DNA from: Polynucleobacter sp. MG-Unter2-18 | GTDB lineage: Bacteria > Pseudomonadota > Gammaproteobacteria > Burkholderiales > Burkholderiaceae | Direction of reading: 5' to 3' | NCBI RefSeq assembly: GCF_018687675.1 | Contig: NZ_CP061302.1 | Location: forward strand, 1,252,192 to 1,316,191 | Length of the DNA stretch: 64,000 nucleotides | Shown: in pieces, positions 1 through 64,000 of the stretch | Layout of the letters: every line of letters starts with the position of its first letter | How positions within the stretch are numbered: the stretch's first letter is position 1 | Made by a program: the position numbers and the translations under genes | Notes under the pieces: model-generated | What the model saw: the letters and a program-made list of their open reading frames with translations, nothing else | Told to the model about the DNA's origin: nothing | Databases searched by the model: none

Positions 1-293
1 GGCCCCTCACCGCTATCAAAAGTGAGGCCCAATCCCATTGCGTCTGGAACAGTCAATATATCTGAAAATAGTATCGCGGCATCTAGGCCATAGCGATCTA
101 TAGGCTGCAGGGTAACTTCTGTTGCGTACTCTGGGCTTTTGGCTAAATCGAGAAAACTTCCAGCCTTAGCTCTGGTTTGGCGATACTCTGGAAGGTAGCG
201 TCCAGCCTGCCGCATCAACCAAACAGGCGTTCTTTCTGTTTTTTGAGAAAAACAAGCTCTTAAAAAAAGATCGTTCTCTAATTCTGCCGCCAT
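1..293 (-). CDS. hemE: Uroporphyrinogen decarboxylase, 5' part (runs off the left edge)
   Basis: HemE decarboxylates the four acetate side chains of uroporphyrinogen III to give coproporphyrinogen III, a cytoplasmic step shared by heme and bacteriochlorophyll synthesis. Only the first 97 codons are in the window. They carry the family's N-terminal signature: [17 protein letters not shown] at residues 22-38 (the invariant arginines that hold the substrate carboxylates), followed by an AAILFSDIL segment with the catalytic aspartate near residue 84. The ATG at 293 has a good ribosome site (TAGGTG, 7 bases upstream). It lies 17 bases after the stop of the B12-binding regulator gene, so the two are probably cotranscribed. 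Whether this is the only hemE of the genome cannot be seen. Confidence 0.95.
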
Positions 294-310
294 GCACTGA
301 CACCTATGAA

Positions 311-1288
311 CTAGCGCAATCGCTCAACATAATAAGTTGCCTTTTCCAAGGCATCCGCTGCATCAAATCCAACCATGTCGGCACCCAATTCATCTACTAA
401 CTCAGGGTGTTGATTGAAAACAGGGCTGCCAACAATCACACCAACACGCGGATTTTTGGATTTAAGCTTGATTTCTTGAATCAGGTCTTTTAATTGCGGG
501 AACTGTTCACGTAAACTTGCCGATAGGCCAATGACATCAAACCACTCTGTCTGTGCCATGGAAACAATATCCTCTTGTGTAGCAGCCAACTCACCCCAGA
601 TTCTCCAGCCCGCTTTAGCAAAAAACTCAGAAACCATAAATAGCCCTAAGTTATGTTGCGAGCCCGGCAAGGGAACAAGCATGATGCTCGAACCAGTTTT
701 ATTTTGCTCTGCATATTGCTGGAAGATGGGACTTAAGTCATACATCAACTGCTTGATACGCCAAAGTGCAATCGTGACGTCGGTGAAGCTAGACTGATCA
801 TCCTCCCACATTTCACCCAGCTTTCTCGCAACTGGAGTTAATAAGAGTAAATAAATATTTTCGAGACTAACGCCTGAAGCATGAATATCTTTGACGTACT
901 TAACAGAGGTTCTCGCATCCTCTTGCAATACTAATTGCGTTAACTCGGTAATCGATTGTTGGGTAATCAGGTCGGCTGGAGGCGCTTTTAAAACTGAGGA
1001 AATCGATGTCTCTAGATGCTTCTCAACGATCAAGGGCAATATATTATTTTCAATCGTCTTGACTAGCGACTCAAGATACTCTTCTTCCGTGCAAGCTTTT
1101 TCTAATGGATGCGGGGTATCGTTTTTTTCAAATGTAGCCTTAGAGGGTGCATTTGCAACCAGGCAGTCCTCCCAGATGCTATTGGGCTCATTTGAGGGGG
1201 AATTCTGATTAAGTTTGGAGTCGTCTTGGCTAGATCTCTTTTTAGATTTAGCGATGCTCACTAGTCTGGATAAATTCATGAACATCAC
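311..1288 (-). CDS. AerR/PpaA-like cobalamin-binding regulator (copy 1)
   Basis: A 325-residue soluble protein built like the photosynthesis antirepressors AerR/PpaA. Residues 1-65 are a variable linker. A helical B12-binding cap (about 110-190) contains LGEMWEDD at 157-164, and a Rossmann-like B12 domain (about 200-322) contains SQHNLG at 210-215, SAS at 256-258 and VGSP at 286-289. The histidine at 212 is the expected cobalt ligand; the usual aspartate two residues before it is serine, as in the AerR group. AerR proteins bind B12 in a light-dependent way and modulate PpsR/CrtJ. This copy is about 24 kb from ppsR; a second copy lies directly beside it (25315). Its own role is inferred from fold only. 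Confidence 0.8.
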
Positions 1289-1340
1289 CTGATCAGATCA
1301 CAGTCTCAAATCATTACTTGAGATCGCTATGACTGCCTAA

Positions 1341-1375
1341 GAGCCTATAAATGGGAATGTTTACTTTATAGGCTC
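1341..1375. terminator. 11-bp perfect inverted repeat downstream of bciB
   Basis: GAGCCTATAAA (1341-1351) pairs with TTTATAGGCTC (1365-1375) across a 13-base loop. It stands between the bciB stop and the aerR-like start. In the plus direction it is followed by ATTTTT; in the minus direction, which is that of the flanking genes, it is not followed by a T-run. It is therefore more likely an mRNA 3'-end stabiliser or a weak terminator than a strong intrinsic terminator for bciB. Confidence 0.45.
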
Positions 1376-1403
1376 ATTTTTGAAGATACTCAAATGAATT
1401 AGC

Positions 1404-2636
1404 TTAAGTACTTTCCCTAGACCCCTTTATTTCATCACTAGAAGGCCGTATTTCATATTTTTCAAGCAAAACCCAGGTGGCTTTAGGCACCATATTTTTT
1501 ATTTTGTGCGGCGCAATGCTACGTAAATGAATCACCGATTCGATTGCCTTCATCTCTACCCTCGCTTTAGCAAACTCTAGCCCTCGAGGCCCAAATCTCG
1601 GCATTACCCAGGCAAAAATACTGCGCATGAAGTTGGGCATCCGCTGCAATGGTAAGCCCCCTGCGGCGAGCTCCACATTTTTCATAAAGCCTTTAACGGG
1701 ACCCAAACGATTGCCAGCGGAACTCACCGGTTCAAGCGATAGCTCGTTAGAAAGGAGATTTATGAGCTCTTGACCTTTTGGATTGCGAACAATAATCCAT
1801 TGCTCCCCTGTGCCTGCCATATACCCCACCGTAATATCCGATAGGGAGTTGACGTAATCAACACAGGTTTTACAAGTCGTTGGGAAAAAATCTGCGGGCA
1901 AAGTGCTGAGAGGTAACTTTAAAAAAGGAATCTCTTGCACTTCACCATTTTTAAATCTCAATTCAACATGGTAATCGGCCCTAAATTCTAAATACGTAAT
2001 ATCTTCAGGATTGGGACTCAGCAAGCCTAAAAACTGATGAAAGTTTTCGGTTGTTGTGTTGTCAGAGCAAGGAGATCCAATGATGAGTAACTTCTCAAAT
2101 CCAAGCTCTTTTTCTAATGCTCTTGCAGCGTAGACTTGGCAAGGTATTCCTACCATCACTACTTTTTTATATCCCAGATCCCTTGCTTGCTCAAGATACT
2201 GAATGATGGGCGCATAACCCATCTTCATACCTCGACACTCGGCCATATCCTCCGCTTTAGTAACGATGACTGGGCTGGGTTTCCAGCGATCCTCGGGGTC
2301 AGAACGCATGGTAATAACAGCGTCAACCTCCCCTCTCTCTAATAGCACTTCACATAAGCGACTGATAATTCCTGTCCATTGCGCACCAGGCAATGGATTG
2401 ACTAGTCGAGCCCTAAACATGTGGAGATAAGCCCCAAAAAATACTTCATCCGAATTTTCTAGCTTACGCTCTCTACCATGAACTGATAGTTCGTATTTTG
2501 GGTAATCAGGTTGAATAAATTGACAGGCCGTAGCGCAGCGCTTCGGGGCTGAGGTGCGCGAAACTCCACAATCAGTACATAAGTCCCGATACGGAAGCTC
2601 TTGAATTAAATCCTGTCCTGCCAATACTTTATCCAA
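1404..2636 (-). CDS. bciB: Ferredoxin-dependent divinyl (proto)chlorophyllide 8-vinyl reductase
   Basis: BciB reduces the C8 vinyl group of divinyl chlorophyllide-type intermediates using ferredoxin, an FAD and Fe-S clusters. The 410-residue protein belongs to the F420-hydrogenase beta-subunit family. It begins with a cysteine cluster (C20, C23, C34, C38), has a central [18 protein letters not shown] segment and a later [21 protein letters not shown] segment holding further Fe-S cysteines. The length matches cyanobacterial-type BciB. Its start overlaps the end of dxs by 8 bases, implying translational coupling. No BchJ or BciA gene is visible in the window, so BciB is the likely route to 8-ethyl pigments here. 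A general coenzyme F420 enzyme is unlikely given the setting. Confidence 0.9.
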
Positions 2637-4512
2637 ATCGTGAAATAACGCTCTGCTTTATCTTCTGAGCAGAGAGTCCGTAATGATCTAAGAGTAGATT
2701 GACATCGCCATGCTCTACATACTCATCCGGCAATCCAAGTTGAAGAGTTTCTATTTGAATATTTTTATTTGACAGCACCTCAAGGCAAGCACTTCCAGCA
2801 CCCCCCTGAATCGCGCTATCTTCAATCAAGACCAGAGCGTCGTGAGACTGGGCAATAGTCAGAAGTAGCTCTTCATCAAGCGGCTTAACAAAGCGCATGT
2901 CTACTACAGTCGCATTGATTTCTTCAGCCACATCTAAGGCAGAATATAAAATCGGTCCAAAGCAGATAAAAGCAATTTTTTTCTTTGCTAGCACTCCATT
3001 ATTTAAAGTGCGCACTATGCGGCCCTTACCAATTGCTAGAGTATCTAATGAAGGCTCAGTTGGAGTACCAATACCAGAACCACGTGGATATCGTACAGCT
3101 GCCGGGCCATCATGTTTGAAAGCAGTACTCAACATAGCACGGCATTCTTGCTCATTCGAAGGCGTCATCAGAACTAAGTTTGGCAGGCACCGTAAGAAAG
3201 CAACATCAAATGCGCCAGCATGCGTTGCACCATCCGCACCCACGATACCAGCACGATCAATCGCGAAAACAATCGGGAGATTCTGCAAGGTGACATCGTG
3301 AATCAGCTGATCGTAGCCGCGCTGTAAAAAGGTGGAGTAAATCGCTACTACCGGCTTTAAGCCCTCACAGGCAATTCCAGCAGCAAAGGTAACGGCATGT
3401 TGCTCTGCAATCCCAACGTCATAGTAGCGATCAGGAAAGCGAGCTTCAAATTCGTTTAATCCAGAGCCCTCACGCATGGCTGGCGTAATCGCAATCAGCC
3501 GCTCATCCGCAGCCCCCATATCGCATAACCATTCACCAAATACTTGAGTGAAGGTTTTCTTACTGGCTTTACCGGCTTGAATTCCGATGCTGGCATCAAA
3601 TTTTCCTGGGCCATGATAAAGAATAGGATCCTCTTCCGCCCGACCATAGCCTTTACCTTTTTTGGTAATGATGTGAAGAAACTGAGGGCCCTCAGTTTGA
3701 GCAAGATGTTTGATGTTTTCTAAGGTGGGAATTAATACATCTAAGTCATGCCCATCAATTGGCCCGTAGTAATCAAATCCAAACTCTTCAAAAATTGTAG
3801 CTGGGCCAACCATTCCTTTTGCATGACCCTCAAGTCTTTTTGCGAACTCGCGTATCGGCGGAGCAACCGATAAAACCTTGTCGATACCTCTTTTGGTCGC
3901 GGCATACATCGAGCCCGATATGAGTTTGACTAAATAGCGATTGAGCGCACCGACTGCTGGTGAAATCGACATCTCGTTGTCATTGAGTATTACTATCAAA
4001 GGTACTTTTTTATTTACGCCAGCATTGTTCATGGCTTCGAATGCCATACCAGCACTCATAGCGCCATCACCAATAATGGCCACTACGCTGCGTTTTTCAT
4101 TTTTAGTCTTCGCTGCCACTGCCATCCCTAAGGCAGCCGAGATACTCGTTGAAGAGTGCGCAGTACCAAAAGCGTCATACTCACTCTCACTGCGCTTTGG
4201 AAATCCTGAAATACCGCCATATTGGCGAAGTGTGGACATTCCCTCACGTCGCCCCGTCAGCACCTTATGGGCATAACTTTGATGACCTACATCCCAAATC
4301 ATTCGATCATGAGGAGTATTAAATACGTAATGCAGAGCAATAGCAAGTTCTACGGTGCCCAGATTAGAGGATAAATGCCCCCCAGTACTAGAGACTGAGT
4401 TGAGAATAAAGCTGCGTAATTCTTGAGCTATTTGAGGAAGCTGATTAGGCTCATAAGTCCTCAAATCAGCAGGATTAGTGATAGTCTCGAGAAGATTGGT
4501 GACTTTTAACAT
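2629..4512 (-). CDS. dxs: 1-deoxy-D-xylulose-5-phosphate synthase
   Basis: Dxs condenses pyruvate and glyceraldehyde 3-phosphate, the first step of the MEP isoprenoid pathway. The 627-residue sequence is full length. It has [15 protein letters not shown] near residue 75, the thiamine-diphosphate motif [18 protein letters not shown] (about 148-165), a central transketolase pyrimidine domain with [16 protein letters not shown], and a C-terminal transketolase domain. It starts 6 bases after hemA ends. Placing dxs between hemA and bciB suggests it boosts isoprenoid supply for phytol and carotenoids when pigment genes are on. A separate housekeeping dxs may exist elsewhere, which cannot be seen here. 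Confidence 0.97.
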
Positions 4513-4518
4513 GGTAAT

Positions 4519-5829
4519 TTACTTAGATGTATAAATTGTCGAAATGATCTTCTTAAAATCTTCCAGATTTTCATGGCTAGAGTTCTGAAGCGCACAAATT
4601 GGGGCATGCATAAATTTATTGGCTAGTGCACTAGCCATTTGAGAAAGAACAATCATGGGATCCTCTCCTTTGGCAATTCTTCTACCTGCTTTTTCCAGTT
4701 CAATTTTTTGATACCGCTCACCCACATCCTGAATCGATTTAATGATGGGCACTACTGCTCTTTTTTCTAAGGCTTGATAAAACTCGATCACCCCTTTTTC
4801 AATAATCTTTTCTGCTTCATGGACAGACTCTGTGCGATTGGCTTTGCCCGCGCTCACAATCTCACCCAGGTCATCGATAGAATATAAATAGGCATCTTTG
4901 ACACTCTTAATCTCAGATTCAAAGTCTCTTGGAACGGCTAAATCAATTAAAACCATGGGTCGAAACTGCCTTGCTTTCAAGGCTGTTTTAACCATGCCTA
5001 GGCCGATAATGGGCAATGAACTTGCTGTGCAAGATACCACTACATCGTATTCATGTAGGTGCTGGGCTAACTCGTGTAATGGGAATGCTTCAGTGACTAA
5101 ATTTTGATCGGCGAAGGCTTTGATTAATTCACTACCCCTATCCACCGTGCGATTAGAGATCGCAATCTTTTTTGGCTTCTTCCCAGCAAAATGACTTGCA
5201 CATAGGCCGATCATTTCTCCTGCGCCGATAAACAGCACATTACATCCATTGATGTCACCAAAAATACGCTGAACTAATTTGATTGAGGCGCCCGCCATCG
5301 ATACCGAATGAGCGCCAATTTGAGTGCTGCCACGAACCACCTTGGCAACTGAGAAAGTTTTATCAAACAATGGCTTTAAATATGCGCCGACAGTCCCTAC
5401 TTGATTAGCGCAATCAATTGCCTTCTTCATTTGTCCGAGAATTTGGGTCTCTCCGAGCACCATAGAATCTAGGCCACTACCCACCCTAAAGGCATGCTTA
5501 ACAGCATCTGCTGATGTTGCAGAGTAAATGTAGGGACGCAGCGCATTACCCTGAACATTATTTTGCGCTGCTAACCAATCAAAAGCTCTTTTTTCAAAGT
5601 CGTTATCTGCGTACTCAATGTCATTTGCAGCACAGTAAATTTCCATACGATTGCAGGTCGATAGAATTGCCACTTCAGGGCTGCTGTTTGAATTTTTCCC
5701 CTGCAAGTACTTACGCAAATCAATCAATGAGTCTTGCAAAATCTCAGGGGCTACGGCAACACTTTCCCGAATATCTATCGGAGCAGTATGATGATTGACA
5801 CCAAGATTAAGTAGTTTCATGCTGGCCAT
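4519..5829 (-). CDS. hemA: Glutamyl-tRNA reductase
   Basis: HemA reduces glutamyl-tRNA(Glu) to glutamate-1-semialdehyde with NADPH, the committed and usually rate-limiting step of C5 tetrapyrrole synthesis. The catalytic motif is STCNRMEIYC near residue 58, followed by the signature GSGLDSMVLGETQILGQMK (about 117-135), a NADPH Rossmann motif with GAGEMIGL, and a helical dimerisation tail. Two ATGs (5829 and 5820) are possible. The first lies 3 bases after the tspO stop with GGGGGC upstream; MKLLNLG at 5820 resembles the usual family start. Finding the C5 enzyme in the pigment operon, rather than ALA synthase, fits a betaproteobacterium. Confidence 0.96.
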   Translation of the reverse strand: MASMKLLNLGVNHHTAPIDIRESVAVAPEILQDSLIDLRKYLQGKNSNSSPEVAILSTCNRMEIYCAANDIEYADNDFEKRAFDWLAAQNNVQGNALRPYIYSATSADAVKHAFRVGSGLDSMVLGETQILGQMKKAIDCANQVGTVGAYLKPLFDKTFSVAKVVRGSTQIGAHSVSMAGASIKLVQRIFGDINGCNVLFIGAGEMIGLCASHFAGKKPKKIAISNRTVDRGSELIKAFADQNLVTEAFPLHELAQHLHEYDVVVSCTASSLPIIGLGMVKTALKARQFRPMVLIDLAVPRDFESEIKSVKDAYLYSIDDLGEIVSAGKANRTESVHEAEKIIEKGVIEFYQALEKRAVVPIIKSIQDVGERYQKIELEKAGRRIAKGEDPMIVLSQMASALANKFMHAPICALQNSSHENLEDFKKIISTIYTSK

Positions 5830-5832
5830 TGT

Positions 5833-6318
5833 TTAATAAGCCCCCGGATTGAGAACTAGAGTCTCCCAGTTCAGACACATCGCGATAGTGACCCAAATCA
5901 AATAAGGCAACATTAAAAAGGCTGCCAACTTATGAATAGGCCACATAACCACCATAATTCCTAAGACAGATAACCATAGAAAGCCTGCCTCTATCAGAGA
6001 CCAATCTGGATGGTGCATACGAAAGTAAAAGATGCTCCAGAGGATATTTAAGAAACTATTGAGCACAAATAGGCTGACCAAGGAAATTCTCTGCGACCTT
6101 GTTGGGTGATTGTTAAAAGCAATCATCCAAGCAGCTGCCGATAGTATGAAAATAATCGTCCAGATCAAACCAAAGGCCCAATCTGGCGGTTTCCAAGCCG
6201 GCTGCTTCAACGAGAAATACCAAGGCCCGATCTCTGTAGCTAATCCACCCGCAACAGAAGTAATGATCATCCATGCGGCGATCATTAGAAGGTACTTGCG
6301 CTCGAAGAAAATCTTCAT
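5833..6318 (-). CDS. tspO: TspO/MBR tryptophan-rich sensory protein
   Basis: A 161-residue integral membrane protein with five predicted spans and the family's tryptophan-rich pattern (GPWYFSLKQPAWKPPDWAF at about 32-50, then W53, W64 and further tryptophans). TspO binds porphyrins, and in Rhodobacter it acts as an oxygen-dependent negative modulator of photosynthesis gene expression by affecting tetrapyrrole export or breakdown. The gene overlaps bchP by 4 bases and is 3 bases from hemA, so it is made together with the pigment enzymes. That position between bchP and hemA supports a role in tetrapyrrole homeostasis. Confidence 0.93.
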   Translation of the reverse strand: MKIFFERKYLLMIAAWMIITSVAGGLATEIGPWYFSLKQPAWKPPDWAFGLIWTIIFILSAAAWMIAFNNHPTRSQRISLVSLFVLNSFLNILWSIFYFRMHHPDWSLIEAGFLWLSVLGIMVVMWPIHKLAAFLMLPYLIWVTIAMCLNWETLVLNPGAY

Positions 6319-7520
6319 GCCTTAGCTAATCCCAATAAATGCCCCATATCTTTGAAGAAGATCTTGATATGAGCCAAAGGCTTTTTGCGTACAAGTTTTT
6401 TATTCATATAAGACTCGAAGGTCAGCTTCTGAACATCCTTGTCTTCACACATTTTGACAAAACTCTCGCGTCGCTTGTCAGTTGTGTACCAAAAATACTG
6501 CATGATTCCCAATACCCAGAAAGTCATACGATGCTCTTTCATAAAGCGCTTTCTGGCTAACTGTAACTTTGCGGGATCATTGCTCTCTACAAATTCATAG
6601 ACAGCCTCGCCTGCTAATTGACCCCCCAGCATGGCGTAATAAATTCCTTCGCCAGACGCCGGGGCAACCACTCCTGCTGCATCACCAGCCAACACAACCT
6701 GCTGTCCATCATCCCATTTTTTAAGGGGCTTCATCGGCAAAGGTGCGCCCTCATGCCTGATGAGCTCCGCACCCTCAAGACCCACATCTGAGCGCAGCTT
6801 GGCAACAGCATTCCTTAAGGAGAAGCCTTTGTCAGCACTTCCAGTACCGATACTGATCGTATCGCCGTGAGGAAATACCCAGCCATAAAAATCGGGGGAG
6901 ATCGGCTTTTGATACACCACATCACATCGGGTGGAATCAAAATGATGTGGCGTGTTTGGCGGAGTTTTAATGATTTCGTGATACGCAAAGACGTAATTGG
7001 CTTCAGCACAACCCTTTACTCCAGCACTTCTTCCAACTTGAGACTTAGCACCATCAGCGCCAATCACTGCTTTAGTAAGAACACTTTTGATAGCACCAGA
7101 ATCGCCATCACGCGATCCTCTTGTGCGGTAATGAATGCGAGCCAGTGGGCCTTCACGTGTCAGAGTTTCAAAAAGACCATCTTCCCGAGTTGCTCCAGCA
7201 GCAACGGCGCGCTTGCGCAACCATTCATCAAATTGGGCTCGATCGACCATGCCAACAAAGCCATTATCAATCGGGATATCAACCGCTTTTCCGAGCGGTG
7301 AAACCATACGTGCTGATTTTGCCTTAGCAACTAACAGCTCATCGGGAATCTCAAAGTCTTTTATTAAGCGCGGAGGAATTGCTCCGCCGCAAGGCTTCAC
7401 TCTGCCTCGCTTATCAAGCAATAAAACTTGCTTGCCTTTTTTAGCCAATGTTTGGGCTGCCGTAGCTCCTGCTGGACCACCGCCAATCACAACCGCGTCA
7501 TAAATAAATTCTGTTCCCAT
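6315..7520 (-). CDS. bchP: Geranylgeranyl diphosphate/bacteriochlorophyll reductase
   Basis: BchP reduces three double bonds of the geranylgeranyl tail, turning geranylgeranyl-bacteriochlorophyll into the phytylated pigment. The 401-residue flavoprotein has an N-terminal FAD dinucleotide motif, VVIGGGPAGATAAQTLA at about 11-27, the PCGGAIPP substrate loop, and a second FAD segment GDAAGVVAPASGEGIYYAM near residue 280. It is full length for the GG-reductase family. It lies 5 bases downstream of the PucC-like transporter gene and overlaps tspO by 4 bases. The order bchG-bch2-bchP is the classical one in purple bacteria. Confidence 0.96.
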   Translation of the reverse strand: MGTEFIYDAVVIGGGPAGATAAQTLAKKGKQVLLLDKRGRVKPCGGAIPPRLIKDFEIPDELLVAKAKSARMVSPLGKAVDIPIDNGFVGMVDRAQFDEWLRKRAVAAGATREDGLFETLTREGPLARIHYRTRGSRDGDSGAIKSVLTKAVIGADGAKSQVGRSAGVKGCAEANYVFAYHEIIKTPPNTPHHFDSTRCDVVYQKPISPDFYGWVFPHGDTISIGTGSADKGFSLRNAVAKLRSDVGLEGAELIRHEGAPLPMKPLKKWDDGQQVVLAGDAAGVVAPASGEGIYYAMLGGQLAGEAVYEFVESNDPAKLQLARKRFMKEHRMTFWVLGIMQYFWYTTDKRRESFVKMCEDKDVQKLTFESYMNKKLVRKKPLAHIKIFFKDMGHLLGLAKA

Positions 7521-7525
7521 TCGCT

Positions 7526-8854
7526 TTACCTCGCTTGACTCGTAGTGCTATTTTTTCTCTCAACTAGAGAGGCCATATATGCTGAAACAACAAACAACAG
7601 TGCTTCGATAAAAAAGACGCTGGAGTATGCAAAAGCAGGATTGGTGAAAATGGATCTCGCTAAATCACTAGCCCCAGCACCAATTAATCCACCCAAGCCA
7701 AAGGCAATGGCTTGCGCACCACCCCAAAGCCCAATGCGCACACCCTCTTTGCCTGCTCCACCCACTACCGCTAATCGCATCATGGAGGCAATCGCTGCAA
7801 TTGAAAAAGCGCCATTTGCCAAGCCAAGCAAAAAGACATTCGGCTTTAATGGCCAGTCTCCTTCTAGCAAACCAGCTAAAACTAATCCAAACATGGCTAA
7901 TGCAGAAGCAAGACAGCCATAAATCATCCATGAACGGAGTGAACCAAAATATTTGCGCAATCGACTCGATCCACAGACGGCGACCAATAGCATTCCGGTC
8001 AACACACCAGCATGCTGAATACCCGATAGACTGGTTGTCTCACCCAAGGTGTATTTAAAAACCATTCCTGCAAATGGTTCCAGAATTAAATCCTGTGCAC
8101 TAAATGCCAGCATCGATAAAAAGATAAAGATCGTAAATCGCTTGGTATCTGGATCAGCCAAAATATCGCTTAAGGCTTTTTTGAAGGGGACTTTTTTATC
8201 TTTCTTCACTCTACTATTTTGTAGATCATGACCTTCTAGCTTGAACAGGGCTGCAAAAGAAAGCGCCATAGCAGACAGAGAGATGATGCCGGAGATCAAG
8301 ATCACTTTTTCTGGTTCATACGGATCTAAAAATTTTCCAGCAATACCGCTCGTCATGGCAAAACCAAAAATCATCATGAGCCATACTGTTGTAGCAGCAG
8401 CTGCTCTGCGCTCGTCGCTGACACCCTTCGCTAGCAGTGCCAGCAAGGATGTACCACTCATACTGACGCCAACACCAATAAAGAAGAAAGCAACAATCGC
8501 TGAGGCAATGCCTAAGAGAAGATGCACTCCCATTAATGTTGTCGCGATAGCAGCACCAAATCCGCCTAAGGCTAATAAAGTAATTCCACCCAATATCCAA
8601 GGCGTTTTCTTAGCCCCACTATCGGACTCAAAGCCCATTCTTGGACGAATGACTTGTACAAAATAATGAATGGCCACTAAAAAGCCCGGGAGACTCGCTG
8701 GCAAGGCTAACTCGACAACCATGATTCGATTCAAGGTGGATGTCGTCATCACCACAATAGCCCCGATGCAAGCTTGCACAAGTCCAATGCGAACGATACT
8801 CAGCCATCCGAATGTCGAAAGATTTAATAGCGGTTGACTAATTGCGATACTCAT
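7526..8854 (-). CDS. BCH/PucC-family major facilitator protein (Bch2-like)
   Basis: A 442-residue polytopic protein with about 12 membrane spans, related to LhaA and PucC (BCH/PUC subfamily of the major facilitator superfamily). It shares with LhaA in this window the N-terminal pattern STLNRIMVVELALPASL and the central SAQDLILEPFAG, which corresponds to SMQDIILEPYGG in LhaA. Such proteins help deliver or insert bacteriochlorophyll into LH complexes; the exact substrate is unknown. It sits between bchG and bchP, the place of orf428/bch2 in Rhodobacter, and its start overlaps the bchG stop by one base. It could take over the role of PucC, but no LH2 genes are visible. Confidence 0.9.
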   Translation of the reverse strand: MSIAISQPLLNLSTFGWLSIVRIGLVQACIGAIVVMTTSTLNRIMVVELALPASLPGFLVAIHYFVQVIRPRMGFESDSGAKKTPWILGGITLLALGGFGAAIATTLMGVHLLLGIASAIVAFFFIGVGVSMSGTSLLALLAKGVSDERRAAAATTVWLMMIFGFAMTSGIAGKFLDPYEPEKVILISGIISLSAMALSFAALFKLEGHDLQNSRVKKDKKVPFKKALSDILADPDTKRFTIFIFLSMLAFSAQDLILEPFAGMVFKYTLGETTSLSGIQHAGVLTGMLLVAVCGSSRLRKYFGSLRSWMIYGCLASALAMFGLVLAGLLEGDWPLKPNVFLLGLANGAFSIAAIASMMRLAVVGGAGKEGVRIGLWGGAQAIAFGLGGLIGAGASDLARSIFTNPAFAYSSVFFIEALLFVVSAYMASLVERKNSTTSQAR

Positions 8855-9732
8855 TAGCTATCCATCCCCATCACTGCAAAAGCAGAAACCATCATTCCAG
8901 TAACCAAGACAGGCACTCCAAAGCCACTATAAAAAAGTGCTTTCTCTATGGGCCGCTTTAAAAAATCCCTTAATAAAATCACTTGCGCTACGATCAGTAG
9001 GCCAATGACTAAGGCATACATTTCCTTATTCCAAGATAGCAGCAGGCATAGCACCACTACCTGCGGAATCAACATGAATGCAGCTGCAACTTGCGCTGCT
9101 CTTTTGGCCCCGAGTTGCACAGGCAAGGAGCGCACTCCCATTTGCCGATCACCTTCAATCGCTTTAAAGTCATTTAAAGTCATGATGCCGTGAGCACTTG
9201 CGCTGTAAAGGCCGGCAAGTATTAGCGATGGTTTATTTGGCATTAAGCCACCTGAGAGCAAGGTAGCTCCGGTAACCCATGCCAAACCTTCGTAACTAAT
9301 TCCGCACGCAAGATTTCCAAACCAACCATTATTTTTAAAGCGAATTGGCGGCATGCTGTAGAGCCATGCAAGCACTAAGGCTAATAAGGTTGCGGCAAAT
9401 CCAATCGGACCCAAATAACTTCCCACCCAAATGGAAATCAAAGACCATAGGATCGCAATGTATAAACCCCAACGACCAGGTATGCGACCAGAGGGTATTG
9501 GACGCATGGGCTCATTGATCGCATCTACGTGTCGATCAAACCAATCATTGACCGCCTGACTAGAAGCGCAAACTAGTGGGCCAGTCAGGGCCAGTCCAAC
9601 AAGAAAAATCGGTAAATTGTCAGCAATTTTTTCACTGCCAGTGATTGATCCACAAGCGAAGGCCCACATTGGCGGAAACCAAGTGATGGGCTTTAAAAGC
9701 GTCAAAATTGCTTTAGGATCAGGCAGATTCAT
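8854..9732 (-). CDS. bchG: Bacteriochlorophyll a synthase (geranylgeranyl transferase)
   Basis: BchG, a UbiA-family membrane prenyltransferase, esterifies bacteriochlorophyllide a with geranylgeranyl diphosphate. The diphosphate-binding motif NDWFDRHVDAINEP is present near residue 70, with a second acidic motif NDFKAIEGDRQMG near 195 and about eight membrane spans. The start is set at the ATG at 9732 (MNLPDPKAILTLLKP). A longer frame could begin at a TTG at 9768, but that codon lies inside a perfect PpsR operator and is rejected. First gene of the bchG-bch2-bchP-tspO-hemA-dxs-bciB run. Confidence 0.95.
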   Translation of the reverse strand: MNLPDPKAILTLLKPITWFPPMWAFACGSITGSEKIADNLPIFLVGLALTGPLVCASSQAVNDWFDRHVDAINEPMRPIPSGRIPGRWGLYIAILWSLISIWVGSYLGPIGFAATLLALVLAWLYSMPPIRFKNNGWFGNLACGISYEGLAWVTGATLLSGGLMPNKPSLILAGLYSASAHGIMTLNDFKAIEGDRQMGVRSLPVQLGAKRAAQVAAAFMLIPQVVVLCLLLSWNKEMYALVIGLLIVAQVILLRDFLKRPIEKALFYSGFGVPVLVTGMMVSAFAVMGMDS

Positions 9733-9762
9733 GTAAATGATTTTGTCATTGACATTTAAAAG

Positions 9763-9780
9763 TGTCAATTAAATTTGACA
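9763..9780. promoter_or_regulatory. PpsR/CrtJ operator upstream of bchG
   Basis: TGTCAATTAAATTTGACA is a perfect palindromic match to the TGT-N12-ACA site of PpsR/CrtJ. On the minus strand its distal half reads TTGACA, a perfect -35 hexamer, followed after 17 bases by CAAAAT as a poor -10. A repressor bound here would cover the -35. The bchG ATG at 9732 is close behind, so the leader would be very short. Assignment rests on sequence match only. Confidence 0.75.
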
Positions 9781-9786
9781 CTTTTA

Positions 9787-9806
9787 TCACCTGTTTTTAC
9801 AAGTGA
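9787..9806. other. Small inverted repeat between ispH and bchG
   Basis: TCACCTGT (9787-9794) pairs with ACAAGTGA (9799-9806), an 8-bp stem with one wobble pair and a 4-base loop, just downstream of ispH and directly before the bchG operator. No T-run follows in the minus direction. It may mark the 3' end of the long bchF-ispH transcript. Confidence 0.3.
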
Positions 9807-9846
9807 AAACCCTTATAGAACAGCACTTAGGAGAAAAAAGAGGGGT

Positions 9847-10788
9847 TTAGGCCGCCCTGAGAAGCTCTTTTGGGAGGGAAAAGTTGACCGTTTCTTCAAT
9901 TCCCTGGAGTGGCGAAACAGTTCCGCTGGAAAATAGGCCAATAGCCTCGACGATTTGGGCTGTTAATGCCTCTGGGGCGGAAGCCCCTGCTGTTACGCCA
10001 ATATTGCGAACTCCTTCAAACCACTCCCCTTGAAGTTGTGAAGGATCATCCACTAAATACGCCGGCACATTCATGCTTTCAGCAAGTTCTTGAAGGCGCT
10101 TAGAGTTAGAGCTGTTTGGACTACCTACCACTACCACTAAATCGACCTGCGGAACCATTGCTTTGACGGCATCCTGACGATTTTGAGTGGCATAACAAAT
10201 GTCCTGGCATTTTGGTGCATGGATATTCGGGAACTTTTTCACTAATGCTTTAGTGATTTCTTGCGTTTCATCGACCGATAAGGTCGTTTGAGTGACGTAA
10301 GCTATCAGCGCATCTTCTTCAAAGTAAAGCTGGGCGACATCTTGCACACACTCAATCAAATAGATCGAAGAATCTATTTGGCCCATCGTACCCTCAACCT
10401 CTGGGTGGCCACGATGTCCAATCATGATGATTTGATATCCACGCTCTTTTAAGCGCACCACTTCAGCATGCACCTTAGCCACTAAAGGACAGGTCGCATC
10501 AAATACTTTGAATTGACGATTGTTCGCTTCCACCCTGACGGCCTGCGAAACTCCATGCGCACTAAAAATCAGAATAGCACCCTGTGGCACATGATCCAAT
10601 TCGTTAATAAAGATAACGCCGCGAGATTCGAAATCTTTAACAACATAGGCGTTATGAATGATTTCATGTCGAACATAAATCGGCGCACCATAGATTCTTA
10701 AGGCCTCCTCAACTATCAGAATAGCCCTTTCAACTCCGGCACAAAAACCGCGGGGTTGAGCTAAGAAAATAGTTTTAGTTGAAGCCAT
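9847..10788 (-). CDS. ispH: 4-hydroxy-3-methylbut-2-enyl diphosphate reductase
   Basis: IspH (LytB) makes IPP and DMAPP in the last MEP-pathway step using a [4Fe-4S] cluster. Three cluster cysteines are visible: PRGFCAGVERA at about 12-22 (C16), DATCPLVAKVH near 95 and CQDICYATQNRQ near 195. The start is placed at ATG 10788 (MASTKTIFLAQPRGFC), giving 313 residues; an upstream in-frame start would overlap puhE. It is the last gene of the bchF-ispH run, 11 bases after puhE, so it should be induced with reaction-centre genes. Together with dxs it gives the cluster both ends of the MEP pathway. Confidence 0.95.
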   Translation of the reverse strand: MASTKTIFLAQPRGFCAGVERAILIVEEALRIYGAPIYVRHEIIHNAYVVKDFESRGVIFINELDHVPQGAILIFSAHGVSQAVRVEANNRQFKVFDATCPLVAKVHAEVVRLKERGYQIIMIGHRGHPEVEGTMGQIDSSIYLIECVQDVAQLYFEEDALIAYVTQTTLSVDETQEITKALVKKFPNIHAPKCQDICYATQNRQDAVKAMVPQVDLVVVVGSPNSSNSKRLQELAESMNVPAYLVDDPSQLQGEWFEGVRNIGVTAGASAPEALTAQIVEAIGLFSSGTVSPLQGIEETVNFSLPKELLRAA

Positions 10789-10799
10789 ATTCAAATAAA

Positions 10800-11558
10800 T
10801 TAGTGATTTTTTTTGTAGCCCCACTTCCAAAGCAGCTCACTTGGAAACGGCAGAATTAAAAAGAGATGCTCCAGTAAACCAAGAGCCAATAGAGTTCCTA
10901 GCAAGGCATATGAGGCCCTATCAAAGGGAGAAGAATCCACTCCAGCACTTGACCAGATCGGGATTAATATCATCACTGAAACTAAGATAGAAAATGGCAT
11001 CAGGAAGTTCATTGCTCTGCGCCTGAAATAGGTGACCAAATACTGTAGGTGCTGTGGCAAGAAAGATTCATTGAAATTGAGGACGCCCAAGAAGATATTA
11101 ATCTTCGTACTTTGGCGCATACCCCATAGGATGACAAAGGTCCAAAATCCAGTTTGATTCACGGAATCTAAGTTAATGAAAAATAGAATCGCTCCTAAAC
11201 TGAGCAATGCCAGCTCATGATAATTAATCGTCTGAAATGCATACCAAGCTCTGGTCATGGGGCTTAGTCCACTAGGGCATTCTGAGCGCCGTGATCCAGT
11301 GATGTAGCCCAGTAGAAAGGCCAACTCTTGCCAACCCCAAATGATGATTGCGCAAGTAAATGAGCAATAAGCACCAGCAATCGTAGCCTGCTGACTAGAG
11401 ATAGACAAGCCCCAAAAGGCGAGCAATAAAACTCCAATCGAGGCTATGAATATAGATTTAAAAAAACGCTTTGGAAGGCTATGCACCTTCAAGATAAGCC
11501 CTGTGCTAAACCACCATATAAAGACGGTGAATATCAGCGGGCTTATCCAGAAATACAT
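10800..11558 (-). CDS. puhE: Photosynthetic complex assembly protein PuhE
   Basis: A 252-residue membrane protein with about seven hydrophobic spans, of the DUF3623/PuhE family (putative photosynthetic complex assembly protein 2). Recognised by the pattern EHLFLILPFPSELLWKWG near the C-terminus, the WGWQELAFLLGY segment in the middle, and by position directly after acsF, as in Rhodobacter and Rubrivivax. In Rhodobacter capsulatus PuhE affects reaction-centre and pigment levels, but its biochemical activity is not known. Starts 6 bases after acsF and ends 11 bases before ispH. Confidence 0.88.
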   Translation of the reverse strand: MYFWISPLIFTVFIWWFSTGLILKVHSLPKRFFKSIFIASIGVLLLAFWGLSISSQQATIAGAYCSFTCAIIIWGWQELAFLLGYITGSRRSECPSGLSPMTRAWYAFQTINYHELALLSLGAILFFINLDSVNQTGFWTFVILWGMRQSTKINIFLGVLNFNESFLPQHLQYLVTYFRRRAMNFLMPFSILVSVMILIPIWSSAGVDSSPFDRASYALLGTLLALGLLEHLFLILPFPSELLWKWGYKKNH

Positions 11559-11564
11559 ATTGAA

Positions 11565-12641
11565 TTACCAAACGGGTGCCATGCGAATATCGCTCGGTAA
11601 TTCATTCGGAACTACGGGCAGCATGTAAAGACGCAAGAAGGTAGCAGTAGCTACAACCACTAGAGCACCTCGTTTGATAGCTGAGAAAACACCACCCACC
11701 TGCTTCAAATGATCTACCTCATCTGAAATTTTTCTCAGCTTTTCAAAGCACTCCCAAATTCTTGGATCATCTAAATTGATAGTGAAAGGGAAAACCTGCT
11801 TAGTAATATCAGAAGTAATTTCTAGTACCTTACGGTCGTAGTCTGTTGGCGATACTCCAAGCGCTTTATGAAACTCAGGCCTGGAATGATCGCGCACATA
11901 CATCGTTGCGTATACCGCCAATAAGAAAAAACGAATCCACAGTCGATTGCCGCCATTAAGTAACTTAGGCGTAGACCGCATTAATAAGGCAAAGGCTTCA
12001 CCATGCCGGAATTCATCATTACACCATTTCTCAAACCAGAGAAAAATCGGATGGAAGCGTAATTCTGGCTTGTTTTGAATAATTCGATAAATCGTGATGT
12101 AGCGGGCATAGCCAATTTTTTCAGACAAGTAAGTTGCGTAAAAAATAAACTTTGGCTTAAAGAAAGTGTATTTTTTAGTCCTTGCTAAAAATCCTAGATC
12201 AACCCCAATACCAAAATCTTTGAGCCATTGATTAATAAAACCGGCATGCCTACTCTCATCACGAGCCATGTATGAGAACAAGTCTTTTAAGTCAGGATTC
12301 CTAATTGACTTTTTAATTTCTGAATAGAGAACACAACCTGAGAACTCCGAAGTGATTGAGCTAATTAAGAAATCTAAAAACTCCTGGTACAAGCCCTCTG
12401 GCAAGTGGGAGTAGTCTTTGGACATATCTTCAGGACGCTGAAAGTGAGCCTGATTAATGTCTGACTCAAATTCTTGCATGAGCTTATCCCACTCAGGCTT
12501 GACTGAGCTGATATCAAAACGATCCATCTCGTCAAAATCAGTGGTGTAAAACCGAGGACTTAAGATCGTACTTTCTAGAGCGCGATCGGTTGATTCATTA
12601 ATGGGGCGAACTGTATCCATAGTGGGGGCATTAGCGCTCAT
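11565..12641 (-). CDS. acsF: Aerobic Mg-protoporphyrin IX monomethyl ester cyclase
   Basis: AcsF is a di-iron oxygenase that forms ring E of bacteriochlorophyll from Mg-protoporphyrin IX monomethyl ester using O2. The 358-residue sequence shows the ferritin-like iron ligands as [13 protein letters not shown] (about 91-103), [16 protein letters not shown] (about 124-139) and [12 protein letters not shown] (about 206-217). No anaerobic BchE gene is present in the window, so pigment synthesis here appears to need oxygen. Its start overlaps the preceding 117-aa gene by 4 bases (ATGA). Betaproteobacterial AcsF is reported to work without the Ycf54 or BciE partners. Confidence 0.96.
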
Positions 12642-12991
12642 ACTTCAATACCTTTAGTCACAATAAGGGGTTGGGCGTGCGCTACTGAGCGCACTCTTGG
12701 ATATTTTTTTGCTTGACTGAATCGGGTGGTGGAAAAGCTCACTTCGTATAACAAGGTAATTTCGAGTCTTGCAGTGAGATATACCCATAAACGCGATAAC
12801 CAGCCAGCCTTTGAAACTGTGGCTGTTCTTTGGTAGCTCAAGACCTCACCAAATGAAATTTCTGTAATCGGGTCATGCACTAGAACCTCATCGCCTGGCC
12901 CGACTTGAATGCCGTCAAGATCCACATGGGCATATAAGTACTCTGAGGTATTGGACATATCCACAGAACATTTGACCAGCTGTTTAGACAT
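12638..12991 (-). CDS. Conserved-position small protein between puhC and acsF, function unknown
   Basis: A 117-residue soluble protein without signal peptide or membrane span. The middle (about residues 18-50) reads like a small beta barrel ([20 protein letters not shown]), followed by a basic/tryptophan-rich stretch ([19 protein letters not shown]) and YEVSFST. I believe similar unannotated proteins occur in other purple-bacterial clusters, but no family is named with confidence. It is locked into the operon: its ATG overlaps the puhC stop (TAATG) and its TGA overlaps the acsF ATG (ATGA). The coupling suggests a role with the cyclase or in reaction-centre assembly. Alphaproteobacterial BciE is also encoded beside acsF, but homology is not claimed. 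Confidence 0.75.
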
Positions 12992-13437
12992 TATTGCCCC
13001 GCGCTATTTAAAAATGCAGCAAACTGAGCTGCGTTATCCCTACCAAATGATTCCAAATCAATTCGATTGCCCGTTGCTAGATCTACTAAAGTCAACCTGC
13101 CATCAGATCGACTCATTAATTCGAATGCATCATCACTGGTAATTTGCTGAATACGACGTTCACGAGCCAAGGCTCGCAAAATTCCCCTTACAAAACCAGC
13201 CTGACCCTCTACTTGTGCAATCATTTTCCCACTAGAAGCTGATATAACCCCTACCGATCCATCAGGGAGATCCCTAAAAAACAGTGTTTTTTTCGCGATC
13301 ACGCTGGCATCCGCCTGTGTTTCTGATTTGCCAGACTGAACGGTATTAGCTACCAGGAAAACTATCCCCGCCAAAAAAATGACTACAAACAGTGCAATGT
13401 AGTTTTGGATGCGGATAGTATTCATACGCAAAATCAT
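12991..13437 (-). CDS. puhC: Photosynthetic complex assembly protein PuhC
   Basis: PuhC is a single-span membrane protein needed for normal RC-LH1 levels in Rhodobacter. The 148-residue sequence has one N-terminal transmembrane helix (about 13-32, IALFVVIFLAGIVFLVANT) and a periplasmic domain with the family pattern LFFRDLPDGSVGVISASSG, followed by GFVRGILRALARERR. The ATG at 13437 overlaps the puhB stop (ATGA), which favours it over the second ATG four codons later. The stop overlaps the next gene's start. Confidence 0.9.
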   Translation of the reverse strand: MILRMNTIRIQNYIALFVVIFLAGIVFLVANTVQSGKSETQADASVIAKKTLFFRDLPDGSVGVISASSGKMIAQVEGQAGFVRGILRALARERRIQQITSDDAFELMSRSDGRLTLVDLATGNRIDLESFGRDNAAQFAAFLNSAGQ

Positions 13438-14114
13438 GCTGTCTCAGCCCTTGAATAAGGCGCATTCACCATCGATAGATTGTGTTGAGCGGCTTGAACT
13501 GACCTAGTAATGACATTATTCTGAGTAGCCCAAGCATCAACCAAAATTTTGGCTACTTCGGAGCAGTTGTTAATACACCGTAGAGTAGGCTGAGGACTAG
13601 CCCAATGGGATGGCCTTGAATGCGGCCATAAGTGAAATATCGCAATTTTTGTATCTTTGCTTAACTTGAGAGAAATATCTCCCGTACCCTGCTTAGTGAC
13701 GCAGCAATCAGCCGACTCAATCATCTTGAGGGGGAAATTGAAAGTCATATTCAGCACAATCCCAATCCGCATCACTACACGCTTGTTGGTAATAGTGTAG
13801 ACCGCAGTGGATGCCATGAGATAAGCAAGTAAGGCAACTAGAGATAAGCCAATGGCTGAAAAAATTGCAATCCTTAAGGAGGAGAAAAATATCGCACTGA
13901 AGGCTTCACCATCAGTAACCCCTGTAATAATCTGATAGAGCAAGATCAGGCCGAAATAAATCAATAGCCCTTTGAAATGAAACACTCGCAGAAGCATCGC
14001 CTTTACATCAGGCGAGCCCTGCCACAAAATACGTTCGCCCTCAGGTAACTTTTCTGGAAGTCCCAGCTCTGGCTCAAACTCATGCTCTGGACTACTAGGA
14101 ATGTTCAGGCTCAT
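13434..14114 (-). CDS. puhB: Reaction-centre assembly protein PuhB
   Basis: PuhB is a membrane protein that assists reaction-centre assembly, probably via the H subunit. The 226-residue sequence has a cytoplasmic N-terminus with LPEGERILWQGSPD, two to three membrane spans (about 48-66 and 80-105), and a PH-like domain beginning TAVYTITNKRVVMRIGIVLN. The 4-base overlaps with puhA upstream and puhC downstream indicate coupled translation. Length is typical of the family. Confidence 0.9.
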   Translation of the reverse strand: MSLNIPSSPEHEFEPELGLPEKLPEGERILWQGSPDVKAMLLRVFHFKGLLIYFGLILLYQIITGVTDGEAFSAIFFSSLRIAIFSAIGLSLVALLAYLMASTAVYTITNKRVVMRIGIVLNMTFNFPLKMIESADCCVTKQGTGDISLKLSKDTKIAIFHLWPHSRPSHWASPQPTLRCINNCSEVAKILVDAWATQNNVITRSVQAAQHNLSMVNAPYSRAETA

Positions 14115-14875
14115 ATTAGTGGCTCCTGACGATCAGGAGTCGCATACAGAGTGCCGGCGCCATAGTACGCCATGATCTTCTCTTCTTCCAGTAAAGTAAT
14201 TTCCTCTGGATTCTTTGTTTTTGGCACAGCCGCAAACTGATCTGCAAGGATTGATGCTACTTGTACATCTTGCTTTCCAATACGTGAGAAATTGACAGGC
14301 AATAAGACTGCTGACCCTTTGACATCAATCTCTAAATAACGGATTAGCATTTCCATATGATCAACCCAGACGTCTTTCACAACGCCAGCTTTATGACCAT
14401 CTGCGCCAATAACGCTCAAGCCAATCGGATTAGTATCTTGCTTTGCAATTGCAAAATCATTTAGCTTCCTCAGCGGACGAATTCGCGCATGACCCTCTAG
14501 ATCGTAATCAACATGATCAGCACGGTTTGCATAGGAGCCTGGACCTACTCCTGCTAATAATGGATTGCCAATTGGAGCAATCGGTGCGCCATTCCACGGA
14601 TGAATTGGCTCTGCTGAAAGCTGCTCTGTATCCGGCGGAGTTTCCAAGGGGGAGTAATAGGTTTTGCCGAATTCGGTGACATATTTCTTCGTCTTTGGCA
14701 TACCTAAAATGCCATCTTCGCGTCGAACCTTGCCGAAGCGTTCGGTTTCAAGAGGGAAACCCTCTCTCTTCCCTTCTAATGTTAGGTATATCACTAAACC
14801 AACAAAAAAAAGTAGAAATAGATAAAACGCTAATTGAGCGACATCTATATATTGTGTAATTGCACCAGTACCCAT
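14111..14875 (-). CDS. puhA: Photosynthetic reaction centre H subunit
   Basis: The H subunit caps the cytoplasmic side of the reaction centre and shapes proton entry to the secondary quinone. The 254-residue protein has one N-terminal membrane helix (about 13-32), the linker EGKREGFPLE, the PKTKKYVTEFGKTYYSPL region, and a PRC-barrel domain with SVIGADGHKAGVVKDVWVD at about 153-171. A strong ribosome site (AAGGAGAG) precedes ATG 14875. It follows lhaA by 23 bases, the largest gap in this part of the operon, which leaves room for translational boosting but not an obvious promoter. Confidence 0.97.
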   Translation of the reverse strand: MGTGAITQYIDVAQLAFYLFLLFFVGLVIYLTLEGKREGFPLETERFGKVRREDGILGMPKTKKYVTEFGKTYYSPLETPPDTEQLSAEPIHPWNGAPIAPIGNPLLAGVGPGSYANRADHVDYDLEGHARIRPLRKLNDFAIAKQDTNPIGLSVIGADGHKAGVVKDVWVDHMEMLIRYLEIDVKGSAVLLPVNFSRIGKQDVQVASILADQFAAVPKTKNPEEITLLEEEKIMAYYGAGTLYATPDRQEPLI

Positions 14876-14898
14876 TTTTTCTCTCCTTCTTTAATAAA

Positions 14899-16329
14899 CT
14901 AGCTTGGAAAATCCGCTAGGCCAAACTTACTCATTTTTGAAATCTCCAGGTTTCGCTTTTTGGCTACTAGTGGACCTAAGGCTATCAAAGTAATAAACAA
15001 CAAATAAATCTCAATGTGATAAACAAAGCTATACCCAGTGGCAGGGTTCATTAAGGCAGAACCAATTGCACCGCCCATCGCCAAATCCGAGACGAGATCA
15101 CGAATGACTCCTCCCAATGACATACCAATTCCAGAGCATGTTGCTGTTACCGCTCCCCAAGCGCCAATCACCATCCCAGTTTTATTCTCCTGATCCATAC
15201 TCATGGCAATAGTGAGCGTACTCACTGCAAACAAGCCTCCACCAAAACCGATCAGAAGTGCGCCTAATCTAAAGAGATTGGGTGAACCTAATGGCTCTGA
15301 AAATATCACCATGGAGAAGGCAATCAGCCCAAGCAGGAGGCCGGCTGCAGAAATTCTGTAGGCGTTATAGCCCTTGCTTAACCAGCGTGCAGATAGCGTA
15401 AATGCCAGTAAAGATCCGCAGGCAATCAGCGCAGTCAAAAAGCTAGTAGCAGATACATCCAATAAGAGTATTTCTCCGCCATACGGCTCCAAGATAATGT
15501 CTTGCATGCTAAAGGCAGTAGTTCCGAGACCTAGCATGATGAGGAAGCGACGAACCTGTGGCGCCTTAATGAACTCACTCCAACTTTGTGAGAACTTGGG
15601 CTGAACAATAGAGGGCGCAGTATTTTTAGGCTGCCTTGCTTCTTGCTTCCACAAGGCGAATAAATTGAGTAATAAGGTAATGAGTGCAACTCCCTGAATC
15701 ACCTTAATTAGCTGAATCGGGCTAAATGGATCTAGAAAGACACTAAACATTACCCCGCTTAAGACCATACCAAAGAGCAGCATGACGTACATCATGGCAA
15801 CTACACGCGGACGATTTTTTGCGTCCGCCAAATCTGTTGCAAGAGCTAAGCCAGCAGTTTGAGTAGTTTGCATTCCTGCGCCGACCAGTAAAAAAGCCAA
15901 CGCACTGCCAAGGTAGCTAAACCAAGCTGGCCAATGGGTATCTCCAGACAGAATGATGAGCGCAAAAGGCATGATGGCCAAGCCACCAAACTGCAACCAA
16001 GTTCCGATCCAAATATAAGGAACTCTTCTCCAACCTAATATGGATCGATGGGTATCTGACTTATGGCCAATTAAGGCCCTAAATGGTGCAAAGATGAGTG
16101 GGAGGGCAACCATTAAGGCCACCATCCAAGCATCCATGTGTAACTCAACAATCATGACTCGATTTAAGGTGCCAACCAATAAGGCAGTAGCCATACCTAC
16201 CGAAACTTGAAACAAAGATAGTCTTAAGAGGCGGCTCAGAGGTAAATCTGGGGTCGCCACGTCAGCAAAAGGCAGAAAGCGAGGATCAATCCTCGTCCAT
16301 GTCTTAGCCATCTTTGACAGATTGATCAT
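14899..16329 (-). CDS. lhaA: LH1 assembly protein LhaA (PucC family)
   Basis: LhaA belongs to the BCH/PucC family and is required for efficient LH1 assembly, probably by bringing bacteriochlorophyll to nascent LH polypeptides. The 476-residue protein has about 12 membrane spans and family signatures VGTLNRVMIVELHMDAW near residue 52 and SMQDIILEPYGG in the middle. It sits between bchM and puhA, its standard place. The start overlaps the bchM stop by 4 bases. It is a paralogue of the Bch2-like gene at 7526. Confidence 0.93.
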   Translation of the reverse strand: MINLSKMAKTWTRIDPRFLPFADVATPDLPLSRLLRLSLFQVSVGMATALLVGTLNRVMIVELHMDAWMVALMVALPLIFAPFRALIGHKSDTHRSILGWRRVPYIWIGTWLQFGGLAIMPFALIILSGDTHWPAWFSYLGSALAFLLVGAGMQTTQTAGLALATDLADAKNRPRVVAMMYVMLLFGMVLSGVMFSVFLDPFSPIQLIKVIQGVALITLLLNLFALWKQEARQPKNTAPSIVQPKFSQSWSEFIKAPQVRRFLIMLGLGTTAFSMQDIILEPYGGEILLLDVSATSFLTALIACGSLLAFTLSARWLSKGYNAYRISAAGLLLGLIAFSMVIFSEPLGSPNLFRLGALLIGFGGGLFAVSTLTIAMSMDQENKTGMVIGAWGAVTATCSGIGMSLGGVIRDLVSDLAMGGAIGSALMNPATGYSFVYHIEIYLLFITLIALGPLVAKKRNLEISKMSKFGLADFPS

Positions 16330-17027
16330 GATACTTTTTCAATCTCCATGAGTTGTGACTTATAAAAACCACTTGAAACTAATTGGGTGTGGGGAATTTT
16401 CCAATCCACAAACCAGGGTGATTGATCTATTAACTTACTTAGCTTAGTTTGGCTTATAGGCTCTATAAAAGGTGCCCGATCTTTTCTAGGAAAAAGACGG
16501 CCAACACGAATCATGATTTCCAGCGGCAAGGTACTTGGCGCAAAAGTAAATACAATCTTATGTGAAACTCGCGGCGCCAACTTTTCAAGCACGACCAACA
16601 TATCATCTGCGCAGTAATGGATCATCGAATCCATGCCTACTACGTAATCAAATTCACCTAAGCTGTCATCGAGCATATCGCCGGATCTAAAGTCAATATT
16701 TTGACGATCAGCCGGAGCAATTCTCTCTTTAGCTAACTCAATGAGATTGGGCGATAAATCAATCGCAACAACACTCGCCCCTTTGTTAGCTAATTCAAGA
16801 GCCAAAGCACCGGTGCCGCAGCCTGCGTCTAGGATCCGTTTTCCACTTAATGACTCTGGCAGGCGGGCAATCAGATTTGAGCGCATTTGGTCGCGCCCTG
16901 CTCTGACTGTTGCCCTGATTCCGCTCACCGGAGCATCAGAAGTTAATTTTGCCCAAGCATCATTTGCAGTCCGATCAAAATAGTCCTGCAACTTACTACG
17001 TCTATTTAAATAAGAAATAGCGCTCAT
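16326..17027 (-). CDS. bchM: Mg-protoporphyrin IX methyltransferase
   Basis: BchM methylates the C13 propionate of Mg-protoporphyrin IX using S-adenosylmethionine. The 233-residue protein is a class I methyltransferase: motif I ILDAGCGTGALALELA at about 64-79, VVAIDLSPNLIELAKER after it, and a BchM-type C-terminal half (VSHKIVFTFAPSTLPLEIM). The start is 2 bases after the bchL stop and the end overlaps lhaA. Confidence 0.95.
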   Translation of the reverse strand: MSAISYLNRRSKLQDYFDRTANDAWAKLTSDAPVSGIRATVRAGRDQMRSNLIARLPESLSGKRILDAGCGTGALALELANKGASVVAIDLSPNLIELAKERIAPADRQNIDFRSGDMLDDSLGEFDYVVGMDSMIHYCADDMLVVLEKLAPRVSHKIVFTFAPSTLPLEIMIRVGRLFPRKDRAPFIEPISQTKLSKLIDQSPWFVDWKIPHTQLVSSGFYKSQLMEIEKVS

Positions 17028-17029
17028 GA

Positions 17030-21712
<4,683 letters not shown>

Positions 21713-21723
<11 letters not shown>

Positions 21724-23344
21724 AGTGAGCCTTTGCGTCGTAGAGCGTTTCAATCGTGATATGGCTAATGCCATGCTCAACTGCGAACTTCTCGGTATTG
21801 CGTCGTGCTTTACCTCTAACGAAGAATGGAATTTTTCCCAATTCTTTTTCCGCTTCTGCATCCCATAATTTTGCTGGCTCTGTACCACTAAATATCTCAG
21901 CGTTTACCTGAGTGTGGCTAACTACTGGAGCGACCTCATTGGATTGAGGTGCTGGTGAGTGCAAGTTTTCTTTAACAGCTGCTGAATGCCCTAGATGGGA
22001 AGGTGCAGCCTTAGCACTAAATTCAAAATCATCGCGGAACATCATAATCAGATGCTCTTCAAGACCCATCATGAGTGGATGAATCCAGGTGTCAAACAAT
22101 ACATTGGCACCTTCAAATCCCATCTGTGGTGAGTAGCGTGCTGGAAAGTCTTGCACATGAACTGGTGCAGAAATCACGGCGCAGGGAACACCTAATCTTT
22201 TAGCGATATGGCGCTCCATCTGCGTACCCAAGACTAAGTCTGGGGTGAGCTCAGCAACTTTTTCCTCGACCTCTAAATAGTCATCGGTAATCAAAGCCTC
22301 TACTTCATACAGCTTTGCAGCTTCACGAACTTCGCGGGCAAATTCGCGGCTGTATGTTCCTAAGCCAACTACCTTAAAGCCAATTTCTTCTGATGCCACT
22401 TTTGCAGCAGCAATGACATGGCTTGCATCGCCAAATATAAATACTCGCTTATCGGTGAGATAAGTAGAGTCAACTGATTTTGCGTACCAATGGGCCCGCT
22501 CATCTTGGGACTTTAAAAAAGCCTCTGGGTTGATATTGGCTAATGCAGCCACTTCCTGAACAAAGGCTCTAGTTGCTTTAGTGCCAATTGGAATCGTCTT
22601 TGTGAAAGGCTGACCAAATGTTTTCTGTAACCAAGTACAGGTCAGTTGAGCAACTTCTGGATACAGCATGACATTAAAGTCTGCCTGAGGTAATTGGGTG
22701 ATGTCTGCAACTGAGGCATTGAGTGGTGCAACCACTTTCACCTCGATACCCATCGCCTCCAATAGAGACTTGATTTCTTGAATATCGTCGCGATTTCTAA
22801 ATCCTAATGCAGTAGGTCCGAGAATGTTGCAGCTCGGCTTTTGATCCTGCTTAGCATTAGTGGCACGCATCTCTTGATACTGCTGGGCACTAATAGATTT
22901 ATCGAACGCCACTAATCCACGGACAATGTGATAAAAAGTTTCTGAAGCGCCCCAGTTTTCTTTTTTCTGATACGAAGGGAGTTCAAGTGCAATCACAGGA
23001 ATTGGTAAAGTGAGTGCTCTTGCCAAACCACCTGGATCGTCCTGAATTAATTCTGCAGTACATGAAGCACCTACGATCATGGCTTTAGGCTGGAAACGTT
23101 CATATGCAGAATTGACAGAATCCTGGAATAACTGCGCTGTATCACCACCCAAGTCTCTTGCCTGAAATGTCGTATAGGTAACAGGCGGACGGGTTTTAGC
23201 GCGTCCAATCATCGTAAACAATAAGTCAGCGTAGGTATCACCCTGTGGTGCATGCAAGACATAGTGCAAATCGGTCATCGAGGTAGCAATACGCATTGCA
23301 CCAATGTGTGGTGGGCCTTCATATGTCCAAAGTGTCAGTTGCAT
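21713..23344 (-). CDS. bchB: Dark-operative protochlorophyllide reductase subunit B
   Basis: BchB, with BchN, forms the NifDK-like catalytic component that reduces protochlorophyllide ring D. The 543-residue protein starts [20 protein letters not shown], as is typical of BchB, has [16 protein letters not shown] near residue 93 (cluster cysteine), and ends with the small C-terminal domain that follows a variable linker at about 425-480. It lies 9 bases after bchN and overlaps bchH by 11 bases. Confidence 0.97.
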
Positions 23345-23353
23345 GTGAACCCC

Positions 23354-25116
<1,763 letters not shown>

Positions 25117-25142
25117 TTTTGGGCGTGATGTATTTGGCTATG

Positions 25143-25160
25143 TGTAAACAAAACTTTACG
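25143..25160. promoter_or_regulatory. PpsR-type operator, bchF-proximal (one mismatch)
   Basis: TGTAAACAAAACTTTACG matches the TGT-N12-ACA consensus except for the last base, with good inner symmetry (TGTAAA/TTTACG). It lies 27 bp upstream of the bchF start in the divergent bchF/aerR region, where it could repress bchF. Confidence 0.55.
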
Positions 25161-25190
25161 CTTATTAGAACTTACTAATACTGGTACTTT

Positions 25191-25222
25191 CCCTAGTTTA
25201 TATTAGTGTTTACCCTAGTTAA
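25191..25222. promoter_or_regulatory. Direct repeat CCCTAGTTWA, 22-bp phased
   Basis: CCCTAGTTTA (25191-25200) and CCCTAGTTAA (25213-25222) are direct repeats with start points 22 bp apart, about two helical turns, in the middle of the divergent bchF/aerR control region. The second copy is part of TTTACCCTAGTTAA, which recurs with one mismatch upstream of bchC. The binding factor is unknown. Confidence 0.4.
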
Positions 25223-25253
25223 TAGAAAATAATTGCTATTATTAGATCTCTAG

Positions 25254-25271
25254 TGTAATAATTATTTTACA
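25254..25271. promoter_or_regulatory. PpsR/CrtJ operator, aerR-ppsR proximal
   Basis: TGTAATAATTATTTTACA is a perfect and nearly fully palindromic TGT-N12-ACA site, 43 bp upstream of the aerR-like start. It suggests that the aerR-ppsR-crtADC operon is autoregulated by PpsR. Assigned by motif only. Confidence 0.75.
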
Positions 25272-25314
25272 TATGTTTGTAAATAACACAACACTTTAGA
25301 TCAAGGGCCATTGG

Positions 25315-26139
25315 GTGAATCCATCTTTTAAAAAAGAACTCATCATGGAAGTGTTCAGCACTCAACTGCCCCACTTAGTTGAGGAAATTGAACGCAAGGT
25401 TGAGGGAGCTAATAAGTCCAAAGCCTCCAACGAAGATGGTTGGATTGAGACCCCCATACCCACTCTGAGCAAACAAGGGGAAGTATTAGGCGATGAGGAG
25501 ATTAATCGCATTACCCAATTACTACTCTCTACCGAAGATGGGGCCTTTGAGCTGGCGATTACAGTACTCAAGACTCATGGGGTATCGATCAATTACATTG
25601 TCTTAGACCTCATACCCACTATTGCTAGAAGACTAGGCAAGCAATGGGAAGATGACACACTGAGTTTTGCCGAGGTATCAATTGGGGTTAATAAGCTTGA
25701 GCGGGTTATTCATAAGCTCGACTACCTTTTTCAAGTAACTCAATTAGAAAAACGAGGTGACCGCTCGATTCTGATCTCAAATTTTCCAGAATCACAGCAC
25801 TCTCTAGGCACACTTATTCTTTCTAATTATTTTATTCATTCTGGATGGCGTGTTTGTCGCCCGGAAAATAACAGTATCAAATCCATCAGCCGAGAGCTTG
25901 AGTCTAATAATCATGATGCTATTGCCATCTCAATATCTTGTGACGAGCAATTGGATCTGCTGCCAAATACTATTAGCTTTCTGAGGGGAAAATCTAAGAA
26001 CCCCAAAATTAAGGTACTGATTGGGGGTCCGCTCTATAATAGAGCGCCTGCAACATTTGATTGCATTCAGGCGGATATAAAAGCATTTACCCCTGAAGAA
26101 TCTGTTGAAAAATTAGAGCTTGTTCTCAGCCAAATATAA
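25315..26139 (+). CDS. aerR: AerR/PpaA-like cobalamin-binding antirepressor (copy 2, next to ppsR)
   Basis: A 274-residue protein with a helical cap containing RRLGKQWEDD (about 105-114) and a B12 Rossmann domain containing ESQHSLG (159-165; H162 the likely cobalt ligand) and LIGGP near residue 238. In Rhodobacter capsulatus AerR binds hydroxy- or adenosyl-B12 in response to light and alters CrtJ/PpsR binding. The gene lies immediately upstream of ppsR, the classical ppaA/aerR position. GTG at 25315 is used; the ATG at 25345 is an alternative start (264 residues). Paralogous to the gene at 311-1288. Confidence 0.87.
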   Translation: MNPSFKKELIMEVFSTQLPHLVEEIERKVEGANKSKASNEDGWIETPIPTLSKQGEVLGDEEINRITQLLLSTEDGAFELAITVLKTHGVSINYIVLDLIPTIARRLGKQWEDDTLSFAEVSIGVNKLERVIHKLDYLFQVTQLEKRGDRSILISNFPESQHSLGTLILSNYFIHSGWRVCRPENNSIKSISRELESNNHDAIAISISCDEQLDLLPNTISFLRGKSKNPKIKVLIGGPLYNRAPATFDCIQADIKAFTPEESVEKLELVLSQI

Positions 26140-26173
26140 AAATAATTATTAGAAAAATCGGTAAATAAACATA

Positions 26174-27598
26174 GTGACCAAAATTTTCAATTTAGCTCCA
26201 CAAGCAATCGATGCCTTAGATGTGCATCAAGCAGCTGCAATACTGTCGCTTTCAGTCGATCTTGTGTTTGTGATGAATAGCTCAGGCTTAATAGAGAATG
26301 TATTAAACGGCTCAAAGCCTATTGCCAGCAATACGCAGTCTTTAATTGGGAAAAATTGGCTCGATACGGTTGCTATTGATAGCCAACCTAAAGTCAATGC
26401 TCTTCTCAAAACAAGCGAGGATGAGTTAGAGCAAAAGTGGCGCCAAGTAAACCAATGGATTGAAGGATCGCCCTCTTTTCCAATTCAATTTAGTACGATT
26501 TTTTTTTCAAAAGAAAATAAGTTAGTTGCTATTGGCAAAGATCTCAGCAGCATCTCTTTGCTGCAGCAAAAACTGGTCGACTCTCAACAAGAAATTGAGC
26601 GTGACTATGCCAATCTTCTTGCAATACAAAATCGTTACGTCCAACTATTTAATAACATTGATCAAGCCTATTTAATAGTAGACAGCCAAACCCTAAAGAT
26701 TCTTGAGGTGAATAAATCTGCGGGCTTTTTGGTAGGTGACCTAAAGAAAATTCAGGGAAAACTATTTACTAATTTATTTCCTGTAAAAGATTATGAGGCT
26801 ATACAAACTTATTTAGCAGAATCAAAATCAGGAATTTTGCAGTCTCCTATCCAATCGACACTGGAGAATCTCAAAGAGAATGTAGAAATCTCTAGCGTCT
26901 TGTTGCGTGAGGGCAATCAAAATATTTGCCTAGTATCCATTAAGCCAAGATCGAAGAGTGTCCCGACTAACAATCTAAATGAGCAAACTACTTTGCTCAC
27001 ACAGGCCATTGAAGACTTTCAAGATGGTTTTATTGTGTGCAGTACTAGCGGCGTTATTTTGACCGCCAACAGTACCTTTGTTTCTATGTCTCAATCTGCC
27101 CAGAAAGAAAATATTCTCGGCAAGTCCTTGGAAATATGGCTAGGTAGAGCGGGAATTGATTTAAAAATTATCCTCGGCACCGTGCGCGAATATGGCTCGA
27201 TCAAAGACTATTCAACAACAATTACCGCCGATGATGGTAGCTCACCGCGAGAAGCCCAAATTTCAGCAGTCAGCTTTATCAGTGGAAAACTTTCAGCAGT
27301 TGGTATTAGCATTCATCTGATTTCGAAATCTGTACAGCAACCTAGCGCTAAATCTGAGAACCTAGGAAAGAATGCCAAGGAACTAACCCAATTAGTTGGC
27401 AAAGTTCCTTTAAAGCAAATCGTTACTGAGACCACTGACATTATTGAAAAATTATGTATTTTGGCTGCCTTAGATCTCACGATGTCCAACAGAGCCTCAG
27501 CAGCTGAATTACTAGGCTTATCTCGACAAGGTCTTTATATCAAAATGAGGCGTTTTGGCATTGTTGATAGTAATGCTGCTGAAGATATTGATGCCTAA
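26174..27598 (+). CDS. ppsR: Photosynthesis repressor PpsR/CrtJ
   Basis: PpsR is the aerobic/high-light repressor of bch, crt and LH genes and binds TGT-N12-ACA pairs. The 474-residue protein has three PAS-like regions (about 20-130, 155-260, 275-385) separated by a glutamine-rich coiled linker (about 128-155), and a C-terminal FIS-type helix-turn-helix NRASAAELLGLSRQGLYIK (about 439-457). C252 and C428 lie at places corresponding to the redox-active cysteines of Rhodobacter PpsR (C251, C424). GTG start at 26174, 34 bases after aerR, then crtA 6 bases downstream, so it is probably cotranscribed with crtADC. Confidence 0.94.
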   Translation: MTKIFNLAPQAIDALDVHQAAAILSLSVDLVFVMNSSGLIENVLNGSKPIASNTQSLIGKNWLDTVAIDSQPKVNALLKTSEDELEQKWRQVNQWIEGSPSFPIQFSTIFFSKENKLVAIGKDLSSISLLQQKLVDSQQEIERDYANLLAIQNRYVQLFNNIDQAYLIVDSQTLKILEVNKSAGFLVGDLKKIQGKLFTNLFPVKDYEAIQTYLAESKSGILQSPIQSTLENLKENVEISSVLLREGNQNICLVSIKPRSKSVPTNNLNEQTTLLTQAIEDFQDGFIVCSTSGVILTANSTFVSMSQSAQKENILGKSLEIWLGRAGIDLKIILGTVREYGSIKDYSTTITADDGSSPREAQISAVSFISGKLSAVGISIHLISKSVQQPSAKSENLGKNAKELTQLVGKVPLKQIVTETTDIIEKLCILAALDLTMSNRASAAELLGLSRQGLYIKMRRFGIVDSNAAEDIDA

Positions 27599-27604
27599 TT
27601 TCTC

Positions 27605-28297
27605 ATGACTAATCAGACAGCAGTATTAGCTTTAATCAATATTGCTGCTGGTTCTAGTGGATGGGGGCTATCACGCTATGTTCTGGGTAAATACCCCTTC
27701 GCTGGGTTGCAAGGCCTGCAATTTTGCAAAGTACTAGGCTCTGGATTTAACGGGGGATTTAGTACAAAACCAAGCCTCACAAAACAAGGCTTCTTTTGTG
27801 TATTTGATGAGCCTGAAAATGCAGCCGCTTTCTTAAAAAATGCTGCTATCTTGCGTGCATACCAAGATCACTCCAATGAAATGTTTACCGCCACACTTCA
27901 AGCCTACTCTAGCCGTGGTTCGTGGTCTTCATTTCCAATGCAAGACTTGGTAGCAAAACCGATAAGAGGCCCTATTGCATCTCTGACTCGAGCTTCAATC
28001 AGACCCACTAAAGCGATGCAGTTTTGGAGCAAGGCAAAGCCTGCTGAAGTTTCCATTAATCAGGCATCTGGAAAAATACTGACGGCTGGACTTGGTGAGG
28101 CACCCTACCTTCGCCAGGCAACCTTTACTATCTGGAATGATGAGCAGTCTCTAGATCGTTATGCGCAGGAAGGGGCTCATCTCGCAGCCATTAGAGCTGC
28201 ATACGGTAAGGACTATTTTTCAGAGTCCATGTTCACACGCTTTGTAGTCAATTCAGCTCAAGGTGTATGGCAAGGTAAGTATGTTGAAATCGCCTAA
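27605..28297 (+). CDS. crtA: Spheroidene monooxygenase
   Basis: CrtA adds keto groups at C2 of spheroidene or spirilloxanthin using oxygen, giving spheroidenone-type pigments typical of aerobic cells. The 230-residue sequence shows AAILRAYQDHSNEMFTATL and SRGSWSSFPM as in the family, and RASIRPTKAMQFWSK in the second half. Follows ppsR by 6 bases; crtD begins 17 bases before it ends. Its presence predicts ketolated carotenoids in this organism. Confidence 0.93.
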   Translation: MTNQTAVLALINIAAGSSGWGLSRYVLGKYPFAGLQGLQFCKVLGSGFNGGFSTKPSLTKQGFFCVFDEPENAAAFLKNAAILRAYQDHSNEMFTATLQAYSSRGSWSSFPMQDLVAKPIRGPIASLTRASIRPTKAMQFWSKAKPAEVSINQASGKILTAGLGEAPYLRQATFTIWNDEQSLDRYAQEGAHLAAIRAAYGKDYFSESMFTRFVVNSAQGVWQGKYVEIA

Positions 28298-29774
28298 GGT
28301 TCTTATTGTTGGAGCGGGTATTGGTGGTCTTAGCGCTGCTTTGACCTTATCCCATCAAGGTCTCGATGTCACGGTCATCGAGAAGAATGCAGGGCCAGGT
28401 GGAAAGATCCGCCAAGTGCAAGCAGGCAGTTCTTTCATTGACTCTGGGCCTACGGTCTTTACGATGAAATGGATCTTTGATGAACTCTTTGCAGATTGTG
28501 GAGAACATTTTGATTCAGAATTCGAACTTGAGTCACTAGACATTCTCGCAAGACATAGTTGGGGTGATGCTTACTTAGATCTCTACGCTGATAGCCAAAA
28601 AAGTGCTGATGCTATTGGTCAATTTAGTGGAGCACAACAAGCAAGGCAATTTTTAGAGTTTTGTAAAACAGCAAAAAAAGTTTATCAAGCACTCAAATCA
28701 CCTTTCATTGAGTCCCCTCGCCCTAGTATGATGGGAATGATGTCCTCTTTAGGGCTAGCAAAAAGTAAAGTGCTATGGGACATCGGCCCTTTTAGTAGCT
28801 TATGGTCAGCATTAGACAGCTACTTTCCTGATCCTCGTCTACATCAGCTGTTTGGGCGTTATGCAACTTACTGTGGCTCATCGCCTTATTTGGCTCCGGC
28901 AACCCTGATGCTGATTGCGCAAGTAGAAATGGAAGGTGTTTGGTCTATTAAGGGCGGAATGATCAAAATCCCCGAGGTCATTGCACGCTTAGCCCAAAAG
29001 AAACAATGCAACTTTAGATACAACTCGGAAGTCCAATCGCTGGATATTGCCGGGGATAAAGTAAAAGGTGTATTGCTCTCTTCCGGCGAATATCTTGAAT
29101 GTGATTACCTGATTTTCAATGGCGACATTAACGCCTTAAAGCATGGCTTACTGGGTGAACCAGCTAGTGAAGCGATTCCTAAAAATCTTCAACAGTCTGA
29201 CTCTCTATCTGCAGTCACTTGGTCAATGCAAGTTAAAGCATCCGGCTTCCCCTTAGTCAGACATAACGTTTTCTTTAATCAACCTTACCGAGATGAGTTT
29301 TCGGATATTTTTTCTCAGAATAAAATTCCAGAAAATCCAACGGTGTATATATGCGCTCAAGATAGAACGGATCACGCGATCGAGAGCGACTCACATGAAC
29401 GACTGCTTTGCCTGGTCAATGCGCCAGCAAATGGTGACAGTTCAACTTACGACGTAAAGGAAGTAGATCGATGCGAGCAAAAAATATTTTCACTCATGAG
29501 CCAATATGGTCTGCAACTTCAAAATCTGGAAATGACTCGAACGAGCCCTCAAGAATTCACCAAACTCTTTCCGGGTCGCGGAGGAGCTCTTTATGGTCAA
29601 GCAACTCATGGATGGATGAGCTCATTTCAGAGGCTCGGTTCTCAATCTCAAATCAGCAACCTTCTACTCACGGGGGGAAGCACGCATCCGGGTCCGGGAG
29701 TTCCCATGGCGGCTATGTCCGGTCGATTGGTGGCCGCAACCCTAATGGAACACCTCGGTTTGACCAAGCGGTAG
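28281..29774 (+). CDS. crtD: Hydroxyneurosporene/methoxyneurosporene desaturase
   Basis: CrtD desaturates the C3-C4 bond of 1-hydroxy or 1-methoxy carotenoids. The 497-residue CrtI-family oxidoreductase has the FAD motif VLIVGAGIGGLSAALTL at about 6-22, the DSGPTVFTM substrate-region motif and the C-terminal LLTGGSTHPGPGVPMA. It starts at ATG 28281 with AAGG in front, 17 bases inside crtA. It is distinguished from CrtI (31755) by its crtADC position and sequence. Its last 163 bases are overlapped by the crtC frame. Confidence 0.92.
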   Translation: MLKSPKVLIVGAGIGGLSAALTLSHQGLDVTVIEKNAGPGGKIRQVQAGSSFIDSGPTVFTMKWIFDELFADCGEHFDSEFELESLDILARHSWGDAYLDLYADSQKSADAIGQFSGAQQARQFLEFCKTAKKVYQALKSPFIESPRPSMMGMMSSLGLAKSKVLWDIGPFSSLWSALDSYFPDPRLHQLFGRYATYCGSSPYLAPATLMLIAQVEMEGVWSIKGGMIKIPEVIARLAQKKQCNFRYNSEVQSLDIAGDKVKGVLLSSGEYLECDYLIFNGDINALKHGLLGEPASEAIPKNLQQSDSLSAVTWSMQVKASGFPLVRHNVFFNQPYRDEFSDIFSQNKIPENPTVYICAQDRTDHAIESDSHERLLCLVNAPANGDSSTYDVKEVDRCEQKIFSLMSQYGLQLQNLEMTRTSPQEFTKLFPGRGGALYGQATHGWMSSFQRLGSQSQISNLLLTGGSTHPGPGVPMAAMSGRLVAATLMEHLGLTKR

Positions 29775-30691
29775 ATCCAGGAAATTATCTCTGGTGGTAT
29801 GTCGATGGTCTGAGTGACGATGGTCTTTATGGCTTTAGCATCATTGCTTTTGTTGGCAGCGTGTTCTCACCCTATTACGCTTGGGCCAATAAAAAGCAGC
29901 CCGCAAATGCAAATGACTACTGCGCTATCAATGTTGCGCTTTACACGACAAGTTCAAAATACTGGACTATGACTGAGCGAGCTCAGAATGCGATCAAGAG
30001 AACAGAGCATACTTTCACGATTGGCCCTAGTCATTTGCATTGGGAGAATGATGTTTTAACTATTAAGATTAAAGAGCGCGTACCTTTACTGGGGAGCAAG
30101 GTAGAGGGCACTATTAAGGTTTATCCAGATCAACTCTTTAATCAGGTTGTTGCATTAGATGATCAAGATAAGCATCGCTGGGGGCCGATCTCTCCGTCAG
30201 CAAGGGTTGAGGTGTCCTTTACTAAACCCAATTTAGATTGGAAAGGGAGCGCCTATTTTGACTCGAATGAAGGCGATGAGGCAGTCAGCCAATCGTTTAG
30301 CGAATGGGACTGGTCTAGAGCACACCTGAAGGATGGAAGTACAGCCGTTATTTATGATGTCCGCCAAAACAATGGTGCAGAGCGCATCATCGCCTCCAAA
30401 TTTAATCTCGATGGTACGGTTGAGCCCTTTGTAGCGCCAGAGAGAGTCTCCCTAAGAAAAACTGGCTGGGGCATCAAAAGAAATATGCGCTCAGAAAAAC
30501 CTCAGTCGATGGAGCTCTTAAATACCTACGAAGATACCCCGTTTTATGCGCGCTCCAGAATCCAATCCCATCTGCTTGGGGAAGAGGTCATTTCTATGCA
30601 TGAGACCCTCAACGTCAATCGCTTAAAGTCCAATATTGTCCAACTCATGCTACCTTGGAGAATGCCGAGAAACCCAACAATGATTTTTTAA
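29612..30691 (+). CDS. crtC: Carotenoid 1,2-hydratase (hydroxyneurosporene synthase)
   Basis: CrtC hydrates the end group of neurosporene or lycopene, the first step away from acyclic desaturation products. The conserved part begins FDQAVDPGNYLWWYVDGLSD, then IAFVGSVFSPYYAWA, and later WDWSRAHLKDGSTAVIYD. The last ATG, GTG or TTG in frame before the conserved region is ATG 29612, giving 359 residues and a 163-base out-of-frame overlap with crtD. The extra N-terminal stretch (about 48 residues, rich in G, S and H) has no family look. A non-standard start such as ATT at 29726 is possible. Ends 9 bases from convergent crtB. Confidence 0.9.
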   Translation: MDELISEARFSISNQQPSTHGGKHASGSGSSHGGYVRSIGGRNPNGTPRFDQAVDPGNYLWWYVDGLSDDGLYGFSIIAFVGSVFSPYYAWANKKQPANANDYCAINVALYTTSSKYWTMTERAQNAIKRTEHTFTIGPSHLHWENDVLTIKIKERVPLLGSKVEGTIKVYPDQLFNQVVALDDQDKHRWGPISPSARVEVSFTKPNLDWKGSAYFDSNEGDEAVSQSFSEWDWSRAHLKDGSTAVIYDVRQNNGAERIIASKFNLDGTVEPFVAPERVSLRKTGWGIKRNMRSEKPQSMELLNTYEDTPFYARSRIQSHLLGEEVISMHETLNVNRLKSNIVQLMLPWRMPRNPTMIF

Positions 30692-30700
30692 ACAGAGTTT

Positions 30701-31765
30701 TTAAGCTTGTTGCTGAGCGTTGGCGTGATAAGTTGCCGCTTTTCGGAGCTCGACTTTTTCAAGTAGCCCTACAACCCAAATTAATCTTTCCTCAACACTT
30801 CCAGTGTAATGAGCGTACGGCTCTTCTGGCCTAACGACATTAACCAAAAACTGTATCGAGGCGATCTGGCTGAAACTACGAGTCGGCTTAGCGGTAAAAA
30901 TAGCGGTTCTAAATGCCTTAACAAGTAAGAGTAGCTTTCTCTTTTTGGAGACTACGGCACGTCGAGAGACCGAATCATAGGCTTGTCGCTCTACCTGACG
31001 ACTGATTTCTGAGTAAATAAAGCTAGCAGCAGCAATTGCCGATCTACAGTTACGCGGCAAGCCAGAGAATCCAAAGGAAGAACGGCTGTAAAGGTCATCC
31101 GCGTAAGTAATCAGTCTTTTAACTACCCTGGATAATGCGGGACTAAATTGGGGATTAAGTAACCACTGATCCGGATCAATACCCTCCTCCTCAAGCCACT
31201 GCTTTGGCAAATAGAGTCGTTGATTTTTTGCATCCTCACCAACATCTCTAGCGATATTACTTAGCTGCATTGCTAGTCCGAGCTCACATGCTCTCTCTAA
31301 AACCGCACGATCTCTGACTCCCATAATTAAAGTCATCATGACACCTACGGTAGAGGCCACTCTTGCGGAATAATCACACAGCTCTTCTATTGTGTCGTAT
31401 TGCCTACCACTGCGATCCCACCTGAATCCCTCAACTAGAGCCTCTAATATTTCTCTAGGAATCAAGAATCGTTCAACGACTAAAGCAAGTGCTCTGTCTG
31501 CAGGGATATCAGCAGGAGTCTGCGCATAAATACAATCGAGTCGATACTCAATTTGCTTGATGACATCATCTGGCGCATTAGGATCATCTACCATGTCATC
31601 CAATAGACGGCAGAATGCATAAAGTGCAATGGCAGAATCCCGTATTTTGCTAGGCAATATACGTGAGGCAGAAAAGAACGACTTAGAGCCCTCCTTCATC
31701 AGACTTTCGCAAGTCTGCAGATCTTGCTGAAAACCAAATTCAGCGGTAATCGCTCTATCGTGCAC
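30701..31765 (-). CDS. crtB: Phytoene synthase
   Basis: CrtB joins two GGPP molecules into 15-cis-phytoene. Both aspartate-rich motifs are present: YAFCRLLDDMVDD near residue 55 and NIARDVGEDAKNQRLYLP near residue 188, with the RVASTVGVM segment between. The start is uncertain: TTG 31777 has no room for a ribosome site, whereas GTG 31765 has AAGG 12 bases upstream and is used here. Overlaps the crtI end; crtI-crtB is the standard order and terminates the puf-containing superoperon. Confidence 0.94.
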   Translation of the reverse strand: MHDRAITAEFGFQQDLQTCESLMKEGSKSFFSASRILPSKIRDSAIALYAFCRLLDDMVDDPNAPDDVIKQIEYRLDCIYAQTPADIPADRALALVVERFLIPREILEALVEGFRWDRSGRQYDTIEELCDYSARVASTVGVMMTLIMGVRDRAVLERACELGLAMQLSNIARDVGEDAKNQRLYLPKQWLEEEGIDPDQWLLNPQFSPALSRVVKRLITYADDLYSRSSFGFSGLPRNCRSAIAAASFIYSEISRQVERQAYDSVSRRAVVSKKRKLLLLVKAFRTAIFTAKPTRSFSQIASIQFLVNVVRPEEPYAHYTGSVEERLIWVVGLLEKVELRKAATYHANAQQQA

Positions 31766-33314
31766 GGCTATCTGCAACCTTAACAGGCTCGATTAATGAA
31801 TCTAGAGCTTTAGCTGACGACAGTACTCCAGGTATGCCAGCACCAGGATGGGTGCTTGCCCCAACCATATAAAGACCTTCAATATCTTCACTGCGATTGT
31901 GTGGTCTAAACCAAGCGCTTTGGGTTAGGAGAGGCTCCAATCCAAATGCTGCGCCCTTAAAAGACAAGAGTCTGTCTTTGAAATCTTCGGGAGTCATCAC
32001 AAAGGATTCCACTAGATTCTCTTCTAAGCCTGGCAATACCGTCTCTTCTAACATTGTTGCAATAGCCTGCCTATAGGGCTCAGCCTCTTTTTTCCAATCC
32101 GTTCCACTATCTAAATGGGGTACAGGAGATAAAACATAAAATGTGTCACAGCCCTCTGGCGCCAATCTGGGGTCAGTAGCGGTCGGGCGATGTAAGTAAA
32201 GACTGAAATCTTTTGCCAAGTGATGACGTTTAAAAATGTCCTCTAGCAATTCTTTATAACGCTTGCCAAGCAACATCATATGATGCGGGATTTGTGGATA
32301 CTGTTTCTTAGTTCCAAAATACCAAACAAATAAACTCATGGAATACTTTCCATTGTTTATTTTTCTATCTGTCCAAATTTTTCTATGCTGCGGCTCAATC
32401 AGATTTTTATAGGTCCATGCAGTATCTGCGTTTGACACCACCTTATCAGCGTAGATCACTTCCCCACTTTCTAAGGTGACCCCAGTGACCTTGCGATCAA
32501 CGATATTGATTTTCTTGACCGTGCTGTTATAACGAATAGAAACCCCAAGACCTTCGAGCAAGCCTACCAATCCCTTGACAATGGCGCCAGTGCCACCCAT
32601 CGCTGAATGCACACCCCACTTACTCTCTAGGGAGTTTATTAAAGCGTAGACAGCTGTTACTGAAAAAGGATTTCCACCAATCAGCAGAGGATGAAAGCTC
32701 ATTACCTCTCGCAGCTGAGGATCTTTCATATGCTTGGCTACTAGACTGTAGAGGGTTTCCCAAGCGCGCATTTTGATCAGACTGGGAAATGCCTTTGCAA
32801 GATCAGCTAGGTTGTCGAAGGCGACATCGCCTAACTCTTCAAAACCTAACTTATAACGGTATTTGGCATCTTCCAGAAAGCGTAAATAACCCGGCAAATC
32901 CTTTGGATTAAATTTACTGACCTCCCGCTTCATTTGCTCTAAATCGCCGGTGTAATTAAAGATCCGTCCATCAGCAAATCGGATTTGGTAGAAGGGATCC
33001 ATGGCTCTAAGATCAACATCATCAGCCATTTTTTTACCGCACATCTCCCACAACTCTTCCAATAGAAATGGTGCAGTAATAATGGTCGGGCCAGCATCAA
33101 AGGTAAAGCCATTCTTTTTATGAACGAATGCTCTACCGCCTGGACTCTCGAGTCGCTCTAATACTTGTACTTGATAGCCTTTTTTTGCCATGCGAATGGC
33201 GGAAGCTAGACCCCCGAATCCTGAGCCAATGACTAAAACACGCTCAGCATGATTGCCGTCATGAGGGTTTGTGATTTGCCCCGGAATCTTAAATAGATCG
33301 ACCTTTTGGTCCAT
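31755..33314 (-). CDS. crtI: Phytoene desaturase
   Basis: CrtI performs three or four successive desaturations of phytoene to neurosporene or lycopene using FAD. The 519-residue protein has VLVIGSGFGGLASAIRMAKK at about 26-45, FDAGPTIITAPFLLEELW, and the C-terminal YMVGASTHPGAGIPGVLSSA. ATG 33314 is preceded by AAAGGA. It lies 60 bp after pufC with a hairpin in between, so it is probably expressed by read-through. CrtC, CrtD and CrtA in the window can process either product to spheroidene or spirilloxanthin. Confidence 0.95.
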   Translation of the reverse strand: MDQKVDLFKIPGQITNPHDGNHAERVLVIGSGFGGLASAIRMAKKGYQVQVLERLESPGGRAFVHKKNGFTFDAGPTIITAPFLLEELWEMCGKKMADDVDLRAMDPFYQIRFADGRIFNYTGDLEQMKREVSKFNPKDLPGYLRFLEDAKYRYKLGFEELGDVAFDNLADLAKAFPSLIKMRAWETLYSLVAKHMKDPQLREVMSFHPLLIGGNPFSVTAVYALINSLESKWGVHSAMGGTGAIVKGLVGLLEGLGVSIRYNSTVKKINIVDRKVTGVTLESGEVIYADKVVSNADTAWTYKNLIEPQHRKIWTDRKINNGKYSMSLFVWYFGTKKQYPQIPHHMMLLGKRYKELLEDIFKRHHLAKDFSLYLHRPTATDPRLAPEGCDTFYVLSPVPHLDSGTDWKKEAEPYRQAIATMLEETVLPGLEENLVESFVMTPEDFKDRLLSFKGAAFGLEPLLTQSAWFRPHNRSEDIEGLYMVGASTHPGAGIPGVLSSAKALDSLIEPVKVADSRAR

Positions 33315-33334
33315 CACACTTCCTTTAGTGAAAT

Positions 33335-33365
33335 CCCCCTCTTACTCACAATGAACAAGAGGGGG
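33335..33365 (-). terminator. Hairpin between pufC and crtI
   Basis: A 9-bp perfect stem, CCCCCTCTT (33335-33343) with AAGAGGGGG (33357-33365), separated by 13 bases, follows the pufC stop by 8 bases. On the minus strand it is followed by ATTTCAC, a weak U-tract, then by the crtI ribosome site. It probably stabilises the 3' end of pufLMC mRNA or partially terminates, allowing lower crtIB expression. Confidence 0.55.
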
Positions 33366-33373
33366 TTACTACA

Positions 33374-34417
33374 TCAATTCTTAGAACTATGAATACTATC
33401 GGCCGGTTTAGTTTTGGCAGGAACAAGATATGGATAATCTTTGACCATGCTTTGTCCTAAGAGAGGCTTATTTACACCCTGATGGCAAGTGGCGCAATTG
33501 GCTTTGGCTACATCACCATCTGGTCCCTTACGGTTATCGGGGAAAGTAGATGCTAATGAATCTATATAGTTGGTATTTACATCTTTCAGCATCTGAATAC
33601 CATGCCAAGCTTGTATACGTTGTGGCGTACTCTGCTCCCAACTACTAAAGGCGCGACTGTTATGACAGTACGTACAATTGACCCCAAGAGAGTTCGACAT
33701 GTGCGACATCACGCCATACACACTCTCGGTACTTTGTAGAGTTGCTTTATGTCCATTAGGCAATGCATCACCCCCAATAACACGCGCTGCACCGGCACCG
33801 GCCACGAAGTAGCTTCCAAAGGTGTTATTAGGTAAGGAGGCATAGGCGCTACCTGCCGTTGGATCATTTTGACCATTCTTATTACCCAGCATATTACCGC
33901 CACGGTTTTCGACTGTATTGAACCAAACATTTTGCGGGATGTTATTACCACGGTGACAGGTATAGCAAGTTACACCTGTAGTTTTTACGTGATTATTCCA
34001 AGTGCCATTGATCTCTTGATTCATCAAGATCATTTTTCTAGCAACGGTCTTGGTGTACATAGAGTCATCGGCAAAGTTTTGAACGTTATGACAGTAAGCA
34101 CAACCTTCTTTAGGAGCAACCCAAGCGGTCATAGACACCATAAAAGCGCTGAACTGAGCAGCACTCAAGTTATTAAGCACCTTGACGTTCTTGTATACAG
34201 CACCAGCCTTGGGTCCATCGGCCGATGCTGGAATTCCTGCCGGCATTTCATTGAGCTTGGCCAGCTGAGCATCTGTTCTTGGATTATTAATCTCAGCCAT
34301 ACCAGTGCCTCGGAAGCCAGTTTGCTTTGATTCTATTGGCGGCCGCTCACATGCGGTCAGCATCAAGATGCCCAGAATTCCGAATACAACTGTTAATTTA
34401 TGACGTAGGTTCTTCAT
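33374..34417 (-). CDS. pufC: Reaction-centre tetraheme cytochrome c subunit
   Basis: PufC donates electrons to the special pair from the periplasmic side. The 347-residue lipoprotein has a signal peptide ending in the lipobox LTAC near residue 23 and four heme-binding motifs in order: CAYCH, CYTCH, CTYCH and CATCH. Start at ATG 34417 overlapping the pufM stop (ATGA) and preceded by TAGGAGAG; a longer upstream frame inside pufM is a shadow. Full tetraheme set is retained. Confidence 0.97.
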
Positions 34418-35412
34418 TTTTTCTCTCCTATAGCAATTGGAGCAGCGGGCGCTGTAAGGGCGGGATCCGTCATCGTTCCATATATTGCTGGATAAGCAGG
34501 TGCTATGTCGTGCTTCACACCCCATAAATACCAGTTATCAACTACTGTGCCAGTCAACAAGATACCAATACCACCGGTCAGCGGTGTCAATATTGCAAAC
34601 CACCAAGCCCAACGGTGAATAGATTCCATAGTTGCATTGAAGCCCATGGTCCATCTCCAAAACAGTGCGGCCCGCTCTGAAGCTGTACCACGATCAACAA
34701 TTTGTTCGATTTCTCGCTCTCCACCAAAACGGCTCACCGCCAGAATGGTTGCACCATGCATTGCGAAGAGCAGGACAGAGCCATATAGAAATACGATTGA
34801 GAGCATGTGGAACGGGTTATAAAACAAATTTCCGTAGCGAATCGAGAGGGCAGCCGTCCAGTCCAAGTGAGAAAAGATGCCAAATGGAACTCCTTCACTC
34901 CAGCTTCCCATCAATACAGGTCGAATCAGACCGAGCACTAAAAATAACCAGATTGCGGAAGCGAATGCCCAAGGTACATGGTTACCCATGCCAAGTGCTT
35001 GTGCGCGGCGGAAAGTTCTGAACCACCACAACATAATGGATATCGTGGAAAAGAGACCCACAATCAGCCACCAACCACCCTCATTTAGAGGGGGGAAGCT
35101 AAGGCCATACTTAGGTGAGGGGGCATCTAGAGAAAGCCAGAACAGTTTTCTGACAAACTGAAGTGGATTCCACCCTACTTGTGCCCACATATTCATACCA
35201 ATGATGAAAAATGCCGTCATGCCGAACATGAGTGACGCGACACCAAGCCGTCCCAGATAAATCGGTCCAAGCTGAGCATTGCCTAGGCGACCCAGTAAAT
35301 GGCTAACGCCGATTGAGCGAGTTCGCTCACGCATATCGTATGCGTTAATGGGCACGCCATGACTAGCAGGTCCAGTTACTTGAGTTTGAGTAAATAAGTT
35401 TTGATATTCCAT
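34414..35412 (-). CDS. pufM: Reaction-centre M subunit
   Basis: PufM and PufL hold the special pair, accessory bacteriochlorophylls, bacteriopheophytins, quinones and the non-heme iron. The 332-residue protein has five membrane helices; [20 protein letters not shown] carries conserved histidines of the pigment site, and [19 protein letters not shown] lies in the last helix. GGAGAG precedes the ATG. It starts 32 bases after pufL and overlaps pufC by 4 bases. Confidence 0.98.
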
Positions 35413-35444
35413 AATGCTCTCCGCATATTTAATTCAGCTGAAAA

Positions 35445-36269
35445 CTACCCCCAGATAGGCAAATTCAACCACCACGTCCACCACTCAGGCCATCCTTTTG
35501 TCCAGAAAGGCCCGCTGATCACGATACAAACTGCACTCCAAAAGACGGCTGCTAATGCCAGGAATAAACCGAGGCGGTGAATTCCCAAGGTTCCTACTGA
35601 ATAACCAATAATGTCCCTGAAGAAAGTATCTTCATGCTCCGGAGTCCTGACAGTCTTACCAGCAGCAGGATTGGTAGAAGACAGAACTAAAGCACCATGC
35701 AGGGCAAGCGCTAAGGTTGTAGTGAAGAATAAGGTCACCGCAATCATATGAGCCGGGTTGTAATGAAAGTGCAGGTACTGATAACCGGTATTGGATACCC
35801 AATCAAGGTGACTCAAGATTCCATACGGGAATCCATGTCCCCATGCACCCATCAGCACTGGACGAATTACCACCAAGCTAAAGTACGCAAAAATTGCCAT
35901 GCTAAAAGCCAGCGGAACATGAAGACCCATACCCAGTTTTCTGGAGATCTCTACCTCGCGCAAAGCCCATGATCCGAATGCGCCTAAGGCACAAATCGTA
36001 ATGATTTGCCAAAGTCCGCCCTCCATCATGGGAGCTGGCCCTAGACCATACTTCAGATCGGGCGGAGCAATATTGATTAGCCAGGGATTAAAGACCCCTA
36101 CCTGAGAGGTTCCCCAAAAAATCATTGCAGTCCCGAGAAACGTAAAGAAGACTGTAGTGACACCAAAAAATCCCACGTAAAACGGGCCTACCCAGAAATC
36201 AAATAGATCTCCACCGATAAGTGTCCCGCCGCGTACGCGGTATTTCTTTTCAAAGTTGAGCATGGCCAT
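35445..36269 (-). CDS. pufL: Reaction-centre L subunit
   Basis: The 274-residue L subunit starts with the classic segment [20 protein letters not shown], has five membrane helices, the special-pair region [20 protein letters not shown] near residue 165, and ends with the tryptophan-rich [17 protein letters not shown] 36269 is preceded by AAGGAG. A 98-base gap holding a hairpin separates it from pufA, matching the puf mRNA processing region of other purple bacteria. Confidence 0.98.
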
Positions 36270-36317
36270 TTAGCGCTCCTTGCACTATGAGATTTTTCTC
36301 ATAATTAATTAATATTG

Positions 36318-36353
36318 CGTAGACGAATCACTATCTCTAGAAATTCGTCTACG
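36318..36353 (-). other. Intercistronic puf mRNA hairpin between pufA and pufL
   Basis: CGTAGACGAAT (36318-36328) and ATTCGTCTACG (36343-36353) form an 11-bp perfect stem with a 14-base loop, 14 bases after the pufA stop. In Rhodobacter a hairpin at this place protects the pufBA segment from 3'-5' decay and raises LH1 over reaction-centre protein. No T-run follows it in the direction of transcription, which supports mRNA stabilisation over termination. Confidence 0.75.
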
Positions 36354-36367
36354 GTTTGTACATCTAC

Positions 36368-36544
36368 TTACTTCTTCGCTGCAGAGATTGCTGCTTTGTA
36401 CTGCTCTTGACTCATGCCATCCAACCATTTGTACTGAACAGTGCTCAATAAAATGAGATGAATCATCGCTGCCAAAGCAAAGAGAAAAACTCCTTGGGCA
36501 ACCATTGCACGTAGTGGGTCGTATAACTTCCAAATTCTCCACAT
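36368..36544 (-). CDS. pufA: LH1 alpha polypeptide
   Basis: A 58-residue antenna alpha chain. It begins [20 protein letters not shown] and has one membrane helix with the bacteriochlorophyll-ligating histidine in [11 protein letters not shown] (H29), followed by YKWLDG and a short basic tail ending AAKK. AGGAG lies 8 bases before the ATG. It is separated from pufB by an extra 73-aa gene, which is not the usual pufBA arrangement. With pufB it is the only antenna polypeptide pair in the window. Confidence 0.97.
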
Positions 36545-36554
36545 AATATTTCTC

Positions 36555-36776
36555 CTAATTTAAGTAAGACATAAAGCCGTAAACACCTGACTCGACTGAT
36601 TTGAAGAATGATCCCCCATCAGATCCAGAAAATAACCACGCCTTCTGGGAGCCAGGCAATACAACCAAAAAGAGAGCTGCCATGAAGATCACTACATAGC
36701 TAATTAAAAAAATGATCTTGAACGACACCGTGTCGGGTAGATGACTCTTGTTGATTAAATCTGCGTTGGTCTTCAT
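36555..36776 (-). CDS. Unrecognised 73-aa single-span membrane protein between pufB and pufA
   Basis: A 73-residue protein that I do not recognise. A charged N-terminus (residues 1-18, K2, K10, H12) precedes one strong transmembrane helix (about 19-41, [20 protein letters not shown]), then [20 protein letters not shown] and a tail ending GFMSYLN. Charge bias predicts N-in, C-out, as for LH polypeptides. There is no histidine in the helix, so no bacteriochlorophyll ligand. AAAGGAG stands 8 bases before ATG 36776, as strong as the pufA and pufB sites. It ends 10 bases before pufA and starts 50 bases after pufB. It does not resemble PufX or PufQ as I know them. A degenerate alpha chain, a gamma-like LH1 subunit or an assembly factor are possible. 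Confidence 0.85.
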
Positions 36777-36826
36777 ATAAAACACTCCTTTTAGTTGAAT
36801 CTATTTACTATGTACTTACTGCTGCA

Positions 36827-36973
36827 TCAAAAGAACCATGGACGCCATGCCCATACAAGTATGTGCGCGACGACAGCGATGGCAGTAAATCCAAGAAGAC
36901 CTTGCACATAAAATGCATGGAATTCTTGAGCTTCTGCATCGGTAAGCCCAGATATAGATCTGTTTTCACTCAT
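36827..36973 (-). CDS. pufB: LH1 beta polypeptide
   Basis: A 48-residue antenna beta chain. The family core [18 protein letters not shown] (residues 8-25, H19) is followed by one membrane helix with the ligand histidine in [16 protein letters not shown] (H37). AAGGAG precedes ATG 36973 by 9 bases. Located 123 bp after bchZ. Length and motifs are fully typical. Confidence 0.97.
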
Positions 36974-37100
36974 GATGACTACTCCTTGAGACTGACCTTA
37001 CGGTCTTTTCTACATCACCCCTGTAGATTTGGGGATATAGCTTTACTACGCCATATACGTTGAGCCTTTTAATAAGGCAATTTCTTTTATCAAAAGTCAT
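36966..37100 (-). CDS. Possible 44-aa ORF linking bchZ and pufB
   Basis: An ORF whose ATG overlaps the bchZ stop (ATGA) with GGAGAG 5 bases upstream, and whose TGA overlaps the pufB start region by 8 bases. The 44 residues (starting [17 protein letters not shown]) are basic and hydrophilic, with no membrane span, so this is not a PufQ of the Rhodobacter type even though pufQ occupies this place there. It may be a leader peptide that couples translation from bchZ to pufB, or chance. Confidence 0.35.
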
Positions 37101-38554
37101 ACTGTCTCTCCACTCAGGTGGGATAGCGTGGACTTTTGAACACAATCGACTGTCACTCTTTCAATATTCTGTTTGCGTGCCTCAAACTCAGCTTCATCAC
37201 GAATTCTTTTTGCAGCTGAAATTTGCGTCAGCACAGGTTGATTACTAATTAATTTATTCATCAATGCTTGGGCTTCTTCTTCCCAAGGAATAGAGGCAAT
37301 CTGGCCTTGTATTCTTGCTGGGGTTGGATCCACCTTATCCATCTCTGTACCTAATGGCAGGATGTGAAAGAGCGCATCAAATAAGGAGTTACACACTTCC
37401 TGAATCAGATAGACCGCCCCGGAATAACCCATAAACGGAGTGCCGGTATGTCGACGGATAATCGCGCCAGGGAAGGAAGCGGGAATATAAGAGAAACGTG
37501 CATTCACTTCGCTTCCGTACATCCGCTCGTTATAACTACCAAACATGACTAATGGTGTTTTCTTCTGCACCAAATCTCTCACTTCGACGTTATTCGTTTT
37601 ATTACCAGGCAATCTAGAGACGGCAAAGTTACAAGGGAGACCCATCTCATCTTCCAAGAAATTACGTACACCACGGGTATAGGTTTCGTTAGCAACGATG
37701 GCAAAACTAGCTGTGCCAAAAAAGTCTTGAGTCACAGAGCGCCATAAATCCCATGCTGGTTTGAGTGTGGTGTGCTTTTCTTTTTCGATAAAACTTTCCA
37801 CATCGATCTCACAGAGCTCACCCAGCTTACGCAGGAATGCAGTGGTCGATTGCATACCAATTGGCGCCTGTAAATAAGGGCGCTCCAGGGTCTCACACAA
37901 TAAACGTCCATATTCGCGATACATGCAAATATTGACATCCGCATTGACTAACTTGGCAACATCGGCCAGATGAGAGCTCAATGGGAACACCATATTGACC
38001 TCTGCACCAATGCCCTCTACCAAACGTCGAATTTCTGCGAGGTCGCTATATAAATTAAAGCTGCCATAGGCTGGGCCAATGATATTGACTCTCGGCTTTT
38101 CGCCTTCTGCTCTGACGCGCTGCGGAATCTTTTTGAGGCCATACTCTGTCCATAACCAATTCATGGCACGATTTGCGCACTGCCACTGATCTTCATCAAT
38201 GGTTCTGGGTAAGAAACGCTTAATTCCAGTTCCTTCTGGTGTCACACCGCCGCCAATCATTTCAGCAATAGAGCCTGTAACTACTACTGCTGGTAAATTG
38301 GGATCGAGCACCTTGTGGGCCCGCTTCATCGACTCTTCTGTACCTTCTCTACCGAGCTGCTCTTCTGCTAATCCAGTAACCACAATCGGCAACTCATGCG
38401 GAGGCAATGCATCGGTGTAATGCAAGACTGAAGTCACTGGTAAATTTTCACAACCGACAGGTCCATCAATGACAACCTGCAGCCCCTTGATAGCTGTGAA
38501 AACATACACGGCTCCCCAATAGCCGCCAGCGCGATCGTGATCAATGACTAACAT
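37097..38554 (-). CDS. bchZ: Chlorophyllide a reductase subunit Z
   Basis: BchZ with BchY forms the NifDK-like catalytic part of chlorophyllide a reductase, which reduces ring B and commits the pathway to bacteriochlorophyll. The 485-residue protein begins with [20 protein letters not shown], then [21 protein letters not shown] with a cluster cysteine near residue 35. The start overlaps the bchY stop (TAATG). Full length. Confidence 0.97.
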
Positions 38555-40077
38555 TAGCCCATCTCCTCCGCTTTTTGCTTGGCAATTGCTTTCTCAAGCT
38601 TACGGCGAACTTCGGCCTTAAATTCAGGGCGATCTACCGGCATGTCTTCCCAAACTCCAGTTGTATGCTCAGTACCGACACCTTCAAAGAATTCAGTCAT
38701 GTTGTTGAATCGCTCTTTATTAGCTAGAGCTGCATTCACAACCTGGGCTAATGAACCCGCGCCTGCAGCACCCATCAGCGGCCGCGCAGATATTAAATTC
38801 GTGAAATATAAGGACGGTATAGCCAATTCTTTTGCTTTTTGGACCACTGGCGTAGTACCAATCACTAAATCTGGTGAAAACTCTTTCATTGCGGCAAGGT
38901 CTTGCTCAAGAGAAGCGCGATATTGGACATGTATGCCTCTGGATTCGAGCCAATCTAAGTCTTTGCTACTCCAAATAGTTTTTGGACAAGCTGTTCCAAC
39001 ATAGCGAACGTCTGCCCCACTCTCCACTAGTAGTCTGGCAACCAGCAACTCAGAGCCTTCGTAACCGCTGACAGTGATTCGACCTTTAATAGGCTTAGCA
39101 CTTAAGGCCGCCTTGATCATCGGTAAAAACTTGGTTTTTGCATTGCCAATTTTTTCAGCGCTAACACCACAAGCATTACCTATCTCATCTAGCCAGTCGG
39201 CTGTACCGTCATATCCGATAGGTGCAGATCCGACAATTTGTCTACCGGCAGTCTGAAACTCACGAATACTCGCTGTATAAAAAGGATGAATGGCAGCAAC
39301 TACTTTTGAATCCATTGCTTGATACAGTTCACGCCATTCTCTGGTGGGAACAACCGTACCGACAGCTAAATCCATGGGCTCTAACATCATCCCAATACTG
39401 ATAGGATCTACTGGGAACATTTCTCCAAGCAAGGTGATAGTTGGCTTCTCTGATACACCATTACGAGGCGCTTGAACTGGGCCACTCTCAATTTCATTCC
39501 GTGCATAGCGCAACATAGCGCTAGCTAAAACATCTTTTGCTTCGGCATGGGTCGGAACTCCAAAGCCAGGAACATCGATACCAATGATGCGAACACCATT
39601 AATTTCTTTTGGTAGTAGTTGAAGTGGTACACCACTGGCAGTCGGTACGCATAAATTAATAATGACGATGGCGTCGTAGAGCTCTGGGTTAGCCTCTTTG
39701 TAAACAGCCTCTCGGATATCTTCAAATAACTTACCAGTTACTAAAGATTCCGAATTAAATGGCACATAACCCACGCTGCGACGGGCACCATAAAAATGCG
39801 AGGTAAAAGTTAAGCCATAAACGCAACAAGCAGAACCCGACAGAATGGTGGATGTGCGACGCATTCTTAAGCCAACCCGCAGAGATCCAAATGCAGGACA
39901 CATGCTCTGCGGTTGGTCATGAGGCCCCTTTGGGTAATCTTGAGCGTACTGCCCCAAGATCTCGCCCTTACTAGCATTTTTTGCTGCTGCCAGTAATCCT
40001 TCTGCGCCAGAGTGGCAAGCAATCCCCGATACATCGGCAGATGCATTTTGAATAGGAATTACTTTAGATGATTTCAT
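38554..40077 (-). CDS. bchY: Chlorophyllide a reductase subunit Y
   Basis: BchY is the NifD-like partner of BchZ. The 507-residue protein has cysteines in [16 protein letters not shown] (near 58), [12 protein letters not shown] (near 80) and [15 protein letters not shown] (near 145), consistent with cluster binding at the BchYZ interface. Starts 14 bases after bchX and overlaps bchZ by one base. Confidence 0.97.
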
Positions 40078-40091
40078 TTGGCTCTCAGTCT

Positions 40092-41099
40092 CTATGCTTT
40101 GTCATAAATTACTTCGAGGGTTGGCTTAATCACTTCATTTTTGCCAACCATGTCAAAAATAGTTGCAGGCTCTAGTACGACATCTCTACCGACTTGGCTT
40201 GCAGAAAATAATCCTAGCAAATCATCTGGAGCCATTGGTTTTGGTCTTACAGGTGGCGCCCCTGCAACGTTGCTAGCTAACTCTTCAAAGAGTGGACCCC
40301 ATTGTGAATCTGGTCGACCGATGATTTCGTAACTAGCACTCTTTCTTCTAATATCGTCATTGGCAGGAATAACAGACAGGATGGGAATCCCGACTTGTTC
40401 AGCGAAGGCGGTGGCCTCACCAGTACCATCATCGCGGTTGATGACCATACCTGCCACACCCACATTGCCACCCAACTTCCTGAAATATTCCACTGCAGAG
40501 CAAACATTGTTTGCTACATAGAGAGACTGCAAATCGTTACTTGCTACCACAATCACTTTTTGGCACATATCGCGAGCAATTGGAAGACCAAAGCCACCGC
40601 AAACTACGTCACCCAAGAAATCGAGCAGCACATAGTCAAAGCCCCAATCATGAAAGCCAAGCTTTTCTAAGGTTTCAAAGCCATGAATGATTCCGCGTCC
40701 ACCGCAGCCTCGGCCAACCTCAGGCCCACCCAACTCCATGGCGTAAACGCCATCGCGCTTAAAGCAGACGTCGCCAATCTTGACTTCTTCCCCAGCTAAT
40801 TTTTTCTTTGAAGATGTTTCGATGATGGTTGGACATGCTTTACCACCAAAGAGCAATGATGTTGTATCGCTTTTAGGATCACAACCAATCAGTAGTACTT
40901 TTTTACCTTGCTGCGCCATCATGTAAGACAGATTGGCTAAGGTAAAACTTTTGCCGATACCACCCTTGCCATAAATTGCAATGATTTGAGTTTCTTTTTT
41001 GATCTCACCGGTATGAACCTGATCAGGTTCGATAGCAGCCTCTTTCTTTAATGCTGCGAATTGAATCGTAATTTCTTTTGGGACGCTTGGTGCATTCAT
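40092..41099 (-). CDS. bchX: Chlorophyllide a reductase iron protein subunit X
   Basis: BchX is the Fe-protein-like ATPase that reduces BchYZ. The P-loop [20 protein letters not shown] lies at about 38-57 after an N-terminal extension. Cluster cysteines are in GGPEVGRGCGGRGIIHG (near 130) and [14 protein letters not shown] (near 165). The 335-residue length and extension distinguish it from BchL. ATG overlaps the bchC stop (ATGA). Confidence 0.97.
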   Translation of the reverse strand: MNAPSVPKEITIQFAALKKEAAIEPDQVHTGEIKKETQIIAIYGKGGIGKSFTLANLSYMMAQQGKKVLLIGCDPKSDTTSLLFGGKACPTIIETSSKKKLAGEEVKIGDVCFKRDGVYAMELGGPEVGRGCGGRGIIHGFETLEKLGFHDWGFDYVLLDFLGDVVCGGFGLPIARDMCQKVIVVASNDLQSLYVANNVCSAVEYFRKLGGNVGVAGMVINRDDGTGEATAFAEQVGIPILSVIPANDDIRRKSASYEIIGRPDSQWGPLFEELASNVAGAPPVRPKPMAPDDLLGLFSASQVGRDVVLEPATIFDMVGKNEVIKPTLEVIYDKA

Positions 41100-42046
41100 G
41101 ATGCTTCTCTCCAGTCAACAATCATTTTGAGACAGTTTGGATCCTCAAATGCGGTGTGATAAGCCTCACCAATTGAGCTTGGGGTTCTGTGATGCGTAAT
41201 CAATCCTTGAAGATTTAAATGTCCGCTTGAGATCATTTGCTTCACATCAGCTAAATCCTGCGGCGCCCACTGAGCGGCAATTCGAAATCTCGCCTCTTTC
41301 ATGAAAGCTTTAGGAAAGTTGAATTGAATGTCCTTGTTATAAAAGCCAGCCAAGGTAATTTCGCCGCCTGGCAAGAGCTGTCCAACTAAAGAATTTAAGA
41401 CGTCCACTTGACCACTAGCATCACAAATGTTTTTGTACTTGCTCTCTTGGTCTTCGCTAGGATGAACGACGGTATAACCATCAGCCTTACCCATACGATC
41501 TGAATCAATTTCCCAAACAACGGGATGGCCACCTAACATCACTGCGATTCTGGCAATCAAGCGGCCCAGTACGCCATGCCCAACAATCAGGTCTGGTTGC
41601 AAAGCCTTCTTACCCTGAGTCACGTGATATGCAGTAGCTGCTAGTGCAAGCAATACACCTTCCTCACCAATTGTTTCAGGCAAGGCAATAATTCGATCGC
41701 TTGGCACCACAACATGAGAAGAGGCTCCGCCAAATAATCCTTTCACATCACCAAAGCATTTAGCGCCAGGAACGAACACCCGTTGATTCAAGCTAAATTT
41801 TGATTTTTTACCGACTTTAGTAATGCGGCCAACAGATTCATATCCAGGCACTAATGGATAGCCCATGCCAGGGAAATCAGGCATGGTTCCATTCCAGAGT
41901 AATTTTTCTGTACCAGTGCTAATTCCGCTCCACTCAATCTGCACAACAACATCCTCATCCCTTGGCTCATCAAGCAAAAGACGCTTCAACCGAAGCTCTC
42001 CTGGAGATTCGAGTAAGACTGCTGTTGAATGAAGTTGACTGGGCAT
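41096..42046 (-). CDS. bchC: Bacteriochlorophyllide 3-hydroxyethyl dehydrogenase
   Basis: BchC oxidises the C3 hydroxyethyl group to the acetyl group of bacteriochlorophyllide a using NAD+. The 316-residue medium-chain dehydrogenase has GISTGTEKLLWNGTMPDFPG at about 39-58, PLVPGYESVGRITKVG, and a nucleotide domain with LIVGHGVLGRLIARIA. First gene after a PpsR-controlled region, heading bchCXYZ-puf-crtIB. Confidence 0.95.
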   Translation of the reverse strand: MPSQLHSTAVLLESPGELRLKRLLLDEPRDEDVVVQIEWSGISTGTEKLLWNGTMPDFPGMGYPLVPGYESVGRITKVGKKSKFSLNQRVFVPGAKCFGDVKGLFGGASSHVVVPSDRIIALPETIGEEGVLLALAATAYHVTQGKKALQPDLIVGHGVLGRLIARIAVMLGGHPVVWEIDSDRMGKADGYTVVHPSEDQESKYKNICDASGQVDVLNSLVGQLLPGGEITLAGFYNKDIQFNFPKAFMKEARFRIAAQWAPQDLADVKQMISSGHLNLQGLITHHRTPSSIGEAYHTAFEDPNCLKMIVDWREAS

Positions 42047-42047
42047 T

Positions 42048-42065
42048 TGTATATTTTTATTTACT
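42048..42065. promoter_or_regulatory. Degenerate PpsR-type site, bchC proximal
   Basis: TGTATATTTTTATTTACT fits TGT-N12-ACW with one mismatch and lies exactly 8 bp from the perfect site at 42074-42091, ending 2 bp from the bchC start codon. PpsR/CrtJ is known to bind cooperatively to sites 8 bp apart at the Rhodobacter bchC promoter. Confidence 0.5.
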
Positions 42066-42073
42066 TTGCTGTA

Positions 42074-42091
42074 TGTAAACTAATTTATACA
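42074..42091. promoter_or_regulatory. PpsR/CrtJ operator of bchC
   Basis: TGTAAACTAATTTATACA is a perfect TGT-N12-ACA site in the 79-bp crtF/bchC gap. It would control the bchCXYZ-puf-crtIB superoperon independently of crtEF. Confidence 0.8.
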
Positions 42092-42115
42092 CATTATAAG
42101 ATATGCGCATTAGCA

Positions 42116-42129
42116 TTTACCCTAATTAA
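42116..42129. promoter_or_regulatory. TTTACCCTAATTAA motif shared with the bchF/aerR region
   Basis: This 14-mer differs by one base from TTTACCCTAGTTAA at 25209-25222. It lies 24 bp from the bchC operator and overlaps the crtF stop codon. Its core, TACCCTAA, also occurs at 50882-50889 upstream of the BLUF gene. Possible site of a second regulator; unknown. Confidence 0.35.
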
Positions 42130-43289
42130 CGACTAATTAGTAAAACTTGGGCATTAATTGGCATGTTGGAGGGTAAAACCTCCACTTTTTTGAAGCCTGA
42201 GTCGATTGCCAAGGCCGAAATCTCGGAAATACTTCTCGGTTTACCACGGCCCATTGCCAATAGATAAAAACCAAAATAAGCCCGTCCCATCGCTGGGTGG
42301 CCCGGTGTATCAGCCATCGGCTCAGCGATTAATAGCTTTCCATTGGGCGGGAGCGCTTCAAAAACCGAACGCAAAAGAATTTTGACGCGCGCATCGTCAT
42401 GATCAAAGATTACCCGAATCAATGTAATCAAATCGGCACCATGAGGCAGAGGATCTTTAAAAAAATCACCGCCGTATACCTGAATATCTTTTTGTTTTTG
42501 GTCTTTCAAAAAACCATCTTGTGCAAGCTGCGCTACGCCTGGCAGATCAAATAATTTTCTCTGTAATTGAGGCGCATTCAGATGCACTCGTTTTAAAAAA
42601 GTTCCTTGACCACCACCAACATCTAGAAGACATTGATGCCTAGAAAAATCGTATGCATCGACTACTTGATCGGCGACTAGTGGTAGTGATGCTGACATTA
42701 AATCTGAATAATTTTTAACACGATCTTTATCTAACAAAGATTCTTGTTCCTTTTGATCTTCAGAAACATAAGGCCAAAATTTTTCTAGATTTTTATTTTT
42801 AATACCGCCCGATAACAACAACAAAGGATCTTTAAGATCTTCATACAGTACGGTGTGATGCTCGATCATTGCAGACAATGCAGTGTTGCCAACCATGGGG
42901 GCGCCGAGTGTACCTAAACCATATCTCTGATGAGAGCGCAGCTCTAGGAGATCAATCGATACTGCGCCATCGAGTAACTTCTGCAATGCATTCAACTCAA
43001 GACCGCAGTTATTTTTTATGAACCCGATTTCTAATGGTCCATTTTTTAACAGGTTAAATAAATTGATTCGAACACAAGCAAGTAGTATCTGTGTGTAGAC
43101 AAAGCCAGCCATCAAATCAAACAGTTGATTGGCTCTTTTTTTTGCAATTCGATTGATAAAAGGAATTTTTGAAACTGCGTTTTGAAAGCGACTATTTGCA
43201 ATGAGTTGATCTCGATAGATGTAGAGTTTTTCCCAAGGGCTATATTCGCTAAAGCCTGTATTGATGGCGGATGATTCAAGTGGTGACAT
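42126..43289 (-). CDS. crtF: Hydroxyneurosporene O-methyltransferase
   Basis: CrtF methylates the 1-hydroxy group of acyclic carotenoids with S-adenosylmethionine. From ATG 43289 the protein has 387 residues. An N-terminal dimerisation domain (RANQLFDLMAGFVYTQILLA near residue 50) is followed by the methyltransferase core with LLDVGGGQGTFLKRVHL near 230 and ISLS-type C-terminal segments. A longer in-frame extension reads into crtE and is rejected. It begins 20 bases after the crtE stop without a clear ribosome site, suggesting reinitiation. Confidence 0.92.
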   Translation of the reverse strand: MSPLESSAINTGFSEYSPWEKLYIYRDQLIANSRFQNAVSKIPFINRIAKKRANQLFDLMAGFVYTQILLACVRINLFNLLKNGPLEIGFIKNNCGLELNALQKLLDGAVSIDLLELRSHQRYGLGTLGAPMVGNTALSAMIEHHTVLYEDLKDPLLLLSGGIKNKNLEKFWPYVSEDQKEQESLLDKDRVKNYSDLMSASLPLVADQVVDAYDFSRHQCLLDVGGGQGTFLKRVHLNAPQLQRKLFDLPGVAQLAQDGFLKDQKQKDIQVYGGDFFKDPLPHGADLITLIRVIFDHDDARVKILLRSVFEALPPNGKLLIAEPMADTPGHPAMGRAYFGFYLLAMGRGKPRSISEISALAIDSGFKKVEVLPSNMPINAQVLLISR

Positions 43290-43309
43290 ATTGAATAAAC
43301 GATTTGAAT

Positions 43310-44215
43310 TTAAGCAATCTGTCTTTGAGTAGCTATAGCAATTTGTCTCTCGCCACGCTCGAACCACGATGAAGGAAGGAGTCTCTCCGCCTCAAATGCC
43401 ACCAATTTTTTTAATGCTTTATCACCAGCGCAACTAGGGATGGAAAGTATTGCTTTTCCAACTAAAGAATCAAAATGTTCAACAGCGCCATTGAGCCCTA
43501 ATTCTTTTGCAGAGCTTGGTCGGTGATGCTCTTCATCCTGCCCTGCTGGCTTACCAAGAAACTGGGCATCCCCCAACACATCACGAATATCGTCGGCAAT
43601 TTGATAGGCCTCACCTAGCCATTCGCCCAAGCCCATCCAGGTTTGTGCATCAGCACCAGCAGCTTGTGCGCCGCTAGCTGTTGCTGCAGCAAACAGTGCG
43701 CCCGTCTTTGATCTTTGGTAGTCACTGAGAACTGCTTGCGATTCGCACTCCCAAGATTGGCCGGCAATAATTCCGAAGGGTGCCCCTACTCCCTCAGAAA
43801 TCGTTTTGATAATTGGGGCTAAACGTTGCGCTGATCTTCTCGAGGCGGCAGCAACAGTCTGGTATGCCATCACAATCAGAGCATCACCCGCTAGTACCGC
43901 AAGCCGTTCTCCAAACTCTTTATGAACCGAGGTTTGACCTCGACGCATTTCCGCGTCATCGAAGCAGGGCAAATCATCGTGCACTAGAGAGCCACAGTGA
44001 ATCATCTCAATCGCAATGGCACTTGCCATGGATAGTTGCGGATCATCGTTACCGCAGGCATGAGCCACTGCCAGAGTAAGTTGCGGTCTAATGCGCGCAC
44101 CCCCAGGAAATACAGCATGTCTAATAGCTTTGCTCAATAAAGCCGGCCCTTTTGCTGACTCATGGGACTTCAATGCTTGCTCTAAGGCTCTATCCAAATG
44201 CTTGATTGGTGACAT
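43310..44215 (-). CDS. crtE: Geranylgeranyl diphosphate synthase
   Basis: CrtE elongates allylic diphosphates to GGPP, used by CrtB for phytoene and by BchG for the pigment tail. The 301-residue polyprenyl synthase shows GSLVHDDLPCFDDAEMRRG (first aspartate-rich motif near residue 84) and a second motif YQIADDIRDVLGD near 210. AGGGG precedes ATG 44215. First gene of the minus-strand crtE-crtF unit; the divergent region to bchO contains two PpsR-type sites. Confidence 0.94.
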   Translation of the reverse strand: MSPIKHLDRALEQALKSHESAKGPALLSKAIRHAVFPGGARIRPQLTLAVAHACGNDDPQLSMASAIAIEMIHCGSLVHDDLPCFDDAEMRRGQTSVHKEFGERLAVLAGDALIVMAYQTVAAASRRSAQRLAPIIKTISEGVGAPFGIIAGQSWECESQAVLSDYQRSKTGALFAAATASGAQAAGADAQTWMGLGEWLGEAYQIADDIRDVLGDAQFLGKPAGQDEEHHRPSSAKELGLNGAVEHFDSLVGKAILSIPSCAGDKALKKLVAFEAERLLPSSWFERGERQIAIATQRQIA

Positions 44216-44244
44216 GTTCTTGCCCCTAAAGGAATAAATTACTT

Positions 44245-44262
44245 TGTCAAAATAAGAATACG
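44245..44262. promoter_or_regulatory. PpsR-type site in the crtE/bchO region (one mismatch)
   Basis: TGTCAAAATAAGAATACG matches TGT-N12-ACA except at the last base. It is exactly 8 bp from the perfect site at 44271-44288 and closer to crtE. Confidence 0.5.
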
Positions 44263-44270
44263 ATTTAATA

Positions 44271-44288
44271 TGTAAAAAAATATAGACA
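44271..44288. promoter_or_regulatory. PpsR/CrtJ operator in the crtE/bchO region
   Basis: TGTAAAAAAATATAGACA is a perfect TGT-N12-ACA match in the 141-bp gap between divergent crtE and bchO. With the degenerate neighbour 8 bp away it reproduces the paired layout seen at bchC. Confidence 0.7.
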
Positions 44289-44356
44289 CTATTTGGAGAG
44301 CTGTCAAACCAAAATATTCGGGTTAACCCTTAATTTTTAAATGTAAGTTGCTTAGG

Positions 44357-45241
44357 ATGATAAAAAGAGTTCCAAATGATTGGCCCAATAGCGCCTTTAG
44401 CCAAGAAATTCAGGTTGGGGATTTGTTTTGGCACGTTCAAGTTTCTGGAACCTCACCAAGTCACCTGCTGCTGCTTCACGGCACTGGATCATCAGCACAT
44501 ACCTGGGGGGCGATCTTTGCAGAGCTTTCAAAGCATTACACCGTGGTTGCAGTAGATCTACCGGGGCATGGCTTTACAAAAAACTTAGGCAATAAAACGC
44601 TCAGCCTAGATCAATTGGCTGACACACTTACCGACCTTAGGAAAGCTTTAAAGATTGATTATTTCGATAGCATTATTGGGCACTCTGCAGGAGCAACGCT
44701 AGCCTTAAGTTACGCACTAAAAAATAAGCAACCAAAGACGATTATTGGACTAAATCCCTCACTCATTAGCTTGCCTAATTTTTACAATAAGTTCGTAGCA
44801 CCGTTTCTCAATCCGATTGTGACCTCATCATTTTTTACGGCTGTGTTGTCTGACTTACTGCCAAGGACAAGCATGATTGATAGTCTATTAGATTCAACCA
44901 AATCAGTCCTGCCACCTGAAAAAAAAGAGCGCTATAAAACACTCTTCAAAAGTGCTGATCACCTCAATGGCTCTATGAGCTTCATGGCTGGAGCAGATAT
45001 CCCGAGCTTACTCAGTCAGTGCAAGAAAATTAGTTCTCGATTGACATTTATTGTCACAGAAGATGACGGCTGGATTCCGATAAAGCAACTCCGTGAGGTG
45101 ATTAGAAAAGACTTTGTAAATCCTCGCATCATAGAGATCGAAGGTGGTCATTTATTCCATGAGGAATCAGAAAAACTAGCGCTTGAATTCATTATGAGTG
45201 CATTAACAGAAGAAGAGGCAAAGCATGTTCACACTAACTAA
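44357..45241 (+). CDS. bchO: Mg-chelatase-associated alpha/beta hydrolase
   Basis: BchO is an alpha/beta-hydrolase regularly found with bchI and bchD and annotated as a magnesium chelatase accessory protein; its substrate is unknown. The protein has an oxyanion-hole motif LLLHGTGSSAHTW near residue 38, the nucleophile elbow IGHSAGATLALSYA near 107 and a C-terminal EGGHLFHEE with the catalytic histidine. The start is uncertain (ATG 44357 or TTG 44348); neither has a good ribosome site. It is unusual in lying opposite to and convergent with bchID. Confidence 0.88.
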   Translation: MIKRVPNDWPNSAFSQEIQVGDLFWHVQVSGTSPSHLLLLHGTGSSAHTWGAIFAELSKHYTVVAVDLPGHGFTKNLGNKTLSLDQLADTLTDLRKALKIDYFDSIIGHSAGATLALSYALKNKQPKTIIGLNPSLISLPNFYNKFVAPFLNPIVTSSFFTAVLSDLLPRTSMIDSLLDSTKSVLPPEKKERYKTLFKSADHLNGSMSFMAGADIPSLLSQCKKISSRLTFIVTEDDGWIPIKQLREVIRKDFVNPRIIEIEGGHLFHEESEKLALEFIMSALTEEEAKHVHTN

Positions 45242-45347
45242 TGTCGCACTATGTCTAAGCCTTGTACTTGGTCTAGGACTTTTTATGAATGCCTACCTTA
45301 AGGGTAAGAAAGTCTTAGGCAAGCTTTCTCAAAAGAAACCTTATTGA
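45225..45347 (+). CDS. 40-aa putative membrane peptide after bchO
   Basis: ATG 45225 lies 17 bases inside the bchO end, preceded by GAGG at 6 bases. The 40 residues have one hydrophobic helix (about 5-24, TNVALCLSLVLGLGLFMNAY) and a lysine-rich tail (KGKKVLGKLSQKKPY), predicting C-in topology. It ends 7 bases past the convergent bchD stop. The coupled ribosome site and clean single-span design make it a likely real small gene. No function is recognised. Confidence 0.55.
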   Translation: MFTLTNVALCLSLVLGLGLFMNAYLKGKKVLGKLSQKKPY

Positions 45348-47155
45348 ACATTAGCAAGCTGTATAGCAGCATGCGAAATTATCTTGCCTGAGCCGCTGTA
45401 AGGTAAAGCTAGATATTGCGCAGCCATCATCTGGGAAAGCTCTTGCGCTAAAACTTCAGGCTGAGGCGAGGTATCAACAAATAAAACGCAGTGATTTTTT
45501 ACTCTTAGCTCTTTAGCAGCCATCAGGGCATCGTTGTGAGCCTCAGATCTACCACCAACTCCCTTGAGATTGACGTTTGCTTTACCGTCACTCAAGATAA
45601 CAATGACGGGGGTTAAGCCTTTTCTCTTGAGTACTACAGCCATTTCATTTGCCGCTCTAAAGCCCGTCGCCAGAGGCGTACCTCCGCCGCCTGGGAGTGT
45701 TGCTAGATTTCTCTTTGCCCTAACAAGAGATCGCGTCGGCGGCAGAATAAGCTCAGCTTTAGAGCCCCTCATCGAGAGCATCGCTACTTCGTCACGACGG
45801 ATGTAACACTGAGCCAGGAGTTGCTCAAGAGCCCCCTTGGCCTCGGCCAGGCGCTGTGTCGCGGAAGATCCTGATGCATCCACTAAGAAAATGGTGACAG
45901 TTCCCCGTCTTTTTAGATACTGCTTGATATGTAAATCTTCAGACCGAAAATCAATTTTATTTTTTCCAGAACTACTATATTGCTGTGAGCCAACATGTCT
46001 CTCACGCAAACGCTGCCAAGGAATCGCAGCCCGAATACTTTTTAAAACGTCTAAGCGTCGACCACCTCCTGGCTGCCCTTTGCGTGAACTCATTGGCCTT
46101 CCACTGATAAAGCTATTTTGAGACGTACCAGATTTTCCAGAAGTCTGCGATGCCGCATGAGTCGAGCGAGCGCCTTGTTTAGCTTGAGCCAGGAAATCCA
46201 TAGGGACGGATGCTTTAGCCGCTGCAACCACAATATCTTCCAGCTCTTCCTGAGATGGTGACTGGGGATTGGATTGCTGATCTTCATCCTCTTGCTCGTT
46301 GTCTGAATCCTCTTCAGGGCGGTTGTTTTCTGGATGCTGATCATTGTCACCCTCATCTTGAGAGTTTTCTCCATCATCTCGGTTTGGCTGCTCCGCTTCT
46401 GGTGGCGCATGCAATATTTTGGAATAGGTATAGACCAAGCGGGCTGCATCAACCACTTCATCTTGGCCCACCTCTTGCAACCCCCTCAATGCTGCTAATG
46501 TCTTAGCAGTTTCTACTGCGAACTGGTTAGCCCTAAAAGAACCAATGCCAATCTTCAGGGCGGATTTGGTCAGTACTTCAATGAAATCAATACTACAAAC
46601 TAATTGAGGTAATAATTTTTTTGCGCTCCGAATATCATCTGCATGAATTGCTAAATTTTCTTTTATGTCCGCGAGAGAAAATTGATCGAGATAGACTTCA
46701 AAGGCCAATCTATCCATCATCCTGGGGCTAAAGCTATCGCCAGTAGCCTCGGATTCATCTAGGGCGATTACTCCAAATTCAGCGCCATACGTATCGCTAC
46801 TATCTAATGCTTGCGAGATTAATGCCAACACCTGGGTATCCATGCGCTCAGCCATCGATAACAATAAGAAGTTGCCTTGAGCCTTCTCTAAAAGCCCTTT
46901 ACTCAGTACTAAGGAACCTTGATTGAGAGTCACTTCAATATCTAATGAGCCCATGAGTTGCTCTGCCACTAGGTTGGCAGGCGCCTTGAGCAGGCGAGCT
47001 GTCGGGGCACACAGATCCGAGAAATAACTGAGCCATGAATCTCTAACAGGGCCAAACTGACCTCTGAGACAGACGCCTTTAAGTCCCCGAGGATTAATTG
47101 CTACTAGAGCAGCAACTATATTTGCATCAAACCACGCTACTTGATCTGAATTCAC
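45341..47155 (-). CDS. bchD: Magnesium chelatase subunit D
   Basis: BchD is the platform subunit of Mg-chelatase. The 604-residue protein has an inactive AAA+ N-terminal half, an acidic, proline- and asparagine-rich hinge (about 255-300, many D/E/Q), and a C-terminal von Willebrand A domain whose MIDAS begins IFLVDASGSSATQRLAEAKG near residue 420 with LPGGGGTPLATGF after it. The start overlaps the bchI stop by 4 bases. Confidence 0.95.
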   Translation of the reverse strand: MNSDQVAWFDANIVAALVAINPRGLKGVCLRGQFGPVRDSWLSYFSDLCAPTARLLKAPANLVAEQLMGSLDIEVTLNQGSLVLSKGLLEKAQGNFLLLSMAERMDTQVLALISQALDSSDTYGAEFGVIALDESEATGDSFSPRMMDRLAFEVYLDQFSLADIKENLAIHADDIRSAKKLLPQLVCSIDFIEVLTKSALKIGIGSFRANQFAVETAKTLAALRGLQEVGQDEVVDAARLVYTYSKILHAPPEAEQPNRDDGENSQDEGDNDQHPENNRPEEDSDNEQEDEDQQSNPQSPSQEELEDIVVAAAKASVPMDFLAQAKQGARSTHAASQTSGKSGTSQNSFISGRPMSSRKGQPGGGRRLDVLKSIRAAIPWQRLRERHVGSQQYSSSGKNKIDFRSEDLHIKQYLKRRGTVTIFLVDASGSSATQRLAEAKGALEQLLAQCYIRRDEVAMLSMRGSKAELILPPTRSLVRAKRNLATLPGGGGTPLATGFRAANEMAVVLKRKGLTPVIVILSDGKANVNLKGVGGRSEAHNDALMAAKELRVKNHCVLFVDTSPQPEVLAQELSQMMAAQYLALPYSGSGKIISHAAIQLANVQ

Positions 47156-48186
47156 TTCGATGTATCAGCAAAAAATTCTTGCATCGCGCGCTCAATGCGC
47201 ACATTGGAGCTACTGTCATCTAGGGGATTACGGCGTAGACGATGACCTAGTGCAATAGGGGCAATTTTCTTTAAGTGCTCTAAGTTTGCTTTTTTCTTAC
47301 CCTCAAATGCAGCAAGGGCCCTGACTGCTCTCAAAACAGTCAGCTCTCCTCTGAGACCATCCGTGCCCAAGTGTGCGCAAAGCTTGGTTGCCAGCTCCAG
47401 AAGGCTGTCATCAACCTCAACTTTATCTAGCATTTTTTTGGACTTACTAATTTTTTTCTTCAGCTCTAATTCTTCTTCTTGGCATTGAGCAATAAATTGC
47501 TCGGGATTGCGCTCAAATTCATCACGCTTTTTGATGATCGATACCCGCTCTTTAAAATCTGAAGGGGTTCGCACCTCAATTGATAAGCCAAATCGATCAA
47601 GCATTTGGGGGCGAAGCTCGCCCTCTTCAGGGTTACCGCTTCCAATCAAAACAAATCGTGCTGGGTGCCGAATACTCAAACCCTCGCGCTCAATAATATT
47701 TTCTCCGGAAGCAGCAACATCAATCAGGAGATCCACCAAGTGATCTTCAAGCAAATTGACTTCATCAATGTAAAGGTAACCACGGTTTGCTTTAGCCAGC
47801 AGCCCCGGTTCAAATGACTTGATTCCTTGTGTCAGCGCTTTTTCAATATCTAAGGCACCAACCACCCTATCTTCAGTCGCCCCCAAGGGCAAGTCAACAA
47901 CGGGAACAGGAATCAGCTGTGATGATAGTTTTTGTCCGCTCGCTTTTTTGGCCAAACAGTCTGTACAAAGATTGCTTGAGTCTGGATCGCAGTGATAGTG
48001 GCAAGCGGCAACCGACTTCATCTCTGGCAGCAAGGAGGCTAAGGAGCGAATGGTGGTAGATTTTCCTGTACCGCGATCTCCAAAGATCAGCACTCCACCA
48101 ATGGAAGGATCGATCGTACAGAGTATGATGGCAAGCTTCATTTCAGCTTGTGAGACTATTGCTGTGAACGGAAAATTAAGGGCCAT
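47152..48186 (-). CDS. bchI: Magnesium chelatase ATPase subunit I
   Basis: BchI is the AAA+ motor that drives Mg2+ insertion. The 344-residue protein has Walker A FGDRGTGKSTTIRS near residue 35, a cysteine-rich insertion CHYHCDPDSSNLCTDCLAKK near 63, Walker B YLYIDEVNLLEDH near 140 and GSGNPEEGELRPQMLDRFGL as sensor region. First gene of the bchI-bchD unit. The 214-bp gap to the divergent ABC transporter shows no TGT-N12-ACA site. Confidence 0.97.
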   Translation of the reverse strand: MALNFPFTAIVSQAEMKLAIILCTIDPSIGGVLIFGDRGTGKSTTIRSLASLLPEMKSVAACHYHCDPDSSNLCTDCLAKKASGQKLSSQLIPVPVVDLPLGATEDRVVGALDIEKALTQGIKSFEPGLLAKANRGYLYIDEVNLLEDHLVDLLIDVAASGENIIEREGLSIRHPARFVLIGSGNPEEGELRPQMLDRFGLSIEVRTPSDFKERVSIIKKRDEFERNPEQFIAQCQEEELELKKKISKSKKMLDKVEVDDSLLELATKLCAHLGTDGLRGELTVLRAVRALAAFEGKKKANLEHLKKIAPIALGHRLRRNPLDDSSSNVRIERAMQEFFADTSK

Positions 48187-48400
48187 CGTTGTTCCAGGGC
48201 AGTTTAGTATTGAGTTTTAATTTTACTTAGATTAGTGTAACTAAAAGTGTGCGACACCCCTCAATATTTGAGGATTTTCAGATAGTTAGCATCAGAATTA
48301 AACGCGCTGAACTGATTCCCGCCACTGAAAGCCTCATTTCTAGGGCTTACCACCCCACCTAATAACGATATCCTGAAGCGCATCAATAGAAAAACCATCA

Positions 48401-50170
48401 ATGTCTGAAAACGAAATACACAGTAGCGACAAGCTAAAAGCCTTAAAAACGCTTTTGCCATTCATAAAACCCTATAAAAGACAGCTTTTATTAGCAGCAA
48501 TCAGCTTAGTACTTGCTGCTGGGGCAACCCTAGTAATTCCACTGTGCTTTAGAACCATCATTGATCAAGGCTTTAGTGAGGCAAGCCAAGCCCAAATAAA
48601 CCGTACTTTTATAAATTTATTCGGGGCGGCAGTCGTATTGGCATTTGCTAGCTCCCTGCGCTATTACCTCGTGTCATGGCTCGGGGAAAGAATCACTTGT
48701 GATATCCGGAAAAAAGTCTACTCCCATATCATTTCTCAAAGCCCTGAGTTTTTTGAGACTCAGCAAAGCGGAGAGATACTCTCCCGCATCAATAATGACA
48801 CCACCATTATTCAAGTCCTCTTGGGTACCAGCATTTCAATGGCGGTAAGAAATCTATTTCTATTGCTTGGTGGTATGGCGATGATGTTCATTACTAGCAT
48901 TCAACTCTCCCTACTGATTTTATTAACCCTCTTGCTGACGGTCATTCCAATCGTCTTAATGGGAAAGAAAGTGCGACAGCTTTCTAGAAACTCTCAAGAC
49001 AAAATCGCTCTTACGTCAGCCATAGCCGGAGAAAAGATCAATGCCATCTTTACGGTGCAATCATTTGCAAATGAAGAGAAAGAAATAAAAGCCTTCAATC
49101 AATCAATTGAAAAATCATTTTTAGCATCAATAAATCGTAGTGCTGCACGTGGAAAACTCACTTTTGTTGCCATCCTTTTAGGTTTTACTAGCATCATTTT
49201 GGTGCTATGGCTTGGCGCCTATGCCGTAAGCAATCAGGAAATATCTGGCGGTCAACTGACTCAGTTTTTTCTTTATGCGGTCATTGTTGCCGGTGCCATA
49301 GCGGCACTATCTGAAGTTCTCGGGGATACGCAAAGAGCGATGGGTGCGGGAGAACGACTGCTAGAACTTTTGAGTTCTCAATCCAAGGTGGTGAGCCCAT
49401 CAACACCACATATTAGGACTCAAAGTGCAGATCAGGCCATTCATGTTCAGATCGAGAATCTGAGTTTTGCCTATTCATCCAATCCCAATCTCGTCCTCTC
49501 TAACATCAATCTGTCGATTAAAGCAGGGGAAAAGATTGCTCTAGTAGGTCCTTCGGGGTCTGGAAAAACAACGCTCTTTAAATTAATACAACGCTTCTAT
49601 GATCCCCAGTCTGGTTGTATCAAATTTGATGATGTTGATATTAGAGAATTTAAGTTAGAGGATTTGAGAAGATTAGTTGGGGTTGTTCCACAGGACATCA
49701 GCATATTTTCTGAGAATGCCTTAGAAAATATTCGCTATGGTAGAGAAGATGCTACTGATGAAGAAGTGCATCAGGCGGCTGTGCAAGCTGCTGTTGATGA
49801 ATTCATTTCTAGACTTCCAGATCGCTATGAATCGTTTTTAGGGGATCGGGGAGTCAGACTATCTGGTGGACAAAAACAGCGCATAGCAATAGCAAGGGCG
49901 CTACTGAAAAATCCTCCATTACTACTTTTAGATGAGGCAACCAGTTCCTTGGATGCAGAATCAGAAAGACTTGTGCAACAAGCTCTTGAAGTTGCTATGG
50001 ACGGAAGAACTACGATTGTGATTGCGCATAGACTCTCTACCGTGAAACAGGCAGATCGAATTATTGTGATGGAGCATGGTCGAATTATTGAGACTGGTAA
50101 TCATGCAAGCCTGATAGCTCAATCAGGGCTGTATTCACAACTGGCAAAACTACAATTTACTGATATGTAA
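48401..50170 (+). CDS. ABC exporter, MsbA/ABCB-type fused permease-ATPase
   Basis: A 589-residue half-transporter: six membrane spans (about 20-300) fused to an ATPase domain with Walker A VGPSGSGKTTLFKLIQ near residue 388, signature LSGGQKQRIAIARALL near 488 and Walker B PPLLLLDEATSSLD. Such homodimers export lipids, peptides or drugs; the substrate here is not evident. It lies just outside the photosynthesis genes, divergent from bchI, and marks the right edge of the cluster. The 5' flank (48187-48400) has only a small CCTCAA/TTGAGG repeat at 48259-48273. Confidence 0.9.
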   Translation: MSENEIHSSDKLKALKTLLPFIKPYKRQLLLAAISLVLAAGATLVIPLCFRTIIDQGFSEASQAQINRTFINLFGAAVVLAFASSLRYYLVSWLGERITCDIRKKVYSHIISQSPEFFETQQSGEILSRINNDTTIIQVLLGTSISMAVRNLFLLLGGMAMMFITSIQLSLLILLTLLLTVIPIVLMGKKVRQLSRNSQDKIALTSAIAGEKINAIFTVQSFANEEKEIKAFNQSIEKSFLASINRSAARGKLTFVAILLGFTSIILVLWLGAYAVSNQEISGGQLTQFFLYAVIVAGAIAALSEVLGDTQRAMGAGERLLELLSSQSKVVSPSTPHIRTQSADQAIHVQIENLSFAYSSNPNLVLSNINLSIKAGEKIALVGPSGSGKTTLFKLIQRFYDPQSGCIKFDDVDIREFKLEDLRRLVGVVPQDISIFSENALENIRYGREDATDEEVHQAAVQAAVDEFISRLPDRYESFLGDRGVRLSGGQKQRIAIARALLKNPPLLLLDEATSSLDAESERLVQQALEVAMDGRTTIVIAHRLSTVKQADRIIVMEHGRIIETGNHASLIAQSGLYSQLAKLQFTDM

Positions 50171-50203
50171 TATCAGGGCTGCTCTACGGAGCACTCTTCA
50201 TAC

Positions 50204-50335
50204 TCAGAAATTGAGTTTGGATACGAACCAGACGCAAGCAGCGATCGTTGAGAAAATGCCTGTAAAAATCAAGATACCTGTAAGGTAGATGTTTCTTGAT
50301 TTATCACGTATAGAAATAATGCGCTTATGTTCCAT
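50204..50335 (-). CDS. Possible 43-aa single-span membrane peptide
   Basis: A short ORF in the gap between the ABC exporter and the BLUF gene. The 43 residues start MEHKRIISIRDKSRNIYLTG, with a basic N-terminus followed by one hydrophobic helix (about 17-40) and a short end SKLNF. The ribosome site (GGA about 9 bases upstream) is weak. The rest of the 50171-50424 gap shows nothing else. Confidence 0.35.
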   Translation of the reverse strand: MEHKRIISIRDKSRNIYLTGILIFTGIFSTIAACVWFVSKLNF

Positions 50336-50424
50336 TTTTATATCCACAAATTCTATTAATTAATGGATATTAATACATTTGACCGAACGGCGCAGGGTGC
50401 GTAAATGTCACCTCTTAAAACTGC

Positions 50425-50838
50425 TTACTTGAGTAGTTTCTTACCTTCACCCCGTAAAGCTGATAGCAGGGGGTGGTCAACAGGAAAATTAACCTCCTCA
50501 ATAGCAGCACTCACCTCGGGCAAGCCTTTAAATAATTCTTTATCGCCCTGAAAAACCATGGTCCATTTTTCAAAGTTCCTGGCGCTAATACTTTTTCTCT
50601 CTACCAATCGAATATTTTTATGGCGATCATCTTTTTGAATTTTCTCCCACAATGCATCAATCACATCCTCGGGACCCTCAATCACTTGACCAAATTGATT
50701 GTTTTCAAAAATAAGAGCGCCAGTAATTTCTAATCTGAGGTTTCTCAAATAAGAGTGGTAAAGAAGCCGCATAAGACCTAAAAATGACATCCCTTGAACG
50801 GGTTCACTTACATAGGTTAATTCAATGAGTTTTGACAT
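50425..50838 (-). CDS. BLUF-domain blue-light photoreceptor
   Basis: A 137-residue short BLUF protein binding FAD. The key residues are present: Y9 in LTYVSEP, the asparagine of RNLRLEITGALIF (N33), the glutamine of FGQVIEGPE (Q50), and the WTM of FEKWTMVFQG that corresponds to the AppA W104/M106 pair. There is no fused output domain beyond a short C-terminal tail, so it presumably signals by protein contact. AppA, which counteracts PpsR in Rhodobacter, carries a BLUF domain; a link to the PpsR here is only inferred. A TACCCTAA motif lies 44 bp upstream. Confidence 0.92.
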   Translation of the reverse strand: MSKLIELTYVSEPVQGMSFLGLMRLLYHSYLRNLRLEITGALIFENNQFGQVIEGPEDVIDALWEKIQKDDRHKNIRLVERKSISARNFEKWTMVFQGDKELFKGLPEVSAAIEEVNFPVDHPLLSALRGEGKKLLK

Positions 50839-50945
50839 TCCCCCATACTATGGAGGAATAATGATAGATTCTGTAGGAATATACCCTAAAGTAAGTGCCC
50901 GATAGATATGCGCCTTCGATTAATGACTTCGATTGATACCTTCGA

Positions 50946-51587
50946 TTAGTCTCGGACTGTTATCAGAATTTCATTACGGCGCATAAAAGGTATAGACCAA
51001 GGAGGGTTATAGCGCGCAAATTGGGGGCTTCCGATTGCCTGCCATTGCTTACTTTTAATCCACTCTTCCAGTGCCTTTGTTTTTTCAAGGACTTTAGCGT
51101 CGTTATAAAAACCAGAAAAGGTAATTGCCGCACGTTTTTGAGCAGGCAACTCCCGAATGGTCACCAAGGGATTGATTGGTTTTGGCAGTGTCGCCATAGT
51201 GTACTCAGATGGCATTACAAAAGAAAATACCCATTGATTTACACCCTTCACAGAATCCTTACTAGCCTCAATACCTACCGGAACAGTCATCGCAATCTTG
51301 GTACTTTGTGATGTTTCTATTCCGACTGGAACAGTCATAGTAATTTTTTCACTGACTTGATTCTGCCCAAAGATGAAAGCAGCTATCAGGCGAAATCCTT
51401 GACTAGAGGCAGCGTCTAAATCGCCCTCCACTTTGACCTCAGCTACTAACTGAGGCGCATAAGCACGAAGCTCAAAAGGTTCTGATTTTTCAATAATAGA
51501 AAATTTAGGTTCTTCGGTTGCCATTACAGTGCTCGCAATCAATATGCTTGTCAGAAATACTGAGAATCGGGAGATGGAAATTTTCAT
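50946..51587 (-). CDS. SOUL-family heme-binding protein, exported
   Basis: A 213-residue protein with a signal peptide (residues 1-23, cleaved after VMA) and a SOUL/HBP domain: EPKFSIIEKSEPFELRAYAP at the start, then two copies of KI(T/A)MTVPVGIE typical of the family, FSFVMPSEYTM and a C-terminal RYNPPWSIPFMRRNEILI. SOUL proteins bind heme or other tetrapyrroles. A periplasmic tetrapyrrole-binding protein beside a photosynthesis cluster is suggestive, but these occur widely in proteobacteria without one. Confidence 0.88.
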   Translation of the reverse strand: MKISISRFSVFLTSILIASTVMATEEPKFSIIEKSEPFELRAYAPQLVAEVKVEGDLDAASSQGFRLIAAFIFGQNQVSEKITMTVPVGIETSQSTKIAMTVPVGIEASKDSVKGVNQWVFSFVMPSEYTMATLPKPINPLVTIRELPAQKRAAITFSGFYNDAKVLEKTKALEEWIKSKQWQAIGSPQFARYNPPWSIPFMRRNEILITVRD

Positions 51588-51597
51588 GATTAATTAC

Positions 51598-53467
<1,870 letters not shown>

Positions 53468-53508
53468 TTTATGTTTTCTAAATACTTAAAAATTACTTGA
53501 TCAGACTC

Positions 53509-54162
53509 TTATCGGATACCAATGATCTTATGGGTTTGAACACTCAAACGCCATAAGGGACGCTTCTGGCAGAGACGGACTGCTAATGCGAGGTTATCTT
53601 GGAGATTTGGGCCATCCATGGCTTGCAAGAAACGGTTGCGATAATCCATTTTCTCAAACCGAGCTAATAATGTTTCAATAGAGGTATGTCCAGTTTGAGG
53701 TATTACCAGCTTCATCTCATCAGCCTGCAAGACAATGAGTTCAGACCCAGCCTTAGGGCTCACACATACCCAATCAACGCCCTTGGGCACCTTGATTGTT
53801 CCATTCGTCTCAATGGCAATCGCAAAGTCCTTGGCATGCAAAGCATCAATCAAGGCAGTATCAAGTTGTAGTAGTGGCTCGCCACCAGTAAAGACAACGT
53901 AGCGTTGTTGTGGTCCCGCAGAGGTGCTGCTCCATACGTTTTCAATGGTATCGGCCAATAGAGAGGCGGTTTCAAACTTTCCGCCACCAGCGCCATCACT
54001 CCCAACAAAGTCGGTATCGCAAAATTGGCAAACTGCAGTGGCGCGATCTTCTTCGCGACCGCTCCATAGGTTGCAGCCAGAAAATCGGCAAAATACAGCC
54101 GCACGACCAGCGTGGGCGCCCTCACCCTGAAGGGTTGGAAAGAGTTCTTTTACGGTATACAT
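53509..54162 (-). CDS. queE: 7-carboxy-7-deazaguanine synthase
   Basis: QueE is a small radical-SAM enzyme making the 7-deazaguanine ring of queuosine. The 217-residue sequence starts YTVKELFPTLQGEGAHAGR, has the cluster cysteines in RFSGCNLWSGREED and CQFCDTDFVG (the expanded spacing typical of some QueE) and FTGGEPLLQLD near residue 90. Upstream of queD by 41 bases. Confidence 0.93.
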   Translation of the reverse strand: MYTVKELFPTLQGEGAHAGRAAVFCRFSGCNLWSGREEDRATAVCQFCDTDFVGSDGAGGGKFETASLLADTIENVWSSTSAGPQQRYVVFTGGEPLLQLDTALIDALHAKDFAIAIETNGTIKVPKGVDWVCVSPKAGSELIVLQADEMKLVIPQTGHTSIETLLARFEKMDYRNRFLQAMDGPNLQDNLALAVRLCQKRPLWRLSVQTHKIIGIR

Positions 54163-54190
54163 AGCTATGCCACGATTTTAAGCGCTTTGC

Positions 54191-54919
54191 TTACTTCCAG
54201 GACACAAGCTCCCACTCTAAGTAGTCTTCCCATAGGGCATTGCCCCAAAACATACCGGCCCATAAATACTGACCCGAACTACGCCGAATGACCCAGCGAC
54301 CGATTTCCGGGGAAAGCCAAACGTCTTCTTGGCGATAGTTAGCCACTCGAGAGAAGTCATTACTGGTGAAATAAGGCACCTCACTTTGATACTTTAGGAC
54401 CGGGAATTGACCTGCAGGAGCGCTGACACCCTCCCAGCCTACTGCGGTAATGTTCAAGCCCCAATAGTAATCATTGTCTGGATAACCAAGCACCTGATAA
54501 CGATTGCGATAAAACCCAGACCATCCTGGAACCAGTTGCTCAGGCCACAAGGGGATGGGCTGTAAAAACCGTTGAGGAGGATTCCAATGGGGATCTTGAA
54601 CAATGTAACCCCAAGGTTGCTGGATCTCATCCGGAAGCGGTCCAGTCTTCAGTCCGCTGCGCTCAATCCGAACCTGAGATCCAACCGACACAACCCTCTC
54701 CGTAACGATATCCACTAGCTCTTGGTTAAACACATTGCGTACGTTGTAGACCCACTGCTGACCAACTTGCGGCAACCTCACTTTTGGTGGATTAATAGGC
54801 TGCGGTAAAGGTGTTGAAGCTGGATAGGGCTGTGAAGCAATGCAAGCCACCAGCAGTGCTGGCGACAGCAATAAAAAAAGCCTCCGTATGGCGTTTACTT
54901 GTAAGAGCTCAATTGCCAT
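54191..54919 (-). CDS. Predicted lipoprotein, paralogue of its upstream neighbour
   Basis: A 242-residue protein of unknown function. A Sec signal peptide ends in a lipobox LLVAC (cysteine near residue 26), then a proline-rich stretch (TPLPQPINPPKVRLPQVGQQ) and a beta-rich domain. Several blocks correspond to the neighbour gene at 54895: VGQQWVYNVRN, QVRIERSGLKTG, PLWPEQL, GWEGVSAPAGQF and IGRWVIRRSSGQY. The start overlaps the neighbour by 25 bases. It is a tandem duplication, probably at the cell envelope. Confidence 0.75.
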   Translation of the reverse strand: MAIELLQVNAIRRLFLLLSPALLVACIASQPYPASTPLPQPINPPKVRLPQVGQQWVYNVRNVFNQELVDIVTERVVSVGSQVRIERSGLKTGPLPDEIQQPWGYIVQDPHWNPPQRFLQPIPLWPEQLVPGWSGFYRNRYQVLGYPDNDYYWGLNITAVGWEGVSAPAGQFPVLKYQSEVPYFTSNDFSRVANYRQEDVWLSPEIGRWVIRRSSGQYLWAGMFWGNALWEDYLEWELVSWK

Positions 54920-55593
54920 TGATAGCTACCTTCTAAAATCACTCCACCAATCTGCCCCTGAATTTGATAAGAACCAGATGCCTCACGCGCAACCCAGCGA
55001 CCAATCTGAGGTGCAAACCAAACTGTTTCCTTGCGGATGCAATCAACCTTGTTTGGATCTTCACTCTCATAATTAATCAAAGTCTGAAAACGGAGCGCCA
55101 CGAACTCTCCAGCAGGAACAGTAATTTTTTCCCAGCCCTGAACAGTCATATATTCCTGCCAATTCATTCTCGAGTCTGAGTAGCCCGCGATGCTGTACTT
55201 AGTATTAAATTGCTTAGCCCAGGTAGTGGATAGTTGCTCGGGCCAAAGCGGTAAAGATGGACTGAAGTTCAGCAAACGTGACCACTGCGTATCGGTAGCA
55301 ACCATTCCCCAAGAGGTTTGGATTTCGCTGGGTAAGCGAGCGCCATCAGCAGTAGAACGATCAAGCACAATAGTTGATCCAATATTAGCAATACGCTCCG
55401 TAATTACATCTAGCGTTTTGCCGTCAAAAATGTTTTTCTTAATATAGGTCCACTCTTGACCGACTTCCGGAGGACGAACAATAGGTAGAGGCTTTGGTTG
55501 AGCAACTGGAATTCCATGCTCATAAGAAAGGCTTCCACAAGCTACGGGAGCTAGAGCAGCTGATACGATGAAAGTACGGCGAGATAAATTCAT
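54895..55593 (-). CDS. Predicted exported protein with Tat-like signal, paralogue of its downstream neighbour
   Basis: A 232-residue protein of unknown function starting MNLSRRTFIVSAALAPVACG, which carries a twin-arginine motif (SRRTF) and a cysteine in a weak lipobox. The mature part shares with its neighbour VGQEWTYIKKN, PLWPEQL, GWEKITVPAGEF and IGRWVAREASGSY. ATG 55593 is preferred because it fits the signal peptide; an in-frame start four codons earlier exists. Both genes differ in export signal but not in fold. Confidence 0.75.
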   Translation of the reverse strand: MNLSRRTFIVSAALAPVACGSLSYEHGIPVAQPKPLPIVRPPEVGQEWTYIKKNIFDGKTLDVITERIANIGSTIVLDRSTADGARLPSEIQTSWGMVATDTQWSRLLNFSPSLPLWPEQLSTTWAKQFNTKYSIAGYSDSRMNWQEYMTVQGWEKITVPAGEFVALRFQTLINYESEDPNKVDCIRKETVWFAPQIGRWVAREASGSYQIQGQIGGVILEGSYQWQLSSYK

Positions 55594-55650
55594 ATTCCTA
55601 CCCAAGATGATTAAAGATTAAAAATAAAGAAGTAAGGCAATAAATAAAGT

Positions 55651-57546
55651 TTATACATGCTTCAATGTTTTTGCTATTTTATTGCGCCTCACTGAAGTCT
55701 TTGGAATATCAGGCATATCAAACCACTGATGAGCCTCTTCCTCAAAACCTACGCCGTGCATAAAGTTGTAGATCGCTTTTTTGAGGCCAAGCCCAAGATG
55801 ATCGTGATCTACACCTGTGGGATCGATAAAGGCAACATCATTCTTAGCAAAACTAATAGGTGGCAATGGGACAAGTTCGATGCCATAGGCTGCCGGATCA
55901 AGACCTACTGGGGAATGGACCGTACAAGTAAATCGATGAAAAAAGCCACTCTGAATACAGCCATTTTCAAAAAGCTGACGAACGTACTCAAGAGAGTCGA
56001 CAGTTTCTTGGACAGTTTGCGTTGGGAAACCGTACATCAGATAAGCATGCACCAAGATGCCCGCATCTGAAAAGCCTTTGGTCACTTGGGCCACCTGCTC
56101 TACAGAAACACCTTTTTTCATCAGATCAAGAAGTCTGTCGGAGGCCACTTCTAAGCCGCCAGACATCGCAATGCAACCACTTTGCGCCAATAAATCGGAC
56201 AGCTCTGGTGTAAACGTCTTTTCAAAACGAATATTACCCCACCAAGAAATCACCACCTTGCGACGTATTAATTCCTCAGCAAGTGCCTTCAAAATCTTCG
56301 GTGGCGCAGCCTCATCAACAAAATGAAATCCTGTCTGACCAGTCTCCGCAACAATCGCTTCAATGCGATCAACCAATAGACTGGCTGAAGCTGTTTCGTA
56401 ACGAGAAATGTAATCTAGACTGACATCGCAAAAGCTACATTTTTTCCAATAGCAGCCATGCGCAACAGTGAGCTTATTCCAACGCCCATCACTCCATAGG
56501 CGATGCATAGGATTGAGCATATCTAGCAAGGATAAATAAGAATTGAGAGGTAGGCCATCCCAAGTAGCAGTACCTACCTCTTCAAAAGGTATATCAGGCT
56601 CTTGCCAATTGATGTAACGCACTTCATTACCAGTGGTTCTAATAAATGTACGAACTAATCTTTCCGAAGAACGCTTGCCATATAAATGCTCTAGGAGTGC
56701 AAGTAAAGGTCGCTCACCAGAATCCAGAGTGATGAAATCGACAAAATCAAATAGGCGTGGATCGGTGAGTTCACGTAGCTCAGTATTCACGTAGCCACCA
56801 CCAAGACCAATTTTGATGCCGGGGTAATGTTGTTTGATGGTTTGAGCAATACGTAGAGCAGCGTACATGGCTCCGGGGAAAGGTACTGATAACAGCACCA
56901 AAGTGGGTCGATGCTTTTCTATGGAAGACCTTGTTAGGTCCTGTAAGTGCAAATCCATTAGTGAGGGACTTGCGGCCAAAGCATCCGCCAAAGGCGTAAA
57001 GGTGGGCTGACTACCTGCTAGGGATTCTGCATAGCGAACAAATTCAAAGCGCTCATCGACTGCATCACGCAGAACGTCAGATAAATCATTGAGATAGAGG
57101 GTAGCCAAATGACGTGCTCGATCCTGAGAGCCTAGTGCACCAAAGGCCCATGCTAATGAATCCCCACCCTCCTCTTCTTCATAAGAATCTAAGGATGCAA
57201 AGCGTGGGCCTTCCGGCAACAAAGTGCGACTATTAATGCGGTGAGCAAGCGTACTATCGCGCCCTTGTAAAAATGCAATAGCCAATCCAATAGTACTTTG
57301 ATAATCTGCAAAATAATCCAGAAAGAAGTTAACGCTGGCACTGCGATTTTCTTCAGGGAGCTTCAATGCCTGGTCTTGAATCTCCAGCAAACCTTGCGGA
57401 GTAAAGAAACCGAGAACTAAAGCTAAAGCCAAATCTTCTTGAACGGCTTCAAATCTACGTGAACGCAAAAAGCCAGTGAGATAGGCCGTTGATGGATATG
57501 GCGTATTGAGCTGCGTCATCGGCGGAATGAGGCTCAGGATCTTCAC
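55651..57546 (-). CDS. Cobalamin-type radical SAM protein with atypical CX4CX2C motif
   Basis: A 631-residue protein. Residues about 1-120 and 205-290 look like a B12-binding region (TLVLLSVPFPGAMYAALRIA, IKIGLGGGYVN) without a DxHxxG histidine motif. A radical-SAM barrel follows: the cluster cysteines read HGCYWKKCSFCDVS (C365, C370, C373), four residues rather than three between the first two, confirmed at nucleotide level. SGGLEVASDRLLDLMKKG and AYLMYGFPTQTVQETVDSL are barrel segments. Function is unknown. Start overlaps the stop of the ferritin-like gene (ATGA). It is not BchE, which has CX3CX2C and a different length. Confidence 0.85.
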   Translation of the reverse strand: MKILSLIPPMTQLNTPYPSTAYLTGFLRSRRFEAVQEDLALALVLGFFTPQGLLEIQDQALKLPEENRSASVNFFLDYFADYQSTIGLAIAFLQGRDSTLAHRINSRTLLPEGPRFASLDSYEEEEGGDSLAWAFGALGSQDRARHLATLYLNDLSDVLRDAVDERFEFVRYAESLAGSQPTFTPLADALAASPSLMDLHLQDLTRSSIEKHRPTLVLLSVPFPGAMYAALRIAQTIKQHYPGIKIGLGGGYVNTELRELTDPRLFDFVDFITLDSGERPLLALLEHLYGKRSSERLVRTFIRTTGNEVRYINWQEPDIPFEEVGTATWDGLPLNSYLSLLDMLNPMHRLWSDGRWNKLTVAHGCYWKKCSFCDVSLDYISRYETASASLLVDRIEAIVAETGQTGFHFVDEAAPPKILKALAEELIRRKVVISWWGNIRFEKTFTPELSDLLAQSGCIAMSGGLEVASDRLLDLMKKGVSVEQVAQVTKGFSDAGILVHAYLMYGFPTQTVQETVDSLEYVRQLFENGCIQSGFFHRFTCTVHSPVGLDPAAYGIELVPLPPISFAKNDVAFIDPTGVDHDHLGLGLKKAIYNFMHGVGFEEEAHQWFDMPDIPKTSVRRNKIAKTLKHV

Positions 57547-58379
57547 GCTGCTTGGGTCCGCTTCTCGCCAAGAGATTCTAGCAACTCCAATTCTTCTGAA
57601 GTAAAGCCAGCTTGCTCGCGTGCTTCAAAATTAAACGGCCCCTTCAAAGTGGGCGCACGATATTTTTCGGCTAATTCTTGATAAGTCGCAATCGGGGATA
57701 CGTTCTCATTGGCGCATAAGAAATTAAACCAACGATTGCCCACCAGCACGTGGCCGATTTCATCATGAAGGATAATTTCTAGGATCTCTACAGCGCGCTC
57801 ATCCTGAATTTGCTTAAACCGATCCCGAATCTCTGGAACCGCATCTAGACCTCTAGCTTCCATGGTTCTCGGAACTAGCGCCATTCGAGCAATCACTGAA
57901 TCCGAAGTTCTCTCCACCATCTCCCACAGACTATTGTGGGCAGGAAAATCGCCATAGCTATATCCAAAAGACTGCAAATGGGCATTGATCAAGCTGAAGT
58001 GGTACGACTCTTCTTTGGCAACCTTGAGCCAGTCCTCGTAATAAGCCCTGGGCATATTTGGAAAGCGCCAAATTGCATCTAAAGCGAGATTCATGGCATT
58101 AAATTCAATATGCGCCAGGGAGTGCCAAAGAATAGCTCTACCCTCAACCGTATCCATTTTCCTCTTGGGAACAAACTTGGGCGCTACTAATTCTGGCTTA
58201 TTGGGACGACCAGGAATTTCGATATCTTGACTAGTGAAGTTAGCAGCGAAGTGCTTAGAAGCATTGATAGCAATACGCTGGGCCAAGTACTCATCGTACA
58301 AGCCGAATAGCCGGACCACCTTAGATTGCGGGTCAGTATTTGCCAGTATTGCTAGGGCGGTTTCTCTTAACTCAAGCAT
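57543..58379 (-). CDS. Ferritin-like protein of the DUF455 family
   Basis: A 278-residue helical protein with probable di-iron ligands in LWHSLAHIEFNAMNLALDA (about 86-104), KEESYHFSLINAHLQSFG (about 128-145) and EIILHDEIGHVLVGNRWF (about 201-218), as in DUF455. The reaction is unknown. It is translationally coupled to the radical-SAM gene, so the two probably act together. Starts 26 bases downstream of the flavoprotein gene. Confidence 0.85.
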   Translation of the reverse strand: MLELRETALAILANTDPQSKVVRLFGLYDEYLAQRIAINASKHFAANFTSQDIEIPGRPNKPELVAPKFVPKRKMDTVEGRAILWHSLAHIEFNAMNLALDAIWRFPNMPRAYYEDWLKVAKEESYHFSLINAHLQSFGYSYGDFPAHNSLWEMVERTSDSVIARMALVPRTMEARGLDAVPEIRDRFKQIQDERAVEILEIILHDEIGHVLVGNRWFNFLCANENVSPIATYQELAEKYRAPTLKGPFNFEAREQAGFTSEELELLESLGEKRTQAA

Positions 58380-58404
58380 AGATATAGACCGGGCTTAATA
58401 AGAC

Positions 58405-60006
58405 CTATTGAAGGGCTAAGCCAAATCTACTAGTTTGAGCCCTATCCCAATACTGCACATACTCCTGAGGTAAATCTTTTTGCAAAGAGGCGGCGGCACC
58501 TTGCAATAGTGCTCCAGGAATCAGGGTTGTGAGCTGAGATGCTAAGGACGTTATCTTGCCAGAACCATCTCTGCTCAAAAGATAATCAGGTGTAATTTCG
58601 GTAGGATGCGTCAGACCTGCAGAGCCAATTAAATCAGCCAAAGATGCAACCGTATTCTCGTGAAATGCAAATACGCGCTCAGCCTTATCGGGAACCACTA
58701 ATGCTCTTTGACGACCTAAATCCTGAGTTGCAACACCTGTAGGACACTTATCCGTATGACATGTTCGTGACTGAATGCAGCCCAATGCAAACATAAACCC
58801 TCTTGCAGAGTTACACCAATCAGCTCCTAATGCAATAGCTCGAATAATGTCATAGCCAGAAATAATTTTTCCAGAGGCCCCAATCGCAATCTCCTTGCGC
58901 TTATTGATTCCAACTAAGGTGTTGTGGACCAATCTAAGGCCATCACGAAGTGGCATCCCTACATGATCTGTAAATTCAACGGGGGCAGCACCAGTACCAC
59001 CCTCGCTTCCATCAACCACAATGAAGTCGGGACTAATGCCTGTCTCTAGCATCGCCTTAGCGATACCGAAAAACTCCCAGGGCTGGCCAATACATAATTT
59101 AAAGCCAACCGGCTTGCCACCGCTCAACTTACGCAAACGCGCAATGAATTTCATTAACTCTAAAGGAGATGAAAATTCAGCATGATGAGCCGGAGAGACG
59201 CAATCCTCACCAATCGGTACACCTCTAGTAGCAGCAATTTCAGCAGTAACTTTAGCGCCAGGCAAGACTCCGCCATGGCCTGGCTTAGCGCCCTGAGATA
59301 GCTTAATTTCCACCATCTTGATTTGCGGATCGACTACTTGAGCAGTAAATTTTTCCTCTGAAAATCGACCATCCGCGGTGCGACAGCCAAAATATCCAGA
59401 TCCAATTTCCCAAATAATATCGCCGCCAAACTCCCGATGATATGAAGAAATTGAGCCTTCGCCGGTATCGTGTGCAAATCCACCCAGCTTGGCACCTCTA
59501 TTCAACGCTCTAATAGCATTTGGTGAAAGCGATCCAAAACTCATCGCAGAAATATTGAATATAGATAAAGAGTAAGGCTGAAGACAGCTTGGACCACCAA
59601 CTTGAACGCGAAAGGTGCTTGGGTCAGGATGACATGGAGAATTGGAGTGCCCTAACCACTCACCCTCAGAACCATACATAGACTTGATTGAACCAAACCC
59701 CCGCTTATCGTTATCTTTTTTAGAACGGCTATAAACCATAGCCCTTTGATTTCTGGAAAAAGGAAGTTTCTCCTCATCATCCTCTAGGAAATATTGACGA
59801 ATTTCTGGACGAATATATTCAAGCAAAAAACGCAAATGTCCTATCAGGGGATAGTTCCGCAAGATTGAATGCCGCTTTTGCATTACATCCCTCAAACCAA
59901 GCAGAAATAATGCTACGAAAAAAATAGAGAGGTATGGGCTAAAGGGAAAAGAGAGGATTGCAAATACAACTGTGGAGAGCCAAAAGAAATATCTGGAATA
60001 GCGCAT
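58405..60006 (-). CDS. Membrane-anchored FMN-binding glutamate-synthase-family protein
   Basis: A 533-residue protein with two N-terminal hydrophobic segments (about 5-35) followed by a GltB-type FMN barrel: FNISAMSFGSLSPNAIRALN, LSQGAKPGHGGVLPGAKVT and DGSEGGTGAAPVEF. The cysteine group CIQSRTCHTDKCPTGVATQD probably binds a [3Fe-4S] cluster. No amidotransferase domain is present, so it is not a full glutamate synthase; the physiological reaction is unknown. ATG 60006 has GAGGG 8 bases upstream and is preferred to GTG 60021. The 270-bp gap to the left end of the transporter genes (60007-60276) shows nothing else. Confidence 0.85.
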   Translation of the reverse strand: MRYSRYFFWLSTVVFAILSFPFSPYLSIFFVALFLLGLRDVMQKRHSILRNYPLIGHLRFLLEYIRPEIRQYFLEDDEEKLPFSRNQRAMVYSRSKKDNDKRGFGSIKSMYGSEGEWLGHSNSPCHPDPSTFRVQVGGPSCLQPYSLSIFNISAMSFGSLSPNAIRALNRGAKLGGFAHDTGEGSISSYHREFGGDIIWEIGSGYFGCRTADGRFSEEKFTAQVVDPQIKMVEIKLSQGAKPGHGGVLPGAKVTAEIAATRGVPIGEDCVSPAHHAEFSSPLELMKFIARLRKLSGGKPVGFKLCIGQPWEFFGIAKAMLETGISPDFIVVDGSEGGTGAAPVEFTDHVGMPLRDGLRLVHNTLVGINKRKEIAIGASGKIISGYDIIRAIALGADWCNSARGFMFALGCIQSRTCHTDKCPTGVATQDLGRQRALVVPDKAERVFAFHENTVASLADLIGSAGLTHPTEITPDYLLSRDGSGKITSLASQLTTLIPGALLQGAAASLQKDLPQEYVQYWDRAQTSRFGLALQ

Positions 60007-60276
60007 TCGAAGTTCCCTCACCTCAATTTTTGATAAACGGAAATTAAAAAATGATGCCTTCTACATCTACAGCAAGATATACAGAATGATGAATTATCTG
60101 AGTATAGCTTTTATGTGCTATCGACAGATATATGACATTTAAATGAAAATGTAAGCTTATTCAACTCAGAACGGGATGCTATCCAAAGTTATCGCCCCTT
60201 TTTAGGCTTTGACTGCAATTAATCCTAGCAACAACATAGCTCGCGCTATTGATAACCTAAGATCTATCGATTCACT

Positions 60277-61068
60277 TTAATTATCGAGATATCTTCTCAA
60301 GAAATACGAGAAACTATCTACTAGTAATACCAAACCAATCATCGTCATTAAAATCGTGCTGGTATCTTGCATTTGAAAGAGGCTCATATGAAAAGCGAGC
60401 ATCTGCCCCAAGCCGCCGCCGCCAACCACCCCAAGAACGGTCGCAGCCCTAATATTATTTTCCCAGCGATATAAGCTATATGAAATTAATTGCGGCAGAA
60501 TGCTTGGTAATGTGGCGTATAGGAAAATTTTTAACTCACCAACCCCCATGATGCGCAAAGTCTCTCCCGGTTGGGTTGGCGCATTTTCAATTGCGTCCGC
60601 AAACAACCTCCCCAGCACACCCGTGGTGTGCAAAGCCAGTGCCAATGTTCCCGCAAAGGGGCCTAGACCAACCGATATCAATAACAATGCAGCCCAAACT
60701 AGCTCTGGAATGGATCGTAGTGCATTCAATATCCACCGAGTAATAGTGCGAATATAAATTGGATCATTAGCATATCTTTTGCTGGCAGGAAGGGCTAAAG
60801 CTATGCCAAACAAAGCTGCAATGAGAGTACCTAGAGCTGACATTGCCAAGGTCTCAAGTGAGGCTTGGAAGACCTTATTTAGAAAGCTCCCGCTAAGATT
60901 AGGTACGAGCAACTCACCAAAAAATTTACCCATTAATTCCCAACTACGAACTGAAAGTAATTTTGATAGCTGTATATCTAGGGACCAGAAGCTAGCGATG
61001 ATGAACAAACTCATACCCATAAGTACGATGTAAGGATGCAATGAAAGATGGGGAGACTTTAATTGCAT
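60277..61068 (-). CDS. PhnE-type ABC permease (second)
   Basis: A 263-residue inner-membrane permease with about six spans and the family loop GENLRIMGV-like region (PGETLRIMGVGELKIFLYAT near residue 175) plus ILNALRSIPELVWAALL. It starts 1 base after the first permease. The two permeases together would form a heterodimeric channel for an oxyanion importer of the phosphonate/phosphite type. Substrate is not determined. Confidence 0.88.
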   Translation of the reverse strand: MQLKSPHLSLHPYIVLMGMSLFIIASFWSLDIQLSKLLSVRSWELMGKFFGELLVPNLSGSFLNKVFQASLETLAMSALGTLIAALFGIALALPASKRYANDPIYIRTITRWILNALRSIPELVWAALLLISVGLGPFAGTLALALHTTGVLGRLFADAIENAPTQPGETLRIMGVGELKIFLYATLPSILPQLISYSLYRWENNIRAATVLGVVGGGGLGQMLAFHMSLFQMQDTSTILMTMIGLVLLVDSFSYFLRRYLDN

Positions 61069-61069
61069 A

Positions 61070-61903
61070 TCAGTTGATTAATTTTCTGAGTTGGGCACTA
61101 AACCAGTCTGCCAAACCAACTAAGATCATGAACGCAATCAAAATAGTCGCCACTTCGGAACCATTAAACATTTTCATGGAGTTATCCATTTGCTGGCCTA
61201 AACCACCTGCACCAACAAACCCAAGCACTGCAGAAGAGCGGACAGCGCACTCCCAGCGATAAACGGTGTAACTTGTTAGCTCACTCGAGTTTTGAGGCAG
61301 GACGGCATACAAGAAGGTTTGTAAGCGGCCCGCTCCATTGCGAAGCAGTGCTTGACTTGACTCATGACTCCCACTCTCTAAGATTTCAGCATAGATCTTC
61401 CCAAGCATGCCTGCATACGTTAGTGCGATTGCCAACACTCCTGCGGCAGGGCCAAGACCAACTACCCTCACAAATACCAAAGCCCACACTATTTCAGGAA
61501 TACTGCGCATCAGGATCAATACGATTCGAATAACTTGTCGAATCACGAACGGTAAAGTTGCCATTCGACCTGTTAACGCAGAAATAGACAGCACACGGGT
61601 GCTTACCAAGGTAAGCGGGATTGCTAGCACGAGAGCCAAAACCATCCCGGCAGTTGCAATGGCAACAGTACGCCAAGCCTCTATAGCAACTAATTTTAGA
61701 AAGTCGGGCTTAGTATTAGGCGGGACAAAGTCAGCCAAAAACTTTAGGGTAACCTTTAGATTGTCTGCCTCAAAAAAAACCCAAGGCTTAAATTCTGTTG
61801 AGATTAATGCTGGTACTAATAAAACAATGGCCAGAATAGCAAGACTAAGACGTGAATGCCATGCGGGATCTTTTAAATCTAAATGAGCGGAAGCTAAAGT
61901 CAT
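61070..61903 (-). CDS. PhnE-type ABC permease (first)
   Basis: A 277-residue permease related to the next gene. It has about six spans, LILMRSIPEIVWALVFVRVV in the middle and RNGAGRLQTFLYAVLPQ as the EAA-type loop. It lies 31 bases after the ATPase gene. The order binding protein - ATPase - permease - permease is the PhnDCEE arrangement. Confidence 0.88.
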   Translation of the reverse strand: MTLASAHLDLKDPAWHSRLSLAILAIVLLVPALISTEFKPWVFFEADNLKVTLKFLADFVPPNTKPDFLKLVAIEAWRTVAIATAGMVLALVLAIPLTLVSTRVLSISALTGRMATLPFVIRQVIRIVLILMRSIPEIVWALVFVRVVGLGPAAGVLAIALTYAGMLGKIYAEILESGSHESSQALLRNGAGRLQTFLYAVLPQNSSELTSYTVYRWECAVRSSAVLGFVGAGGLGQQMDNSMKMFNGSEVATILIAFMILVGLADWFSAQLRKLIN

Positions 61904-61934
61904 TGAAAATATTGAGGCGGTAACCGATTAGACT

Positions 61935-62732
61935 TCACTCAGCATGGAAGACATGAGCCTCTAACTGAGTAATTTCATGCTCACTTTGTGCATATAAATT
62001 TTGAAGAATATTTTTCATAATCTGATCAGATGGCAAATCAAATGCCAGCTCCCCAGCTTGCAATCCAATCACCCTAGAAAATTCCTTGGTTGCAACATCG
62101 ACTTGGTGCAATGTCACAATTAAAGTGACGCCCCGTTTCTTTGCCTCTGCAATCAGTATCTGAATAGCCTGCCTTGATCTTTTGGGATCCAGGGCAGATA
62201 AAGGCTCATCGACCAACCAAAGATCAGCTTGGCTCATTAAGATTTTTGCTAAACCAACCCGCTGACGCTCCCCACCGGACAGACGATCTACCCTGCTCCA
62301 CAATTTTTCACTAAGATCAAATAGCGATAAGGTATTGAGAGCTTCTTGAGAATATTGTGGGTAAATTAAATTCAATATGCTCTTGCTCAATCCCATTTCA
62401 CCGAGCCGACTGGCGGACAAGGAAGTAACTACGCGTTGTCGTGGAGGCAGTGGCGGAATTTGAGGTGCATAAAAAAAGCGCTGCCGTAGCTGACGTAATG
62501 CCCCTCCAGAAATTGACCATGGATTGATTCCGCCTAGAGACAGAACCCCGGACTGAGGTTTCATTGCGGCTGCAATAATTTGCAACAAGCTAGTCTTACC
62601 AGAACCCGACGGCCCAATGATCGCTACATGCTCACCGGTTTTTACTTGAAAAGAAACATTCTTTAAGGTAAAGACTTCATCCTGCTCACGAGCAGGATGA
62701 TAGGCATTAATATTTTCTAAATGTACGTCCAC
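61935..62732 (-). CDS. PhnC-type ABC transporter ATPase
   Basis: A 265-residue ATPase with Walker A AIIGPSGSGKTSLLQIIAAA near residue 36, signature RLSGGERQRVGLAKILMSQ near 150, and Walker B DLWLVDEPLSALDPKRSRQA. It starts 2 bases after the binding-protein gene. It powers import of the ligand delivered by the upstream binding protein. Confidence 0.88.
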   Translation of the reverse strand: MDVHLENINAYHPAREQDEVFTLKNVSFQVKTGEHVAIIGPSGSGKTSLLQIIAAAMKPQSGVLSLGGINPWSISGGALRQLRQRFFYAPQIPPLPPRQRVVTSLSASRLGEMGLSKSILNLIYPQYSQEALNTLSLFDLSEKLWSRVDRLSGGERQRVGLAKILMSQADLWLVDEPLSALDPKRSRQAIQILIAEAKKRGVTLIVTLHQVDVATKEFSRVIGLQAGELAFDLPSDQIMKNILQNLYAQSEHEITQLEAHVFHAE

Positions 62733-62734
62733 GA

Positions 62735-63595
62735 CTATTTGATTAAGCCTGCACTACGGCCAGCAAGCTCTAGATTTTTATAGTTATCGGCTTTTGTTGG
62801 AATGTATTTGGTAGCACGATTTAAAGTCAATATTTCTTTGCCTTCGGGAGTGTTCATATCCAATGCAAATAGAGCCTTGGCAATCTTCTCACGTTGAGCG
62901 GCAGGCATATCTGCATGAACCGACCAGTTGTAATTAAAGTAAGGGGGTGTTGTGTAAAAAACATCTACCTTGCTCGTGTCTACCTTACCTTCGTTAACAA
63001 ACTTATTCCAAACGGTAATGTCTAGTGCTGCTGCATCCACTCGACCACTCACTACTGAGGCAATCGTCGCATCATGAGCACCTGAATAAGCCACGCGCTT
63101 GAAATCAGTTTCTGGATTAATTCCAGCTTCTAAGAGGAAGGTACGCGGCATCAGATGCCCAGACGTACTGGATTGAGAACCAAAACTGACTTGCTTGCCC
63201 TTTAAATCCGTTAGCTTAGTAATTCCTGAATTTTTCTGCGTAATAAAAACGGAGCGGAATTTAGTATCTTCCTCGCGCTGCGCAAATGGAACTACTTTTC
63301 CGCCTGAACGAATGTTTGCCTGTACATAAGTAAATCCACCAAACCATACTAGGTCAACTTGTTTATTCACCATAGCTTCTACTGCAGCTGGATAGTCGTT
63401 AACTGGCGTGAACTCCACTTTCATACCAAGATTCTTTTCGAGATAACTGCTGAGTGGTCCAAACTTTCTCATTTGCTCGGTAGCAGCCTCTTCCGGGATA
63501 GTTGTCACTCGGAGCACTTGCTGCGAATAACTCAGAGGAATGTGCAGTAAACAAGCCAACACCGCTATTGATCGTATCCATTGAAGCGTATTCAT
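62735..63595 (-). CDS. PhnD-like periplasmic oxyanion-binding protein
   Basis: A 286-residue protein with a Sec signal peptide (about 1-24) and a type II periplasmic fold of the phosphate/phosphonate-binding family: DLVWFGGFTYVQA, KGKQVSFGSQSSTSGHLMPR and AYSGAHDATIASVVSGRVDA. It could serve phosphonate, phosphite or, as has been proposed for some relatives, selenate. The surrounding genes do not decide between them: no phosphonate lyase or selenium gene is visible. Confidence 0.85.
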   Translation of the reverse strand: MNTLQWIRSIAVLACLLHIPLSYSQQVLRVTTIPEEAATEQMRKFGPLSSYLEKNLGMKVEFTPVNDYPAAVEAMVNKQVDLVWFGGFTYVQANIRSGGKVVPFAQREEDTKFRSVFITQKNSGITKLTDLKGKQVSFGSQSSTSGHLMPRTFLLEAGINPETDFKRVAYSGAHDATIASVVSGRVDAAALDITVWNKFVNEGKVDTSKVDVFYTTPPYFNYNWSVHADMPAAQREKIAKALFALDMNTPEGKEILTLNRATKYIPTKADNYKNLELAGRSAGLIK

Positions 63596-63673
63596 GATTT
63601 TCCTGTATTAATAAGACGACTATTTGACACTACAGCAAACTGTTGCAATCCGCAGGCACGGAAATCAATTACC

Positions 63674-64000
63674 TCATTCCCACTCAATCGTTGCCGGAGG
63701 TTTTCCGCTGATGTCATAGACCACGCGATTGATGCCACGCACTTCATTGATGATGCGGTTCGATACCTTACCTAGCAGATCATGCGGCAAGTGGGCCCAG
63801 TGTGCAGTCATGAAGTCTTGTGTTTGCACTGCTCTGAGGGCAACAACATATTCGTAGGTTCTACCGTCACCCATGACGCCCACCGATTTCACTGGCAAGA
63901 ACACGGCGAAGGCTTGGCTAGTGAGGTCATACCAAGATTTTTGAGAAGCTTCATCAATCGTATTACGCAGCTCTTCAATGAAGATGGCGTCAGCACGTTG
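63674..64000 (-). CDS. guaA: GMP synthase, 3' part (runs off the right edge)
   Basis: The last 108 codons of glutamine-hydrolysing GMP synthase, which aminates XMP to GMP. The fragment reads [20 protein letters not shown], then [40 protein letters not shown] and the typical terminus [19 protein letters not shown]. The N-terminal amidotransferase and ATP-pyrophosphatase domains lie beyond the window. Housekeeping. Confidence 0.95.

Follow-up and report, generated by a model that had tools for sequence, protein, structure and literature searches.

A candidate histidine-less paralogue of the LH1 beta polypeptide encoded between pufB and pufA in phototrophic Burkholderiales

Besides the alpha and beta polypeptides, the LH1 ring can carry other small membrane proteins, such as PufX, protein-W and gamma. 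Protein-W has three transmembrane (TM) helices, according to the available text of PMC7806223, and Rhodopila has a gamma-like peptide of 22 residues that is inserted in the opposite orientation (PMC9640540, available text). The gene of PufX follows pufM and takes the place of pufC. PufQ (PF05398) is another small single-span protein, and its gene lies beside pufB.

The closest described counterpart of the gene analysed here comes from Roseateles depolymerans, where ORF74 (RD2015_RS05155) lies between pufB and pufA, judging by locus tag. In the accessible part of that report (PMC10037100), the major puf transcript, of 1 kb, carries ORF74 together with pufBA, and ORF74 is one of the three loci that respond most strongly to carbon starvation. 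A mutant in a sigma factor retains 0.71% of pufA, 1.09% of pufB and 2.34% of ORF74. No function is stated for ORF74 in that part of the report. A separate ORF of the same organism, ‘ORF77’ (RD2015_RS05175), is placed between pufM and pufC by locus tag and is reduced with the operon in the sigma-factor mutant (PMC10037100, Table 2, as accessible). Apart from the Roseateles paper, we found no literature on a His-less LH1 beta or on the gene described below in the accessible text of open-licence papers. In particular, a term search of the available text of a review on RC-LH1 structures (PMC10214105) returned no Betaproteobacteria, gelatinosus or PufQ, and the gene goes unmentioned in the available portions of PMC12654162, PMC3176799, PMC5374385 and PMC6052148. 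Among the PDB matches, which come without organism names, no betaproteobacterial RC-LH1 was recognised; the paper found for the nearest RC-L entries deals with Dinoroseobacter shibae (PMC12079452, available text).

Here, we focus on a 73-aa ORF, called X, in a window of 64,000 nucleotides (the whole stretch of DNA analysed) from Polynucleobacter sp. MG-Unter2-18. X resembles ORF74 in its place and in its length (74 codons for ORF74, judging by the name); the two are likened by position and not by sequence. As far as the accessible text of the Roseateles paper goes, a gene in the position of X has already been glimpsed in print.

Gene X in the puf operon and its conservation

The minus-strand order in the window is bchZ, pufB, X, pufA, pufL, pufM and, where pufC would be expected, a cytochrome-type ORF (Table 1) that recurs in most of the longer loci. 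X starts with an ATG at 36776 and stops with a TAG at 36557-36555 (73 codons), 50 nt from the pufB stop and 10 nt from the pufA ATG. Upstream, the bchZ stop and the pufB ATG are separated by 123 nt, and there is therefore no space there for pufQ or a Q-like ORF. The ribosome sites of the three genes are comparable (AAAGGAG for X, AAGGAG for pufB, TAGGAG for pufA). The last of these overlaps the stop codon of X, as it does in 11 of the 12 loci displayed in detail, which suggests possible translational coupling from X to pufA. The protein has a single strong hydrophobic stretch (maximum Kyte-Doolittle value of 3.05, in a 19-residue window from residue 21). The initial annotation had described a single-span membrane protein between pufB and pufA, preceded by a strong ribosome site like those of its neighbours, and both points agree with what is given above. 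Its further claim that X is produced together with the LH1 polypeptides is judged right.

Table 1. Features of the puf region in the window, with positions counted from its first letter
Feature	Position	Strand	Basis or remark
X (73-aa ORF; predicted His-less LH1-beta paralogue)	36555..36776	minus	same place as ‘ORF74’ of Roseateles depolymerans
Ribosome site AAAGGAG of X	36785..36791	minus	sequence
TAGGAG, stop codon of X overlapping the pufA ribosome site	36552..36557	minus	sequence
Transmembrane helix, X residues 19-40	36657..36722	minus	aligned to LH1 beta helix
V38 of X	36663..36665	minus	position of the bacteriochlorophyll-ligand His in LH1 beta
W47 of X	36636..36638	minus	conserved beta Trp nine residues past the ligand
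Amphipathic C-terminal tail, X residues 56-72	36561..36611	minus	conserved; aligned to long LH1 beta tail
pufB, short LH1 beta with His	36827..36973	minus	ends one residue past WRPWF; tail absent
pufA, LH1 alpha	36368..36544	minus	family match
pufL	35445..36269	minus	
pufM	34414..35412	minus	named from position and the same order in related loci
bchZ	37097..38554	minus	named from position
Cytochrome-type ORF in the pufC place	33374-34525		pufC name from position

With the X sequence alone as query, 31 relatives were retrieved, so X is more than a chance ORF. Polynucleobacter wuianus and P. antarcticus are named once each among these database matches, and the closest named locus is that of P. 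hallstattensis (L030, 99% identical). Among genomes of named species, a scan located 59 loci, many of them from Polynucleobacter and others from Rivibacter subsaxonicus, Rubrivivax pictus and Rubrivivax rivuli. The spacing is tight throughout a survey of 102 X loci (two without a measurable pufB gap and two without a measurable pufA gap): the pufB-type end lies 17-50 nt from the X start in 100 of them, and the X stop 9-26 nt from the pufA-type start in 100. Over 240 pairs, limited to 73-codon members with dS between 0.05 and 2, dN/dS has a median of 0.19 and a maximum of 0.58; that is, the relatives of X are under purifying selection. The initial annotation had proposed gene order and frame in relatives as checks, and both are kept, by the spacing and the constraint just described. 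X drifts faster than its neighbours. For example, at one related locus (L003) identity to the window is 67% for X, against 98% for pufB and 92% for pufA, and at another (L004) the values are 45%, 91% and 85%, respectively.

Relationship of X to the LH1 beta polypeptide

Taken alone, the X of the window has no match in Pfam or NCBIfam besides CbiN noise, and a CbiN identity was ruled out at E 0.076, below the cut-off. A profile of 28 X members, however, finds LH1 beta chains as its best matches in the PDB (8z81_B, E 1.5e-15; 7xxf_B, 2.9e-13), and no chain outside the LH group has an E-value below 0.23. In HHalign comparisons, X reaches 99.8% with the long betas of Burkholderiales (E 1e-27 to 4e-28, over 71-73 columns), 99.2-99.3% with long betas from other proteobacteria and 97% with short beta. 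Its score with LH1 alpha is below 1%, by which alpha homology was ruled out; a reversed X control gives a background of 9%. Among the 28 members scanned singly, 9 match PF00556 at E<=1 (best 4.4e-6) and 19 match the LH1 beta model NF040862 (best 4.9e-10). A tree of 66 rows and 75 columns carries a warning for its small number of columns and its long Q branches, and many of its forks are unsettled. In it, a 98/94 branch separates the Q-position ORFs discussed below from beta, and the X sequences group together (96/86) on the side of beta. By profile and tree, then, X is a divergent paralogue of the LH1 beta polypeptide.

The initial annotation had called the protein unrecognised. This still describes the window sequence by itself, which matches no named family, but not its family, whose profile identifies a relative of LH1 beta. 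In addition, the same-position ORF74 was already in print, and one annotation source automatically labels many X members ‘light-harvesting complex 1 beta chain’. Two X members from the clade of the window carry the database labels ‘SecG’ and ‘FliL’. Labels of this sort mislead about either pigment binding or the kind of protein.

Genome-wide searches connect X with LH1. PF00556, searched over 8 genomes with X, returned pufB and pufA but no X. Four of these genomes have the LH1 pair only, so X goes with LH1, and four have a second pair elsewhere, presumably LH2. In the window genome, the PF00556 matches are pufB and pufA only, and there is therefore no sign of LH2. The AlphaFold2 model of X is weak and adds little (mean pLDDT 66): it has a predicted helix at residues 15-39 (block means 70-92) and a possible tail helix at 56-72 (51-64), and Foldseek found 0 matches to it in the PDB.

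Compared with LH1 beta (PufB; PF00556, NF040862), X falls in the long-beta size class; its helix aligns, it keeps the Trp after the ligand site, and its tail aligns to that of the Burkholderiales long betas. It differs in that it occurs beside a normal beta, that the window X scores nothing in PF00556 or NF040862 and, above all, that it lacks the ligand His. In one alignment, this residue is absent from all 88 distinct X sequences (a truncated X, L020, was excluded) and present in 53/53 short and 13/13 long betas; at the earlier, second His position of beta, His occurs in 2 of the 88. Because the ligand His is absent, we count X as an LH1-beta paralogue by alignment and do not file it as a light-harvesting polypeptide. 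The ligand His is also absent from the 150 countable proteins among 151 database proteins listed, which were selected by X searches and one of which is without the anchoring Trp. In place of the His, the 88 sequences have Gln (47), Val (13), Ile (7), Lys (5), Thr (5), Leu (4) or others (7). The residue four before the site, Ala in betas, is small (Ala, Ser, Cys or Thr) in 88/88, and W47 is kept in 87/88. The initial annotation was right that the helix of X has no histidine. Two other details of that annotation have to be corrected: the residue equivalent to the ligand is V38 and not F36, and W47, which had been said to recall the ‘WLDG’ of LH1 alpha, corresponds to the conserved Trp nine residues past the ligand in LH1 beta.

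Conservation within X is highest in the tail. Its motif VYxFMS is nearly invariant (V65, Y66 and S70 in 88/88, M69 in 86/88), and its mean entropy (residues 56-72) is 1.12 bits, compared to 1.59 for the hinge, 1.76 for the helix and 3.18 for the N terminus. The tail is also amphipathic: the helical moment of the window tail was matched by a fraction of 0.000 of 5000 shuffles, and that of the consensus tail by 0.014.

Distribution of X, long beta and Q-position ORFs

X is widespread in phototrophic Burkholderiales. Out of 399 genomes drawn from this order, 46 have pufL, and these fall into three kinds. X occurs together with a short (tail-less), His-bearing beta in 38; in one of them (G087) the operon is split over contigs, with pufA beyond reach. 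Five have a long beta, with 27-28 residues past the PW motif, and X is absent. The remaining three belong to a single genus; their beta is short, and a Q-type ORF precedes pufB. Given this pattern, none of the 46 operons is without a beta-like polypeptide that has a C-terminal tail. At E<1e-10, X matches were found in 44 genomes: five of these matches are the long betas, and one of the remaining 39 genomes (G308) is without a pufL match. The long LH1 betas of L130, L133, L139, L140 and L186 (Burkholderiales) have a C-terminal extension closely resembling the X tail, e.g. SMIDGVKAAVNSFMPYVFM.

Outside the order, X was found between pufB and pufA in none of 32 pufL loci of other phototrophic Pseudomonadota (27 loci came from 398 genomes drawn across the phylum, and 5 from 369 genomes drawn across the class). 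Upstream of pufB, ten of these loci have a Rhodobacter-type PufQ, 13 a Q-type ORF and nine neither, as far as was found; the profiles used drew in part on these very loci, most of which extend only 1.5 kb past pufL, and a divergent Q could escape.

The phylogenetic replication of the pattern is limited. On a PufL tree that took in 71 of 77 loci, the comparison of loci with and without X offers one well-supported independent contrast for the joint occurrence of X and short beta, or four counting all branches, supported or not, and an independent-pairs test of X against short beta gave one starred pair and no significance. With one supported contrast, an account by complementary loss rests on homology and position and not on repeated evolution. 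Some of the loci have oddities of their own. In three (L189, L191 and L193, from G244, G273 and G110), pufA is unusual (41-42 bits with the Burkholderiales alpha profile) and pufB is also low-scoring (65-69 bits). Burkholderiales-type puf operons also occur in two metagenome bins (L077 and L047) whose titles, Klebsiella pneumoniae and Thermoflexus hugenholtzii, therefore look wrong.

The Q-position ORF (order bchZ-Q-pufB) is a second beta paralogue by profile. HHalign gives 98.3-98.8% for Q with the Burkholderiales long beta and 98.1-98.8% for Q with X; Q with LH1 alpha gives 0.2-0.3%, and reversed controls 0.3-1.0% (2.3% for the one-genus, three-sequence Q set). The Q-position paralogue occurs in many alpha- and gammaproteobacterial phototrophs and in one Burkholderiales genus (L149, L172, L178, L180, L196, L134). 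Databases hold 234 members at E<=0.01. Among the 120 listed, many are from Methylobacterium, and the names are mostly hypothetical or uncharacterized, with one ‘MFS transporter’. A crude A-H pattern is present in at least 40 Q members (40 of the 120 listed), and some of them may thus keep the helix His. For one Q-position ORF (L169), the PufX family scores far under its cut-off (E 0.16, 12.1 of 25 bits).

Possible roles of X

The homology, the loss of the ligand, the conserved tail, the tight spacing to pufA and the distribution were all computed here. Together, they look like the outcome of a duplication of a tailed beta with complementary losses, a history that few independent events support. 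That is, a tailed pufB would have been duplicated in tandem in phototrophic Burkholderiales. The copy beside bchZ would have remained a true beta, retaining its His and losing its tail, and the copy between pufB and pufA would have lost the bacteriochlorophyll His and retained the tail. By homology, X would insert N-in as beta does and sit beside LH1 alpha without pigment, and its amphipathic tail may dock on the periplasmic side, against the RC, the cytochrome or alpha. In this scheme, X would serve as an end subunit or a placeholder, present in low copy, and would determine where the LH1 ring begins, where it ends or where it lets quinones through. We consider a low-copy, pigment-less, beta-type partner of alpha, at a ring end or as a placeholder with its tail docked periplasmically, to be the most likely role, with about an even chance of being correct.

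A more specific form of this proposal is that one antenna polypeptide was split in two, and that X is a pigment-less beta in a fixed place that leaves or guards a gap for quinones. Such a ring-breaker would be of antenna-subunit origin, unlike PufX, protein-W or gamma; we put it forward tentatively, as possible but rather unlikely. X may work like one of these small ring proteins. A PufX identity was ruled out: PF11511 is not among the 21 Pfam families matched at E<=1 by the 28 X members, and the gene does not lie after pufM. Protein-W has its three TM helices where X has a single span, and the Rhodopila peptide (PMC9640540, available text) has 22 residues where X, which is beta-related and whose orientation is predicted from homology, has 73. 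The PufX-like element of the initial annotation finds no likeness in sequence, and the role in ring closure or assembly that it gave to a gamma- or PufX-like element may still hold. Its candidate RC-LH1 subunit or assembly factor stays plausible, with the family turning out to be an LH1 beta paralogue.

Ranking next is the possibility that X acts only during assembly, as a transient mimic of beta whose tail is an assembly signal and which is absent from the finished complex; we hold this to be a serious if less probable alternative. The mature beta of Rps. palustris (Ser2-Ala53) has lost its final 12-13 residues by cleavage (PMC7806223, available text), which points to an assembly job for such tails. 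By analogy, tails may serve assembly only and not ring structure, and X would supply in trans the function that a cleaved beta pro-tail has elsewhere. The conservation of the X tail while the helix drifts, and the faster divergence of X compared to pufB and pufA (at L003 and L004, above), are in keeping with such a helper. On the other hand, pufBA with ORF74 is the most strongly changed transcript in the accessible Roseateles data (PMC10037100), as would fit either an abundant subunit or a helper.

A third alternative is that X is the Burkholderiales counterpart of Q or PufQ and tunes tetrapyrrole supply, PufQ being known to bind ferrochelatase (PMC5725709, available text). X and Q match each other by profile (98%) and have the layout of a TM helix plus a tail in common, and Q shares the position of PufQ. 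In addition, the Q profile was searched through 16 Burkholderiales genomes, in which its matches to X with pufB (8), to Q with pufB (3) and to a long beta alone, with neither X nor Q (5), never overlap; one extra weak match, in G254, has E 0.09. Yet X lies after pufB, groups with beta rather than with Q in the tree (98/94) and has no supported match to PufQ: PF05398 finds no match in X, and HHalign gives 17-33% with nine PufQ sequences, of which two scanned match PF05398 (4.6e-37 and 6.5e-29). PF05398 is also absent from the five Q-type ORFs scanned. Direct homology of Q and PufQ as a link to X was dropped when profile support of 75-89% with a small Q set fell to 7-24% with a larger set. Considering also the five phototrophic Burkholderiales with neither X nor Q, we regard this role as improbable.

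It is far less probable still that X ligates bacteriochlorophyll through Gln or water, as a spectrally special beta. Gln can ligate chlorophyll in plant antennas; it occupies the ligand site in 47 of the 88 X sequences, and the small residue four before it is kept in all 88. Against this, the window X has Val at the site, and with Val, Ile, Leu, Ala or Gly in 27/88, pigment binding is unlikely as a common function of X. Finally, that the ORF merely spaces or couples the translation of pufB and pufA, with the peptide having no role, would fit the overlap of its stop codon with the pufA ribosome site but is hardly credible: the median dN/dS and the invariant tail residues point to selection on the protein, and an ORF without a protein role was ruled out on the dN/dS.

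What is known about the opening of the LH1 ring for quinones, and about the guidance of its assembly, comes from complexes solved for a limited number of species. Should X be a stable subunit, a widespread group of freshwater phototrophs would have a third puf antenna-type polypeptide that structures would have to accommodate. Should it be an assembly factor instead, pigment binding and the job of the beta tail would be separated, and the latter would therefore be genetically testable in Roseateles, where the operon is strongly inducible.
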